This document shows positions 1-64,000 of a stretch of DNA of 64,000 nt, one piece after another. The first letter of the stretch is position 1, and each line of letters starts with the position of its first letter. A program made the translations under genes and the position numbers. Source of the stretch: Niebla homalea (Eukaryota > Ascomycota > Lecanoromycetes > Lecanorales > Ramalinaceae). The stretch spans positions 558,001 to 622,000 of the forward strand of contig JAHGAU010000012.1 of the NCBI GenBank assembly GCA_019925105.1, written 5' to 3'. The notes under the pieces are model-generated. The model saw nothing but the letters and a program-made list of their open reading frames with translations, did not search any database and was not told the DNA's origin.

Positions 1-333
1 TTCCAGGAGAGCATGGATACGCCAATGGATGACTCACCCTCGTCGACCGAACAGCCTTCATCATTCGACATAGAGTATGAAAAGAACATGCGCGCTCGAC
101 GGCTTCCTACGCCCATCAGCGAGGATGAAGCCATGGACACTTTTGATAGCCATACAGAAGGCGCGCAAGAGTTGCCTTGCATTCCTCTGCGCCAGCCATC
201 ACGCTTTGCGCCGCCTTTGCCGTATCAGTCTCCGAAGCGAGGGAAACCAATGTTTTCAATGGGCTTCAGGGCAGATTGCGAAATGTGCCGAAATAGAGTC
301 CCGGGGCATTATAATCACATTTTCCGGGCTTGA
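1..333 (+). CDS. 3' end of an unrecognised fungal protein (5' truncated by window)
   Basis: Frame 1 is open from the first base to the stop at 331-333, so this is the last part of a gene beginning left of the window; the ATG at 13 is probably internal. The visible ~110 residues are acidic and proline-rich, then end in a more ordered tail with the spacing C-x2-C-x6-H-x2-H (CEMCRNRVPGHYNH). I have the impression that similar CEKC...VPGHYSH tails end fungal proteins of unknown function, and the spacing could bind zinc; both points are inference. No function is assigned. Confidence 0.55.
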   Translation, partial: FQESMDTPMDDSPSSTEQPSSFDIEYEKNMRARRLPTPISEDEAMDTFDSHTEGAQELPCIPLRQPSRFAPPLPYQSPKRGKPMFSMGFRADCEMCRNRVPGHYNHIFRA

Positions 334-2376
334 AGGGTCTTCATTCTACGATCTCGACGAACATTATTCGGCTGCATAGCGGCATGCATGGCTTGGATGC
401 ATTTTCATCATACCGGGCACTACGGATACACTCGAGCGATTGCATCTGGCTTTTTACGACTTTCATCATGCATATGTAGATACCATTCATCACAAGCCGC
501 ATTGTGGCTACATTTACTGGTTCTATACAGCTCATAATAATCGTTTTCTCTGCCTTTCATCCTTCATATAAGACCTCGGCGCTTTGAGATACATTATTGA
601 AAAGCCTCATGGGTGTTTCAGCATCTGCACGGCGGCAGGAGGCCTTTTGCTAAAAATATCAAGGCAACCTGGTCAAGCTGGGCTGCTGGGGAGCCTGTGA
701 TCCGACTAGTCTTTGGGAACCTCCAATGGTTTTGTGTGTGGCGAATACTCACACTACTGGGGGTGATCAGGATGCGAGCAGGCAAACCTAAATGGTGTGA
801 TCGAAGACACTAAGAACAAGGTTGACGGCATTCTGTTCTAGAAGACTGAATAATATGGCGGTCGCATAGATGGTCGTCATCTAAGCGCGCCTGTTACACT
901 TGGTTGGGATTCTCTTTCGGCATTCTTGAAACAGCCATCGATTTTTCCTGCATATTTTGAATCAGCCGACCTCAATCCCAATCTTCTCCACCATTCTTCT
1001 TTGGGCAAGGCGATTGTACTATCCACCGTGATTCTATGATCATCCTCTAGTACCATAAAATTGGCCGAAACATGATAGGCAGACCCGGGCTTTGGTCACC
1101 TGGTGGGACGGCCCACTGCGACTTTGCTGCCGCGATGGGATCATAGAAGTCTTCTGTTTCACGTTTATCACTCATCTACTATTTTTGGTGAAGCTCGCCT
1201 TGTCGCGGAAACTTGAGGCAAGCAGCGATGCTGTGAGAGCGCTAGTTTCTGGCAGGCCATCAACATGTGCTGCAAGACAGTGAATGGTTGGGCGCATCAA
1301 CTCGGGTCAGTGCGTGGCGGTGTACGCAAGAGCTTCAGACAGGTCAGAGAACAATGGTGGGCCTCATGTCTCAGAATGATGTGCTTTGCTTATGGAGCCC
1401 AAGAAGAATGATCTTGGGGCAAAGGCGTCCGATAATTCCGATTTGCTATCTGGAAGCACGGAAGGATGCGAGCTAGAAGCTTGGAATGTTACTGGCCTCT
1501 GTTTCTTACTTGGTAAATTTCAGTAGTTCTAATACTCCATGACAAATGACGCCAGTGGCATAATTTGCATTGGCCTTCCAAGCCTTCTTACTTGGCCGAT
1601 CGCAATGTGGCTTTCCGTTGACTCATCATAAAATGGCTCTCGGATTCATACGGAGATGAAGCACACCTGATGACATTATTGATGCGAAGCATTACGTTTT
1701 CTGGGCTCTGAGCGAGCAAAACTGCAATTATTGATACTCTTTCATGTCTGTCATCATGATGAGTTGTGTGGTTCGGAAGGTTATGTGAGCAACCAAAAGT
1801 CTAGGTTTTCCCGAGCACCCGTCGAAACCGTTGAACGGTCAAGGAGCGCAGGTTCGCCGTGGATCTAGCTGTCATGAATGATCTGCGCAGCCAGCCATTG
1901 CGGATTGCGGACCTTGCCCATTCTCTAGACCAATCCCTGGACACTACGACACAGGGAACATCTTCTCGGTGTGGCCGTGAGACGAGGTCATGCTTCGCAA
2001 TGGTCGTCGAGGACACCAGTAGGGTTTATGGGGCTTCAGCACCGCCTTTGCCATCGCGAACACCCTCCAATGGATCTCACATCACATGTTTCCTCCCCCG
2101 AGTCGCCCACAGTTGATGTTTGCCAAGACTCATCAGCCACAGGCGCCACGCGGTCAGAGCCAGCCAAGAAGGGAAACAAGCTTGAGAAACCAAGAAATTC
2201 ATTTCGCGGCCGGCAGCCTGACGAGCAATGGCAGGTCCACTCGACACCATTTGAGTTTTCACTCGCTCTCACTGCACTTCATTGTTCACGTGTTGTGAGC
2301 AAGCAACATATTAAAGGTAGCCTACAACTGTTACATCCCTTCCAAACATCACAATCAACAGTCACAAACCCCAAAA
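334..2376. other. Intergenic, about 2 kb, no supported gene
   Basis: Only short open frames occur, with no recognisable domains or exon chains. The last part (about 1970-2376) contains an open frame that runs into the MARVEL gene start in a different frame and is more likely its leader and promoter. Confidence 0.6.
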
Positions 2377-3050
2377 ATGGGCCTACTGGAACTCGTCGCC
2401 GTTGTGCTACGTGGGATTCAGCTCCTCTTCGCGATCATAGAGATTGGTCTCACGGGTCATGGTATGTTCTACTTTCTTCACTGTCATCAAGGTCCATAGT
2501 AATCTTTACTGACCCTCTATTCTATTAGTCGCATCCTACTCTAGCACCCCCTCCCAAGACTCCTTCCTAGTATTCGTCTCAGTATGGACCATCCTGGTCG
2601 TTGCCTTCGTCCTTGTGGCGCCTCGTCTCCTATCTCGAAGCTCTACGATGATCCTCGCAAGCTTGGTCCTCGAAGTCTTGACAATGCTCTTCTGGTTCGC
2701 AGGCTTTGTCGCCCTGGCCGTATTCCACCATGACCTTGTCAACACAGCAGACTATTACTATGTTGGGGGTTGTAGCGCGCTCGGCAACACATGTGGAGTT
2801 ATCGAAGCTGCCGTGGTATTTGGTGCGCTGGAATGGTACGTCTATACACCTTGTCCCATTCCGTTCACTCGTGCGTGACTGTGGGAATCGTTAGCCTCGG
2901 ATCTGGCTTCAACTTAGTCCATTCTTTGGAACAGCCGCTGACTGAGCCTCATGGCTATTCAGGGCTCTGTTCGTCGTCACGTTGGCCTTTACGGTCATGG
3001 AATTCCTCAGGAATCGGGGTAAAGGGGGAGCCGTCAATCCCACTGTGTGA
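2377..3050 (+). CDS. MARVEL-domain four-helix membrane protein
   Basis: Three exons: 2377-2461, 2529-2835 and 2963-3050, all GT-AG (donors GTATGT and GTACGT), giving 159 aa. The exons join cleanly: codon 29 is split as G|TC and a tryptophan as TG|G. The protein shows four hydrophobic segments: an N-terminal helix (LLELVAVVLRGIQLLFAIIE), a second near VFVSVWTILVVAFVL, a third in LEVLTMLFWFAGFVALAVF, and a last one in exon 3 (ALFVVTLAFTVMEFL), followed by a short basic tail. A polar loop with two cysteines lies between helices 3 and 4 (GGCSALGNTCG). This is the layout of the fungal MARVEL / membrane-associating family (compare yeast Nce102, Fhn1). Such proteins sit in the plasma membrane or in eisosomes; the role here is inference. 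Confidence 0.85.
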
Positions 3051-3592
3051 GATAATGCTACATCGAGCGTGGATATTTTCGGGGCATGGCTCAGGTCATG
3101 TTTTGGATACCGAGTCTGCAGTAAACATGCAAAGCAAGATGATGGGCTAAGAACAAGGTTTCACCATTCATTTAACATACTACTCATTGCATCTGTATAT
3201 CTATTCCTTCATCTGGTAATGCATCCTCGTTCAAGCCTTCACTCTGATCTATCACAAAGGCATTCAAAATGTTATTAGGCTCGCATTTATAAGCCCTTAA
3301 ACCAGTTTTCGTAAAGCATGACAACCCGTTCCACATTTTGCGCGGTTGTTGAACTATTCAGATGCTTCGCTCCTTTCATCCGCTTAGGCCTAGCCTGCCT
3401 ACGTTAGACATTCATATGCCGTGGCTGGTTACGCACTTCCATAGAGTTGGTCCTCATGGCACTTTTCGCTCTCGATCTTCGTGTTGAATGGCCCCCGGAA
3501 TATTCTAGCTGGCGTGGACGTCGAAATGGCGCCTCCAAGGCTCGACCGGAGCACATTGTATGACGGATCTTCCATCGAAACCCCTCAACGTC
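3051..3592. other. Intergenic between convergent genes
   Basis: Tail-to-tail spacer between the MARVEL gene (+) and the YggS-family gene (-). I see no coding signal or structured element. Confidence 0.55.
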
Positions 3593-4447
3593 TCATGATC
3601 CACCCTCCGCAATCTCATCCTGTATCTTAGCATCCTGCCTACTCCCCCTCTGCCCAAAGATCGTGCTCCCCACCCTCACCTCATTACTCCCACACCGAAT
3701 CGCGCTCTCGAAATCCTCACTCATGCCCATGCTCAACTCCAATTCCTCCTTCTGCATCCCAAGCTCCCCAGCCACCTGATCCCTCACCTCCCTCAACCTC
3801 ACAAAATCCTCGTTCTCCCTCCCCTCCCCCACGCTCGCCGCTTGACTCCTCGCAATGGCCCCAATCGTCATCACCCCCTGCAACCTCAGATGGCCGCACC
3901 GCTCCCTCACATGCTCACACAACCCGGCCGCATCCGCAGGCTCGACCCCGGCCTTCTCCGCCTCGCCAGAGGTGTTGATCTGCACAAACACCCGCAGCGG
4001 CACCCCTCCACACCGGCTTTCCTCGCGCGCACACAGCGCGGCCCTCCCCTTCTCGAGCTGATCCGCCTTCTTGGCGGTGTCCACGCTCTCCACGCACCAG
4101 AGATTCGGGATCTGCTCGGCCAGGGGCTTGCACTTGTTCGTCTGGAGGGCGCCGATGAAGTGCCAGCGGATCTCGCGGGGCAGGAGCTGGGATTTCTGGA
4201 GGAGCTCCTGTTGGTAGTTCTCGCCGAAGTGGAGGTGGGAGGTTGGGGGGTTGTGGAGGGCGAGGATGTCGTTGGCGGGTTTGAGTTTGGAGACGGCGAC
4301 GAGGCGGATCGGTTGCGCGGAGGGGGAGGAGGGGGCGGCGGATGATTGGATGCGGGAGAGGATGGAGGAGAGGTTGGTGGTGAGGGATTTGGCGCGGTTG
4401 GGATCGATGTGCATCTGGGATGTTTGGGAGGGGATGGGGGAGGTCAT
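3593..4447 (-). CDS. YggS/PROSC-family pyridoxal-phosphate homeostasis protein
   Basis: Single exon, 284 aa. The family's alanine-racemase-like barrel is clear: the PLP lysine lies in LVAVSKLKP (Lys54), followed by HFGENYQQELLQK, RWHFIGALQTNK, the RVFVQINTSGE strand, LQGVMTIGAIA, LSMGMSEDFESAI and the phosphate-binding end VRVGSTIFGQRG. Members bind PLP without known catalysis and buffer free PLP in cytosol or mitochondria (yeast YBL036C, human PLPBP, E. coli YggS). Length is near the fungal norm. The start at MTSPIPSQ is the first ATG of the frame. The GC-rich sequence leaves long open frames on the opposite strand, which are shadows. Confidence 0.95.
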   Translation of the reverse strand: MTSPIPSQTSQMHIDPNRAKSLTTNLSSILSRIQSSAAPSSPSAQPIRLVAVSKLKPANDILALHNPPTSHLHFGENYQQELLQKSQLLPREIRWHFIGALQTNKCKPLAEQIPNLWCVESVDTAKKADQLEKGRAALCAREESRCGGVPLRVFVQINTSGEAEKAGVEPADAAGLCEHVRERCGHLRLQGVMTIGAIARSQAASVGEGRENEDFVRLREVRDQVAGELGMQKEELELSMGMSEDFESAIRCGSNEVRVGSTIFGQRGSRQDAKIQDEIAEGGS

Positions 4448-5167
4448 GGTGGTTGAATGTTCATGATGGTTGGGTACATGAGTCTATACCGATGTTTAAT
4501 GTTGATTGATGACGTCATTTGAAGATTTCTCTGGTCAAGTGTAGGGACTCGGTGCGCTAATGACCGGTCGACGGTGAAAGCACAATTCAAGCTTCGAATC
4601 ATTATTGACAATTTCTCAACCTCTTCTGACATTACATGTGATGCTTTTCGTTCGATGTGAGCCTCCTGCTGGTTCAGGGTATCTTCTGTGACTGCTTCAT
4701 CTACTCAGCTTGTAAGAAGGTGCTCAACATACCGGAAGCCTTCGGAAACCTGAATACCCTTACGAGCCTTGCATGTTGAATCGCACCTGGTATTGTGGTG
4801 CACTTCTCAAGCCGAAAGCTCTTCGTGGATTTTGTAGCACTCAACATCACACCACCAACATGACTCGTTACAGCGCAATCAACTGTTATTTGTATGTCAA
4901 GCCTCTCGACCCGGCCATTCTGGGCCTGCGATCTCATTGTCTCCATGGCACTCAAGAGATTCAAAACTGAGTACCCCATTGCAACGACGACCTAGTGCCT
5001 GCGGTGCCGCTCACCAACATTCGGGATGCTCACGTTTGTGGTCTTTTCGAGCGCAAGGAACATTGAGATATGCATGCTATACAATGAGACTTAGCCGCCT
5101 TTGCAGGAACACCAACCCAAACATAAGGGCTCATCAGGGGTGCCGGGGCTTACCAATATCTCATAGA
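4448..5167. other. Intergenic, no supported gene
   Basis: Overlapping short frames occur on both strands around 4700-5300 with no recognisable motif and no coherent exon structure. Confidence 0.5.
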
Positions 5168-5760
5168 TCAACGTCTCTTATACTCCGTATGGAATCTCGT
5201 AAAAATTCTTTGCAGCAGACAGCAATGTACGAGACAGCAAGAGAGTATCGATACATAGGAAAAGAGGCCCTCATTGTCTCCGTGTGGAACATAGCCCTTT
5301 AATTCTTCACCTTCTCCCGCCAGTACCATTTGTGCGATCAGGCGAGCACCGGCCCAAATGACCTCAACTCTTCCGAACAACTATCCATCAAAGAAGAATT
5401 TTTCTGGTTCCTTGAATACTTTGAAGACGAGACTGAGAATGTCTTGAGAACAGAGCCGAGAACGAGTGAAAAGATACTTATTGAGATGGCGGAGGCTTCG
5501 CCGCTTAGAATGACCTCGTCTCTCTAACGCGAATCATTAACAGTAATGAGGTCGTTCAGAGCTCTTGCTTGTAAGGCCGTTGGGGGTGGACGTTGAGGCA
5601 TTCGTGGCTTGAAGACCACATCGATGTCAGCTTGTCTGCGGGGGTAGAAGCATTCTTCATTAACAAGAGGAGCCCTGAAGACAGCCCTCACAACCCCCCA
5701 TTCTTCTGAACACCATACCTCGTAAATGTCTTTCTTCCAGTTGTCTCTGGGCCATTGGAC
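5168..5760 (-). pseudogene. Decayed copy of the neighbouring SprT-like metallopeptidase gene
   Basis: Translated on the minus strand, this stretch follows the intact gene at 6546-7447 collinearly but in broken frames. About 5760-5560 reads ADIDVVFKPRMPQRPPP and ALNDLITVND, matching DLDRVFRLPVPNP and EAASDIIDDN. A frame change near 5530 is followed by LRHLNKYLFTR (compare LRDLDKYLFNR) and QDILSLVFKVFKEPE (compare EDIPSLIFKAFKDLD). A TAG at about 5374 interrupts FDG*LFGRVEVIWAGARL, compared with FGSYLFGRVHVRWLGARL. Similarity fades after LKGYV, before the HExxH region. One frameshift plus one in-frame stop and loss of the catalytic end make this a relic. Sequence beyond it (about 5989-6035) also resembles DNA upstream of the intact gene (about 7632-7690), so a segment rather than a transcript was duplicated. 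Confidence 0.75.
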
Positions 5761-6545
5761 ATCGTCCTAATAGTGCCAACAAGCCTGGTCTGGGACCATG
5801 ACGGGCGGTCTACTAATTACGTAATACACCTTGCAAAAGTAGACACTCCTGGCGGATCAGAGGTCAAAATTAGCATGTCACTAGCGCTGGAGCCAGCAGT
5901 CGGGCAGCAAGTCTCTCTAAATGCGTTTTCACTGAAGTATAACAGGAACTTGGACAGAACTCTATGGAGTGCACGCGGTCTAAATTGTGATGCAACTACA
6001 TGATCACTAATATGACTATGGCCATTGCACTTCTCTTCCGTCATGCAACAGGCATCAGCTCCTTTGTCTTCAAGACGAGGCAATAGCGGTTGCAATTACT
6101 CGGAGCTAATGAAGCACACATTCGACAATCGACGAGGTATTGACTGAGAGAAGTCGTACAACGCTTCGAAAAGGAAATCGAAAATGCTGCAATTGATCCT
6201 TGTTTATTCCAGAGTATTGATCATGAGGTACTTGCTGATGATGAGCTTATTGACGGCATCCTCACACAGGTCCAATAATGCCTCTGGTAAGTATTTCCAC
6301 TGATATGTATCGAGAGTGAGTCTTGGACAATGTTGATCCTTGTGTCGATCGATTCCTTTGTCTTTTGTCTCCTTTGATCGAATGAAGAGCAAGTTCGAAG
6401 ATGATTGCGAACATTTGAATGCGAATGAAACATTACATACATGACCATTGCCAATCAAGATACCAGCACGAACTTTTCCTCAAGCTGCCTATATCAACCT
6501 TTGCAGGCTCGGTGAATCACCGTTTGGTTGTCAATCATCGCCGGT
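5761..6545. other. Spacer between the decayed and intact SprT-like copies
   Basis: No intact gene. The stretch around 5989-6035 (gatgcaactacatgatcac...) resembles about 7632-7690 upstream of the intact gene (gatgcaaccacatgaccat...), consistent with a segmental duplication. A minus-strand frame at 6204-6458 has no recognisable domain. Confidence 0.45.
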
Positions 6546-7447
6546 TCATTCACCAAAATAGGCCTCGTCGCAATGTTCGTGGAGAGGTGAAAACCCAAAC
6601 TCCTCCTCAAGGTGTATGGCTACCGCCTCTAGTGCACACCAATACGCATTGTCGTGTCCAATTTGTAAATCGTTGTGGTGGCAACGGAGCTGGAAATAAG
6701 CGTGCTGCCAAACGAAATTAGCCTCTTCCTCAAATTTATTCCCAAAGCTCAGGGGCTAATTGCCAGAAAGGGGCTTACCACCATCTCGTGCAACAATGTC
6801 ACCAACACGTTTTCCTTCATTGTGTAACGTGAGTCTCCACCTGATCTTAGTAAGAGCGTATCGATAGACAGATCAATGCGCGATCCCCATCTCTTCCCTG
6901 TGGTCACTCCACGGAGATGGGTGTTGTCACCTGGTAGGACACTTTGCATCAGGCGAGCGCCCAACCATCTAACATGCACTCTTCCAAAGAGGTATGAACC
7001 GAATAGCATCGCGTCAAGATCCTTGAATGCCTTGAAGATCAAGCTGGGAATATCCTCAGGACGCATTGAAACACGGTTGAAAAGATATTTATCGAGGTCA
7101 CGGAGCGTTTGCCGTTCAGTTGAATTCAGCCTCCGTGGCGTGCTATTGTCGTCGATTATATCGCTCGCTGCTTCCCTGACAGATACTTTTCGCTCGACAG
7201 GGTTGGGAACTGGCAGGCGAAACACCCTATCGAGATCCTTTTCGTCAAAAGGATAGGAGCCTCCTGTATCACCCCGGGGAGGTTCGTAAGCGGCGTTGAA
7301 AAGCACTTGCTGTTTCTGGGTCAAGCCGTGATAGGTCTCTGGCTGCCGGTTGGCATCCGCCCAGGGGTCCTCAAGAACCCATTCCCAAAACGTGTCTGCC
7401 CGCTCCAAATGGTCTGACATCCTCTTCAGAAGCGTGCACTGACTCAT
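6546..7447 (-). CDS. SprT-like zinc metallopeptidase domain protein
   Basis: Two exons: 7447-6779 and 6704-6546 (intron GTAAGC...GGCAG, 74 nt), 275 aa. Splicing restores the catalytic helix exactly at the junction: exon 1 ends in LLHEMV and exon 2 begins HAYF, giving HEMVH (HExxH, residues 220-224). A second possible metal or zinc-ribbon set follows in exon 2 (RCHHNDLQIGHDNAYW, then HEHC). Upstream is the family's N-terminal part with FGRVHVRWLGARL and a strand IDLSIDTLLL. SprT/Spartan-type domains are DNA-protein crosslink proteases or related metallopeptidases; this short fungal form lacks visible DNA-binding or UBZ modules, so its substrate is unknown. A decayed copy lies just downstream at 5168-5760. 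Confidence 0.85.
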
Positions 7448-8582
7448 GTAGAGTTAGAGACTCGGAGCAAATCAGACGTCACAGAATCTATGGAGGAAGA
7501 GTGATGTGCCACTCGCATTGTAGATCTTTGAGTTGGGTACCAGGCTTTCCTTTATAAGTGTTTGCTGAGATATCACAGGCAGTCCACACACGGTGTAGCC
7601 AAGACTGATGGTTGCATAAGTGCGTTGTGTCTTGATGCAACCACATGACCATTGTTATAACAAGGATCATGCTCATGGCCGTAGCACTATACTCTAGCTG
7701 TACAACACGTTGAGCATCAAGCCTTCTTGTCGAGACACTTTAAAGACGCAGAGCCAAGGAAAAGCACCAACAAATGGACGAGTTCCCAGCCCAGACTGTT
7801 TCTCAAAAGTGGTAAGTAGGACAATGCTTGGCCAAACTGTCTGGTGGACTACTACATATCGCGAGCGGCTTGAGATTTATGGCCTATGCTACTAAGGGGT
7901 AGCTCTTTTCTCTCTCCGTTGCCTTAGATGTGAACCTCGACCAAATGACAGGCGCCAATGACTAGGCAAACAGATCTTCTGGATTGGATGACATAGCTCG
8001 TGAAGACAGTTTACAATTGTTGCTCGACCCCGGATCAACTTGCATGAAACAAGCACATGTCCTAGGAGGCTTGGTGAGTCTGATCCCTTACAACACAAGG
8101 TCAATCAGCTCAGCAGTCATGCGCTTGAACGGAACTTTATGGCAGCTGGTGACTTCAAGATATGCCGGAGATAGGCGCGAGTGCAAACAGATTGGTAGGC
8201 ATGGAATACAGGTTCTGCTAGTCGCTTTGGACAATGTTTCACGGAAAGCTGCCACGAAGGCAAAGTAATCTTGTTATACCATTCCAACGATAGTAACCTA
8301 CTTTGGAAGGAGTTGCCTGGCGGAGCCTTGTATAAGTCTAGTCGAACCAACGAACGAGCTACAGACCCACCAAAGTCTATCCAGGAGACCCTTGTTAGAT
8401 GTGGGTGCCAAATGAACATCGAGCCATCATTTCTGTTGAGAGGACTCGCTCGCAGAATGTCTATAAAGAATTACCTTACAGGCACTGATCAAAGGCCATG
8501 AATCTTCCTGATCGCCGTGGAAAGAGAGCCTTCTGCAACCATTTAAGAAAATCGGGAATAAAGCGAGCCGATACTCGCTGTT
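7448..8582. other. Intergenic with overlapping short frames, no supported gene
   Basis: Medium frames lie on both strands at 7984-8268 (+), 8271-8501 (+) and 8117-8419 (-). None shows a domain I recognise and they cannot all be coding. A diverged gene remnant is possible. Confidence 0.4.
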
Positions 8583-9754
8583 TCATAAAGCCATGTATCC
8601 GCCATCCACAGGTAGAGCCACACCAGTGACCCATGCGGCGTTCTCACTGGCTAGGAATAGAGCACCTCTGGCGATCTCCCTGACGTCGCCCCATGTCCTC
8701 CAAGGAGTCCGCGCCATGAGCCTTGCATTGACCTCTTCATCTTCAACATTGGCTTTGGTCATAGCTGTGTGAGCAACTGCTCGTGTCGGAGATATTCAGT
8801 TAGCGTGGTGAAATCGGGAAGGCAGCATTGTTCATGTCTGCTGCGGCTATATAAAAGAGCTATAGAAAGAATGAGAGGAACACTTACAGCCCGGGCAGAG
8901 CGCGTTACAATGTATCCTATCCTGCGCATAATCGACTGCGACTTGTTTGGTGAGGTTGACAATGCCGCCCTTGGATGCACAGTAACCAGCTTTGCGGGAC
9001 GGAAAGTCAGTCTCTTATCAGTCTGTGCGGTTGCTGATGCCGACTGCTTACGTGCACCAAAATCCTGACCAACAAGCCCAAAGATGCTCGCGGTATTCAC
9101 TATCCATCCTCTGTGTCCACCAAATCGAGGTTCCTGTTTCAGAAACTGAGCACAGGCGTATTTGCACCCCAGGAAGACGCTACGAAGATTGACTTGTCTG
9201 CAAGCGATAACAGGAATGAGTGAAGAAAATCGAGCTTCGGCAGTACAAGCCATATTTGCTTAGAGTCAGAATACTGAAGGATCATCTCACATCATCCTGT
9301 CAAACATCTCATCTTCCATCTCGTGAATTTTGATGCCTTCTACGCCCAGACCAGCATTGTTGACGATTCTGCAACGTCACGTCAATCTTCAAAGTAGACG
9401 GCAATCTTCTACAAGCAAGCCATCTTGAACACCGCATACTGTATTGAAGAACGCAACTCACATGTCCAGCCTCCCGCCCATGTCGACCACGCTTTCCACT
9501 AAGCCCTTGACGTCCTCGCTCACACCCACGTCAGCTTTCTTAAACACAGCACGGCCTACCCCATGCCGCCGGCAGATCAGCTCATCGGTCGGGACACCCT
9601 CATCCTCATCCACACCTCCAATCCGTCCTTCGGGTTTTAGATCCGCACAGATGATGAGACGAGTGCCATGCTCAACGAAAAGGAGGGCAATGGCACGGCC
9701 CAGCCCGGATGAGGATCCAGTCACTATGGCTGTTCGGTCGAGCAGGTCTGGCAT
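8583..9754 (-). CDS. Classical short-chain dehydrogenase/reductase (SDR)
   Basis: Five exons: 9754-9462, 9368-9291, 9197-9052, 8989-8888 and 8776-8583, all GT-AG, summing to 813 nt (270 aa). The joined protein has every classical SDR landmark: the dinucleotide motif TGSSSGLG (residues 12-19), the NNAG motif (101-104), the VNTAS strand with its serine, the active site YCASK (Tyr175, Lys179), the CNALCPG turn and the C-terminal PVDGGYMAL. The TGxxxGxG form fits NAD(P)-dependent oxidoreductases of the FabG/2,3-butanediol type. Substrate cannot be told from sequence. No metabolic neighbour helps; flanks are gene-poor. Exon boundaries were chosen because each junction keeps frame and family motifs. 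Confidence 0.92.
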
Positions 9755-11179
9755 CGTTCAGAGAGCGCTAGAGGAGGACCGAAAACGATAGGACGGTTGA
9801 CTGTGGTGTAACATTGGATATTGATATCTCGTGCGTGCGGAGTTCCCAGGTCAGCACTAGCATATTAGTGGATCCTTTCGACCGCGGCGCTTGAAGTACT
9901 ACACTTAGGGTGAAGGTGACTCCGGTAATCATGCAGTGGAAGAAGAGATGAGGGATTGCTGTCGGACAAGTGGAGTGCTTCTTCCAAGATCTAATCATCA
10001 AGTGATAGGTAGTAGCCTCTAGCGATAGCAAAACCATTGATGTGAGTAAAGCTTTCGACTGTTGCCTGTAAGAGTCAGTAATAGCAACATTCAAGCCGCT
10101 TCTGATGTGGTCGTGCTTCAGCATGTGTCATGTAGGAAGATTTGGAGTAAGGGCCAAGGTTCTGTCGTGTTATGATAGCGTTGACTCAAGACATCTCAGG
10201 AGTTATCGAATGAAGCTCTGATTGGTTTCATGTCTTCAATACATCCATCTAAGAGAAGAAGTTCTTAAGCTTATTGCGGTATAGATCTCAAAGTTGTAAT
10301 ACTCATCTTCTGCCTAAATCGCTAAGGGCTGGCATTGCTGAGATATTAAGTAGGGCTCTGTACTGTCAACCTCGCCGTCCTACCTTCTTACCGGTATAGA
10401 TGATCTCTGGCAACGCATCCGTAGGGATTACATGACTGTGAATGCATGCCAGATCAGCCTGGTGCGGTAGATGCGGAAAGAGAGGGTCTTGAATGCTGGG
10501 CCACGATAACAGAAGTCAGCTCGGTCTGTATGTGATGTATAGCGGAATGAAGGGTAATCAAAGGACCATGTATATATAAGGCGCAATATCTCCTCGGAGC
10601 TGAAAATATATCATCACAGACCGACGCATACCTCGATTTTGCCATAAGTTAATGACGTCGATCTCACGCAGCGTAATTCAATTTGGAGCAAGCAAACACC
10701 CTTATCAGTCGTGGCCGCAAATTCAAAATTTGTATCTAGTTGCATGAAGAAAAGATCAAGCTTCTCCATTTGCACATCGCATCTTGGAATCCTGATCTGA
10801 AACAACCTGCTCTCGAACTTGTCATGTCATTTGGATCAAGTATTCAGCAGCACAACTAATAAAGCAGTCCAGGGCTTACATGCATGTGTAAGGTATCTGC
10901 GTGCTGCAATTACTGATGTGGCAATGGAGCCATTTCGTGGCACAAGCAAGTACGCAACCAATGCCATTTGGTGTGTGAGGAAACAGGGATCTGGGTGTGC
11001 GCACGGTACATCCGGAGCATGAACAATTCGAGGTAGCCATGTTCCGTAGTAATAGTCGCTGGCCTCTGGGGCTATAAGACGATCGCAAACCCAGGCAGCT
11101 TCTTCTGCTCGCCTGCCATGCTCCCTTTCGATGTCAATTTCAGATTGATGTCAAGCTGAAGAACAAGCCTTTTTTCTGA
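9755..11179. other. Intergenic, about 1.4 kb, no supported gene
   Basis: Upstream of both the SDR gene (-) and the rhodopsin-like pseudogene (+). Short frames only. Confidence 0.5.
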
Positions 11180-12494
11180 ATGGCTTCAACTGACCCCCCA
11201 ACAGAAGGTAATATCGATCATGGCACCAGCCTTATCATCTACACGTGTATTGTGGTTGGCCTTACTGCTGTAGTGGTGGCAGCAAGACTCGCTGTTCGCA
11301 TTGGGGTCACCAAATCTTTCGGGTGGGACGATTGGACCATCCTCTTCGCCATTGTGAGTTGAATCATTCGATTGACGTCTGGCCGTACAGCACTCATGTG
11401 ATGTGAAGTTAGGCAACGTAATTGGAGGCGCCTTGGATCTTGTTGAGATTCATTACGACTTCGGAAGACCAAGTGCCTATCTCGACAAATGGCAGCTCAT
11501 TGAATTCCGAAAGTACACGTACGGAGACTGGATCCAAAACCTTTGCTACCCTTATGTGGGCCAAAGTGTCAATTTGTCTTTTCCTGATGCGCATACCAGT
11601 CACCAAGGCTTTGATCCGACCGCTATAAGGCGCTGTCATCTTCCTCCTAGTATCAAATATCATCCTGACACTCCTCTGGATTCTGCAATGCCGGCCAGTC
11701 AACGCGGCATGGATTGACAACATCGAGGGTACCTGCTTCACTAGGGGCCAATTACAACGAATCATTATCTCCCAAGCCAGTAAATGCCCACGAAACCGCT
11801 AACAAATATACGCATCCGCTGACTAGAATGGAAGTCATTTCTGTGATATCCGATTTCGCCTTTTCCGCATATCCCATCCTGATTCTCTGGAAATTTCGGA
11901 TGAAATTGAAAATGAAGATAATGCTATGCTGCCTCATGGATGTTGGCGTACTGTGAGTGCCATGAATGGGGAATAGATTCATCCATTATATCCGCTAATC
12001 TGCAACAAGAACTGGCTCTTGTTGCATTGTTCGTACCATGCTCAATTACCAAGCTGTACCGCGAGACTACACATGTATGTTGATTACTGTAATGAAAGGG
12101 TTCCCGCTGATCGTGCACAGACGGTGGTATCACGAATTGGTATTGGCGAACGTATGTAACGTCCACTGAATAAATTTCAAAGCTGACGCGGCGCCCAGCG
12201 CGGAAGTGCAGATCGGTATCCTCGCTGCCTGTACTCCGGCCCTTCGACCTGGTACCAGATGGGTCCAACATGCATGTAGAGGTAAAAGATCATCAAAGGG
12301 TCATACTCAATTGACCAATGAGATGCGATTGCAGCCCCTTGGACACACTAAAACGATCAACACCTTGAAGCCCGCATTGACAAGCCGGCGAAGCTACTCA
12401 AATGAGCGACAGTGAAATTGGTCTTCAACCGCATCAGCAAGAGGGTCAAATCAAGAAGACAATATCTGTCGACGTCGGGTCTTCAGCTCTATGA
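11180..12494 (+). pseudogene. Broken rhodopsin/PTH11-like seven-helix membrane protein gene
   Basis: The exon order of the fungal rhodopsin-domain family is recognisable: exon 1 (MASTDPPTEG..., helix 1, ARLAVRIG, GWDDWTILFAI), a second exon from about 11409 (GGALDLVEIHYDFGRP, KYTYGDWIQ), helix 3 (FATLMWAKVSICLFLMRI), helix 4 (IILTLLWILQCRP), GQLQRIIISQA, helix 5-6 (FAFSAYPILILWKF), GSCCIVRTMLNY and VQIGILAACTPALRP. Two lesions disable it. First, the frame shifts in the A run at about 11534-11538, because WIQ and the helix FATLMW lie in different frames one base apart. Second, an in-frame TAA at 11626-11628 separates ALIRPL from GAVIFLLV. Later introns (for example the GTAAAT donor near 11779) still look usable. 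The tail frame ends SVDVGSSAL with TGA at 12492-12494. CAA to TAA is a C-to-T change, as RIP would produce. Confidence 0.8.
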
Positions 12495-12505
12495 AGCCAA
12501 GGCTT
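12431..12505 (+). repeat. Imperfect direct repeat, copy 1 (tail of rhodopsin-like pseudogene)
   Basis: The stretch from gcatcagcaa through the tgtcgacgtcggg core to atgaagccaaggctt recurs at 12825-12889. It covers the last codons of the pseudogene (SVDVGSSAL, stop) and a few bases beyond. Confidence 0.8.
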
Positions 12506-12695
12506 TTTGCGTGTTCAAAATCGATATCGTTTCCTTGGCATTTCGACTCTGATCACGGCGACGGAGTACCTTGAATTTAGAAACGATAATCATGATCATT
12601 CTATTATCTTAAATTCTTTTTCAAATTGATGAAGGTGAGAAAAGTCTTTAAAAATTCCTTCACATTCTATACATAGTGTTTAAGAAGAATCAAAA

Positions 12696-12878
12696 TTGAA
12701 AAGTTCAAGGTGTTCAGAAGCTTTCCACGTATTAAAGGCTAGAAATTCTATTGCACGTAATAAGGCAAGGCCGGAGTCAAAATGCCAAGCAGCTGGAGCT
12801 GATATTGGACACGCTAATTCAACGGCATCAGCAAAAGCAAAAGCCACATCCGTCGACGTTGGGTTCTCAGCCCTATGA
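12696..12878 (+). pseudogene. Orphan tail fragment related to the rhodopsin-like pseudogene
   Basis: A 60-codon frame whose last residues, TSVDVGFSAL followed by TGA, match the TISVDVGSSAL end of the pseudogene 380 bp upstream; the DNA repeat continues past both stops. The upstream residues of this frame are not recognisable as receptor helices. The simplest reading is a leftover 3' fragment of a second tandem copy. Confidence 0.55.
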
Positions 12879-12889
12879 AGCCAAGGCTT
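12825..12889 (+). repeat. Imperfect direct repeat, copy 2
   Basis: Matches 12431-12505: same gcatcagcaa start, cgtcgacgttggg core and ctatgaagccaaggctt end. It is a partner copy in the spacer before the MscS channel gene. Confidence 0.8.
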
Positions 12890-13167
12890 GGCATCGAAGC
12901 ATTCCACTCAAGCCTCTGTCATTATTGTACAACGAAACATTCACTCATTCTCCCGCCACACTTGTATTCTGGTTCCGCTTTGTCTTGACTCTCCAACACT
13001 TTCTTTCAAGCCTACTCACTGTCACCACGATCATTTTACAACTTACAATCATTTCTAGTTGCCCTGGACGGCAACGCCCTCTTTTTTTCCCCTTGACAGC
13101 TGCAAGCATTTGATTTCTGACGCTGAATTCTGGACTCGCACCACACTCCTTTCACATTGCAAGCCTG

Positions 13168-16100
13168 ATGCCGCAATCTAATCGATCATCCAGAGGGTTT
13201 GCAAAGATACCCGAAAATAAGATGGCGAATCCAAATGACGCCACAATTGACATACCCCTGAGTAAAGTTGATACAAGGACAGGGGCCCGAAAGGCATCAT
13301 GGGAAAAGCAGCAGCCTGGAACTGTATCACACGAGATCAATGAAAAAGCGGGCTTCTATCAGCGGCATGTTGCAGGCAGACGAAAGGCTGCTAAAAAGAC
13401 TGGGGGTCAAGACGACGATAGGGGGGAAGTGACTTCCATGGGAAAGGTCTATGAGAGGATCTTGAACTTCTCGATTGTGACACGATACTTACTCTATATC
13501 CTCCCTGTCGCGGCGTTGATCTCGATACCTATCATCATTGGTGCCACAGCTACTCCCAACGCCACCATAGGGGGGGTCCGGATTGTCTGGTTTTTCTCAT
13601 GGCTGCTAATCGTGTGGGTGGGCCTATGGACCTCAAAGCTTACGGCGAAACTTCTACCAAGTATCTTCGAATTCCTCTGCGGGATCGTCAGCTCGGGTAC
13701 CCGCAAGTATGCTTCGGTCCTCAAGAGTCTGGAGATTTATCTATCCTTGTGTGGTTGGGCTCTGGTGGCGCTGGCGACTTTCGTTCCAGTCATGACCAAC
13801 AACCCCACCCAGCGTGCACAACAAGCGACCTACAATCGATATCACAATTCCACCAACACTGATCAAATGACCCATGCCCTCCTTTTCAAAGACGCTACCG
13901 TGAAGACTGGGTGGGAGTCCGTTGTAGAGCGGATCCTGGCAGCACTGATGGTCGCTTCGCTCATCGTCCTTGCGGAGAAGCTGTTGATTCAGTTGATCTC
14001 GATCAGCTACCATCGCACTCAGCTCAACGAAAAGATCAAAGATTCGAAACATAAGATTCACTTGATTGGTCTACTATACGATGCTTCAAGGAGCATGTTC
14101 CCGGCCTACTGTCCTGAGTTTGCGGAAGAGGATTACATTATCAATGACTCAATTGGTATGGGAGATAGTCGCCACGGGGCCATGCATCAGCGATCTGGAT
14201 CGGCAACTCCCATGAGGCTACTCCAAAATGCTGGGCGCTTTGGAGACAAGCTGACCTCTGCTTTCGGAAACATTGCACACGAGGTGACGGGCAAAGATGC
14301 CTTCAATCCGAACTCGGCCCATTCGATTGTCGTTGAAGCTCTGGAGAAGAATAGGTCAGCGGAAGCATTGGCCAAGAGATTGTGGATGAGTTTTGTCATC
14401 GAGGGCAAAGAAGCACTGTATCGTGAAGACGTCATGGAAGTGCTAGGCGCTGACCATCACGCCGAAGCTGACGAAGCTTTTGACATTCTTGATCAGGATG
14501 GTAATGGTGATATTAGCTTGTCAGAAATGATCTTGACTATTTGCGATTTCGGTAGAGTCCGTCATGCTATTGCGAACAGTCTGCACGATGTCGACAACGC
14601 CATTGGAGTTCTGGACAATCTCATCTGCACGATCTTATTCGTTGTCATCATCTTCGTCTTCGTGGCTTTCCTCAATAGTAGCTTTACCACGACACTCGCA
14701 ACGGCTGGTACGGCTCTACTTTCCCTATCGTTCGTATTCGCTGGGACGGCGCAAGAGATACTGGGATCCTGTATCTTCCTCTTTGCGAAGCATCCTTTTG
14801 ATAATTTGGATCGTGTGGATATTGGGGATGACAAATTAGTCGTTCAAAGCATTTCGCTGCTGTTCACAGTCTTCAAACAGGTCGGGACGTCGAAGCTTGT
14901 GCAAGTTCCCAATAGTGTCTTGAACACCCTTTGGATACACAATGTCTCAAGATCCGAAGCCATGAAGGAACAGCTTACTATTTCGGTCAGCTTCGATACT
15001 ACCTTGGAGGACATTCAGCTTCTGAAGAACGAGCTGCATGCCTTTGTAACTGATAAGGAGAATTCAAGAGACTTTCAATCAGATGTTGAGGTGGAAATCA
15101 CTGACATTGCTGCCATGGGGAATCTGCAACTGAGCATTGACATCCGTCACAAGTCTAATTGGTCGAATGAGACGGTAAGAGCAGCCCGACGATCAAAGTT
15201 CATGTGCGCCCTGGTTCTCGCGCTTCGCAAGATACCGATCAATGCTCCAGGTGGCGGTGGTGCAGCTTTGGGTAGCGAAGACAAGCCTTCATACAGCGTA
15301 GCCATCTCTGATCAGCAAGCTGCAAGCAATCGAGCAGCTTTCGACAAAGCCAAGGATGCAAAGCGTCTGTTCCCAAACAAAAAGTCAGAGGATGCGCAAG
15401 AGGATGCTGATAGGGGGTTGTCAACTGGCATGGATGAGCCAGATCCAAGAGATTCTGCCACTCCGCCGCCACTTCGTCGTCGCCAACCTCCGACGTCTGA
15501 GAGTACTGCGTTGAATTTGTTGAACACGCGCAATCCTGCTGCCGACACTGCGCTGAATCCTAAAGATGTGGTCGAGCCCACATCACCTAGATCGCTGACT
15601 CGATCAATATCGGGAACAACCGAGCGAACAGATCTAGATCGAACGACATCAATCAATGAAGTGCGCAACATGCTACGTCGACAATCGACAAGGGGTAAGA
15701 GGCATCCTCCGAGTGGGTCAGCACTAAGGATCGGCATTACGAGTAGCAGTACGGACAAGCTTCCAGGACTAAACAATGCCTCAAGATCCGAGTATGATCC
15801 TTATGCGTACAGCCCCCGGCGCCAGTCTAACATTCCAGCACGCACGGACTCTACTCCAAAATCTGCACCCGAATCACCACAGGCCTCGTCAAGGGCCTCT
15901 TCCTGGCCACAGCCTCCAACAGGAACCTATTTACCCAAGCCCACCATCGGCGAAGAGGAAGCAACTTTGCCAAACCCCCAGCCGTTCCAGCAGCAACCGG
16001 CCCCTGCTGGGCAACCTGTCCAACAGACTTATAGCCCACCTCCTCCTCCGAAAGAAAAGCCTTATGCCAACCTAGGAAGCCCTGACTCGAGTCCGTCATT

Positions 16101-16425
16101 GCCCATGGTTCAGCCGCCTGTTCGGCCACGTGATCCAGCTCAGATCAGAACCTCCTCACCTGTTCGCAATCCCTTTCAAATACATGCTCTCAGATCTCAG
16201 GCCCAGGGAGGTGACGTCCCACGTGCTGTCAGTCGACCTGATAGTCAAGTGCACACATCTGGGAGCCGAACTGACAATGGTGTGGGGCCCCCATCGCGCA
16301 GACCCGTCCCTGGCAACGGGAACACGTTTGGAAAGGAGCAAATGCACGAGCCTCCAGCAGCAAATATGGGAGCCGTCAGACCAGCAAGGAGTGACAGTCT
16401 TGGAGGCAGCCGCTTAGAGCGATGA
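13168..16425 (+). CDS. EF-hand MscS-type mechanosensitive channel (Msy1/Msy2 family)
   Basis: Single exon, 1085 aa. After a basic N-terminus come hydrophobic helices near residues 107-127, 138-155, ~193-210 and ~250-275. An EF-hand loop follows at residues 442-453 (DQDGNGDISLSE, with the Dx[DN]xDG calcium ligands). Then come a helix at ~484-505 and the MscS pore helix and beta domain (GTALLSLSFVFAGTAQEILGS, HPFDNLDRVDIGDD, LVQVPNSVLNT). From about residue 730 the protein is a long disordered Pro/Ser-rich tail with polybasic patches. Fungal members (S. pombe Msy1/Msy2) sit in the ER or cell-periphery ER and limit calcium rise on hypo-osmotic shock. The tail is long compared with the conserved core and is a likely phosphorylation or contact-site region (inference). 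Confidence 0.95.
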   Translation: MPQSNRSSRGFAKIPENKMANPNDATIDIPLSKVDTRTGARKASWEKQQPGTVSHEINEKAGFYQRHVAGRRKAAKKTGGQDDDRGEVTSMGKVYERILNFSIVTRYLLYILPVAALISIPIIIGATATPNATIGGVRIVWFFSWLLIVWVGLWTSKLTAKLLPSIFEFLCGIVSSGTRKYASVLKSLEIYLSLCGWALVALATFVPVMTNNPTQRAQQATYNRYHNSTNTDQMTHALLFKDATVKTGWESVVERILAALMVASLIVLAEKLLIQLISISYHRTQLNEKIKDSKHKIHLIGLLYDASRSMFPAYCPEFAEEDYIINDSIGMGDSRHGAMHQRSGSATPMRLLQNAGRFGDKLTSAFGNIAHEVTGKDAFNPNSAHSIVVEALEKNRSAEALAKRLWMSFVIEGKEALYREDVMEVLGADHHAEADEAFDILDQDGNGDISLSEMILTICDFGRVRHAIANSLHDVDNAIGVLDNLICTILFVVIIFVFVAFLNSSFTTTLATAGTALLSLSFVFAGTAQEILGSCIFLFAKHPFDNLDRVDIGDDKLVVQSISLLFTVFKQVGTSKLVQVPNSVLNTLWIHNVSRSEAMKEQLTISVSFDTTLEDIQLLKNELHAFVTDKENSRDFQSDVEVEITDIAAMGNLQLSIDIRHKSNWSNETVRAARRSKFMCALVLALRKIPINAPGGGGAALGSEDKPSYSVAISDQQAASNRAAFDKAKDAKRLFPNKKSEDAQEDADRGLSTGMDEPDPRDSATPPPLRRRQPPTSESTALNLLNTRNPAADTALNPKDVVEPTSPRSLTRSISGTTERTDLDRTTSINEVRNMLRRQSTRGKRHPPSGSALRIGITSSSTDKLPGLNNASRSEYDPYAYSPRRQSNIPARTDSTPKSAPESPQASSRASSWPQPPTGTYLPKPTIGEEEATLPNPQPFQQQPAPAGQPVQQTYSPPPPPKEKPYANLGSPDSSPSLPMVQPPVRPRDPAQIRTSSPVRNPFQIHALRSQAQGGDVPRAVSRPDSQVHTSGSRTDNGVGPPSRRPVPGNGNTFGKEQMHEPPAANMGAVRPARSDSLGGSRLER

Positions 16426-16742
16426 GGTAAGTCAGATCGGGGCACTCTAGTCTCCGTTGACGACCGGATACGAAATATCTTTCCTGCATATTCATTCATT
16501 CAGTAGGTTAAACGAACACTAGACAAACGCAGCTTATGCGGGTCATGAGCTCGACGTGATGACAATCATATAGATCATATGAATCATATAAACAAGACCA
16601 TTGCATGCTATTGACACTCATTCTGAATCATCTACAATGCACTCTGATACGCCATTTTGTTTCTCTGATTGTTCTTAAAGTCCAAATCCTGCTGGACTGT
16701 TGTGAAAGATTGCTGCATAGTTCTTCTGGTGAAAAGAGTCCT
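16426..16742. other. Short convergent spacer (3' ends of MscS and cysteine-rich genes)
   Basis: No gene. Contains ATATGAATCATATAA-like short palindromic AT stretches near 16570-16590, plausible 3'-processing sequence. Confidence 0.4.
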
Positions 16743-18543
16743 TCAGTTGAAGCTCTTGAGCCGGGCCTGCCGTGTAAACAGGGTGAGAACCACGAACCCC
16801 ATCCCTTCTCCAGGAATCAAATGTTCTAACAACGCGCGCTCTTCTTCACCCTCCTCGCTTGACCCAAGCCCACTAGCATCACCAAATCTACCCTTGACTC
16901 CCCCTTTCTCCCCCCCACCAACCACCACCCAATCTCTCTTACCACTCCCCTTATCCACCCACACCCCCTCCCCCAACACCCTCGCACTGCCCTCCACACG
17001 TCGAATCTCCCTCCCCAACCTCGACGCCTCCGAGAGCCGACGTCCCGTCCCCGGCACCACCGAAATCGGACCATCATCATTATCATCGCGGAGAGTCTGG
17101 CATTCACAGCCACCACCACCAACCGAAGTCTGCCCCTCCTCCTCCTCCTCGTCGTTCTCCTCCTCATCATCCACGACATCGAACTCCACCAACATGTAAA
17201 CCAAGGCGGCCACCACGCCCAAAGTCACCGCGACGGTGGTGCCGATCACCTTCACATTCTCCCGCAGTACCGAGAAGGAGAAGGGCGGGAGGTGGATGTG
17301 CGTGCCTGCTGAGGAAGCAGGCGGCGCGGTCGATTTCGCCGCCCCCGCCTTCGCCGCCGCTGAGGTCGAGGCTGTTGTTGGGGGGTCGATGATGATGGTG
17401 GGGCAGGGTTTGGCGGAGCCGACGGCTTCGTCGTAGCAGCGTGCCGGTTTGGCTGCTGCTGCTGCTGTCCCTCTCGTTGTTGTTGTTGTTGTTGTTGGGG
17501 TGGCTCGTGTATCGGAAGTTTCCGCCTGCTGTGGTGGTGGAATAGATGATGATGATGATGGGGGTCGGGCAGGTGAAGCGGGAGTGGAGGTGGGTGCTGC
17601 TGCAGACTGCTGTGACAACAACAGCGTGGGAGAGGAGGAGGCCGGTGAGCTGCCGCCCACCACGCCGTTGTCGAGCGTCGCGAAGATCAGGCTGCCGGGT
17701 GGTATGGGGGATGCCATACCATCCGCGGTATCCGTCAAGGGCGCTGTCGTCTGCGGGGCGAACTGTGGCGATCCGATGTCCGTGTGAGAGGTCGAGGTCG
17801 CTGTGGATGCTGAGACTTTGGGGCTGGCGTAGCAAGCCAAGCCGTGGGACTGCTCTGTCCTGCAAAAGGGGGCTTCCTCGCTGCAGCAGTAGGGGCTTTG
17901 GATCTCGCCGGTGCATTGTTTTGAGGAGTGGTCGTAGCATTTGACGGTTGAGAGGCAGGTCTTGCCTAGGGGACAACATCCAGCGGTGGGGGATGTGACG
18001 CAGGAATTTCCCTATAAATGGATGGTTCAGTATGAGAACGTGGTATAAGAAAAGATTGGCTTACAAGATCGCAGCAAAAGTCTCCACAGCAAGTCGATTT
18101 TGGTGGACAGAAGGTGTTTCCGCAGCATGTGCCGTTGCTAGGCATGCAGAATTGGCTCGATAGTTGTTGCACGGTGTTGCTCATACAGCAGGCATCTAGG
18201 CATAGGCTATCAGCGAGCTTGTCGCTTATTCCTTGTAAGAGCACGTACCAGTAGGAGCAAAGCATTCACAGCTCATAGCTCGGGCGCCTAGATCAAAGGG
18301 ACTTGAAGGGTAAACCCATGCTTGCCCTATGGTGATGTTTGGGTACTTCGGAGCCTGCAGAGCTACTGTAGGATGAGAGGGGTTATGCGCAGTGGTCACG
18401 ATCGTTGTGGATGTGATGTTGAGTGCTTCTCCACGTTGAAAGTGCTGAAATTTATGATCCAATTGGGAGCGAGCGTGTATCTGAGCGGTCAGAGCAAAGC
18501 AGAGAGCGAGTCCAACGGTGGGTAGAAAGCCGTCAAATTTCAT
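16743..18543 (-). CDS. Secreted-type cysteine-rich protein with Ser/Thr stalk and one membrane helix
   Basis: Three exons: 18543-18249, 18195-18065 and 18011-16743, giving 564 aa. The start MKFDGFLPTVGLALCFALTA is a good signal peptide. Residues ~85-195 are densely cysteine-rich with paired cysteines (DACCMSN, GTCCGNTFCPP, STCCGDFCCDL, GCCPLGKTC, PYCCSEEAPFC), presumably disulphide-bonded outside the cell. A long Ser/Thr/Pro/Ala linker with a Thr run follows, then one hydrophobic helix at ~396-417 (VIGTTVAVTLGVVAALVYML), an acidic run (DDEEENDEEEEE) and a ~130-residue Gly-rich cytosolic tail. The layout (secreted Cys domain, glycosylatable stalk, one TM, tail) resembles fungal wall-sensor or surface-effector proteins, but I recognise no named family. 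The last ~15 residues could be read-through of a missed intron. Confidence 0.8.
17478..17500 (-). repeat. GTT trinucleotide microsatellite in coding sequence
   Basis: A run of gttgttgttgttgtt on the plus strand encodes the poly-threonine stretch of the cysteine-rich surface protein stalk. ATG/ATC triplet runs near 17545-17560 lie in the same low-complexity region. In-frame triplet runs can vary in length between strains. Confidence 0.7.
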
Positions 18544-18698
18544 ACTGAAATAATCTCCCGAGCAAGTCTTCGAGGATTGGAGCAATAGCGAGCTGGTAAT
18601 ATTCAAGGAGGGTGCTGGAAAGAATGTATACGTAATAAAGCAAAAGGATGAGTGGCATGTATGCAAGCAGAGCAAATGATTGAGCAAGAGAGATGTAC

Positions 18699-18745
18699 GT
18701 GAAGGATTGTGAATGAGGGTGAAGGATTGTGAATGAGGGTGAAGG
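18699..18745. repeat. 20-bp tandem duplication in the leader of the cysteine-rich gene
   Basis: The unit gtgaaggattgtgaatgagg occurs twice (18699-18718 and 18719-18738) with a 7-bp partial third copy. It lies about 155-200 bp upstream of the minus-strand start at 18543. Confidence 0.9.
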
Positions 18746-19986
18746 TGTGTTGATAAACATCAATAGATCATCGCCTAGGTTATAGTATTGTTTCAGCATT
18801 ATCATCATCGCTGTGTGATGGTGACACTAGAAATTTCGTTCATCGCTATTTTACGTGACGCCTGGAATATCAGTGCAATAAATCACAGATCCAGTATAAC
18901 AAACTGTATTTTTCTGCAGTGAAGGCATAAAACGATCGTGAAGGCTAGAACAGCTCTGGCTGTAGCTTTGTCAGAGCTCACAGGTAAACTATTATTCGAG
19001 AATCAAAGAGTCCATCCACGATCTTGACGTACCCTACTTTCTAGACATTCAGACAAGGTCAGCAAAAGTACCAGCCAGGCACAAGTGAGGCAGTGGACGG
19101 GATGGTACAACTGGATCTCGATAGCTTTGAACCAGGCTAAGGACTTCACCGGACGTGCCGGCTACACAGGTAACTACTCCGTTGGGACGGTCCGCTCTCG
19201 GAAGGAGAAATTGTTCCTGCATGATAGGGTCTATCATAGGGTCTATACACATGGAATTTCAGAATCGAGGGAGGTTTAATACAGTTGGTCGACCGGAGAG
19301 GCTGAAGGATGGCGCACTCGCTCAATTGTCATCTTGATGACCGTGAGATATTCAGCGAGAGGTTTGAAGATCCTTGGAATGTTGGAATGCTGGAATGCGG
19401 CGAATGCTTCGACAAGGGAATAGTTCTACCATGGACAGGTCAATGTGAATGTAGATGTGAAGTCTTCGAAAGATAACCTGAGATATAGCTAGGTCACGGA
19501 GTCAGGTACTGATGTTTAAATCATTAGTTCTAGATAGCCTCGTAGCGTTTCAAATTGCTCGCGACCGGCACGAGATCCCGCTAACGTACTCGTAAATGGG
19601 TGCTAACGCGCGACGCCTTTGCCTCCGCCTAGCCGGAAGAAGACTCCTTGGCGGGTGATTGGAGCCAGACAAAGTTTCCGTAATCACGCTCCAGGCGTCA
19701 TCCAACGTGAGATCCGATGGATAGCCCGGTCTAAAGCTGACTTATCACTCAGTTAGGCCTCGTTAGCTTGATCATCAACCGACTACGGATCCGTACATCA
19801 GGTTATCTCGCTGATCTTCACCTCTCTTATTGTCTCTCTTTGTTACATCTGGATGTTTGCCCCCTTCACCTTTTCAACGCATTGTGTTGAAGTCCAATTC
19901 GCTTTAAGTCATGAGCCAGCTCTTTCCTCTTGCCTTGCTCTTCGTCCGCTAGCATCCGCACACCTTTGAAATTCATCAGTCTCAAC
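18746..19986. other. Divergent intergenic region, no supported gene
   Basis: Shared upstream region of the cysteine-rich gene (-) and the RING ligase (+). A small tandem (agggtctatcat / agggtctatac) lies near 19225-19250. Frames at 19049-19337 are short, overlap on both strands and show no domain. Confidence 0.5.
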
Positions 19987-21741
19987 ATGGCTGTGCTCTT
20001 ACAGCGCGAGCGGGTCTTGCTGCAAGCATGCCTCCTTCTCACATCGGGCTTTTTCGTCCTTGGGCAGGACACTTTGCCAACAAATGACTCCTCGGCTACC
20101 AAGGGCCGGACGCAATTTATTATGGACACCTCCTTGAACAACATGGCAGTGCGCTTGCCAATCGAACCTCTTACCGACCAAGCTGGACTCTCGGGGGATG
20201 ATAATAAGCTGATGCAGATCAATCCCACCGGTCCCTTGCTCCTCACCACCGCCGAATCCCTTAACCAAGTCCACGCTGGATCTATACCTTTCCTCAGTTG
20301 CGAGCCAAGTGATTACAATTCGGGCGACATAGGTCCTTCAAAGGCCATCCAAATCGCTGCCAACGCACAACCTCAAGCAATTGTTCTCTACAGCACATAT
20401 GCCTCAAGCTGCACATTTCAAAATTCCGACAATTCTACATTCTCCTCTATGTATACCATGTTGGACGCCAACTCTTCCGAGTCCGTTGTCAGCGGCTTGA
20501 ATGCTGGGAACCCTGGAAACCCTCAAACCCCGCAGACCAGCATTCATCTGAATCAGTCCACCGTCAATGGCACCAACTCAAACAGCAGTGACAATGTTTT
20601 GGGCAAATCGCCCACTACCGCCGTGGCCATGATCATTCTCTACAGCATCACAGGAATAATCACGGCCTTGTTCTTGATCATCATTATTGTTGGCGCTATT
20701 CGTGCCCATCGGCATCCGGAAAGATACGGGCCTCGCCATGTCATTGGCAGACCAAGGCAGAGTCGGGCAAAAGGGATTGCAAGAGCCATGCTAGAAACGC
20801 TCCCCATTGTCAAATTCGGCGACAAGGAAGATGAGAAGCCTGCGAATGTGACAAGGGATGTCGAATTGGCCTCAACCAACGGTCATCAGCAAGAGCACGT
20901 CGCGCCAGAGTCGCAACAAGAGGAAGGCACCGCGCCATCACATCCAACTCCGGAGGAGCAAGGACAAGCCCATCCAGATGCGCCTGTGTCAGTTATAGCC
21001 GAACAGTCAAAAGAAAAAGAGCAAATAGACGGCCGAAAGGAGGCGTCAAATCCAGTGGAGGAGGGGTTGGCGTGCTCTGTTTGCACCGACGATTTCATCA
21101 AGGGTCAGGATGTCCGGATGCTCCCTTGCAAACATAAGTTCCATCCAGAATGCATTGATCCATGGCTCCTCAACGTATCTGGCACTTGTCCACTTTGGTA
21201 AGTATCTCAAAATGTCCCTTTTGAGCACGACTGATAGCTGTATAGCCGTATCGAGCTGCAACCCAAGAACGACACAAACGAAGGTGAAGAGCTTCCTGCA
21301 CCGTCACTGGAGATTCGCGCCGCAGAACAGGCTACGAATGGTGAAGCATCAAATGCCGAGGCAAGCCGCCGCAATCGTCGTTCGAGGATCTTATCCACAC
21401 TCAACATAGGACGAATGCGTCATGCAACGCCTGAAGAACGGATCGAAGCTTTGCGAACCCTGCACAGTGAGGGAGTGACATCTGTCGATCGTCCAGATGG
21501 CGCAGATAGGGCAAACAATCGGTTCAGTCGCAGGTGGAGCAGAGCTCTGACCTCGCGCTCAGCGTCACGACCGACATCTACTATTCCGTCTCGTCCAGTT
21601 TCTGGGGTCCCTCCTACCCAGGATGATCCACCCTCAAATACCTTGACCACGATCACCTCGAGCAACGAGCCGGCAACTTCACCGCAGGCCGAAGATCGCC
21701 CCTCATCGCAAACGGAGGAGGGCTCTGATCGTAGACAATGA
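19987..21741 (+). CDS. PA-TM-RING type E3 ubiquitin ligase
   Basis: Two exons, 19987-21197 and 21246-21741 (donor GTAAGT, 48 nt intron), 568 aa. The intron splits a RING cysteine codon (TG|C), and joining restores a complete RING-H2: CSVC ... MLPCKHKFHPECIDPWL ... CPLCRIE (starting near residue 363). A signal peptide (LLQACLLLTSGFFVLGQ) leads into a luminal protease-associated-like segment (IPFLSCEPSDYNS, AIVLYSTYASSC), then one helix at ~212-238 (MIILYSITGIITALFLIII) and a cytosolic acidic linker before the RING. The C-terminal tail is disordered. This is the layout of vacuolar/endosomal transmembrane ligases that ubiquitinate membrane cargo. I chose the ATG at 19987 over one 57 nt upstream because it places the signal peptide at the N-terminus. 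Confidence 0.92.
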
Positions 21742-23167
21742 AGAACATTTTCAGCAAGTCATATTTTTCTGCAAGGCGTTCCGGTGGTGCTGACATTTGA
21801 TTGGAAGTTTTCTGGTGGTCCTACGGCGATGACGCCATATCGATGAATATATGCGGAATGGGAGATCGAATGATGATATTTTCGAGCATTAAGCGACATC
21901 AATACCTTGATTCTTGGTTGTATACTATTGACCCAGTACATAAATTCCAGGAAGTGCAATTGAAACGTTGGAAATTACTAGCCGACATGCATTTCTTTTT
22001 CTACACCGGAACCCTGAAAAAGATCCTACGAACTCTTGCTCTGACAAGGATTAGATTATTTTGCTCAAAGACCGCGACTAGCGTATTCTGACTTCATTGG
22101 TTCGACAACTATCGAATTGCTTGCGATTATACTGTGAGCAATACCGAACATTATGTCAACCTGAATCAATTTGTCACAGCACGAACATACTATTTCTCAG
22201 TATAGGCATCCTTACGATCATGGTGATGGGGAATACTCGCAGATGTATCGCATCCCAGTCATGAACATCTTGAATAGTCGTTGTCTCAGTGATGGTCATC
22301 AGGTATGCCAGTTTGTGACAATGACATTGGATGTCACAGGCCTGGTCAAAGAAGCCAAAACAGATCTCGGAGACATTCCTTCCTATTCTTTCGGTGATTC
22401 ATATATACAGCGATATTGACTCCACGTTTTACCCAATTTCATCAAATTCGGGAGATGTATATGTCTGAGGATGCAGTACTGACTCCGCCTTCTACTTAGG
22501 ATTACTAGATCTCAGCGCTTTTCTTCGATTCCCATCATTGAATTGGGAGGGGCATGTTGTACAAAGTAATACCAGCTGCACGTTTCACTTTACAACTCTG
22601 ATCTTCGCTACTATGACTATGGCTTCTTGGAGAGGTCTGCTGGGCGACGTGATCAGGGGAGAAGTCTGACCTTTTGATTGAAATACGTGTCTGAATCGGT
22701 GGCGAATGGGTCTTAGGTCTTCTTTTGCTACCCCCGCCTATTTCCAAACGTACTACCTCGAAGGCGGCGTATTGAAATGATGCGTGGGGGGGTTGGCACA
22801 CGTGCCATGACACCTGTTTGTGTCATCATGTTGTACATTAATTCCGGGTGTTCAAAGAAGTTTCGTATTCTCGATGTTCTGGTCTCAACACTTCAAGGGT
22901 GACACCTGAGGATTTTTCAAATACGCCTGGTCGTCTTGGAAATCATTTTCAGAAGCTGTCATTAGCACGATTTTTGAGGAGCGGTTTAAGCATCAAGTGA
23001 ACATCGGTTGAGAAGAAAGCCTGACAGTGTAGCATTGTAAGCTCTTCTTTCGAGATACTATTTCGTATAAGGGTGTGCCGAATATTCCATCAAGGTGCTG
23101 ACAGCCTATTGCAGCTGCTCTAAACCTCTGCCATCACCACAACACCGTTCCTGACATCGAAACGAAA
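21742..23167. other. Intergenic, about 1.4 kb, no supported gene
   Basis: Short frames on both strands (for example 22171-22419 + and 22535-22813 -) without recognisable domains or supporting exons. Confidence 0.5.
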
Positions 23168-23750
23168 ATGGACGGATTCCGTGCCTTCATGGTCAAGACA
23201 TACCATCTGAGGCGACACCGCCATCGAGGGAGTCAGGAGTATCGGGAGTATGGAGGGCATACTTTCATCAGCATCTTATATGGAAACCAGGATCCCTTCG
23301 ATCACATCGTCGGTCGGATCCGTGAGGCGCTGAAGACGCAGGATGGTCGGAACATGCCCGAGACTCCTGCGGTCGCCCACAGAATCAAAGCCATCTATGT
23401 AAATTGGCAGGAGACTTTCGTCAGTATTCCTCCTCTATCAGCCCTTTGCACCCCGCCTTCCGAACGAGTTTGTAAGTCGAGGTCGTACAAATGCTAACCG
23501 CAGTATCTATCACTAGGGGGATTTTCTCCCGTCTACTGAGCTCACGAGCACAAATTGCGATGCCGTCATGAAATACCTGGCTGGGGCTAAGCATCCCTAC
23601 TATCTTGACGTCACCTTTGAACGAGTGGCAGAGAGCGAAGAGCTACCATCATATTCCTCCCTTGAGGGGAAATCGTCTTCGACCTTGGAAACGGAGTACA
23701 AAAAGAAGTTTGGCTCCAAGGAGTGGACAGACAAGAAGAAACCTTCTTAG
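23168..23750 (+). CDS. Unrecognised small protein, two exons
   Basis: Exons 23168-23419 and 23517-23750 (donor GTCAGT, branch GCTAAC at about 23493, acceptor ACTAG), 161 aa. The frame upstream of the acceptor carries a TAG at 23514-23516, so splicing is required. The protein starts MDGFRAFMVKTYHLRRHRHR and has moderately conserved-looking stretches (YGGHTFISILYG, HRIKAIYVNWQETFGDFLPS, MKYLAGAKHPYYLDVTFERVA), ending in a lysine-rich tail. No signal peptide or membrane segment. I do not recognise the family. A GTAAGT at 23472 is a tempting alternative donor but no acceptor keeps frame with it. Confidence 0.6.
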
Positions 23751-25064
23751 GAGGATCTTGAGCCTTCGAGGTTGAAGAGTGACAGTCATCAGTCCCTGAT
23801 ACTCTGTGTCTCCTCCTGTACATAGGTATCAATTGAGAGAGCTTGTAAATGTGAATTACATGATGAAATACCACACATTCGCTCAGTGATTTCGCCAAGT
23901 GATTTGAGTGAACAGGGTAGATAAAGTAAAGTCGTACAGTCCTGTCGTTCTCACGATCGTCACGTCTTTGAAGTCTCTCGTTCCCTTCTTCTCTCCAAAC
24001 ATGTATCCTTGACCTTGGTCCCATTTCCTTACGCAACCTGCTGATTCTGAGAACTTCTTTTGATCAAACGACGAAGTCAAAGCCTCGCAAGAAGTTAGGA
24101 TCACCAAACAGACATCTGTACGACTCATCACTCATCACTCCATTGTACCATAGAACGCTTTGGGTCTACGGTCTAGTCACTTGGGCGATGACGGGCTCGA
24201 TTATGCACTGTATGTATCGACTGAGCCTTTCGTTTCTTCACTTGGATATCAACCCACAAGCTGAGAGAAAGTTTCTCCCGATCACATCGACAAGCGAAGG
24301 AATTTTTCTTGACGTGTCGATATCTTCAGAGGCGGGGGAGGCCATACGACCAAACAAAGCTGCTCAACCTGGTCGTTGAGAACACATGCAAGGCTTTTGT
24401 CAAACCTGGCTGGAGACACGTGTCTAAAGCTCCACGGATGAATGCTCGGATCGAGCGATGGGTACATTGGGGGGTCGAAGCTTAAGAAATGGATAGTGGC
24501 CCTTGTGATGGGAGTGTGGCGATGTGATAGAACAGGTCTCCTTTCAGTCGGATGGGTTGAAATCCCCTAAGGGGACCTGGCTGCACCGGGTAGCTGGCTT
24601 CCTTTTGATATTTTGGAGGACTGGAAGATTTCTTACCGAGTCTGGCACTGAGCTTTATGTTTGAAGATTGAGTGGCGGGGGTAAGTCTTGCAAAAATGAT
24701 ACCATTGAAAACCCTAAACGCTCGTATTCTTTTGCAAAATTCTCGTCTGGGCCTGCTTGTGCAATTGACAGTCGCTTTGGACTTAATAAATTCTAGTCAG
24801 CCATCATTTGATGGGATTGACAAACCCAGGTAATGAGGGCCCATATCCCTTCTTTACTAGTTTTGAAGATTAACGTCTAGACCTGACCTATCAACTCCCA
24901 CAATGCGGACATGCGAATGGAAATTTGGCAGCAGCTGGGGATCAATTCTGCAATGAACATTGTAACAATGAAGGAAAGCTGTAGTATCATTTGACCTAAC
25001 ACCTGCCCAAACCTGCTCCATCCCAAACGCATCCAATCTAAACTAACGCTTGCACGTGTGGACA
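23751..25064. other. Intergenic, no supported gene
   Basis: Frames at 23611-24131 (-) and 24143-24379 (+) are short, overlap other frames and show no domain. Confidence 0.45.
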
Positions 25065-25781
25065 TTATGAGACGCCTCCGTCCTGAACAGGCAATTCGAC
25101 CCAGTACCAGCATATTGCCGACGCTTTCTTCTCATATTGGACCGCAGGTGGATCCGGCTGTAATTCCATCGGGAGCCTTGGAGGCAGGTATGTGTTATGC
25201 CAAAAGACGATCCTGCCTTGTCCCTGCATTGCTGAAACCTGATCCATCCAGACCTGGGCTTGGGCATGATTATCGATGGTCGCATTCCATATCACAATAC
25301 CGGATATGAAGACCTCAATACACTCTCTATCCAGGCGGGGAGCCCTGTACATCTCCTGGAGTCTCTCTGAACAGTTCCAACATTTTATGTTCAGGATAGA
25401 AACCACCTCGTCCTTCGGTCTCAGCCACTTCTTACACCATTGGCGGTCCTCGCTTATTCTTTTCAGAGCTTGCAAGCATGCCTGCTTTAGCTCATAGTAG
25501 CAGATGTCCAGAGGAATGATGACGGTGGCAGAGCAAGGACCGTACGTTGGACTTTCGTTCGTGTGGGTTGCGGCCACTACGCGAATATCAAGTTCGATGA
25601 AGTCGGATTCTAAGAGGACGGCAGCGGATGGGCCGTCTATATCAATATCATTCATAAAAGATAGTGGTTCGCGTCGTGAGCTACTGTTGCTTCGAGATAG
25701 CGACCCGTAGGTGTTGCCCATGTCCTCCTCAACTGAGTCTGATTCTGGTAGATGCTCGCCATTGCCCATCCCTGAGGCCAT
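25065..25781 (-). CDS. Hypothetical protein, single exon
   Basis: An open frame of 238 codons in a region otherwise poor in long frames. The N-terminal third is Ser/acid-rich and looks disordered; the rest has alternating hydrophobic strands and helices (FIELDIRVVAATHTNE, SATVIIPLDICYYELKQACL, IEVFISGIVIWNATIDNH, ICWYWVELPVQ) that look like a folded domain. There is no signal peptide or transmembrane helix and no motif I recognise. Additional 5' exons are possible, because the leader region to 25870 has no competing gene. Function unknown. Confidence 0.55.
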   Translation of the reverse strand: MASGMGNGEHLPESDSVEEDMGNTYGSLSRSNSSSRREPLSFMNDIDIDGPSAAVLLESDFIELDIRVVAATHTNESPTYGPCSATVIIPLDICYYELKQACLQALKRISEDRQWCKKWLRPKDEVVSILNIKCWNCSERLQEMYRAPRLDRECIEVFISGIVIWNATIDNHAQAQVWMDQVSAMQGQGRIVFWHNTYLPPRLPMELQPDPPAVQYEKKASAICWYWVELPVQDGGVS

Positions 25782-27145
25782 GGTATAACAGTTTCGGTGT
25801 AGGTCTATATTACCCCTGCATCAGCCAAAGACGTTGAAGCAAATTCGAGCAATCTAGCAGAAGTCATGTACCTGAGTGACGCGCTTTTCTTGAGGCCCAC
25901 TCTTGCCCCGAAAGCAGCGCGGTGTAGTGCTACTGCAACGCCGAACTGTGTCGACTGGAAGTGCTGCTGTGATGGAGCGTTCTCGACAGTATGACCAAGG
26001 CGTGCAGCAGTCTCAACCTATTCGAGAGGCGGCTATGCCCTTTTGGCGACTGTGGCTCCTGTGATGGATGTATGGGGGAGGAAAAGGCCGGGCGTGCAGC
26101 TACTTCGAAGATTCATTGCCTCTATCGCTGACCTTCGAATGCATTTCCAAGGACGTAATCATGATCCGGCCCAACGCCCAATAAATGCTCGGTAAATGGA
26201 ATTTTGAACGGAGGAAAATGCTAGAATTGGCAAACGGTCTGTCGCACTGGCTCGTCAGTCCAGGCACGTTCCTTCTCCAGTTCCAAATCGCTTCGTCAGC
26301 ACCTTCCCACAATCTTGAAGATAGAGATCCGAATACTTCAAAAGACATGGGAAGGAGGTAAAACAAGTGTTCGGGTCATAGCTCCATACTCTGCTATAAC
26401 GAGGTTGCACAGCTGCTATTGAGATTTCATGCCTTCTATCGCAATGACACTAGGGTCCAAATCTTAGACTTTCTGAATACCTTCAAGTCCAGCGAGGAAT
26501 TCAATTATCAGATAAATCATGTCCATTGATTCCTCTACAGGTGAGAGTTGCAATGGAAAGGCTTGCATGGTAAGAGGAAGAACGCAAAGACAAATTTAAG
26601 CTAAACTTGCTCGAGAGCCTGCTTTCTGAAAATTCATGCTGCATCTATCAGAAGCCATGTCGAAATTACATAACGCACATGTGTGGATGATTGAACTACA
26701 CTGCACGCGGACGCAGGCAAGAATATTGAGTTGGATTACCTATGCAATGGGCATCGTGATTGTGGATGTATTTAGACTATTCGGTCCCATACTGAGAAAT
26801 CACATGCGTGCTTCATTTGTGCATATGTGAATAAGTGACTTGATAACAAAGCAAATAATAGACAATTGAAGAGCTGAAAAAGTGAATGAATCGAGAGATG
26901 AATAGATCAATTAAATGAACACCACAGTGTAAAATAAACATACCTTACCAATGATACCATGGAAGGGTCCACTCGTGCCGAGCCGTCGACGGAACACTAT
27001 CGCACAATCCATTTCAAGTGGCCACCGCGCTAATAATCTATCGATTTTCGGGCTTGTTTTGTTTGAGTAATTTTGGTCTTTGATTAGAAACCACCTGAAA
27101 GGGATTCGACGGTATTGCAGATTCACTTCATCACTTCGTCAACGA
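25782..27145. other. Divergent intergenic region, no supported gene
   Basis: About 1.4 kb upstream of both the hypothetical gene (-) and the GCP5-like gene (+). Only short, domain-free frames occur. Confidence 0.5.
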
Positions 27146-27166
27146 ACGCGTCAATGAAGAACGCGT
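27146..27166. promoter_or_regulatory. Paired MCB (ACGCGT) boxes upstream of the GCP5-like gene
   Basis: ACGCGT at 27146-27151 and again at 27161-27166, 15 bp apart and only 27-47 bp upstream of the ATG at 27193. ACGCGT is the MluI cell-cycle box bound by the MBF (Mbp1-Swi6 type) complex. The close pair before a spindle-pole gene fits G1/S control (inference). Confidence 0.6.
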
Positions 27167-27192
27167 CTCATTCCAATATCATGATGCTCTGA

Positions 27193-29832
27193 ATGGCGCA
27201 GGATGAGGACGTCAAGTCACTGTTAGCTTCCCTAATTGAAAGCTTTGAGATCCTGAAATCCAGTCGGGAGTATCATAGGGCTAAGCTTGGTACAACACGC
27301 GCTCTTTCTGACAAGGGACTGCAACGTACAAACCAATTTGATGTCAGCGCTCGACTTGATGGCTTGGTCGAGAAACTCAGAATCTTGAACAATGATCAAA
27401 CCGCCGAAGCTCTCCGCGAGAAATTAAAGGAGCTTTCTGCATTCGATGCAAAATGGACGCCAGAATCGCTATCTTTACTCCTCCTCCTGTCTGACAGACC
27501 ATCAAAATTGCACTTGATAGGAGGCTTTGGCACGGTAAGCTCAAGTCCACAGGAGGCGCGTAAACCGGAACCTTTCAACGATGAATCCACTTCGGAGGAG
27601 GAGGATATCGAACTGTGGAAAGACGTGGACTTTGCGAACGATGGCTCTGATGAAGAGTATGACCAATACGCCGGGTCTGAATCTCCGGGGAGGTCTGAGC
27701 AAACCTCTGATTCATTGCATCAGGAGACTCTGGACTTAGACCTGGCTGCTTTCACGGTACCCGTTAGGAAAGCCGATTTAGTAAGCGTCAATGAAGCGTG
27801 CTACTGGAAGCAGCTCCAAATGGAGGTACCAAAACCGAGCGACGATTTGAGCGGGCAGGATATGCAGCCGCTAAGACTTACGGAATTACAAGCTATTCGA
27901 GAAATACTGTTTATGCTGCTAGGTCTGCCCACCTCAGGCTTCCAGAGAGACTCCGCCGAGGACGGGCATTTGCATGTGCAATTTCAGATCAAAGATGGAC
28001 CAGCTGCGCCAATGCAGCACTTGTTGCAGGAGTTTTGCTTCATTGGAATGGAGATCAACATGCTTCGCGCCTTTATAGCCAGCCAGGAACAGGTGCCGCT
28101 AATGCAAACGTTCCAGAGTGCTCTTCACATTCGCTTACAGCAACTCGACTGTCATTTCAACGAGGTTCAGACACGTATAATAGTTGCCAGTGATGAATAC
28201 GTCACTAGCTTGATAGACCTTTTGACAGACACACGGAAGGAAGCATCACAATTACTGTTGCTAAGTCCAATTATACGGGCTCTGCCAGGGCTGACAGGAC
28301 ATCGAAGATCTTTCGTCGTTCTTGAGGACCTGTACGACCTGACATGTAGCGCGCAAGGTGAAGATGATACAACGACATACGAATATGCTGCAACTATCTT
28401 TTTTACATGTTTCGACACCTACCTACGCCCAATACGACAATGGATGGAACGTGGTGAGCTATCTGAGCATGACCGACTCTTTTTTATCAAGAGAGAGGGA
28501 ACCATCACCTCACCTGAGGACACATGGGCAAAGCAGTATGCCCTAGTCAAGTCCGAAGATGGCGTTCTTATTGCTCCAACTTTCCTACACGTGGCCTCGA
28601 CAAGGATTTTTAACACCGGCAAAAGCGTAAATTTTCTCAAAAACTTCGGTCAATTTTCAGCCGAAGTGAATGGGCAAGATCTCGAAGCGCCTATGACTTT
28701 CACCAACGTTTGCCTGGCGAAAGATTCATACATGCTCAGTCCATTCGCCGAGCTCTTCAATTCCGCATTCGACCAATGGGTTGCAAGTAAACACCGTTCA
28801 TCATCAGCACTACTTCGACGTTATCTGGCAGATCAATGCGGTCTATACCGATCACTTGCAGCTCTGGAATACCTGGATTTCTGCAAGGCTGGTAACCTCA
28901 GTGCTGCTGCATTGTACCCTATCTTTGAACGTCTTGATCTTCGACATCGTCGTTGGAGCGAATCTGCAATGATCACAGATCTCTTCCAGACATCTTTCAA
29001 TGCGACAGATTGCATTGATGTCGAACGAATTGCGGTCAATTGCGGACGACCCAAGCCTGGAGATAGGTCAATGACTGCGCTTGAATCCGTAAGCCTGTCA
29101 TACAACCTCCCTTGGCCAATTGCGAACATAGTTCGCCCAGCCTCAATGACGGTGTACAACCAGGTCTTCGTATTCCTTGTGCAACTACAGCGAGCCAGGT
29201 TTCTACTTGAACGCACAATTCCTTCTAAGAGGTCCTTCTATGGACCCATAGACCGTCATGTGAAGCTTTCATACAGCCTTCGCGCTCGTTTGCTCTATTT
29301 CACCAACTCAATGCTCGCACACGTCGCCTCGATGGTCTTGGATGTGCAATCAAGTGACGTGAAGGAGCTGATGTCAAAGGCTGAGGACATTGATGGTATG
29401 GTAGCAGTACATCAAAACTTCACTGCGAAAGTTGAAGACCAGTGTTTCTTAACTTCTAAGCATGCTTCTTTGAAGCAAGCAATAGTCTCGATGCTAGACC
29501 TGACAGTCCTGCTATTTGATACTGCCAGAGGAATGCGCGAGGATGGAGACACGAGAAGGCGGTCTCCGCACTTTCCAAAGGAAGGGGACATCTCTTCCAG
29601 CGATGATGAGAACGCGACAGTAGAGCAATCTCCAGATGTTGCTGTGAGAAGACAAGTCAAGGAAGGTGGTCTTGACTCCAAGGCTATAATTGAGAAGCTC
29701 ACAAAGATCTCAACAAGGCTCACGCAGCTACACAGCTTCATAGCAGCAGGCATCTCAAGCACGAGCAAAGTCGACAACTCTTTGTGCTGGGAAGTCCTGG
29801 CAGCTAATCTGAATGCTGGTCTCAAGACATAG
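27193..29832 (+). CDS. Gamma-tubulin complex component, GCP5-like (Spc97/Spc98 family)
   Basis: Single exon, 879 aa. The N-terminal grip domain is seen in the stretch with REILFMLLGLPTSGF, MQHLLQEFCFIGMEINMLRAF and FFTCFDTYLRPIRQWMERGEL ... FFIKRE, followed by FLHVASTRIFNTGKSVNFL. The C-terminal grip2 domain includes SLSYNLPWPIANIVRPASM, YNQVFVFLVQLQRARFLLER, YSLRARLLYFTNSMLAHVASMVLDV and VHQNFTAKVEDQCFLT. These are diagnostic of gamma-tubulin complex proteins; the acidic insert at ~130-175 and overall length suggest GCP5 rather than GCP2/3. The product would join the gamma-tubulin ring complex at spindle pole bodies. A three-codon upstream frame (ATG ATG CTC TGA, 27181-27192) abuts the start codon. 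Confidence 0.9.
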   Translation: MAQDEDVKSLLASLIESFEILKSSREYHRAKLGTTRALSDKGLQRTNQFDVSARLDGLVEKLRILNNDQTAEALREKLKELSAFDAKWTPESLSLLLLLSDRPSKLHLIGGFGTVSSSPQEARKPEPFNDESTSEEEDIELWKDVDFANDGSDEEYDQYAGSESPGRSEQTSDSLHQETLDLDLAAFTVPVRKADLVSVNEACYWKQLQMEVPKPSDDLSGQDMQPLRLTELQAIREILFMLLGLPTSGFQRDSAEDGHLHVQFQIKDGPAAPMQHLLQEFCFIGMEINMLRAFIASQEQVPLMQTFQSALHIRLQQLDCHFNEVQTRIIVASDEYVTSLIDLLTDTRKEASQLLLLSPIIRALPGLTGHRRSFVVLEDLYDLTCSAQGEDDTTTYEYAATIFFTCFDTYLRPIRQWMERGELSEHDRLFFIKREGTITSPEDTWAKQYALVKSEDGVLIAPTFLHVASTRIFNTGKSVNFLKNFGQFSAEVNGQDLEAPMTFTNVCLAKDSYMLSPFAELFNSAFDQWVASKHRSSSALLRRYLADQCGLYRSLAALEYLDFCKAGNLSAAALYPIFERLDLRHRRWSESAMITDLFQTSFNATDCIDVERIAVNCGRPKPGDRSMTALESVSLSYNLPWPIANIVRPASMTVYNQVFVFLVQLQRARFLLERTIPSKRSFYGPIDRHVKLSYSLRARLLYFTNSMLAHVASMVLDVQSSDVKELMSKAEDIDGMVAVHQNFTAKVEDQCFLTSKHASLKQAIVSMLDLTVLLFDTARGMREDGDTRRRSPHFPKEGDISSSDDENATVEQSPDVAVRRQVKEGGLDSKAIIEKLTKISTRLTQLHSFIAAGISSTSKVDNSLCWEVLAANLNAGLKT

Positions 29833-30346
29833 GGAGATACTGCCCAATCGTTGAACATATGCATCCACCTACCCTGTTGCCGTGTACTTGAGTAAAACGT
29901 GAAGCCCCCATATTGTCCTTGCAAAGTGACCAGTCTCGAGATGCTCATGGAACAGGACGGAATTAATCCGAGATCGACTGCGATCAGATGAAGCATGGAC
30001 TCAGGATTGGTTGATACTGTACGAGACTTCCAAGACTTCGATGAATGCCGATATACTATCTCTGAGATCTCTCCGCCAACCCAAATAACAACGCACCCCT
30101 CGCGCCACCCGCAACCGCAATAAATCGGCGGCCAAATCAAAGGCGGGCAAGAATTACAGTACGAGAAAAGCTCCAGGCGTCCCACCTAATAGCTAATAAT
30201 AGTACAATGGACAATTACCTTATATAACGTTCGTTCTGGGGATTATCTCGTTTACAACGCTCGCCGCAAGTGATTGCCTATCAATATCGAGGGCTATTGA
30301 AAAATCCCTTGAATTTCTACGTATTTGTACGTATATCATCATCATC
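29833..30346. other. Convergent intergenic region, first part
   Basis: Spacer downstream of the GCP5-like gene. No gene; a long minus-strand frame here is a continuation of antisense shadow. Confidence 0.5.
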
Positions 30347-30505
30347 AGAAGAAGAAGAAGAAGAAGAAGGGGGGAGAGCAAGCAGGGGAAAAAGAGCAAA
30401 GAGGAAGAGTAGAGGGAGAAGAAGGGGGAATAAAAGGCGATAGGGGCGAAAGAGGAGAAGAAGGGGGAAAATGAAGGAGGTGAAGAAGAGAGCGCCGCCC
30501 GCCTC
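30347..30505 (+). repeat. Polypurine tract with (GAA)n core
   Basis: About 150 bp almost entirely A and G on the plus strand, opening with eight GAA/AAG units (30347-30369) and continuing as gggggagagc, gaggaagag, gagaagaagggg and similar blocks. It lies between the 3' ends of two convergent genes (GCP5-like and FGAM synthase). The complementary strand gives low-complexity Leu/Ser/Phe frames that are not genes. Confidence 0.85.
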
Positions 30506-30941
30506 CCCACCAATACCGACGGCGGCAGCAGCATTAATGATGCTAATGATAATCAAGAGGAAAGCATGAGGATGACGAAGAGATACTCACCATTTGGGAG
30601 AACAGCATTGCAGAAGAGGGGAGTCACGCTGACGACGGTCTAGCAACTTTGGGCAATGGCCGTAATTACCGTGAGTGGCAGTCCAAGTGTGTCCCTCCTC
30701 GCCTCGGAAAGTCGTACGGGTCGTCTGTAGACCTATACGTTGAGTTTTCTTTTGCTTTTCGAATGATTACGAATCCGGAGACGTTCAATTTTGTTTCATG
30801 CACTCCCCAAAATCCTTGAATCTACAACCAGCAGAACCGTCTTGGGACCAGATCCATCACCGCTCTTGTAACGAATATAGCAGGGCTACCTCAGCCAGAT
30901 AAGAACCCTTAGTAACGCCGTTGCCATCAGTGTCAAATCCA
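30506..30941. other. Convergent intergenic region, second part
   Basis: Spacer between the purine tract and the FGAM synthase stop. No coding signal. Confidence 0.5.
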
Positions 30942-33900
30942 CTACCCAACCCACCTCCTTGCGCTCTTGAAAATATGACCCCAAGGACCGACCTCACCCC
31001 ACGCTTCAGCTTTGCCCGCAGGTATCCACGAACTTATCCCACCCATGACCGTTCTCTCAGGATGATTCATGGTCGCAAAGATCCTACCATCCTTGCTTGA
31101 GATGCCCGTGATGCCCAGGGGGGACCCATTCGGATTGGCTGGGTATTCCTCCGTCGGCTTCAAGTTGTTGTCCAAATACCGCAGGCAGACCATCCCACTA
31201 TCCAGCAGCCGTTGGGCAGCAGCTTGCTGGTCCTTCTGGCCTGCGAACACGGCACGGCCCTCGGCATGGGAGACTGCTATGGGCAATTTGCTGCCCTTCA
31301 TGCCGTGCAAGAAAACAGACTGTGAAGATGGGCCATTATCAAGAACTTCCACTTCACTGAAGCGGGCCTCGAATTGGTCGCTTGTGTTTCTTACAAAGGT
31401 AGGCCACCCTTCTGCACCAGGGACGATCTCGCCCCCACTGGCCAATTGCGTCAAGAATTGACAGCCGTTGCAGACGCCAATGGTGAAGGTGTTTGGGCGC
31501 TTGAAGAACGTGCTGAACTCCTTCCGGAGCGCGGGTCTGTGGAAAATGGCGGACGCCCAGCCTCTGCCTGCGCCCAAGACGTCTCCGTAGGAGAAGCCTC
31601 CACAGGCTGCAAGGCCAACGAAGTCGGAGAGCGTGACTCGCCCTTTGATGAGATCGTCCATATGGACATCCACTGCTGTGAAACCGGCTGTCATGAATGC
31701 GAAGGCCATTTCGCGCGCGCCGTTGACACCTTGCTCTCGCAGGATAGCCACACGGGGAGGGGAGGTGATGGAAAAGTGGCTGAACAGGTTGGTCTTGGCA
31801 GAAAGGAGGCTTTCTTTCGGATCAAAATTGAGATGGTAGGACAGTCCTGGGTCGTTGTCATTGGAGATTCGGTCTAATTCAGCCTCGGCGCAGACAGGGT
31901 TGTCGCGTACACGCTGGATCTGGTATGAGGTGTCTGCCCACAGCCGCTGCAGCCCAGAGCGGCTGTTGCGATAGACCAGGTCTGCCTTATGATAGATGAC
32001 GAGGTTCTGATTTCCCTGAGGCGCCACTCGTCCAATATCCTTGATGAGCCCTGGGGGAGGGCCGCAGGTAGCAAAACAGCGTTTGAAGTTGGTGACGTCC
32101 TTTCTTCGCACCTGGAAAACCGCCGCCAATTCTTCGTGGAACAGATTTGCATTGATGTCGGCCGGGTCATTCTTGCAGAGCTGGTCAATGAGCAGCTGAG
32201 CGCCACATCGACCAGCAAACATCATCTCCACAATCGCCGTGAACAGTCCACCGTCGCTGCAATCATGATATGCAAGGACGACGCCGGACTCATGCAATTG
32301 CTCAATGGCGTCAAAGTAGTCCTTCAGAAGCTGCACGTTCCGCACATCAGGCGCCTCGCTACCGATCTGTCCAAAGACCTGAGTCAGGGCGCTTCCGCCC
32401 AGTGCCCTATGTCCCTCCGCCAGATTAACGACCAGAAGTACTGTCTCACCGATTCCTTTTTCCTCAGGTCTCCTCAGCTGCGGCGTCCACGTATTGTGAA
32501 TACTTCGCACGGCGCCGAAGGCTGTGATCACGAGCGAGAGCGGTGCGGTCACTTCCCGAGCTTCAGAGGTTTCTTTGTCCTTCCAACTCATCTTCATTGA
32601 GGTTGAGTCTTTTCCGACGGGAATACTGATTTTCAGGTCCTTGCATAGGTCTGTTGCGGCTTTCACTGCCTCGTAGATCGCTGCGCCCTCGCCCGGGTGA
32701 TTGATGGCAGACATCCAATTTGCTGAAGCCCGTATCCTTGCCAGTCCGTCTTGAAGGTCGGCCGCAGCTATGTTGCATAAAGACTCTGCAATGGCCATGC
32801 GTGCAGACGCTGCTGGGTTGATGAGGGCAAGGGGAGATTTTTCGCCCATTGCCATGGCTACACCTGTCTTAATGCCCTTTTGTAGGCATGTGGCCGTCAC
32901 AGCGACGTCTGAGACGGGGACTTGCCATGGCCCGACGAGTTGATCGCGAGCGCTAAGTCCGCCCACTGTACGATCACCGATGGTTATGAGGAACATCTTG
33001 GAGGCGACAGAGGGAAGCTGGAGTACTCTCTTTACGGCTTCGCCCAGGAAGTCGTTCTTCAATTTGGGCAAGAAAGTCGTCAGGCTAGCATCAAAGGTCG
33101 GGAGATCCAGCTTCCTTGTGTAGACCTTACGGTGAAGCTTGGGAGGCTTGCCGAACAGGGCGCTCATGGGCACATCGATGGGCCTTGGGTTTTTTTCGGA
33201 TGCTCGGTCGGTCAAGAGGAGACGTTGACGTCCAGCTTCACCACTATGAAGCTTGCCGGGGATGGAGTATCGACATCGTTCTCTGTCAGCTAGGCTCTTG
33301 AACATCTCAATCTTGTCTGGTGCAATGGCCATCACGTATCTCTCCTGAGCCTCGTTGCACCAAATTTCCATGGCGCTACTACAGCCCGCATTATCGATGT
33401 CGCGAAGCTCGAAGATCCCACCATGGCCAGTATCATGACACAATTCAGGGAGAGCGTTGCTCAAGCCACCCGCACCTACATCGTGAATGAATAGGATGGG
33501 GTTTTCAGAGCCCATCGCTACACATGCATTGATGACCTCCTGAGCCCTGCGTTCAACTTCGGCATTGCCTCTTTGTACTGAAGCGAAATCAAGGTCTGCT
33601 GAGCCTTCCGCCGATGTGACAGAGGACGCACTCCCACCGCCGAGCCCAATGAGCATTGCAGGACCTCCGAGAATGACGACAAATGAGCCGGACGGAACAA
33701 TGTTTGGATCTTTGAGGGCATGTTGGGGCCTCACGGTACCGACACCACCGGCGATCATGATAGGCTTGTGATATCCTCTCAACTCTTCGCTTCCATCTTC
33801 CAAGGGAAGCTTGGTGGAAAAGGTACGGAAATATCCCATAAGAGCTGGTCGACCGAATTCGTTGTTGAAATTGGCACTACCAATCGGAGCCTCTATCATG

Positions 33901-35305
33901 ATCTGTAGACCGCTCGCTACGTGTCCTGGCTTCCCGAGTCCGAGCTCCCACGGTTGTTCCGCTCCTGGAATGTTGAGTTCTGAAACGCTAAATCCACAAA
34001 GACCGACCATGGGCGATGAACCTCTGCCAACAGCTAGATAAGATGTTTGAAGTCAGAATGTATTCATCAAAGCCCAAACCCTGGTCTATAGAAACCCTGC
34101 TAGAAGCACATCACTAATAGAAAATCCACGATATTTGACTATCATGTGTGATGAATTACGCTCTTTGGGGTTACGTACCTCCTTCATCCCGGATCTCTCC
34201 ACCAGCACCTGTTGCAGCTCCAGGAAAAGGGCTAATGGCAGTAGGGTGATTACTAACGAGGTAACATGGAGTCAGTGCCGTCTCGTCAATCACTCATTCT
34301 TTTGCGATGAAAAGATCCAGATCGGAGAAAACATACTGTGTCTCGACCTTTATGACATGATATACAGGCTCACTGAGAGAGGTCCATTCACCCGTATAAT
34401 GTGCTGGGCTCAAAAAGCAAGCCTTGTCAAACCCCTCTATTACGGCTGCGTTGTCACTGTATGCGCTCACAACAAAGCTTGGATTCTGGGCGTGAGTCGA
34501 GCGTATCATGTCAAACAGAGACTCCGGCTTCTCAAGACCGTCGATGGTCCAAGAAGCGTTGAACTGCTTGTGGCGGCAGTGTTCCGAATTGACCTAGAGG
34601 TAAAAAAACATCAGCGGGCTCAGTGTACTCGGTTAGGGATGTCTCTACCTGGCTGAACATGAAGAGTTCCACATCGTATGGATTCCTACCAATGGACCCT
34701 TCCTTAGAATAGACGTAGACTAGATAGTCAATCTCAGATGCGTCCAAGGCAAGACCTAACCGCTTATTTGCGTTTTGCAATGCCTGATGCAGTGAGGCCC
34801 CGTCTGCATAGAGATCGATGACTTCCGCTGATATTGTGCCTGGCTCTGCAAATAGCCTCTCCAGCTCTGGCATCTCCCTGGAAAAGACTTCCGTCATCCG
34901 ATCATGGAGAAGGTCCATAGCAAGTCGCTCATCAATGGCTGATTTGGACATTATGGTGACCATTACGCCCCTCTCTATACGACGAACATTTTGCCCGAAG
35001 CCGTCCACCTGCGCGATGTTGGTAGCCTTGCTGCTCCATGGCGATAGTGTTCTTGGTGTCACAAAGAACTCATATCGTTCTGAACCCGCTTCGTCTGCCT
35101 TGACAACATGTGAATCGCCATACGAGACCAGTTTCTTCAGACCTTCGAGGTCCAGATCCGAGGATGGCTTTTCCGTGTTTTCATGAAGATGGATGAAATG
35201 GATGAAACGTGCCTCAACATCAACGACATCAAGTTTCTGAGCAAGCTCTCTTCTTCTGAACTCACTGTAGGCCTGCCCACCTTGTAAAGTGAGGTATTCA
35301 GACAT
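30942..35305 (-). CDS. ADE6: Phosphoribosylformylglycinamidine (FGAM) synthase
   Basis: Four exons: 35305-34649, 34593-34337, 34252-34179 and 34033-30942, giving 1359 aa, normal for the large eukaryotic form. It converts FGAR to FGAM with glutamine and ATP, the fourth step of cytosolic purine synthesis. Visible landmarks: an N-terminal PurS-like part ([10 protein letters not shown]...), the linker with [11 protein letters not shown] at the exon 1/2 junction, [19 protein letters not shown] spanning exons 2/3, [57 protein letters not shown] and a C-terminal type-1 glutaminase with [14 protein letters not shown], the nucleophile Cys in [12 protein letters not shown] and the HAEGRAVF triad His. 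Introns restore these motifs exactly. The ATG at 35305 gives the usual MSEYL start; one 15 nt upstream is also in frame. Confidence 0.97.
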
Positions 35306-35466
35306 TTTTTGAAAGGTCAATACGAGACTGAATGTTGGGCGATCTCAGGGAACAACATGATCTCGGTTTTTGCACAAGATTTCCTCATTTAATGCTATAG
35401 GATCTGACATGCTGGCAATGTTGGACTCTTATACCCGCACCCAATATATGGTCAGATAATGAGCTT

Positions 35467-35576
35467 GGTACGAAACATAGAATTTGAAGTAAGGGCAGTG
35501 ACTTTATGACCAGGGTTTTCTTGCACTCAACTACGTTTCAAATGAATTCAAAGATAAGAAACATTGGTTGAATTGG
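35467..35576. repeat. Imperfect ~110-bp direct repeat, copy 1
   Basis: Begins ggtacgaaacatag, includes cagtgacttta and gtttcaaatgaattcaaag, and ends near acattggttgaattgg. It is matched in the same order by 35715-35824 with many substitutions. Confidence 0.7.
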
Positions 35577-35714
35577 TTTGATTGGGCAACTGTGTAGGTT
35601 TTCCACGGAATTGGCTCATCGATGGCGCGCGTTGTGATGGAATGTTCGCAGTTAGACCATCGTATGCGCAACATGCTCGTCAGGAGCAAAAACAAATGCA
35701 ATGTGGGGAAACAA

Positions 35715-35824
35715 GGTACAAAAAGTATGGTTTGAGTCAAGCGCAGTGACTTTGTAGCCCCAAAAGACTTTTAATTAATAGCGTTTGAAATGGATTGAAA
35801 GGTAAGAAAAATAGGTTGAATGGG
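35715..35824. repeat. Imperfect ~110-bp direct repeat, copy 2
   Basis: Begins ggtacaaaaagtatgg, includes cagtgactttg and gtttgaaatggattgaaag, and ends near ataggttgaatgggg. It is the partner of 35467-35576. Confidence 0.7.
35733..35739. promoter_or_regulatory. TGAGTCA (Gcn4/CpcA-type) site upstream of ADE6
   Basis: A perfect TGASTCA heptamer about 430 bp upstream of the ADE6 start. Purine genes are known targets of general amino-acid control in fungi. A 7-mer can occur by chance, so this is suggestive only. Confidence 0.3.
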
Positions 35825-36164
35825 GAGAAATCCGATTTTGGCGGGACTTTACCACGCCCTCGTTGCAATTCCTTTTGGTCCTAACGAGACACGTACTCTA
35901 CGCAAAATAGCGCTTACTCTTTTCAACCTATTCGAGGACAAGTAAAGGTGAATGAGATTCAACAAACAAAGCTTAAAGAGCTGAAGACCATGCGCCCTTT
36001 TTGTGCCATCTGGCGAAATATTCAAGAAATTTCACGATGAGAGCGAAAGTTAACAGATAGATTCGACTGCCTATCTCCCGAGTCTTGATCGCTGAGACGT
36101 GAAGAATTTAGAGCTAAATTTCCCGCGCCTGGGAACATAAGGCTCCCTCAAGAGCTCCAAAGAC

Positions 36165-37447
36165 CTAATTCTCATGCAATACGCTCTTGAACGTCTCCCC
36201 TGCTTCCTTGGGCTTGCCACCCTCCACCTTTTCTTGCCCCAATTGCTGCTTGCTGAAAGCCTTTGCGTATGGGTTGATCCGCAGAAGCACTTGCTTATTC
36301 TTCAGCGGGTTCTTCTTCTGCACTCCGGCCCTCTTCGTCTTCGCTTCTCCCTTTGGCGCGCGCAGAACAGCCTGGATCTCGGAAGAGTTGATCAGACGGC
36401 TAATGTCGGCATTGTGAACGAGAGCAGACGGAAGTAAAAAGTCCTTCTTGAGCGCCGAGGGCTCCGTCGTCGAGCCGTAGATTGTGTCAAGAGCAGCAAA
36501 AGCCGAAGAAGTCCAGATGATGAAACGGCCAAGATGGCCACCAGGTGCCAGTTGGAGAAGGTTAAGGGCGAATACGGATGATGTCTCGACGCCGGGAATG
36601 TTACGCATTGCTTTTGTAAGCTCCTTGCCGTCCGTCTCAGGGTTGTATACAACCAAAGGACCTCTGCGTTGGCGATGGCGACGTCCTCGCAGCTTTCCCT
36701 TTCCTGCACGGATCTTCCTGGAGGCGCGAACTCTGCTCAGATCTGGTCCAGCGCCGACCGCACCGAGCAATTTAATGGCTGCAGAGGTCTTGACGATTGC
36801 CGCCCCTTCGAATGCTTTGGAAGAGATGACGAGCGGGACTTCTGGGACGGTGGAAATCTGATGGCCGCGAGCGAGAAGCAGAGACGGCACTGAAGAGGCA
36901 GCAAGAGCGGAGGTTGTAGCGAAGCGTCTGGTCATCCGTGAGCTTCAAATTGAAGGGGAGTCCGGGATGTCAACATACTTTTGGCCCAAGTTGATCTTCT
37001 GATGCCATTTCCTCCACACTTTTGTAGGTGCGAACATCCGACCCGAACGGCACATGTTCCCAAAAGCTGCCTGACCAGCACGGTGTGTACCACCACCAGA
37101 GACACGAGGTATACGCGCAACAGCACGACCTGGCATTCCATGGGTCAGTCGTACATCTCGTCTATCCCTGCAATTCTAAAGCCTGACCAGTTCCCCAAGA
37201 CTCAGCTGATGTTTGATGGCCAGCCTTCTCGCTCACAGCGTAGGGCTGCCTCTTGTTCTTTGCCATACCCGCGTGAACCGTCCTATGGGATTCTTAGCGA
37301 TCTCCCTGATGACATTCATTAGGGGCTTTGAGCGTACTGCACAATGTCTGGGCGGATTGGCGCAGTGAAGACCGCAGGCAAGGGGATGGTGTCGGGCAGC
37401 CTCGATCCCTCGCCAGAGGCGATTGACACGGTAGGTCGAGTCGTCAT
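36165..37447 (-). CDS. RPL4: 60S ribosomal protein uL4 (L4)
   Basis: Four exons: 37447-37338, 37282-37188, 37129-36979 and 36927-36165, giving 372 aa, normal for fungal L4. The product begins [18 protein letters not shown], then [41 protein letters not shown], the highly conserved [19 protein letters not shown] and [40 protein letters not shown], and the eukaryote-specific C-terminal extension rich in lysine ([20 protein letters not shown]). It is a structural protein of the large subunit whose loop lines the exit tunnel. The first three introns are short and clustered in the 5' half, typical of ribosomal protein genes. One donor is GTCAGG, the others GTACGC and GTATGT. Confidence 0.96.
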
Positions 37448-37820
37448 CTTGACTTAACTACTCTAAAGCCGATTTCGATTGTCAATCGCATATGTTCAAA
37501 TTAGAGTGAAGCCAACGGAGTGAGGACGTGTGGGCTGCCACATGCGCTAGACCCTTTCCGTGGTAGCGCTGGATCTGAAGCGAGGTTATGCTTGCAAGGC
37601 TTGGCACTTTACGCATCGCACATCATTCATTAGTAATCCGTAGACTTGGAGGTTTTGTGTCCCCGAAGAGAAGCATTATGCATTGAGATATAACGGCCAT
37701 GGTGCAAAAAGCCTATTTGCTTTGACTCAGCTATAAAAATGACGATGATTAAGTAAAGGCATTGGAATAAGGGTAAATCCATTAGAGTTATATTGGAGCG
37801 TTAACCTCTTCGCATCTTCG
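37448..37820. other. Intergenic, 5' of RPL4 and 3' of the esterase gene
   Basis: About 370 bp, AT-richer than its neighbours, presumably the RPL4 promoter. I identify no known ribosomal-protein promoter element with confidence. Confidence 0.45.
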
Positions 37821-39234
37821 TCACAACCTGCTGATTACTCGTCGTCTTCCTTGATGTTTTTTTTGCAGAGCGTCCATGCTCTTGTGCATAAGTTGATCAA
37901 CCTTCTCGTCCGACATGTTGGACAACATTCCCTCCACAATGATTTGACCAGTCTCATTGCCCGCAAGTCCAAAAGAACGACCCTGAGGAGCTTTGAAAGG
38001 AGCAGGAGACTCCATACAGTGCGTTATGAAGGTTGACCATTCTTTCAGACATCTTGAAGCTTGCGGGGTTGTCTCCATGCGAGGGAGCAGCGGGAAGACA
38101 TGCGGCATACTCTCATACTCCTCCCAGATGACTTTGACCCCCTGCTTTGATGCTCGTCGTGCAATTATCCTGTTACTGTCAACAACATGCTCTTGGCCGC
38201 AGGCAAACCACATGGGCGGGCAGCCAGTCCAGTCTTTGGCACTCATGGGACTTATCAGGGGGTGAGCCAACGCCATCGTCTCACAATAAGCGGAGAATCT
38301 TGGCGGGTGTAGAGGCCAAATGCTATCAGATGGGAAGCTGGGCATGGTGTAGAACGGCCGCTCACACGCATAGTCAATGTGTTTCATACTTATTCGTGAA
38401 GGCATGCATTCCGTCTGATCGCAATAGCCACTAAGAAGACTGACACCTGCTGGCAATGCTAACGGTACGGCCATTCCATTGAACTTCAGCGTCTGAGTCC
38501 CGCGCTGTCTTAGATGGAGAAGTAATTGTATCAGGGCCAGAACAAGATTGCCGCCTGAGCTTTCACCTGCCAGTACAAGCCTCGAAGCCGGAATTGGGGC
38601 GTGGAGGCTACCACCTGCTGGGGCCAAAAGGAATAGGTAGGCTACAAACACATCGAACAGAGCTGCAGGGAAGGGATCTTGAGGTGCGAGCCGATAATCG
38701 ACTTGACAGATTTTGCTACCAGTTTGTCGAGCAAGGGCCGAAGGTATGGTACGATTTGTCCAAGGGGCGCCCATCCTATGAAGGTGATTAGTGAGAATAG
38801 CGAGGTGATGAGGTATTGTGCCAATCGTACACAAAACCACCACCCTGTAAGTACATGATCGTAGTGTCGTTTGTTGTATCGCTCAGCAGAGCATCGTACA
38901 TTGCTTTTGGCAGCGTCGATCCTTGGGACGTAGAATGAGGACTAGAGGGACGATGACCGATCCATTCAATATGGACACAATCGGTTTGCCTCATGTTAAA
39001 CTTGTTCCTTCCATGATCCAAGTCGTGAATAGCTCCTAAGAACGCCTTCCATACGTCATCACTCGCACCAAGAGGGAAGGCCGTCTTGCTGACCCAGAGA
39101 GGCTCTCTGATAGGTCGATCTCTGCGGGAGAATAGTTGTCTTTCCAACAGACCTGGGTTGGAGGGAGGGTACCATGCTGCCCGGATGAGCTTCACAGCGC
39201 GTTGAAGTCGAGCCTTTACTTCTGTCTCATCCAT
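37821..39234 (-). CDS. HSL-type alpha/beta hydrolase (esterase/lipase, fold-3)
   Basis: Two exons, 39234-38831 and 38775-37821 (donor GTACGA, acceptor CATAG), 452 aa. The intron lies inside the oxyanion loop; joining gives MYLQGGGFVMGAPW. Downstream are VDYRLAPQDPFPAAL, the nucleophile elbow GESSGG (Ser207), the acid region MSAKDWTGCPPMWFACGQEHVVD and the histidine in SMPHVFPLL. These are the hallmarks of the hormone-sensitive-lipase family, whose members hydrolyse short acyl esters. The usual HGGG is QGGG here: the histidine is replaced, while the three glycines that supply the oxyanion hole remain. The N-terminal ~120 residues form the variable cap. A C-terminal helical tail (~60 aa) exceeds the fold. 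Confidence 0.88.
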
Positions 39235-40093
39235 TCCGAGGCTAAGTCATCAAAGCAATGAGACCGTCGAGGGTGTGATATGTGGGGGCGCGCCGGAAGT
39301 CCAGACGTAAGAACATGGAGAGATTTGAAAAGAGCATGAACGTTTGAGGTTCAGGAGTAGACCTCGTGAAATCACTCGTTGTAACACGCAAAAAAAATAC
39401 CAAAGCATGATGACACATTTTTGGACAAATGACAAGAAAGAGGAACACCGCAGCGGGAGAAACAGCTCGACACAGCATTCCTAACGTTGACGAACTCGAG
39501 CCGACGGCTATAATTAAGCCTGCGATGCCGGGGCAGCCGAGACTCGCTCTACGACATTCACGGAAGGTTAATAGCCGATTCTCGGTCTGACTAGATCGTA
39601 AGACGACGACGCCAACATTCATAGTCGACTCAAAATCGATAGTGGAAGTGCGGGCACGAGCAATGCGATGTAACGTGCAGGGGAGGACGCCTGGAAGAAC
39701 GCGTCGCCAATGGATATCGCGCTTCATCCTACAGGAACAATCCCAGCATCCCGCTTCAAGCCCGGCCTGAGCCCTGGAAACGAAGCGAGCGCCGTGAATG
39801 CTGCATGCATGGTGGCACCACCAGTCGTGGCACGGGTGATGGATCATGCAAGATGATGGAAAATTACTTTTAGCTCTTAATATTAAGACATCGTAGATGT
39901 AGGACACTGTTGCCGTCCTGTCCGAATAAAGCATGACTGTCTGTACGGAGAATGAACCGAGTCAAATGTTTGCAGTCTTGTGTCTACCAAAGATGCTGGT
40001 CCATTATGCGAGGCCAAAGAGAGTGGAGAACAGAGGCTTTCCCAATCGTTGATGAATCGAATCTCTACATGACCAGAAACACCATCGACCGCA
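39235..40093. other. Divergent intergenic region between esterase and TFB2
   Basis: Contains a 230-codon minus-strand open frame (39242-39934) with no recognisable domain, ending eight bases before the esterase start. It may be chance or an unrecognised 5' exon; I do not call a gene. Confidence 0.4.
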
Positions 40094-41680
40094 ATGTCGA
40101 TCTCGACGTCTCGCTCGTTCGAGTACCTCGAAGGCCTCCCAGGCACGACCTTCAACCGGCTTTACAGGCAACCGTCGACTGTGCTCGCGATATTCAGACG
40201 GATGCTCACCCATCTGGGTATGGGCAAAGGCGTTTTGGCTAGACATGCAGCATGATGCTGACGGACATGTTCAGCCAAGAATTTCGTCATGGCCCTTCTT
40301 TATATCAGCCGGCCCTTGCCTGTCCACGATCTAGAGGCCTGGGTCCGGCCTGATGGGAGACGGTGACTCTCCATCCTTGATGGAGCAAGGTAGAATTGTT
40401 GTTTGCTGACAAAAGGAATCAGAGAGCGCGACAGTGCCATCAGTCTACTGGAACGAATGCACATCCTGACCGCAAGAGCAAAGCCTGGCAAAGCTCGGGC
40501 CTACAGTCTTACCAACCCGTTCGCATCTTCCTTGCGATTGGCCTTGACTGGAGGAGGTCATCACAATTCCTTTGGCGTCCCCTGTAAAGTCAAAGAACGA
40601 GATCGAGTCTCAATAGTCGAGCTAGACGACTTTGCCCGTCGGCAGTGGGAAGGCGTGCTCGCCTACATGGTAGGAAGCACCGGCATCGGGCTCGCCGACG
40701 ACGGCGTGCGACTCAGCCTTGGGGTGAAGGAATTGCTGAAGATTGGAATGCTTGTCGAAGCCCGCGGGAAGAGCGTGAACATCACGCAGGACGGCTTCGC
40801 CTTCATTCTGCAGGAGGTCAATGCTCAAGTCTGGACGATCCTGATTCTCTATCTACAGAATGCCGAAGTTGTGAGTCGGCCTCTCCCCCCACTCTTCAAT
40901 ACCAGCACGTTAATGCAGTGCCGCAAAACGCAGCTCAACATGGACGACGTCGACGTCCTCTCCTTCCTCTTCATGCTCGGCTCCCTCGAGCTCGGACTCG
41001 CCTACTCCAAATCGAACCTCTCGGAAACCCAGCTGCAGATGCTCCAAGACCTCGGCGACTACGGCATCATCTACCAGCCCGGCGACCCGGCCACATCCAG
41101 CCTCTTCTACCCGACCCGTCTCGCCACGACCCTCACGTCGGACACCTCCGGCCTGCGGGCGTCCTCCCTCGCGGGCGCCTCGTCCGACCACAATCGCGGC
41201 TTCATCGTGATCGAGACCAACTACCGCATCTACGCATACACCTCCTCGACCTTGCAGATCGCCATCCTCTCCCTCTTCTGCCGGCTCACGACCCGGTACC
41301 CGAACATGGTGGCGGGGAAACTGACCCGCGAGTCCATCCGTCGCGCCGTGGGGATGGGCATCACGTCCGAGCAGATCATCTCGTACCTGACCACGCACGC
41401 GCACCCGCAGATGTTCAACAAGAACACCACGGTCCTGCCGCCCACGGTGGTGGATCAGATCCGGCTGTGGCAGCTGGAGGGGGATCGGATGAAGGCGACG
41501 ACGGGGTTCCTGTTCAAGGATTTCAACACGCAGACCGAATATGAGAGTATCTGCCGGTATGCCGAGGAGATTGGCGTGTTGGTGTGGAAGCAGGATCGCG
41601 AGCGGAGGTTTTTCGTCACGCGGGTGGAGCAGGTGGCTGCGTTCTTGAAGGGGAAATTGGCTGCTGCCAAAGCGGGCTAA
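40094..41680 (+). CDS. TFB2: TFIIH core subunit Tfb2 (p52 homologue)
   Basis: Four exons: 40094-40217, 40275-40362, 40423-40870 and 40919-41680, about 473 aa. The start MSISTSRSFEYLEGLPGTTF matches the family N-terminus (compare yeast ...QYLEEIP). Further landmarks are NRLYRQPSTVLAIFRR, AKNFVMALLYISRPLPVHDL, LRLALTGGGHHNSFGVP, FARRQWEGVLAYMVG, DVLSFLFMLGSLELGLAYS, QMLQDLGDYGIIYQP, FYPTRLATTL and the C-terminal helix region VLPPTVVDQIRLW. Tfb2 anchors and stimulates the Ssl2/XPB translocase in transcription and nucleotide-excision repair. The last intron (40871-40918, GTGAGT...TGCAG) is 48 nt and in frame, so the frame stays open whether or not it is spliced; family alignment favours removal. 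The exon 3 acceptor is AATCAG at 40422, not the earlier AAAAG. Confidence 0.93.
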
Positions 41681-41903
41681 TCTGAGGTGAATGACACGAT
41701 GAAGACGTTTGAACGATGGTAGATTTGGCATGTTGTCAAAGTAAAAGCCACTAGGTCACATATCTTCCTTCGCCGGCAGGATATCTCTCTAGACATGACC
41801 GGGTCAAGGTAGGAAAAAGAAGCCTTTCCTCGAACTCTCATCGAAAGGATGTACATTGCTCTCGCCTCTCCTTGTCAAGAGTGGTGGGGCGGCATTCATC
41901 TTC

Positions 41904-43457
41904 TCATTTGAAATTACTGCTTTTCCGTCTCGCCATCAATCCCTCCAGCCAACCCCTCTTCTCCTTCACTCCCGCAGATGCCCTCGGCGCCTTCTTCACG
42001 GGCTCCTCCATCACCTCCTTCATCATTTCCTCGAAAAGATGGAAGCTCTGGACTGCATCTTCAGTCACGCAGGAAAGGCGTAATTGCATGTAGACATGCT
42101 TCAGCCGCACCGTCTTGTCCTGCATTGGGTGTTTGCCGCTACTGAATTCATCACTGGAGGAGAAGAAAGAGGAGGCTGATGAAGTGAAGGAGGGTACTGG
42201 AGCGGCTTTGTCGCCTCGATCAAGGGGTATTGGTACAGGTAAAGCACTGGTACGGAATATGTCTGAAAGCGCTGTGTATCGTCCCAACCAGTAAGTGGGT
42301 TGCTGAGCATGGTACACCTGCATTTTCGAAACATGTCAGATGGATGCTTTACGCAAGAATCAGATGGGGCTGTTGCTGAGACTCACAAACCTTGGATCCT
42401 CATCCTCATTCTCATCGTACGCTGTGGGCGCGAGAAGAGGTGAAGGTGGTGAATAGTCATGGGCTGATCCTGATTTTGGGGTGGAGTTGACATTTGGCTC
42501 GTGATGTTCAGTGTTCACTGGACTTCCAAGCTCCTCTTGAAAGTGACCGATGTTTCTAACGGCCATTCCACCCTGTACCTTAGGCGGTGGTGTTGGAGCA
42601 AAGTCGTGCGAGATGATGACTGTATCTTCTTCATTGTACGACACAGCGCGCTGAGATGCGACTGCCGCCGAGGTAGCTGCATATTGTATGGGCTCGATCG
42701 CTCTTGCACGTGGAGCCATCAAGCTATCCTTCCTCTTCGGAAACGTACCATAGGGGGTCTTTTGCAATTTCACAAGCCTTGTGGGCGGGGTGATGGTATC
42801 GTTCCTCTTGTTGAGGAGGATGCTTTGCCTCCTCATGTCTCCACCAGCGTTTGATCTGCCGGTCTTTGTGTTCTCTTGCAAGACGCCAAGCGATGGAGCG
42901 CTTGAAAGATGGCCCATCGTGCTGCTGCGCGGCAAAGGCGGTGGCATTGGTTGCATCAGACCGCGTTGCTGGATCTTGACGCTGCAGTCTGGTTCTTGTC
43001 CCTTCCTGCTTGCGGCCCTCGGTATTTGCGAGACGCGGCGGCTTGAGGACGGCAGTTGGGTCGAGCGTTCAGAAGGCCGACTTCGCTCGATCGGTTGTGG
43101 GGGTTGGTTCTCGTCTATCGCAGGGGAGTTGAAGTGATTCAAGGAGCACAGGAAAGACGTTGATTTGGGTACGCCGGATGGTGTCGGTAAGCGCGATTGG
43201 TGATTCAGTTGACTGCTGCTGGAGACAGAAGAGGGTAGTGTTGTTGTGGTGTTCCGGCGTCGACTGAATGTTGAGGATGAGATCCTGCTCATTGCTCCTG
43301 AGAGTTTTCTCTGGCCAACACGCGATTTGCTTTGAGTGTTGTCCATGGCTCTTCCGTCTGCGTTGGATGTTGCAGACATTGTGTTTGTTTCTGGGTTGTG
43401 CATAATGCAGGTCAAAAGCTCTCGATGTGTCATCAACGTGTGATGGTGACTGAACAT
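41904..43457 (-). CDS. Unrecognised fungal protein with disordered N-terminus
   Basis: Two exons: 43457-42387 and 42317-41904 (donor GTGAGT, acceptor TGCAG), up to 494 aa. The first ~340 residues are Ser/Pro/Arg-rich low complexity with many possible phosphosites. The second exon starts with a conserved-looking segment, VYHAQQPTYWLGRYTALSDIFRT, then a helical region (LKHVYMQLRLSCVTEDAVQSFHLFEEMM) and a basic tail. I believe the QPTYWLGRY...D.FRT motif recurs in uncharacterised Pezizomycotina proteins, but I assign no function. In-frame ATGs at 43457, 43403 and 43379 are all possible starts. A later one is likelier, because the divergent F-box gene starts only 80 bp from the first. Confidence 0.75.
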
Positions 43458-43536
43458 TTCTCAAACGGCAATCGGACCACCTTCTACATCATGCAACCCT
43501 ACTTTTGGACTCACCCTGCTGACTTGCCACCTCAAG

Positions 43537-44350
43537 ATGGCAATGGAACCCCCGACAAGGATCTCACTCAAGGATGGATATCAAAGCTATCCCTCGCCGC
43601 CGAGGACTCCAAAGAAGAGCTGCTCTTTGGCAGGCTGCAGTCCTTTGCTCAGAGTGGAGGTTCAGTCTCCTCCCAAGATACCTCCTCCATCCTTCCAAAT
43701 ACTCTCTTCGAGTTCCAATAGATTAAATTACTCCATCTTTGTTACGCCAAGCAAAAGAAGAATATTTGCGGAAACCACAGAGGAGCCACCTTTCAACACC
43801 AAACCTCAAATCAGGAAGGAGCTAATCCACAGAAAAGGTCCCTCAAGCATCCATTCCCTTCCCATGGACATCAGCATTGACATGTACGTACTCTTTAGGC
43901 CTGTCGAAACTTGAGAGCCTGCCAAATGAAATCTTGCTCCAGGTTGCCAGGCAGTTACGACTATCCGAGCTGGTGACACTGAGCATCGCCTCACCCCTCC
44001 TCCGTAACCTCATATCAGCGCCAGCAGCGGGCATGCTCAACACCGAAGCTATCATCTATTGGATCTTTGGTTACGAACCTCCCCAGACTTCACTGAAGAG
44101 ATCCTGTAGAAATGTGGCGAGACCGATACTATCGCGGGAGAATTTGCGGGCAATGTTGAAGCACTTGTGTGAGTCTGTCCCCCTTCAGGAGTTAAGTGAA
44201 CACCACGCTCTGATACTACGGTCGTGTGTAGGGTTCAACGAGCAGATCTCTGACGAGGTTTACGAAGCCTGGATTCATGGGTTGGATCAGCAGGATGCTC
44301 GTATTAAGGCGTCCGAAGCCCGCTCAGGTACAATGGCTCTACAACAATGA
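43537..44350 (+). CDS. F-box protein
   Basis: Proposed exons 43537-43837 and 43899-44350, 250 aa. The second exon clearly encodes an F-box (LESLPNEILLQVARQLRLSELVTLSIASPLLRNLI), the Skp1-binding module of SCF ubiquitin ligases, followed by ~110 residues of helical sequence without a recognised substrate-binding repeat. The first exon is Pro/Ser-rich (MAMEPPTRISLKDG..., PSPPRTPKKS) and has a good start context (aagATGG). The two lie in different frames; a 61-nt intron with a weak GTCCCT donor, TTGAC branch and CTTTAG acceptor joins them exactly (HRK|GLSKLES). If that intron is wrong, the F-box frame alone could start at 43877 (157 aa). The gene ends 135 bp from the convergent TOF1 stop. Confidence 0.75.
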
Positions 44351-44484
44351 GGGTAAAGCGAAGCTGTAGCCATATACGAAAAATTGTGACGACTATGCTC
44401 GTTTCTTGACCTGCTGCCATCTCACGGAGGAATTTCAATGGTCACTGGAATCTGATGGAATGTTTCAAAATATTTTTCCAGCAA

Positions 44485-47400
44485 TCATTCATCATCGCTG
44501 TCATCAAAGACTGCAGCTCTAAGTCTACGCCGACCTATACCTTTAACCCTGTCATCATTATCGTCATCACTCTCCCCGCTTTCATCTGTTCCAGGTCTCG
44601 AAGCTTTCGCTAGAATGTCGCTTCGTGATGGGGGCGGTGACATATCAGGTTCTTCTGAAGCTGCTGTATTTTCGACAGACTTCCCTACTGGTGCAGGAGG
44701 AGGGGAAGAAAGTGGTGTATCATCTTCAACGCTGCTAGCAGCGCTGGAGACAGGCGGCGTAGCACTTGAAGGTGAAGTCGGAATGTCGCCAATGTCAGCA
44801 TCATCATCTTCGCTATTGTCGCTGCTCCCACGGTGTCTTTTCCGTTGTCCCTCATCCCCTTCTCCTAACTTCCTTTTCTTCCCTACTTTAACCGAGGGCT
44901 TCACTTTTTCTCCTTCTACCGACGCAACCACTCTACCAGCGCTGAGGGCCTCCCTTACTCGTTCCCTCTGGCCTAATCGTTGTGCCTCTTCGCGCACAAA
45001 GAATAGCTTGTCCGCCTCCTCGTCATCTTCACTGTCAAAGACGAACTCGGCACTTTTGATCCCTCTTCGCTTCTCGAGATCGGCCTCAGCACGGGCCTTG
45101 CGACGGGCTTCGAGAGTTTCATCATCTACCTGATTATCACTTCCAGAGCGCCGCCTTCTCCGTTTCTTCTTCAATTGATCCAGAGCTTCTCGAGGAGTAA
45201 CGGTATTGGTGGGACCGCCAGCTGGGAAAAGAAATTCTTCTTCTCCTTGGCTACCAGAACCCTCGCTATCGTCATCGTACTCCGCTTGTTTGACCTTCGG
45301 GGTTGGCTTGCGTCGTAGCATGTCTTCTGCTGAGACGGGGTCTTCTTCGCCATATTGGAACACTGGATCCTGCCGATGCTTCTCTATCGTGTCACGAACA
45401 TGTCGAAGCTCATGTAAGGTAAGTGCAGATGGTAGTATCCAGCTGCTATTGGGATCCTCGTCATCTCCAAGCTGCTTGAAGCCGGAGAGTGTCATCAGGA
45501 GACGAAGTCTAGCGTTCTTAAACAGCGCAACCCGGGTTTCCTCATTAGGTGAAGCAATGGTGATTAGTGGAGCTATCGACGTAAGCTGGGGTTGTTCTGT
45601 CGACGCATCCTTGTCATTCATTTCATTTTGAGCTTCGGCGTGTCTGGCATCCGCTTCAGCTTCCCAGCTTTGACGCTCGTCGGCTGATGTTGACAAGATC
45701 TTGGAGACCCATTGAATATAATCCATATGGTCATCGTACAAAGCAGCTACAACAACGCCGATCTGCTCTTCTAATGACATGGACCCCCTCACTTCTAACG
45801 CAGCTGGAGCTCTTGGTCTCGAAGTCGTCGTCTGCTTTTCGTATCCATATTCCAAGTAGAACGTCGTCGAATGGATCTTACTGAACAGCAGCTCCACAGC
45901 CAGCTCTGGTCGGGAATCCATCTTCTTTATCAGCCTCCTGATGATTTGTCGCACAAGTTCGTCCCACTCCCGGAATATTGGACCTTTGGCATCCAGCCCT
46001 TCAGGTCCCTTGATCATCCTGTTAAAAAGAGCGATGATGTCGATTCGAAAGACCATGACGCTGAGATCTTGCTTAAAAGCTACACGATGAAAGAAGCGAT
46101 GAGCGCGTTTCAGCTGGTCATGATCGAGGTCGCTGTAGTACTTTGTGAATGAGACGAACGTGTCGATACAGGCCTGGGTCATGAATTTGGCCGCAAACCG
46201 GGTGAAGTCGAACTTGCGCTCCTTGGACACCCTTTCTGCCTTCCTTACATCCTCGGTCTCAGAATCCTGGTCTTCGTCATCGGCACCTTCAGCTGTCTCC
46301 TTGGCAGCTTCTCTTTTAGTTTTGCGCGCCCTTCTCTTGGATCGGACCTGCATGTCAACATTCTCTCGCGAGTAACGTTCCAGCACGCGCAGAAAGGTGT
46401 GCGCCAGCTCTGTGCAAGCATCGAGGTAGCCGAAGCCTTGGTCTTTATAACCTCGAAGAATCATTATGATCCTGTCATGGGTTGTTTCTTCATAGAAGAT
46501 CCGATTCTGGATGTTCTCTGCAATCTCTTGATCCTCTTCCAGGGGAGATTCGGACATCTCCTGTACCACAAGGAGTATCTGTGTGAAGCATCGCATACCC
46601 GCCTGTACTTCCCTCCACGCCTTTAGATCTAACGCGTTCTGCATAAAACGATTCAGCAAAACGAAAAATTCTTGAATTAGCACTGTTGCGATCAACCCGA
46701 AGCCGTCGGGCTCGAAGGTTTCCGCGATCTTGTGATCTCTCCTCTGCTTTTCTGCATCCTTTCTACGTCTTCGACGAGCTCGCTCTGCTTCGAGAAACCA
46801 CGAGACAATATAGAAGAATTGTTGTTTGTGAGACTCTAGAACGCGATCGGCCTCACGCTCGATAGCCTTCCTCATGTGATTGAAGAGCGTATTGAAGCCG
46901 GAGTCGAGGAACTCCTCAACGAACGATCTCAAATGAAGTCTGGCGGCTTCTGTCAATGGGACCGGTATATCGAATCGATCATTGGCCGGCTCGCTGTCTT
47001 TACTTCTTTGCTTGGGTTTGTTGAATCTCTTGCTTTTGTCCATCTTGGAAAGTGTTTGCTGATCGCTCTTCAAAATGTCTTGTCCGGACACAGTCGAATG
47101 ACGACCCTCGCCATCCCGCTTCACCCATATCATAGTGCCGAATCTATTGTGTCTTGTCGGTGCGTTCTTCAAGTAGCCTCTGTGCATATTTGCTTCCTTT
47201 CCTAGCAGCGCTTTGAGTTCGTCATTATTCCTGCTGCTAAGCTCTTTCTTGTCCATGAATAGTCTGTCAACATCGACACCTTTCAGCAAGTGAAACAGCA
47301 CCTCCATAATAACGACATCTTGGGTATTGAAGTCTTCTCCAATATTTGAAGCTATGGTCAGGAGCAATGCTAAGACATCTTGTCGATGGAAGGCTTCGAT

Positions 47401-48093
47401 GGTGGATGATCTCGATATTTCGCCTTCCTTATCGTCGCTGGGGAGATTCGTGGGTGGGGATATCATGGCCACATTCCGGAAGAGATAGAGCACTAGCTTG
47501 ATAATGCCTTCGTCGCGCGGCGTTCTTTCAGCCATTGGCAATGCAATCGACGGCAGTCCGGTCCTGACAGCCGTTCGCAGGATCGAGAGACTCTCATGCT
47601 CAATAATGGCGCGCTTGTAGGATACCTGCGCAAGTTGAAGATATGGAACATGGCGATGGTGGTTGACCGTCATCTGATCATCGCTCTTTTCGATTGGCCA
47701 TGTCAGAGGGACCAGCAACTCAATGCAAGCGAGCGCAATCTTCGACCGCAATCGATCGTGATTCGCAGACTCTGGCCAGGCGGCCAAAATTTCCAAGAGG
47801 TCTCCTTTCACCAGGTTGGCTTCCGCGAGGCATCTTGCTACGTCGAGGCGGTTTGCCTTTTCGTCGTACAATTTCAACCATTTCTTGAGATCTTTCAAAC
47901 AAGCCAGCGCCTCGTCACCAAGCACATAGCGACCATCCTCCTCCGCGCCAGTCCCACCAAGCTACCCCAAACTTTAGCCGGCATTTGGCATTGAATTACG
48001 CATACATACCGCAGATACAAGACTGTAGACATAAGCCCGCACTTCTGGATCCACAGTCTGCAGAGCAGCCGGCGCAGAATCTTCTTCCCCCAT
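44485..48093 (-). CDS. TOF1: Replication fork protection protein Tof1/Swi1 (Timeless family)
   Basis: Two exons, 48093-48010 and 47961-44485 (donor GTATGT, 48 nt intron), 1186 aa. Exon 1 gives MGEEDSAPAALQTVDPEVRAY and splices in phase to LGGTGAEEDGRYVLGDEALACL, the canonical Timeless N-terminus. The armadillo-like Timeless domain follows, including TRHNRFGTMIWVKRD and the central FFYIVSWFLEAERARRRR. The C-terminal quarter is charged and repetitive (KKRRRRRSGSDNQ, FDSEDDEEADKLFF) and ends with FDDSDDE. Tof1 with Csm3 travels with the replisome, stabilises stalled forks and mediates S-phase checkpoint signalling. It is head-to-head with the dehydrogenase gene at 48304, sharing a 210-bp promoter that holds two MCB boxes close to its own start. 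Confidence 0.95.
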
Positions 48094-48152
48094 GGCTATT
48101 GCATTACTATCGTTGTCGTTTCGTTGGTTGCAGAAGTCGGTAGTCCAGGAAA

Positions 48153-48168
48153 ACGCGTCAAAACGCGT
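48153..48168. promoter_or_regulatory. Paired MCB (ACGCGT) boxes upstream of TOF1
   Basis: ACGCGT at 48153-48158 and 48163-48168, exactly one helical turn (10 bp) apart and 60-75 bp upstream of the TOF1 ATG. The elements match the MBF binding site that drives S-phase genes. They also lie within the shared promoter of the divergent dehydrogenase. Confidence 0.65.
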
Positions 48169-48183
48169 CTGACAAATTACAGG

Positions 48184-48191
48184 TCACGTGA
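48184..48191. promoter_or_regulatory. TCACGTGA palindromic E-box in the TOF1 / dehydrogenase promoter
   Basis: A perfect 8-bp palindrome with CACGTG core, the type bound by bHLH factors (Cbf1-like). It sits between the two divergent starts, nearer the middle of the 210-bp interval. Confidence 0.4.
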
Positions 48192-48303
48192 TAAATTTGC
48201 CGAGGTGCAACTTTTCCAACGTCATCGCCGTCCCTGCGTCAGTCTAACATCAACTCTGAGGTTTCGGTGTCTACAAGCCCATCCAGATCTCAAGCCTCGC
48301 GCG

Positions 48304-49390
48304 ATGTTCCCAGCGCTCAGGGCTGCCAGATCTACGTTGTATGTCCTCGGTAATCTTTCGAGACGCGCGATAAGTTCCAGCCCTCCGATGTCTGCTGCCG
48401 CAGATGTTAAAAGACTGGGGGTCATTGGTGCCGGGCAAATGGTATGCCGTGACCACAACGACTCCTTCTATCCCTTCAGTGCTCATGCTGAGATGTAGGG
48501 ACTAGGCATCGCCCTTGTAGCAGCACAGAAAGCCCAGGTCCCGGTGACCTTAGTCGATAGCTCACAATCATCTCTGGAAAAAGGTCTCAAGTTTGCTGGT
48601 ATGCAATCTTCAAACGAATCGTTCCTTATCGGTTCTGCTCACTGCTCAATTAGACAAGCTTCTGGAAAAAGATGTCTCGAAATCCCGCATCAGTCAAGCG
48701 GAAGCCGATCAAGCCCGACAACGCCTCGAACCCACCACTTCGATGTCCAATCTCTCAAACGCCGACTTCATAATTGAAGCCGTACCCGAGATACCCACGC
48801 TCAAGGCCTCCATATTCTCCGAACTGGCCAGAATCGCCCCTGCCCACGCGATCCTCTCCACCAACACATCCTCCATCTCCATCACCAAGATCGCCGCTTC
48901 GACAACGCCCGAAGGCAATCCCACAGATCTCAGCGCCGCTTCGAGGGTAGTGAGCACCCACTTCATGAACCCCGTCCCCATCCAGAAGGGCGTGGAGATC
49001 ATCAGCGGCTTGCAAACCAGCCAATCGACATTGGACACGGCCATTGAATTCTGCAAGCGGATGGGCAAGATCCCCTCGCAATCGGCGGACTCGCCCGGGT
49101 TTTTGGCCAATAGGATACTGATGCCGTACATTAACGAAGCTGTTATATGTCTGGAGACGGGGGTGGGAAAGAAGGAGGATATCGATAATATCATGAAGAA
49201 CGGGACGAATGTGCCGATGGGACCGCTACAGCTGGCGGATTTCATCGGGATTGATACTTGTTTGGCTATCATGGAGGTGTTGCATGGTGAGACGGGGGAC
49301 GGCAAGTATAGGCCGGCGGTGCTGCTGAGGAAGTATGTGGATGCTGGGTGGTTGGGGAAGAAGAGCGGGAAGGGTTTCTATGACTATTAA
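48304..49390 (+). CDS. Mitochondrial 3-hydroxyacyl-CoA / 3-hydroxybutyryl-CoA dehydrogenase
   Basis: Three exons, 48304-48441, 48499-48598 and 48654-49390, 324 aa. The N-terminus (MFPALRAARSTLYVLGNLSRRAISSS) is a typical mitochondrial presequence. The NAD-binding motif GVIGAGQM|GLG is split by intron 1 and restored on splicing. Then come VTLVDSSQSSLEKG, the ADFIIEAVPEIPTLK segment, ILSTNTSSISITKIA, the catalytic-histidine strand STHFMNPVPIQKGVEII and the helical C-terminal domain with DSPGFLANRILMPYINEA and GTNVPMGPLQLADFIG. The enzyme oxidises L-3-hydroxyacyl-CoA in beta-oxidation; the short monofunctional form suggests preference for short chains. It is convergent with MGM101 and divergent from TOF1. 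Confidence 0.94.
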
Positions 49391-49672
49391 TCGACCTCAA
49401 GAGTCATGAAAAGCAAATCACGATATACCACCGTTCTTGGGAATTGCAATCGTTGAATGCAGCCACCGTATTGATCTCGATTATGAATTTCGAATGCAAA
49501 CAGTACGTTTGCTTTGGTATAGATCAGCTTCCATAGGAGAGCCCTTGGCGCCACAGAATGCTCCTGTAATGTACAGGCACGGCTAATGACCCTGCGATAT
49601 CACTTCCAATAGGTGCTCTCGCGTCCTCTGCTCCCATGAGGCAGTAGTGCACCTTGTGCAACCGTAGTATGC

Positions 49673-50671
49673 TCATGACCCATATTTGGCCTCCTTGAAC
49701 GGATACTGCACCTTATCCTCCTTTCTCAAATAAAGCTTCTTCCTCTTCTTAGTGACTTGATGCTCCACGAATACCTCCTTCACATTATTTGCGATGAATC
49801 TGCGGATATATCGAGGATCCCAGAGCTCGCTGGCGACGCCGAGGTCCTTGCAACATCGTCGCAGAGCCGTCGATTTGCAGCCTTCCACGGCTGTCGGTAT
49901 GCCCTCGGGCGTGAAGTAATCCTGCTCTCCGCGGGCCACAGAGACCAGTCTGGTAAGGGCAAATAATCATCAGCACATGAATCAATACAGGAGCAAAACT
50001 GAGGGGAAAAGCTTTTATTACCTCCCAAGCGCCACCAAAGCATACTCCCTCGTCACACTCTTCGGCGTCACGATCGTCTCCCCCCTCGGCGCAAGCCCCC
50101 ACGCCCCCGGCCCAAACGCCATGTTCAAAATCCGCCGATATTTGATCTCGGGCAGATAGAGGATCCCGTCGGGTTTGACCTCCACATCGTCGGGGTTCAC
50201 GGGCGCCAGCAGCACTTTCGCCGCTTCCGCCGAGAAGGCCTTGTTCGAGAGACCCGAGAACGAGCGCGTCCAGTCGACTTGGCCGTCCGTTTCCTCCAGG
50301 TCCAAGCTCTTGTCGTTGAGGCCGCTGCTGAAGTCTTCGTTGTTGGGGGTGATGGATCCGGCGGGTTGGGGGGCCTGGGGATCGAGAGGAGAGGAGGATT
50401 TGGCGGCGGCGGCTTCTTGTTGGGCTCGGTAGACGCGTGTACTTGTGAAGTCCCGGCGCGTTGATGCGCGGTGGGATGTTCGGGGCGAGTCGCTGCGGCG
50501 ATGGGTGCGTCGTGAGCTGGAGGACGGTTGCAGAGGGTTCGGAGGCGGAGGCGGTAGGTGGCTGGATCTCCCTCTTCGGGGTACTGCAGTGCTGAAGGAG
50601 ACGGAGAATAAACGGGAGGATCTGGTAATTTGGAGGCACCACGACGCCTTTTGAAATGTTAGAGTGGCCAT
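49673..50671 (-). CDS. MGM101: Mitochondrial genome maintenance protein Mgm101
   Basis: Two exons, 50671-50022 and 49949-49673, 308 aa. The start [20 protein letters not shown] gives a presequence; an in-frame ATG further upstream would add a poor leader. About 110 residues are low complexity ([15 protein letters not shown]). The conserved core starts at [20 protein letters not shown], then [81 protein letters not shown] and [10 protein letters not shown]. Mgm101 is a Rad52-like single-strand annealing protein of mitochondrial nucleoids, needed for repair and maintenance of mtDNA in yeast. The intron splits an arginine codon and restores the core motif. The product fits its small size class. 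Confidence 0.96.
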
Positions 50672-53181
50672 TGGGGCGACAGCTTGTACGTTTGAAGTCT
50701 GAGGTAGCGAGGGTAGCTCGTGTTCCTTCAATGTTGATAAAATTAGGCTTTTACCGGGCGCTAGTTCTAAATGATAGAATACCGTATTACCGATGATCTC
50801 CCGAGAGCCCCTTTTTCGACCTTCCGCCATTCAGCCACAATTTGGACGTCGTGTGATTGATACGGTCAATAGAATTCCACCTCAATCCCTTGTCTTTGCC
50901 TTATGCCGTGGGCTGTCTCCAACACCGGTCTTGAATCATGAGAAGGAGTCCTCCGATTCAGGGTCTCCGCGTTATGAGTGTAGTCCCCTTTGGAAGTTCT
51001 TGGTCTCCTTTTTCCAAACCAGAATACCTTCGCTGCAATGTGGTATTGTTATGTCAATGATTGGAATACACGGGATGGGTCAAGAACTACGCGGTTAATT
51101 CATTTGCACGAGAAAGTTGTATCATCTTTTCGATCACTATTGATCTTTCAAATTCAGGACATAAGTTTTCGGAGCTCCAGTCGCGTTAGGAATATGTCCC
51201 TGTCCTCCATTAAGACGGCGTCCCATCCATCTAGATCCCCACCGACACCTGTCACCAACCCATTCACCTTTTACTGGATCTGCTCGAGCAACATCTTGGC
51301 ATGATGAAAAGCTGCCACGTGGTAAAGGCTTCCTCTGGGGAAAAGGTTACCTTTGTTGCTAGTTGGATGGGGAAACAGGATATATGTGTTACTTTAATGT
51401 TCCTAGGCGTCTCGCAGTTGTGGCTCCCACCCCCTTGGCCACATTGTTAGTGTCGTACTCATGGCAAGCCTTTCAGTTTCGGCACGTCCATCCACTTGAT
51501 GTAGCCATTGGCCGTCCGCATCTGTTCCGTTCGGTAATAGACTTGGTAAAAGAAGCCTTGGAGCCACCTCGCGCCGACTTCCTGGCAAGTCAAGGTCCGC
51601 TATAGTGTGCTATACGTCCGCCATCATTACCCGGATCCTAGGTACAAGTTGTGATCAGTGTAGCTCTATACGTTGTAGCAATCCCGAAACACTAACAAAA
51701 TTGAAAGATTTGTTCTGGGATATATTCGCTTGGATGAAACATACAATAATTACTGATTGAAACGATGTAAAACTCCAGAAACATTGATGAACTCAGACTA
51801 AACATATCTAAGATCTGCTTGCCTCATCGCAGTTATAGCTCTCCAACTACTTCATGCAGGAATTCTGAAAGCATCATCTTCAGCACAAGATGTCATCTCC
51901 TACGATATCCCTTGTCCATCAATATTGTGAAACAGGCATTCAAGAATGCTTTACACTAAGGTTGCAAAGACATTGAGGTAATCTTTAGGTGGGTTGAGGT
52001 ATTTATTATCACCGTCCAAGAATAGGAGGAGCTATTTACCAGCTTCATTCCTCTCTATTTTTTTTATAATCGCGTGCGTGTTCGTGGAGCATCATGTTCG
52101 ACCACTGGAGCTAGCGTGTGGCGGTGGAGCGCAGTACAGCTTGACCTGAGTCAAATCATGTCGGACAACGGACTCTCGACTAAGCTTAAGGAGGAGGCGG
52201 CGCCAATACCTTCGCGCAAACGTACGAAATGAAAGGGGCATAACTTTATCCTAACTATATGTCCGTGAGGTATAAGTACATAATTCCAACATACAATTTC
52301 GATCTTACTTGGGACTAATTTTCGAACAATCGCAACGTAAGGTGATTAGGCGGGTACCTGTCACAACGCTAGCGTCTGATCGGTTTTCTGTAAATCAAAG
52401 CTGGATACCCCATTGGGAAAACATTTCCAGTCCCTACATGAAAAGAATTTCGATTCTGAAACTTGTAACACAAAAGTTCTGCAACGCCCTGTATGTACGC
52501 GGTTCAAGCCATATGGTCCATCATTTTTCCCCACTGGAAGACAGACCTGGATTCTCTTAGCAAAGACTTCAATTCAGGTGGAGTAGTAGTAGCATTTACT
52601 TTCAAGAAACGTACCCTCCTTCAAGTAAGCAAAATCTACGGAGCACAACCCCACCCCCTTTCCTCCCCCTCCCCCAGGATACAGCAGCGAAGTTCTATAG
52701 CGAGATATACCTTCCAGATTGGGTCGAGCTGGCACTACGCCATCGGCTCGGCCTTGCTACTCCTCGACCATCCACTCTGTGCCACCCATGGCCCAAGAAA
52801 CTTCCTAGCAAGTTCCTGGCCCTCAGCCACCACGTCAAGCCTAGAGATGATGCCTGCAATATGGATCATGGATCATGGGGCAAAGCCAGGATTTCGACTT
52901 ATATTGCACTGGCGAAGAAGGTGCCGCTTTTTCGACAACACTAGCTGGTGGACTGTTCATAATGGAATGTAATCCTGCTGGCAGAAGATGCAGCTTTGAG
53001 ATCCTGACACTGTGAACCCCGGATATTAGGATAACAATCGGTGGTAAATGGAGGATAGCAAGCCAAAATCTCAAGAGTAGTAGCTGGGCCCCAGTTGGCA
53101 GCGATATTTACGTATAAATTGGCTGATGACTATATCCATGATATTTATGTACTGGACACCTTCTCAACCCATCTCGTTCTT
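50672..53181. other. Long intergenic region (2.5 kb), no supported gene
   Basis: Separates the housekeeping block from the biosynthetic cluster. Frames up to 159 codons (52493-52972) show no domain. Composition is more AT-rich than on either side. I see no terminal repeats or transposase remnants. Confidence 0.5.
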
Positions 53182-54930
53182 CTAAAAAACATGACCCTTG
53201 GTCTGCTTGATGCCGATGACCCTGATATCTCGCCACATAATCACCGCCACCACGCCAACAGCCCAGACGGCAGTGCCCGCAATCAACATCATCTTCTGCG
53301 CGTTCCCGTATGCATCCTGTATCGCTATCCGGGCGGGCGAGCCCACCGGGTACGATATCTGCCTCGTGATGTCCTCATAGATGGTGAGCAGGTTCGGGAG
53401 TTCCGAAGCAGGAAGGTATTCGGCGAGCTTTGTCGGGAAGATACCCTGCCAAATGGCGGCGGCAATCGTCAGGCCGACCGCGCCACCAATATTACCGAAC
53501 AACCCCAATACAGCCAGGACAACAGCGATGTGTTGGTGGGAAGCGGCAGCCATGATGGCGATCTCGTCGCAGATGATGATGGTCCCGGCGGCGAAGGAAA
53601 TGAAGATCTGGCACATGACGATGTAGCCAACATTTTGATCAGGCTGGCGGAAGTTGATCATCAAGCCCACGCCAAGGATGCTCAAGGGAATACCGAAGTA
53701 GAGGCAGACGGGCTTGAAGCGTCCGGTATAGTGTATCAGCAGGCCCACCGCGAGAGAGCATATGACGGAGCCAACGGTGTAAGTTTGGACGACATAACTG
53801 GCATCGCTAACGCTCAGATCATTCACCACTTGTAGGAAGGAGCTGAAGTAGCTAGTCCAGCAGTTGTAGCTAATGAACAGCGTGGCAGAAAGGATGCAAG
53901 CGCCAAGGACCGTACGATCTAGGAGGAGAGAATAGGGAATGAATGTGACTGGGGCAAGGAACCTCTCCCATATGGCGAAGAGGATTATCAGCACGATGCC
54001 AAACACCAGCAGGCAGATGATAAGGGGCGAGCGCCATCCTCTCGCTTGCAGGGTGTAAAAGTTGAATGGGAGGAGAAACAGAGCGACGCCGCCGGAGAGG
54101 AGGATGAGACCGACGGCATCAAATTCGCGGCAGTAGTAGATGAAGGACTGCCAGGTTGTACGTTGACTGTCCCGCTTCGGAATCAGACCCTGCTTCTTGG
54201 CCTTGTAATAATTGTACACCAAAAGGCCAGAGAGCGGAAATGTGATGGCTGGTACGAGAATTGTGAAGGTTCCGAAGCACCAACGCCAGCCCGGTCCGTT
54301 CAGGAAGCCCGAGGAAATGGGCCCAGCTAACCAGCAGGTGATCAGATTAGGCGACTGGGCAAAGGCCTGCATCAAACCTCGGTTGCGGAGCGAGGAGGTA
54401 TCGGCGACGAAGACGCTGAGACTGTATTGGATGCCGTTGTTCCCGACTGTGTAGAAGACTTGGGCGGCCGAGTAGGCCTCGACATTATTGCAGGCGGCCA
54501 TCATGATGAGCCCGACCGTGGCGAGAAACATGCTGAAAAGGTATCCCTGGGGTCGGCCAAACACATCCAGGATCTTAGCTAGAGTGAGATTGGTGACGCC
54601 GCCGACGACACTGCTCAGAATGCCGACGGTCGGCGTAAGCGAGTGCTGTGCAAAGGCAGAGGTAACGTAAGGATTCAGAGCAGCCGTGGTGCCCGACAGC
54701 ATGCCCTCGACAAAGTAGGTGAGCCAGATCATGACATAGGCGAAGATCAGCGCGGTCGTCGTCCATGCCACGGTCACGGCCTCAATATTCTGGACACCAG
54801 GCTGGGCACGGGTATCTACGACGGCCTCGTCTTCATGGTCGCCGGAAATAGGCTCCGAGTGCACGGAGTGCTCCAAGTCGTTGACAATGCCGGCCTCCTT
54901 CTTATCATTGTCATCAGCCTGGGGCATCAT
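53182..54930 (-). CDS. MFS transporter, siderophore-iron-transporter (SIT/ARN) type
   Basis: Single exon; start taken at MMPQADDNDKK (54930), giving 582 aa. An in-frame ATG at 55053 would add an unlikely hydrophobic leader. An acidic cytosolic N-terminus precedes ~14 hydrophobic segments. Family-like stretches include IWLTYFVEGMLSGTTAALNPYV, GGVTNLTLAKILDVFGRPQGY, QVFYTVGNNGIQYSLSVFVAD, SLRNRGLMQAFAQSPNLIT, WRWCFGTFTILVPA and the end GLFGNIGGAVGLTIAAAIWQGIFP. The SIT family imports ferric-siderophore chelates across the plasma membrane, though some members move other metal-binding metabolites. It is tail-side neighbour to the NRPS-like gene, same strand, 745 bp away, so a role as importer or exporter of the cluster product is plausible. 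Confidence 0.88.
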   Translation of the reverse strand: MMPQADDNDKKEAGIVNDLEHSVHSEPISGDHEDEAVVDTRAQPGVQNIEAVTVAWTTTALIFAYVMIWLTYFVEGMLSGTTAALNPYVTSAFAQHSLTPTVGILSSVVGGVTNLTLAKILDVFGRPQGYLFSMFLATVGLIMMAACNNVEAYSAAQVFYTVGNNGIQYSLSVFVADTSSLRNRGLMQAFAQSPNLITCWLAGPISSGFLNGPGWRWCFGTFTILVPAITFPLSGLLVYNYYKAKKQGLIPKRDSQRTTWQSFIYYCREFDAVGLILLSGGVALFLLPFNFYTLQARGWRSPLIICLLVFGIVLIILFAIWERFLAPVTFIPYSLLLDRTVLGACILSATLFISYNCWTSYFSSFLQVVNDLSVSDASYVVQTYTVGSVICSLAVGLLIHYTGRFKPVCLYFGIPLSILGVGLMINFRQPDQNVGYIVMCQIFISFAAGTIIICDEIAIMAAASHQHIAVVLAVLGLFGNIGGAVGLTIAAAIWQGIFPTKLAEYLPASELPNLLTIYEDITRQISYPVGSPARIAIQDAYGNAQKMMLIAGTAVWAVGVVAVIMWRDIRVIGIKQTKGHVF

Positions 54931-55053
54931 GGTCAGCAGCTGGAGAGGGGAGAGGGGGGAAGAGCTGCAGAAGAGGGAGAGAAATGGGATTGATAGTGAA
55001 GTAGTCGATGTTGATCGAAGGGAGAGTGACATGTGAGTGAGTTGATATACCAT

Positions 55054-55674
55054 TTGACTCTCTTGGACGTGTGGGTACGGAAGTCTCGACTCTTGTGTGA
55101 CTCCCGTACGTCAAAGCTCTACGTCGCCACACATGATAGCTCCGGTGGGACAAACGGGGGGAACGCAGGACTTGTAACGAATGATAACAGCCTCAAACCT
55201 TCTCACGGGAGCTAGAAGACTGTCCAATGACAATAGCCTCAAACCTTCTCACAGCCTTGCATGAACTAAAATAGCCTGCAGCTTACAGGGCTAGCGAGCT
55301 GCATGATATATTGATACATCGCTCGACATCCGTACCCTTGAGGGCGGTGTGGCAATTGCCCCGGGCTTCCCCAAGCATCCTGGTGAGCTTGATCTCCCCC
55401 CAGCTTAAAAATCGTGCAGTGGCGACACTAATCGACCCTTACTTACATAGACCAAAACGGTATATAATACTTGTCTCAGAGCCGGTCACGACTTGCATTT
55501 TGTCCCAAGGCTCCCACGCCGTCACGCACTTTGTTACTGTCTACCTTACCGATCATCCTCGGTACAGACGGCGACTGAACATTCGCGTAGAGCAAGATCT
55601 ATGCCGACATGGGTCGGAGCTCGCGCGACGATTTTAGATCCGTATCTGGTGAGAATCTAGAGCTACGGAATACC
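55054..55674. promoter_or_regulatory. Promoter region of the MFS transporter
   Basis: Lies between the NRPS-like stop and the MFS start, both on the minus strand. Contains an 18-bp direct repeat listed below and no gene. Confidence 0.4.
55189..55252. repeat. 18-bp perfect direct repeat upstream of the MFS transporter
   Basis: agcctcaaaccttctcac occurs at 55189-55206 and 55235-55252 (46 bp centre to centre), about 260-320 bp upstream of the MFS start. The flanks differ apart from a few bases, so the repeat itself may be a duplicated site. Confidence 0.85.
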
Positions 55675-58600
55675 TTAGCAACTATCCACAAGCTTTGCAT
55701 ACTTGGTAAATTCATCGTCCGTTTTGAACATTTCCAACTCCTCCGGGAGCGTGCCCAGAACCAGCTCCACACCACCATCATTTTTCATGGGGTAAATGAC
55801 CAGAAATCGAAACCGCTTGTGACCCCGCTCGATTTGTGGCCGCATCGCTTGGGGCGAGCCTCCATAGGCGAAGAATCTATCACCAAACGAGATCTCGCTT
55901 GTCTGGAACAGCATCAAATTAGAAATCATGGCGTGCATTCCAGCAAGACCTGCGCAGGCGATGCTGAAATCGTCATGGTCGGGCAAGAACTGAAGAAGCG
56001 TGAAAGCATCATGTACAAGCGAAGGTGTGATACGCGCGGCAGCCTCGCGGAGGACATACGCTATACGTCCAATGCTGGTCTCTGGCGAGCAGAGTGTCTC
56101 AACGGGCATGTTGGGTCGATTTAGTATGAGCATGCTGCCCATATACGATGATGGCAACAAGGGAGAGAAGTAAGGGCGGCCATCAACAGGCAATTCCAGA
56201 ACCGACATCTCGTTGAGGCCGAATGTTTCTCCCCGAAGCTCCTTAGCCACCCGGTAGCGTGCCTTGATCGCAGAGCGCCAGAAGAAGGCTTGCACGATAT
56301 CACTGACGGATGTAATGACCCCCTTCGCCTCGGGATCAGCAAGTACCTCTTGTTTAAGCTTTTGCAAGTTCTCCGGCGGGACCAAGAACATGGTAGTGCT
56401 CAGGCTGTCCGGAGCAGGGGCGGGTGGCCAGACGAATCTTCGAGGGAAGACGGGTGCAGGAGGGAGAGCCTTCTCCTGTGAGAGGCGAGAATTCTTGGGA
56501 TCGGTTGTGCTATTTTCATGCATTCTAAGGGTTTCCTTGGGTGGTAGAAATGGCAGAAAGCCCCATACGCCAGGATCTATCTCATGAGCTGGTCGCGCGT
56601 ACCCTTCTTGTTCGTATAGGATTTCGGGCAGGCTGTGATTGAAGCTCTCCGGGTCCAACCAGCTGCAGGTCGCGGACACATCGCCTTGGAGATAGCGGCA
56701 ATTTTCAGCCCAGACTTGCAGAGCGACCATCACACCAATGCCATCAAAGCAGCAGTGGTGGAAATTCGTCGCCAGGATGCAACCGCCTTCCACGAAATTG
56801 GCCTGTGCGATCAAAATATCAGCCGGCAGCGGCGGAAACGGGTTGCCTCCAAGGACCAGTTCGTCCTTGAATGCGGAGGGCACAAATCCAGCACCTCGTA
56901 ACTCCTCGAACGGCGGAAGAACATGAGAAAGATTCTTAAAGACCAATTGCCTTGGCCCTTTAGAGGGATCCGCGTTGTTGCAATTCGAGGAGACCGAAGA
57001 TGGAAGAGCCGGCATTGTGAGACAAAGGTCGCCCTTTTTGTGACCGATCTCTTGTTCCGAGCACGCCATCATCTTCCCGTCAAGAGCTGGGATAAGTTGC
57101 ATGGTACGGCGGAGACCCTCCTGGAGATTGGCAAAAGCTTCCTCGAAGCTGATCCCCTTCTGTAGAGCAAAGAAGAAATTCAACCCCATGTAGTGATTAA
57201 AATTCACATAATCAAATGGGTTCAACTTGAACGAGAGCCGCGCTTTATGTTTGTCTATCATTCTTCTCAATTGACCAACCTCGCTGTCAACCGGGTCGCC
57301 TGAAGGGAATCCGTTTTTCTTCCTCGCCTCAGCCGCAAAACGTGCAAGAGCAGCAGAGAACTTGGCAAGGGTGGGATTTGCGTAGAGGTGTCGAGGAGCA
57401 ACTTGATCCCGTAGGCCCATGGCAGCCCGGATAGTCTTGACAGCTCGAAATACAAGAATAGAGTCTAGCCCGAGATTGAAAATGTCTGTATCTGGCGAGG
57501 CTTCGTGAATCGCGGGCAACAAGGAACCGAGGATGTGGCGGACGGAGTGCATAATCGACTCCACAGAGCTTGTGTCGACAGTGGCAGCGTCAGTATCCTC
57601 ACCTCGCGAGTTATAGAAGCGCTCGATATAGTCGGCAAAAAGTGCTAGAGTAGCACGTCGCTTGACAGTTCCCTTGTCGGTGCGGACGAAGGGTTTGTCT
57701 GGCTCCGTGAAGGTGATATAGTCTCGATGCAGCTGATTTTTGTGTAGAGACAGCTTATTGGCTTTTTCTACTGTTGACCATATGCTGTCAAAGAGATCGT
57801 TGTCTCTCGATGACCGATCTTTCAACTCAATGAGCAGGCCTGCCTGGGGCTTGCCCGTCCCAATCTGTAAGGCATTACTTCCTTAGCCCTTCGGTGCTAA
57901 TTTCTTGGGGCATGAGGAGAGCTCGAGTGGGCTCACTTACCACGAGGCAACCGTCGACTGCAGGGTGCGTTGTGACGAAAGCTTCCGTGTCTAAGGGCGA
58001 TATCTTATAGCCATTGGACAGAACTACTAGATCGTCGCTTCTTCCCTTGAAGGCCCAAAGATTGGGCTTGGTGGGATGCTTGACGTATAAATCTTTAAAA
58101 TTGATCGATTGTTCGGCCGGAAAAGTGTAGAAAATTCCCTGGAACAGGGGCCAGTGCTCATTACGATGCACCCAATGCTCATATGTGTCGGGCTCCACTT
58201 CTTTGAATTCGAAGCCGGAGAAGGGATGGAAAGCGAACCAGAGCCAGTCTTCTCTTTCTACCACGAGGTTACCTATGAATAGACCCTCCGTTGTCCCCGT
58301 CAGATTCAAGACTCGGATAACAGCATTGACCTTGCCTGCGCTGATTGGGCTGACGGGGCCTGAAGACTAGGAGCATTAGTGACGTGAACTTGGGAAGAAA
58401 AAGCGACGGGAAGAAGATGCGTACCGCCAGATGCGCAAATGAATTTCGAGGATTTGAACTTTGCCAAGACATCGGGGCTCTCGCCCAGCTCGTCTACCAG
58501 TGATGGGACCATACTCCAGATATCAATTCTCCCATGATCTGCGAGAGACTCCAGCAGATGCACATTAGGCAGTACGCTCGCAGGTCCCAAGATGCAGTGC

Positions 58601-59570
58601 AGGCCGAAGAGCGAAGGCAAAAGAATGTCCATTATGATACCGGCACCCTGTAAATATACAAAGTTATGCAATTGACCAAAAGGATTCCAAGACGCTTGGG
58701 AAGAATCTGCTTACATGACTCATCGGGAATGACGAGTATATTCTATCGCCTTCATTCCACAGAGAGGTCCATGGGGCCAAGCCATCATCCCCCTCAATAG
58801 GTGGAAGCAGCCTGACTGCATCCATCGTGCCAATCAGACCGTGAGACCATGGAATAGGTTTTGGGACTCCTGTGGACCCGGAGGTATGCAGGAAGCAAAA
58901 TGGCTCGTGAACAGCTTCATCAAATGTCCTGTCATACGGGAACCATTCCGTAGAATCAGCATCGAGCAGCTCGTCAATCTCAGGGATTTCCAGAAGCTTC
59001 ATAGGGCGTTGCTGCAAGCAGGCTTCTACCAGAGGAATACGGGGTTGCTCGCGAGGCTGGACCCAAAAATTGCATTTGACTGCATCCAGGACTGCGAGAG
59101 CTCCTTCAGTGTTATTCTTGGGAGAAAGAAACAAGGCCTGCGCGAAAGGGATGAAACACGAAATGTCAGCCCGCCAAACCCCAGGTGCTCTTCACTAGAG
59201 TTAAACCATACAGCATAGCCAGCCTTGACACAGGCGTAGGTCAATAGAACATGTCGTAAATCATCTTAATAGTCAGCAAATGGGCTCCATTTCCAATGCT
59301 AAACTTGAGGGATTTTTTGTCCAACCTACGAGGCCCAATGTAGCCCACTGTCTGGATCAGCGTAGGTCTTCCGAGCTGGTCCTGGAGCCACCAAGCGGTT
59401 TTGTCAACTGCCTTGGCGAAGGTGCGGGCAGATAGATGACGAAATCCATGTGAAATATCGGAATGTGCCGCCACCGAGTAAATGATGCGATCCGCTTCAA
59501 TAGAGGCCAGACTGTCCAGGATTTGAGGAAGAAGCCTCCTTCCATATTCCCTTGAGGCAGTCAATGCCAT
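55675..59570 (-). CDS. NRPS-like enzyme: adenylation - thiolation - BAHD-type acyltransferase
   Basis: Six exons: 59570-59330, 59264-59212, 59137-58715, 58647-58425, 58359-57941 and 57864-55675, giving 1182 aa. The adenylation domain shows YIGPHDLRHVLLTYACVKAGY, the P-loop HTSGSTGVPKP (~182-192), NLTGTTEG (~332), and FKGRSDDLVVLSNGYKISP. A carrier domain follows with the phosphopantetheine serine in FNLGLDSILVFR (~Ser588). The C-terminal ~480 residues are a BAHD/trichothecene-acetyltransferase-like domain with HHCCFDG (HxxxD, His823) and a late SFGDRFFAYGG in the position of the DFGWG motif. There is no condensation, thioesterase or reductase domain. Such an enzyme would activate one carboxylic acid, hold it as thioester and pass it to an alcohol or amine. 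It is divergent from the isocyanide synthase fusion gene. From memory, the same A-T-transferase order forms the C-terminal part of A. fumigatus CrmA. Confidence 0.9.
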
Positions 59571-60921
59571 TGCAACAATCCAGAAGAAGCTATTGGCAAA
59601 GCGACAGGCTCGTCTTTATATTGCAAGAGACAATTAGGAGAAAGGCGTGTTGCTAAAGATGAGTTGGACACCTAACATACTTATACCACCGTGCTCAAGA
59701 TGCAAATAGACACAAGCGCGCATGGGTACACCATGATTCGGCTCATTTCATGACATTGGCAAGCCTGCTGACCAGACTCATCCCTTTGTGCCTTTACGGC
59801 CGCAGCGTAAGCTAAGGCACCCAGTCGCTTCTTCTGGCCGAGTCTCGAAACCCAACTATCGAGCTCGGGTTTCTGGAAACCTTGGACGGCATGTAACGCT
59901 TCTAAGCATGCACGGACTGCATGTCTGCATCGGAACTTTGGCCCATTTCCGGTTCGAAGGGTTCGATCTGCATGCATGCCAGCCTACTGGGCCAGAGACC
60001 TATCACACCTACGAATGGCTCCTTTTCTCTTAGGTCTGTAATGTAAGAAATCACAGATGAAGATGTGGATGACTCCACCTAGCAGGAATGGATCGTCATC
60101 CTGAGCGTTGTTGGATAGGAAGGCTTACAGTGCATTTTACCATACTGACTAAGTGTATTAGCACGAATAGAAGAGGAAGGAATAGGCAAATTTTACAAGG
60201 CAGGTATGCCAAGACGTTAGGACCCGGTAACCAAGCAATTAGCCCTGTTATCATAAGGCTGTTAAAATACGCTTCAGCAATCCTGACTGCTACACACTCG
60301 ATCACATCGTAATCGCTGAGCTCAGTCATTGACGACTGGTGAGAAGCTGACAGTCATTTTCGGACCCACAGCTACTCACCCCTTAGCTGCTTCTTATGGC
60401 GTCGAATGAAATGTGATACTCTGCGTCCGTGTTCAGAGCACACGTCCGGCTTCGATAGCCGCTCTTATGTAGCTGCCAGTAAGCAACGCTCAGATAGCTT
60501 GGACATCTGGCGAAAAGTGTCCGATAGGCCGGCTTGTTGATGGATTGAATGCTTGCTAGACCCTCCCCAATTTCGCCCCCAATCCAATATGGGTCATCTG
60601 CACACACGTTCACCGCTGCTCAAAATGTTGACTAAAGACCAATTTCAGGCTACATTCCGCCCGGGCTAGCCACTACTCCGTCTCTACTTATGCTAGCCTG
60701 GAACTGGGATCGTGAAAGTAGGGATGGAAATTGTGGGTCGCTTTTCCACGATGTCGTAAGACTGGTAGGTCGTGTCGCCTCATTGAGGCATATAGCGGCA
60801 GCGTAAGTATTAACTAGCTGGCTTATAAACCAGTGTTTCTTGAAGATTTTTCTCTTCGGTTCCCATTTCATTTCATTTCACGTCTCCTCTGTACTTCAGT
60901 TTTACCCAGCTCGTTTAACCA
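59571..60921. promoter_or_regulatory. Divergent promoter region between NRPS-like and isocyanide synthase-ABC genes
   Basis: 1.35 kb shared upstream region; no gene recognised. A GAGCACA (TGTGCTC on the minus strand) at 60436-60442 resembles the copper-responsive Mac1 site. Confidence 0.45.
60436..60442 (-). promoter_or_regulatory. TGTGCTC, candidate Mac1-type copper-response site
   Basis: Reads TGTGCTCT on the minus strand. The A. fumigatus Mac1 consensus, as I remember it, is TGTGCTCA, so this matches seven of eight bases. It occurs once in the shared promoter, where low-copper control would make sense, but one 7-mer may be chance. Confidence 0.25.
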
Positions 60922-63900
60922 ATGATGCAGTTTGTTCCCCAACCGACAAGCGTCCCTGAAGGATCTCCTCTAAATAAGGAAAAATCCGCCCATGTTTCCC
61001 ACATCACGATGGAAGTAACGGAGACTTCCAACAAAATCTTGGATATAATCTTCGAGTACGCCCTCAACAAATTCCATGACACTATGGAACGACTCAATGC
61101 CGGAAGGCCGAAGTTTTTGTCAGTCATCGACCATTTCGTCAAAGTGGAGGCGCAGGTGGAAATGTGCCTCCCAGCATTCCCATTCAAATCGGCAAATAAG
61201 GTCTCCAAAGTGTTTGGTGTTCTCCCAGACAAAGCAGAAGAATTGGCTCTTGAACGCTTGGACACGATGTGCAAGCGCATTGGCGAAATGTACCCACCTG
61301 GTGCTAAGCTCACTATCATCTCGGATGGCCTTGTTTACAATGGTTCGTCCGACCCCGTCGAAGCCAAATCCCCCACTTTGAGCCTCTCGCTAATAGAGGG
61401 ATTTTGCGTTGGCAGACTTGTTGGGCATACCAGATCGCGACACGTGGGCCTACGGAGAGGCTCTACGCACAATGACTGTCGAGAAGGGGTACAAACATAT
61501 TGACTTCTCTAGACTTAGAGACCTAGTCAACTTCTCCTTGCCAGAAAGGTTAGAAGAGATCACTTACGTCGCCAATGCCACCAACTTTCGTCGATTCCTC
61601 TTCAACAAATATGGGAAAGATGACCTCGACATTGATCACGAGATTGCTACTAATCCCGATACACACTTGACTTATCTCGGATACCGACGGTTCCTGGAGT
61701 CAGACTTGAGACATATCTTCCCGCTCCGCGAAGGTAGATCGCACAGAAGCTACAAGAGGGACGTGCAGTACCTTGCGAAGCAGATGTTGATCCGAGGACA
61801 TGTAAGTACATCTCGATTTAGTTTCCCCGGGCCTTGATATTATAGCGTATTTGGTTTTTGCTCTAGCTAATCATCCTTCGAACAGGCGTTTGCAGGGGCC
61901 GTTGACTTCGCCTTTCCAAAGTACTTGCGCCTGTCTATTCATCAATCTACAGGTGAGCACAAGGTGTCCATGAGCCTACTTAATACCAAGACTGGATTCA
62001 CGACGCCATGGCACTGTAGCGTCGCCTTGACGGCGGATGGTGAGTGGATAAGCGGCACAATGGGCGATTTCAAGAAAGATCCCATGCTGGAAATCGTATA
62101 CGAGCATGGCCGACCCAGCTATTTCCAGCAAAAGACACGCGAGCTTCATGAGCCAATTGAAAAGGAAGATTCAGCAAGCTACCAGCAAGCACCACAGGGA
62201 CTCAGTGGGCACTCCGTGGGGCTAATTTCTAAAACGGAAGCCGCTGCCGAGAAAGACGTGAAGATAGTGGAAGAGAAGATCCCACATCAAGCGTCCACGC
62301 CAGCCAGTTCAATTCTAGATGCAAGCAAAGAAAAAACCATTACTGACCTTGCAAGGGCACTCTCATACCACGGTATTCAGAACGAGAAGGGAGAGCTCAT
62401 CAACCCTTTCTTGGACTCTGAGCATCCTTTGCTGGATCCAAAATCGGGCAAATTCAGCTCAAAGGCATGGCTCGAAACGCTGATGAGCATTGCGTCGAGA
62501 GATCCTGACCGTTATCCCAAGAGGGTCGCTGGTGTAGCATATAAGAACCTCGCAGCTCATGGATTCGGGGAGCCGACGGACTATCAGAAGACTTTTGGGA
62601 ATTACCCTTTCAAACTACTCAGCTGGGCTACGAGGCTTTTTGGGAATGGGAAGAAGACCAGGATCCAGATCTTAAGGGATTCCGATGGCTTGGTCAAGAG
62701 TGGAGAGATGCTTGTGGTACTGGGTAGGCCCGGGAGGCAGGTGATACTCTGGTAGGTCTCGGAGAGCATTGCTGACAAGTGCAGTGGCTGTTCGACGCTC
62801 TTGAAGATCATCTCCGGAGAGACTGATGGGCTCTATGTCGCAAATAATTCTTACTTGAATTATCAAGGCATCTCAAAGGAGACGATGCACAAAGACTTTA
62901 GAGGAGAATGTATCTACCAGGCTGAGGTCGACGTACACTTTCCGCAGTTGACCGTGGGTCAGACTCTCGACTTCGCTGCTCGTGCTAGGGTATGTTGGAT
63001 GGAGTTCCTCAGTCTGAGTACCTGGTTGACTCTTAGAAGGCGCCCCATAATCGCATGCCTGGTGTAAGCCGAGATGTAGGTGTTCATGAATTATTTTCCC
63101 CATAAGAAATCATGTAGGACGCTTTCAGTCTGATTGCTTCCCTAGATCCACGCAGAACATCTACGAGATGTCGTCATGACGATCTTTGGTCTCAGCCACA
63201 CAATTAATACGATGGTTCAAATCCTCTAACGTAACTTCAATACTTCCAGCTGACGTGAATACAAGGTTGGTAATGATTTTGTTCGAGGAGTCTCCGGAGG
63301 TGAACGAAAACGTGTTAGTATTGCAGAAGCGTAGATTACCCCCGAAGTCCCCTACTCATGATCTCCTGGCTAACACGAATCATGCATAGGACTATTGCGA
63401 GCAGTCCGTTGCAATGTTGGGATAACAGTACGCGTGGGCTTGACAGTGGTACTGCTCTGGAATTCGTGCGAACACTTAGGACATCAACGGAACTAACTGG
63501 AGCGACGGCCATCGTGACTCTCTATCAGGCCTCACAGTCCATATATGATGTAAATCTCACTGTTCAAGCATAATCGCTATTCTAACGTTTGGAGGTTTTC
63601 GACAAAGTCACCGTGCTCTACGAAGGTCGCCAAATCTACTTCGGCAACATACATGCGGCGAAAACATTCTTCGTCAATCTTGGCTTCGAATGTCCACTTC
63701 GACAAACAACGGCCGACTTTCTCACATCCTTAACGAACCCAGCAGAAAGGTTAGTCCGCAAAGACTTCGAAGGCATGACACCGTCAACACCAGATGAATT
63801 CGCTGCCGTGTGGCAACAGAGTGAGGATCGAGCACGCCTACTCGAGGAGATTGAGGAGTTTGACATCAATTATCCCATTGGAGGACCGGCACTCGATGCT

Positions 63901-64000
63901 TTCAAACACTCACGGAAAGCTTCGCAAGCAAGATCGCAGTATGTTTAAGCCTCTACCCGCCACTTGTACCTGTAATGACTCAAGTTAGGCGCGTACAATC
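60922..64000 (+). CDS. Isocyanide synthase fused to a PDR/ABCG transporter (3' end beyond window)
   Basis: Exons 60922-61342, 61416-61801, 61886-62736, 62785-62989, 63040-63075, 63146-63214, 63266-63330, 63390-63549, 63595-63938 and 63989 onward; about 849 residues lie in the window. Residues 1-~410 are a DIT1/PvcA isocyanide synthase ([60 protein letters not shown]), which turns an amino-acid alpha-amine into an isocyanide. Exon 3 runs on without stop through a ~70-residue linker into an ABC_trans_N segment ([12 protein letters not shown]). NBD1 follows: Walker A GRPGSGCSTLL (Ser553), [21 protein letters not shown], signature VSGGERKR (~665) and [10 protein letters not shown], where Asn replaces the catalytic Glu as is usual for PDR NBD1. 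Intron 3 uses a GC donor. No in-frame ATG lies between the domains, so they share one start. Membrane helices are expected right of the window. Confidence 0.88.

Follow-up and report, generated by a model that had tools for sequence, protein, structure and literature searches.

The described isocyanide synthases (ICS) of fungi fall into three architectures: in the passages of the two surveys that deal with this point, Nickles 2023 (PMC10153163) fits the whole ICS set into monodomain, ICS-TauD and ICS-NRPS-like proteins, and Lim 2018 (PMC5974471) names the same three. In CrmA of Aspergillus fumigatus, an N-terminal ICS is fused to an A-PCP-transferase part (PMC9381783, PMC5974471), and according to Won 2022 (PMC9381783) this protein produces valine isocyanide under copper starvation. 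The same paper mentions "a transporter domain" in passing, which is a hint of prior art. The stand-alone synthases (Dit1/PvcA and IcsA type) and the ICS-TauD proteins (XanB type) share PF05141 with the gene described here but have no transporter. ABCG transporters such as Cdr1 and Pdr5 are built in the order ABC_trans_N, NBD1, TMD, PDR_CDR, NBD2, TMD, and the N-terminus of PDR proteins is cytosolic. To our knowledge, neither Cdr1 nor Pdr5 carries an N-terminal enzyme.

Here, we describe a locus of Niebla homalea in which an ICS homologous to that of CrmA is fused to a PDR transporter with the domain order of Cdr1 and Pdr5, whereas the A-PCP-transferase part is encoded by a separate, divergent neighbour gene. 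In contrast to Cdr1 and Pdr5, the frame of the second transporter half is broken. An earlier note on this DNA had listed the same three fungal architectures as the two surveys name in the passages cited above, and the fusion lies outside them. Measured against these passages, and with no wider claim to novelty, the ICS-PDR protein is a fourth ICS architecture.

Results

The ICS-PDR gene

The window, i. e. the whole stretch of 64,000 nucleotides that was analysed, comprises positions 558001-622000 of contig 12 in a 50.6 Mb assembly of 52 contigs. A profile search of this genome detected PF05141 at one place only, the ICS-PDR locus, with two exon matches. The gene starts at 60922 on the plus strand, its synthase is spread over exons 1-3, and it continues into the next 20 kb to the right of the window (L003; window position = L003 + 60900). 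The corrected model contains nine introns in the window, all junctions are in phase, and its first 11 exons are open over 954 residues. Guided spliced alignment of the transporter part recovered the same introns and places the start of exon 5 at 63040. The features of the gene, all on the plus strand, are as follows:

60922..61342, +, exon 1: start codon and N-terminal part of the ICS (spliced model; PF05141 match; relative P0001 with a similar start)
61416..61801, +, exon 2: ICS core (spliced model, Pfam)
61886..62736, +, exon 3: ICS end, linker, ABC_trans_N, to NBD1 Walker A (one open frame)
62135..62338, +, variable methionine-free part of the linker, aa 353-420 (linker comparison)
62348..62602, +, ABC_trans_N domain, PF14510 (Pfam)
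62737..62784, +, GC-AG intron inside Walker A (spliced model, guided alignment)
62785..62989, +, exon 4: NBD1 (spliced model, guided alignment)
63040..63075, +, exon 5: NBD1 (guided alignment, corrected model)
63146..63214, +, exon 6: NBD1 (spliced model, guided alignment)
63266..63330, +, exon 7: NBD1 signature (spliced model, guided alignment)
63390..63549, +, exon 8: NBD1 motifs that we take to be Walker B and the D-loop region (spliced model, guided alignment)
63595..63938, +, exon 9 (GTATGT donor at 63939, in-phase junction to 63989)
63989..64000, +, beginning of exon 10 (gene continues into L003)
near L003 7036, +, stop, end of the gene (downstream reading)

The introns of this gene measure 45 to 124 bases, except for an NBD2 intron of 271 bases (L003 5189-5459).

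The earlier note had claimed that exon 61886-62736 codes without a stop from the end of the synthase to Walker A, and this is the case: the stop-to-stop ORF 61871-62755 (294 codons) contains the whole exon, and Pfam recognizes domains on both sides of the linker. In a spliced piece of 849 residues, three of them read from intron ends, DIT1_PvcA was found at aa 69-334 (E 6.7e-100), ABC_trans_N at aa 424-508 (E 1.5e-21) and ABC_tran at aa 535-693 (E 1.2e-17), and a TauD dioxygenase domain had no match in this piece. PF05141 reached 334.5 bits (cut-off 26.4) and covered positions 1-268 of the 273 in the profile. The Pfam check proposed in the note thus found the synthase and the first transporter domains, and the remaining PDR domains follow downstream; the order, obtained from four pieces searched separately, is ABC_trans_N, NBD1, TMD1, PDR_CDR, NBD2, TMD2. 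The ICS matches the solved isonitrile synthases PIsnA (9dhm, E 1.7e-32) and PvcA (3e59, E 1.5e-29) by sequence, and in the predicted model of the relative P0004 its fold resembles both (TM about 0.8 to either). The NBD1 half matches Cdr1 with E 1e-140 and Pdr5 with 1.4e-134. The AlphaFold2 model of P0004 has a mean pLDDT of 53.1 with most of the ABC part poor, and interpretation was confined to the ICS and to the linker of low confidence; since pLDDT is under 50 across the linker region 372-444, the linker is predicted to be disordered.

Could this still be two ordinary genes, with an internal promoter for the transporter or an upstream exon that has escaped notice? The non-fused proteins P0121 to P0124, which belong to the same PDR clade, have their initial methionine at roughly the corresponding position, and 13 of the 20 linkers that could be anchored on both sides (27 sequences were examined) contain at least one methionine. 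These methionines are scattered, and no position is common to all. In the window, as the note had pointed out, there is no methionine for a separate start in the 114 residues from the ICS end to the body of ABC_trans_N, and six relatives likewise lack one, so that seven of the 20 anchored linkers are methionine-free. Moreover, the linker requires no intron, the junctions are in phase, and fused gene models are present in many separate genomes. Two genes therefore fit the locus as poorly as the note had maintained, and we consider such an arrangement highly improbable. An assembly join at 62150-62350, which the note had named as a possible refutation, is more improbable still and can be neglected: nothing in the data speaks for it, the same domain order recurs in separate public assemblies, and a linker of exactly 114 residues, with differing letters, is shared by 8 of the 20 anchored sequences, the window included. 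Both explanations were rejected on the fused models of the relatives and the linker comparison. Since proteins with the same order occur in many fungi and their linker so often has the same length, the arrangement is more than chance, and the gene is almost certainly a true, conserved ICS-PDR fusion.

Relatives in other fungi

The homologue sets comprised 327, 7781 and 666 proteins, and 120 of each were among the matches listed. The fusion search used the ICS part as query against proteins of fusion-like length (327 matches, 120 listed). Among the 120 matches listed, at least 14 proteins combine PF05141 with PF14510, PF00005, PF01061, PF06422 and PF19055. They come from cf. Caloplaca, Aulographum, Clohesyomyces, Phialophora, Cladophialophora, Stagonosporopsis and Hyaloscypha, and further from three Fusarium clusters, Zasmidium, Zymoseptoria, Pseudocercospora and Purpureocillium. 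Five of these genera were looked up and represent five ascomycete classes, i. e. Leotio-, Eurotio-, Dothideo-, Sordario- and Lecanoromycetes. The search for the same architecture in other fungi that the note had called for was thus successful. Some further matches listed are partial models, and in these searches the nearest relatives of the host are mostly lichen fungi, from metagenome-assembled records. In all 30 fused or ICS-NBD2 proteins that were placed, the ICS occupies the N-terminus. P0006 (cf. Caloplaca sp. 3), P0007 (Aulographum hederae), P0009 (Phialophora macrospora), P0014 (Fusarium langsethiae) and P0062 (Zymoseptoria tritici) share with the window gene the order of N-terminal ICS, linker and full PDR transporter; their models run to the end, whereas the window gene is frame-shifted beyond the window. 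The CrmA homologues of Bipolaris (P0049) and Alternaria (P0044) have no ABC domain in their Pfam annotation.

A few proteins deviate. P0120, a partial ICS model without an ABC domain, has its ICS away from the N-terminus, and in P0013 (Haloplaca, 915 aa) the ICS precedes a long stretch for which Pfam lists no domain, possibly due to a wrong gene model. The fused-clade PDR protein P0128 and the ICS-bearing P0285 come from contigs of equal length (128113), as do P0123 and P0017 (504244), so that the members of each pair are probably encoded on the same contig; in these pairs the same modules are probably split or lie side by side.

The GC-AG intron in Walker A

The intron 62737-62784 (48 bases) has GC-AG rather than GT-AG borders, and its removal yields an ordinary PDR-type Walker A. 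It contains a branch-point-like CTGAC, judged by what we assume to be the branch consensus. At the same place the gene models of eight relatives go astray: six lichen or environmental models stop or derail at LGRPGR, which corresponds to the GC-AG donor, and P0001 and P0002 read through the intron. The model of the non-fused P0124 is disturbed there as well. The intron is apparently conserved among the relatives. Because the models derail at this point, ICS-PDR fusions take on the appearance of an ICS with an ABC_trans_N tail, and the unusual intron may partly account for the fusion being hidden in gene models. The models concerned are P0001, P0002, P0230, P0234, P0235, P0242, P0243, P0253 and P0124.

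The transporter half beyond the window

Downstream of the window, the transporter continues through TMD1, PDR_CDR, NBD2 and TMD2 to the stop near L003 7036. The frame is not continuous through both PDR halves: as compared to the close relative P0121, one-base frame shifts lie near L003 4439 and near L003 5556, the latter in the NBD2 H-loop region, leaving no space for an intron. In addition, four residues are absent directly after the NBD2 Q-loop, at the motif QQDLHL, which 37 of the 38 comparison transporters retain and the 38th has with one letter changed. The earlier note had stated that the downstream introns splice in frame, as do the nine junctions in the window, and that neither half looks decayed; the latter statement is correct within the window but fails beyond it, where the transporter carries the two shifts and the loss in NBD2. 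The ICS frame itself is intact.

The fusion might be fully working in this genome if both shifts were assembly errors. This would agree with the amino acid changes, which show no clear excess in the window transporter over the fused relative P0006: the unique changes (window/P0006) amount to 25/19 in ABC_N and NBD1, 8/14 in TMD1, 15/14 in NBD2 and 23/60 in TMD2, as compared to 16/23 in the ICS. Yet none of the six further PDR genes in this genome, about 26 kb in all and treated by the same procedure, has a frame shift or an internal stop, and none was found in this way in the NRPS-like neighbour gene; in the underlying alignments an intron is slightly cheaper than a shift, so that a shift beside an intron-like pair may appear as an intron, and this applies equally to the control genes and to the fused gene. 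The loss of four residues at so well kept a motif also speaks against mere assembly errors. We regard an undamaged fusion as doubtful, though it retains appreciable weight. Probably, the pump half in this genome is no longer whole; the present product would then be an ICS with about half a transporter. Since the substitutions show no clear relaxation, the damage is either recent or an assembly error.

A split crm-type cluster

Two neighbouring genes on the minus strand complete the picture:

55675..59579, -, NRPS-like gene with AMP-binding, PCP and TRI-like transferase parts and five introns (profiles, tblastn to CrmA)
53182..55110, -, MFS transporter ORF, PF07690 and PF06609, a possible cluster member (Pfam)

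The exons of the NRPS-like gene match AMP-binding_C_3, PCP and the TRI-like transferase, and AMP-binding remains slightly below the curated cut-off in the single exon that was searched for it. In tblastn, the gene covers aa 419-1580 of A. fumigatus CrmA with 52-82% identity per piece, which is nearly all of CrmA except the ICS. Every CrmA module is thus present at one locus, the ICS from 60922 and the remainder at 55675-59579. The modules are not joined on a single polypeptide; the A-PCP-transferase part is a separate minus-strand gene. Its nearest relative is a CrmA-type protein of Lojkania, with 74% over the large exon and a support of 90/68 for the pairing, and the Lojkania ICS in turn groups as sister to the lichen-type fused ICS (90/79). 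From this kinship of both parts it follows that the ICS and the NRPS-like enzyme form one protein in Lojkania and are encoded by two genes here, with the ICS paired with a pump. As judged from sequence, the locus is a split crm-type cluster in which the NRPS-like gene is divergent to the ICS-PDR gene. Past the MFS transporter, genes for Mgm101 and a 3-hydroxyacyl-CoA dehydrogenase follow. On the other side, from L003 7940 onwards, a gene resembles by eye a biotin-protein ligase, and the cluster may end there. The motif TGTGCTCA, which we take to be the copper box, is not enriched, with two matches in the window as compared to 3.03 expected; one lies at 61954 inside the ICS-PDR gene, and neither is upstream of this gene.

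Phylogeny and reduced relatives

The PDR tree has 47 rows (28 of 108 newly listed transporters, 18 fused proteins, four rows of fused proteins being under half filled, and the window gene). All 19 fused rows fall into one clade of 29 (SH-aLRT 100) in which 10 non-fused proteins are nested, and this requires a minimum of five changes, e. g. one gain and four losses. In the ICS tree, eight lichen-type fused rows, the window gene among them, form a clade (100/98), so that both trees place this gene within fused clades. That all fused-like ICS form one clade was rejected by the ICS tree (AU p = 6e-5) in a set from which 19 rows (fused, NBD2, remnant and NRPS groups) had been dropped as long branches or near copies, and in which 9 of 35 'short' rows, a group that may include truncated gene models, were kept. 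The trees fit an old fusion that broke on many occasions, or several fusions between neighbours.

A PDR-like stretch is present in 41 of the 240 ICS proteins among the matches listed. Because ICS and transporter are so often uncoupled, the ICS can do without the pump. One reduced type, called ICS-NBD2 here, comprises 10 rows that form one clade in the NBD2 tree (SH-aLRT 100) and lie among the fused ICS in the ICS tree (99/95). Like the window gene, proteins such as P0026 (Fonsecaea), P0023 (Venturia) and P0047 (Exserohilum) combine an ICS with a PDR piece, but they retain only NBD2 and have no membrane-domain match. By pattern, Gln replaces Glu of Walker B in eight of 10, and the H-loop His is lost in eight of the nine that were read; their NBD2 is a possible ATP-binding but non-hydrolysing appendage. 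The members are P0023, P0026, P0028, P0031, P0033, P0035, P0037, P0047, P0052 and P0059. An AlphaFold2 model of an ICS-NBD2 protein was set aside (mean pLDDT 43.8).

Other ICS proteins look stand-alone but carry scraps of a transporter at their C-terminal end, i. e. a piece of TMD1 in Plenodomus (P0244, P0249, P0255), a degenerate ABC_trans_N in the Fusarium oxysporum group (P0266, P0278, P0281) and a C-terminal piece in Oidiodendron (P0252). The label 'remnant' was given to P0244, P0249, P0266 and P0278 first by eye and then checked; the same check found no scrap in P0247, P0241, P0256, P0292, P0316, P0317, P0336 and P0341. The scrap-bearing proteins give the impression of a repeated loss of the pump.

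Discussion

Our work suggests that ICS-PDR proteins are a widespread and little-described family, that the locus is a split crm cluster in which synthesis and export are tethered, and that the fusion has recently been broken in this genome; taken as a whole, we hold this proposal to be likely. The fused frame, its conservation and the neighbour gene are read directly from the sequence. For substrate, product, export and coupling we infer a membrane-tied synthase with its own exporter, because of the kinship of the ICS with PvcA and PIsnA, the reported product of CrmA, the kinship of NBD1 with Cdr1 and Pdr5, and the low pLDDT of the P0004 linker. The N-terminal ICS would convert an amino acid, most likely valine, to an isocyanide acid, the neighbouring A-PCP-transferase protein would activate this acid and esterify it to a carrier alcohol, and the tethered PDR pump would export the reactive product. 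Synthesis would thereby sit at the membrane, and enzyme and pump would be made one to one. Such a coupling of synthesis to efflux had been suggested in the note.

The lack of copper-box enrichment counts against this proposal, and so do the methionines in 13 of the 20 anchored linkers. The joining could also be a by-product of gene packing, in which neighbouring ICS and PDR genes of an ancestral cluster lost their boundary and the tether brought no gain. The ICS proteins with mere pieces or scraps of a transporter, the several changes needed in the ICS tree, and the methionine near ABC_trans_N with which P0121 to P0124 of the same clade begin would all be expected of such a passive event. However, the fused frame has been kept across five classes, and in the lichen group the linker has remained constant in length while its letters diverged. 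We consider a fusion without gain unlikely, and prefer the tethering of synthesis and export.

Tentatively, and as a reading that we consider less likely than not, we extend this idea to the family: ICS-PDR proteins may be self-exporting enzymes across Pezizomycotina, the ICS may be an exchangeable module that swapped between a CrmA-type and an exporter partner, and in a derived group the pump may have been reduced to a catalytically dead NBD2 that could regulate the synthase via ATP binding. ICS, NRPS-like enzyme and PDR pump are fused in differing pairs in differing fungi, and an enzyme-exporter architecture is added to a class of copper-linked fungal metabolites for which the passages of the surveys list three. 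If the proposal is true, the synthesis of a copper-binding isocyanide would be physically tied to an efflux pump across Pezizomycotina. The fusion also provides a natural test of whether a producer is protected when synthase and pump are tied together.
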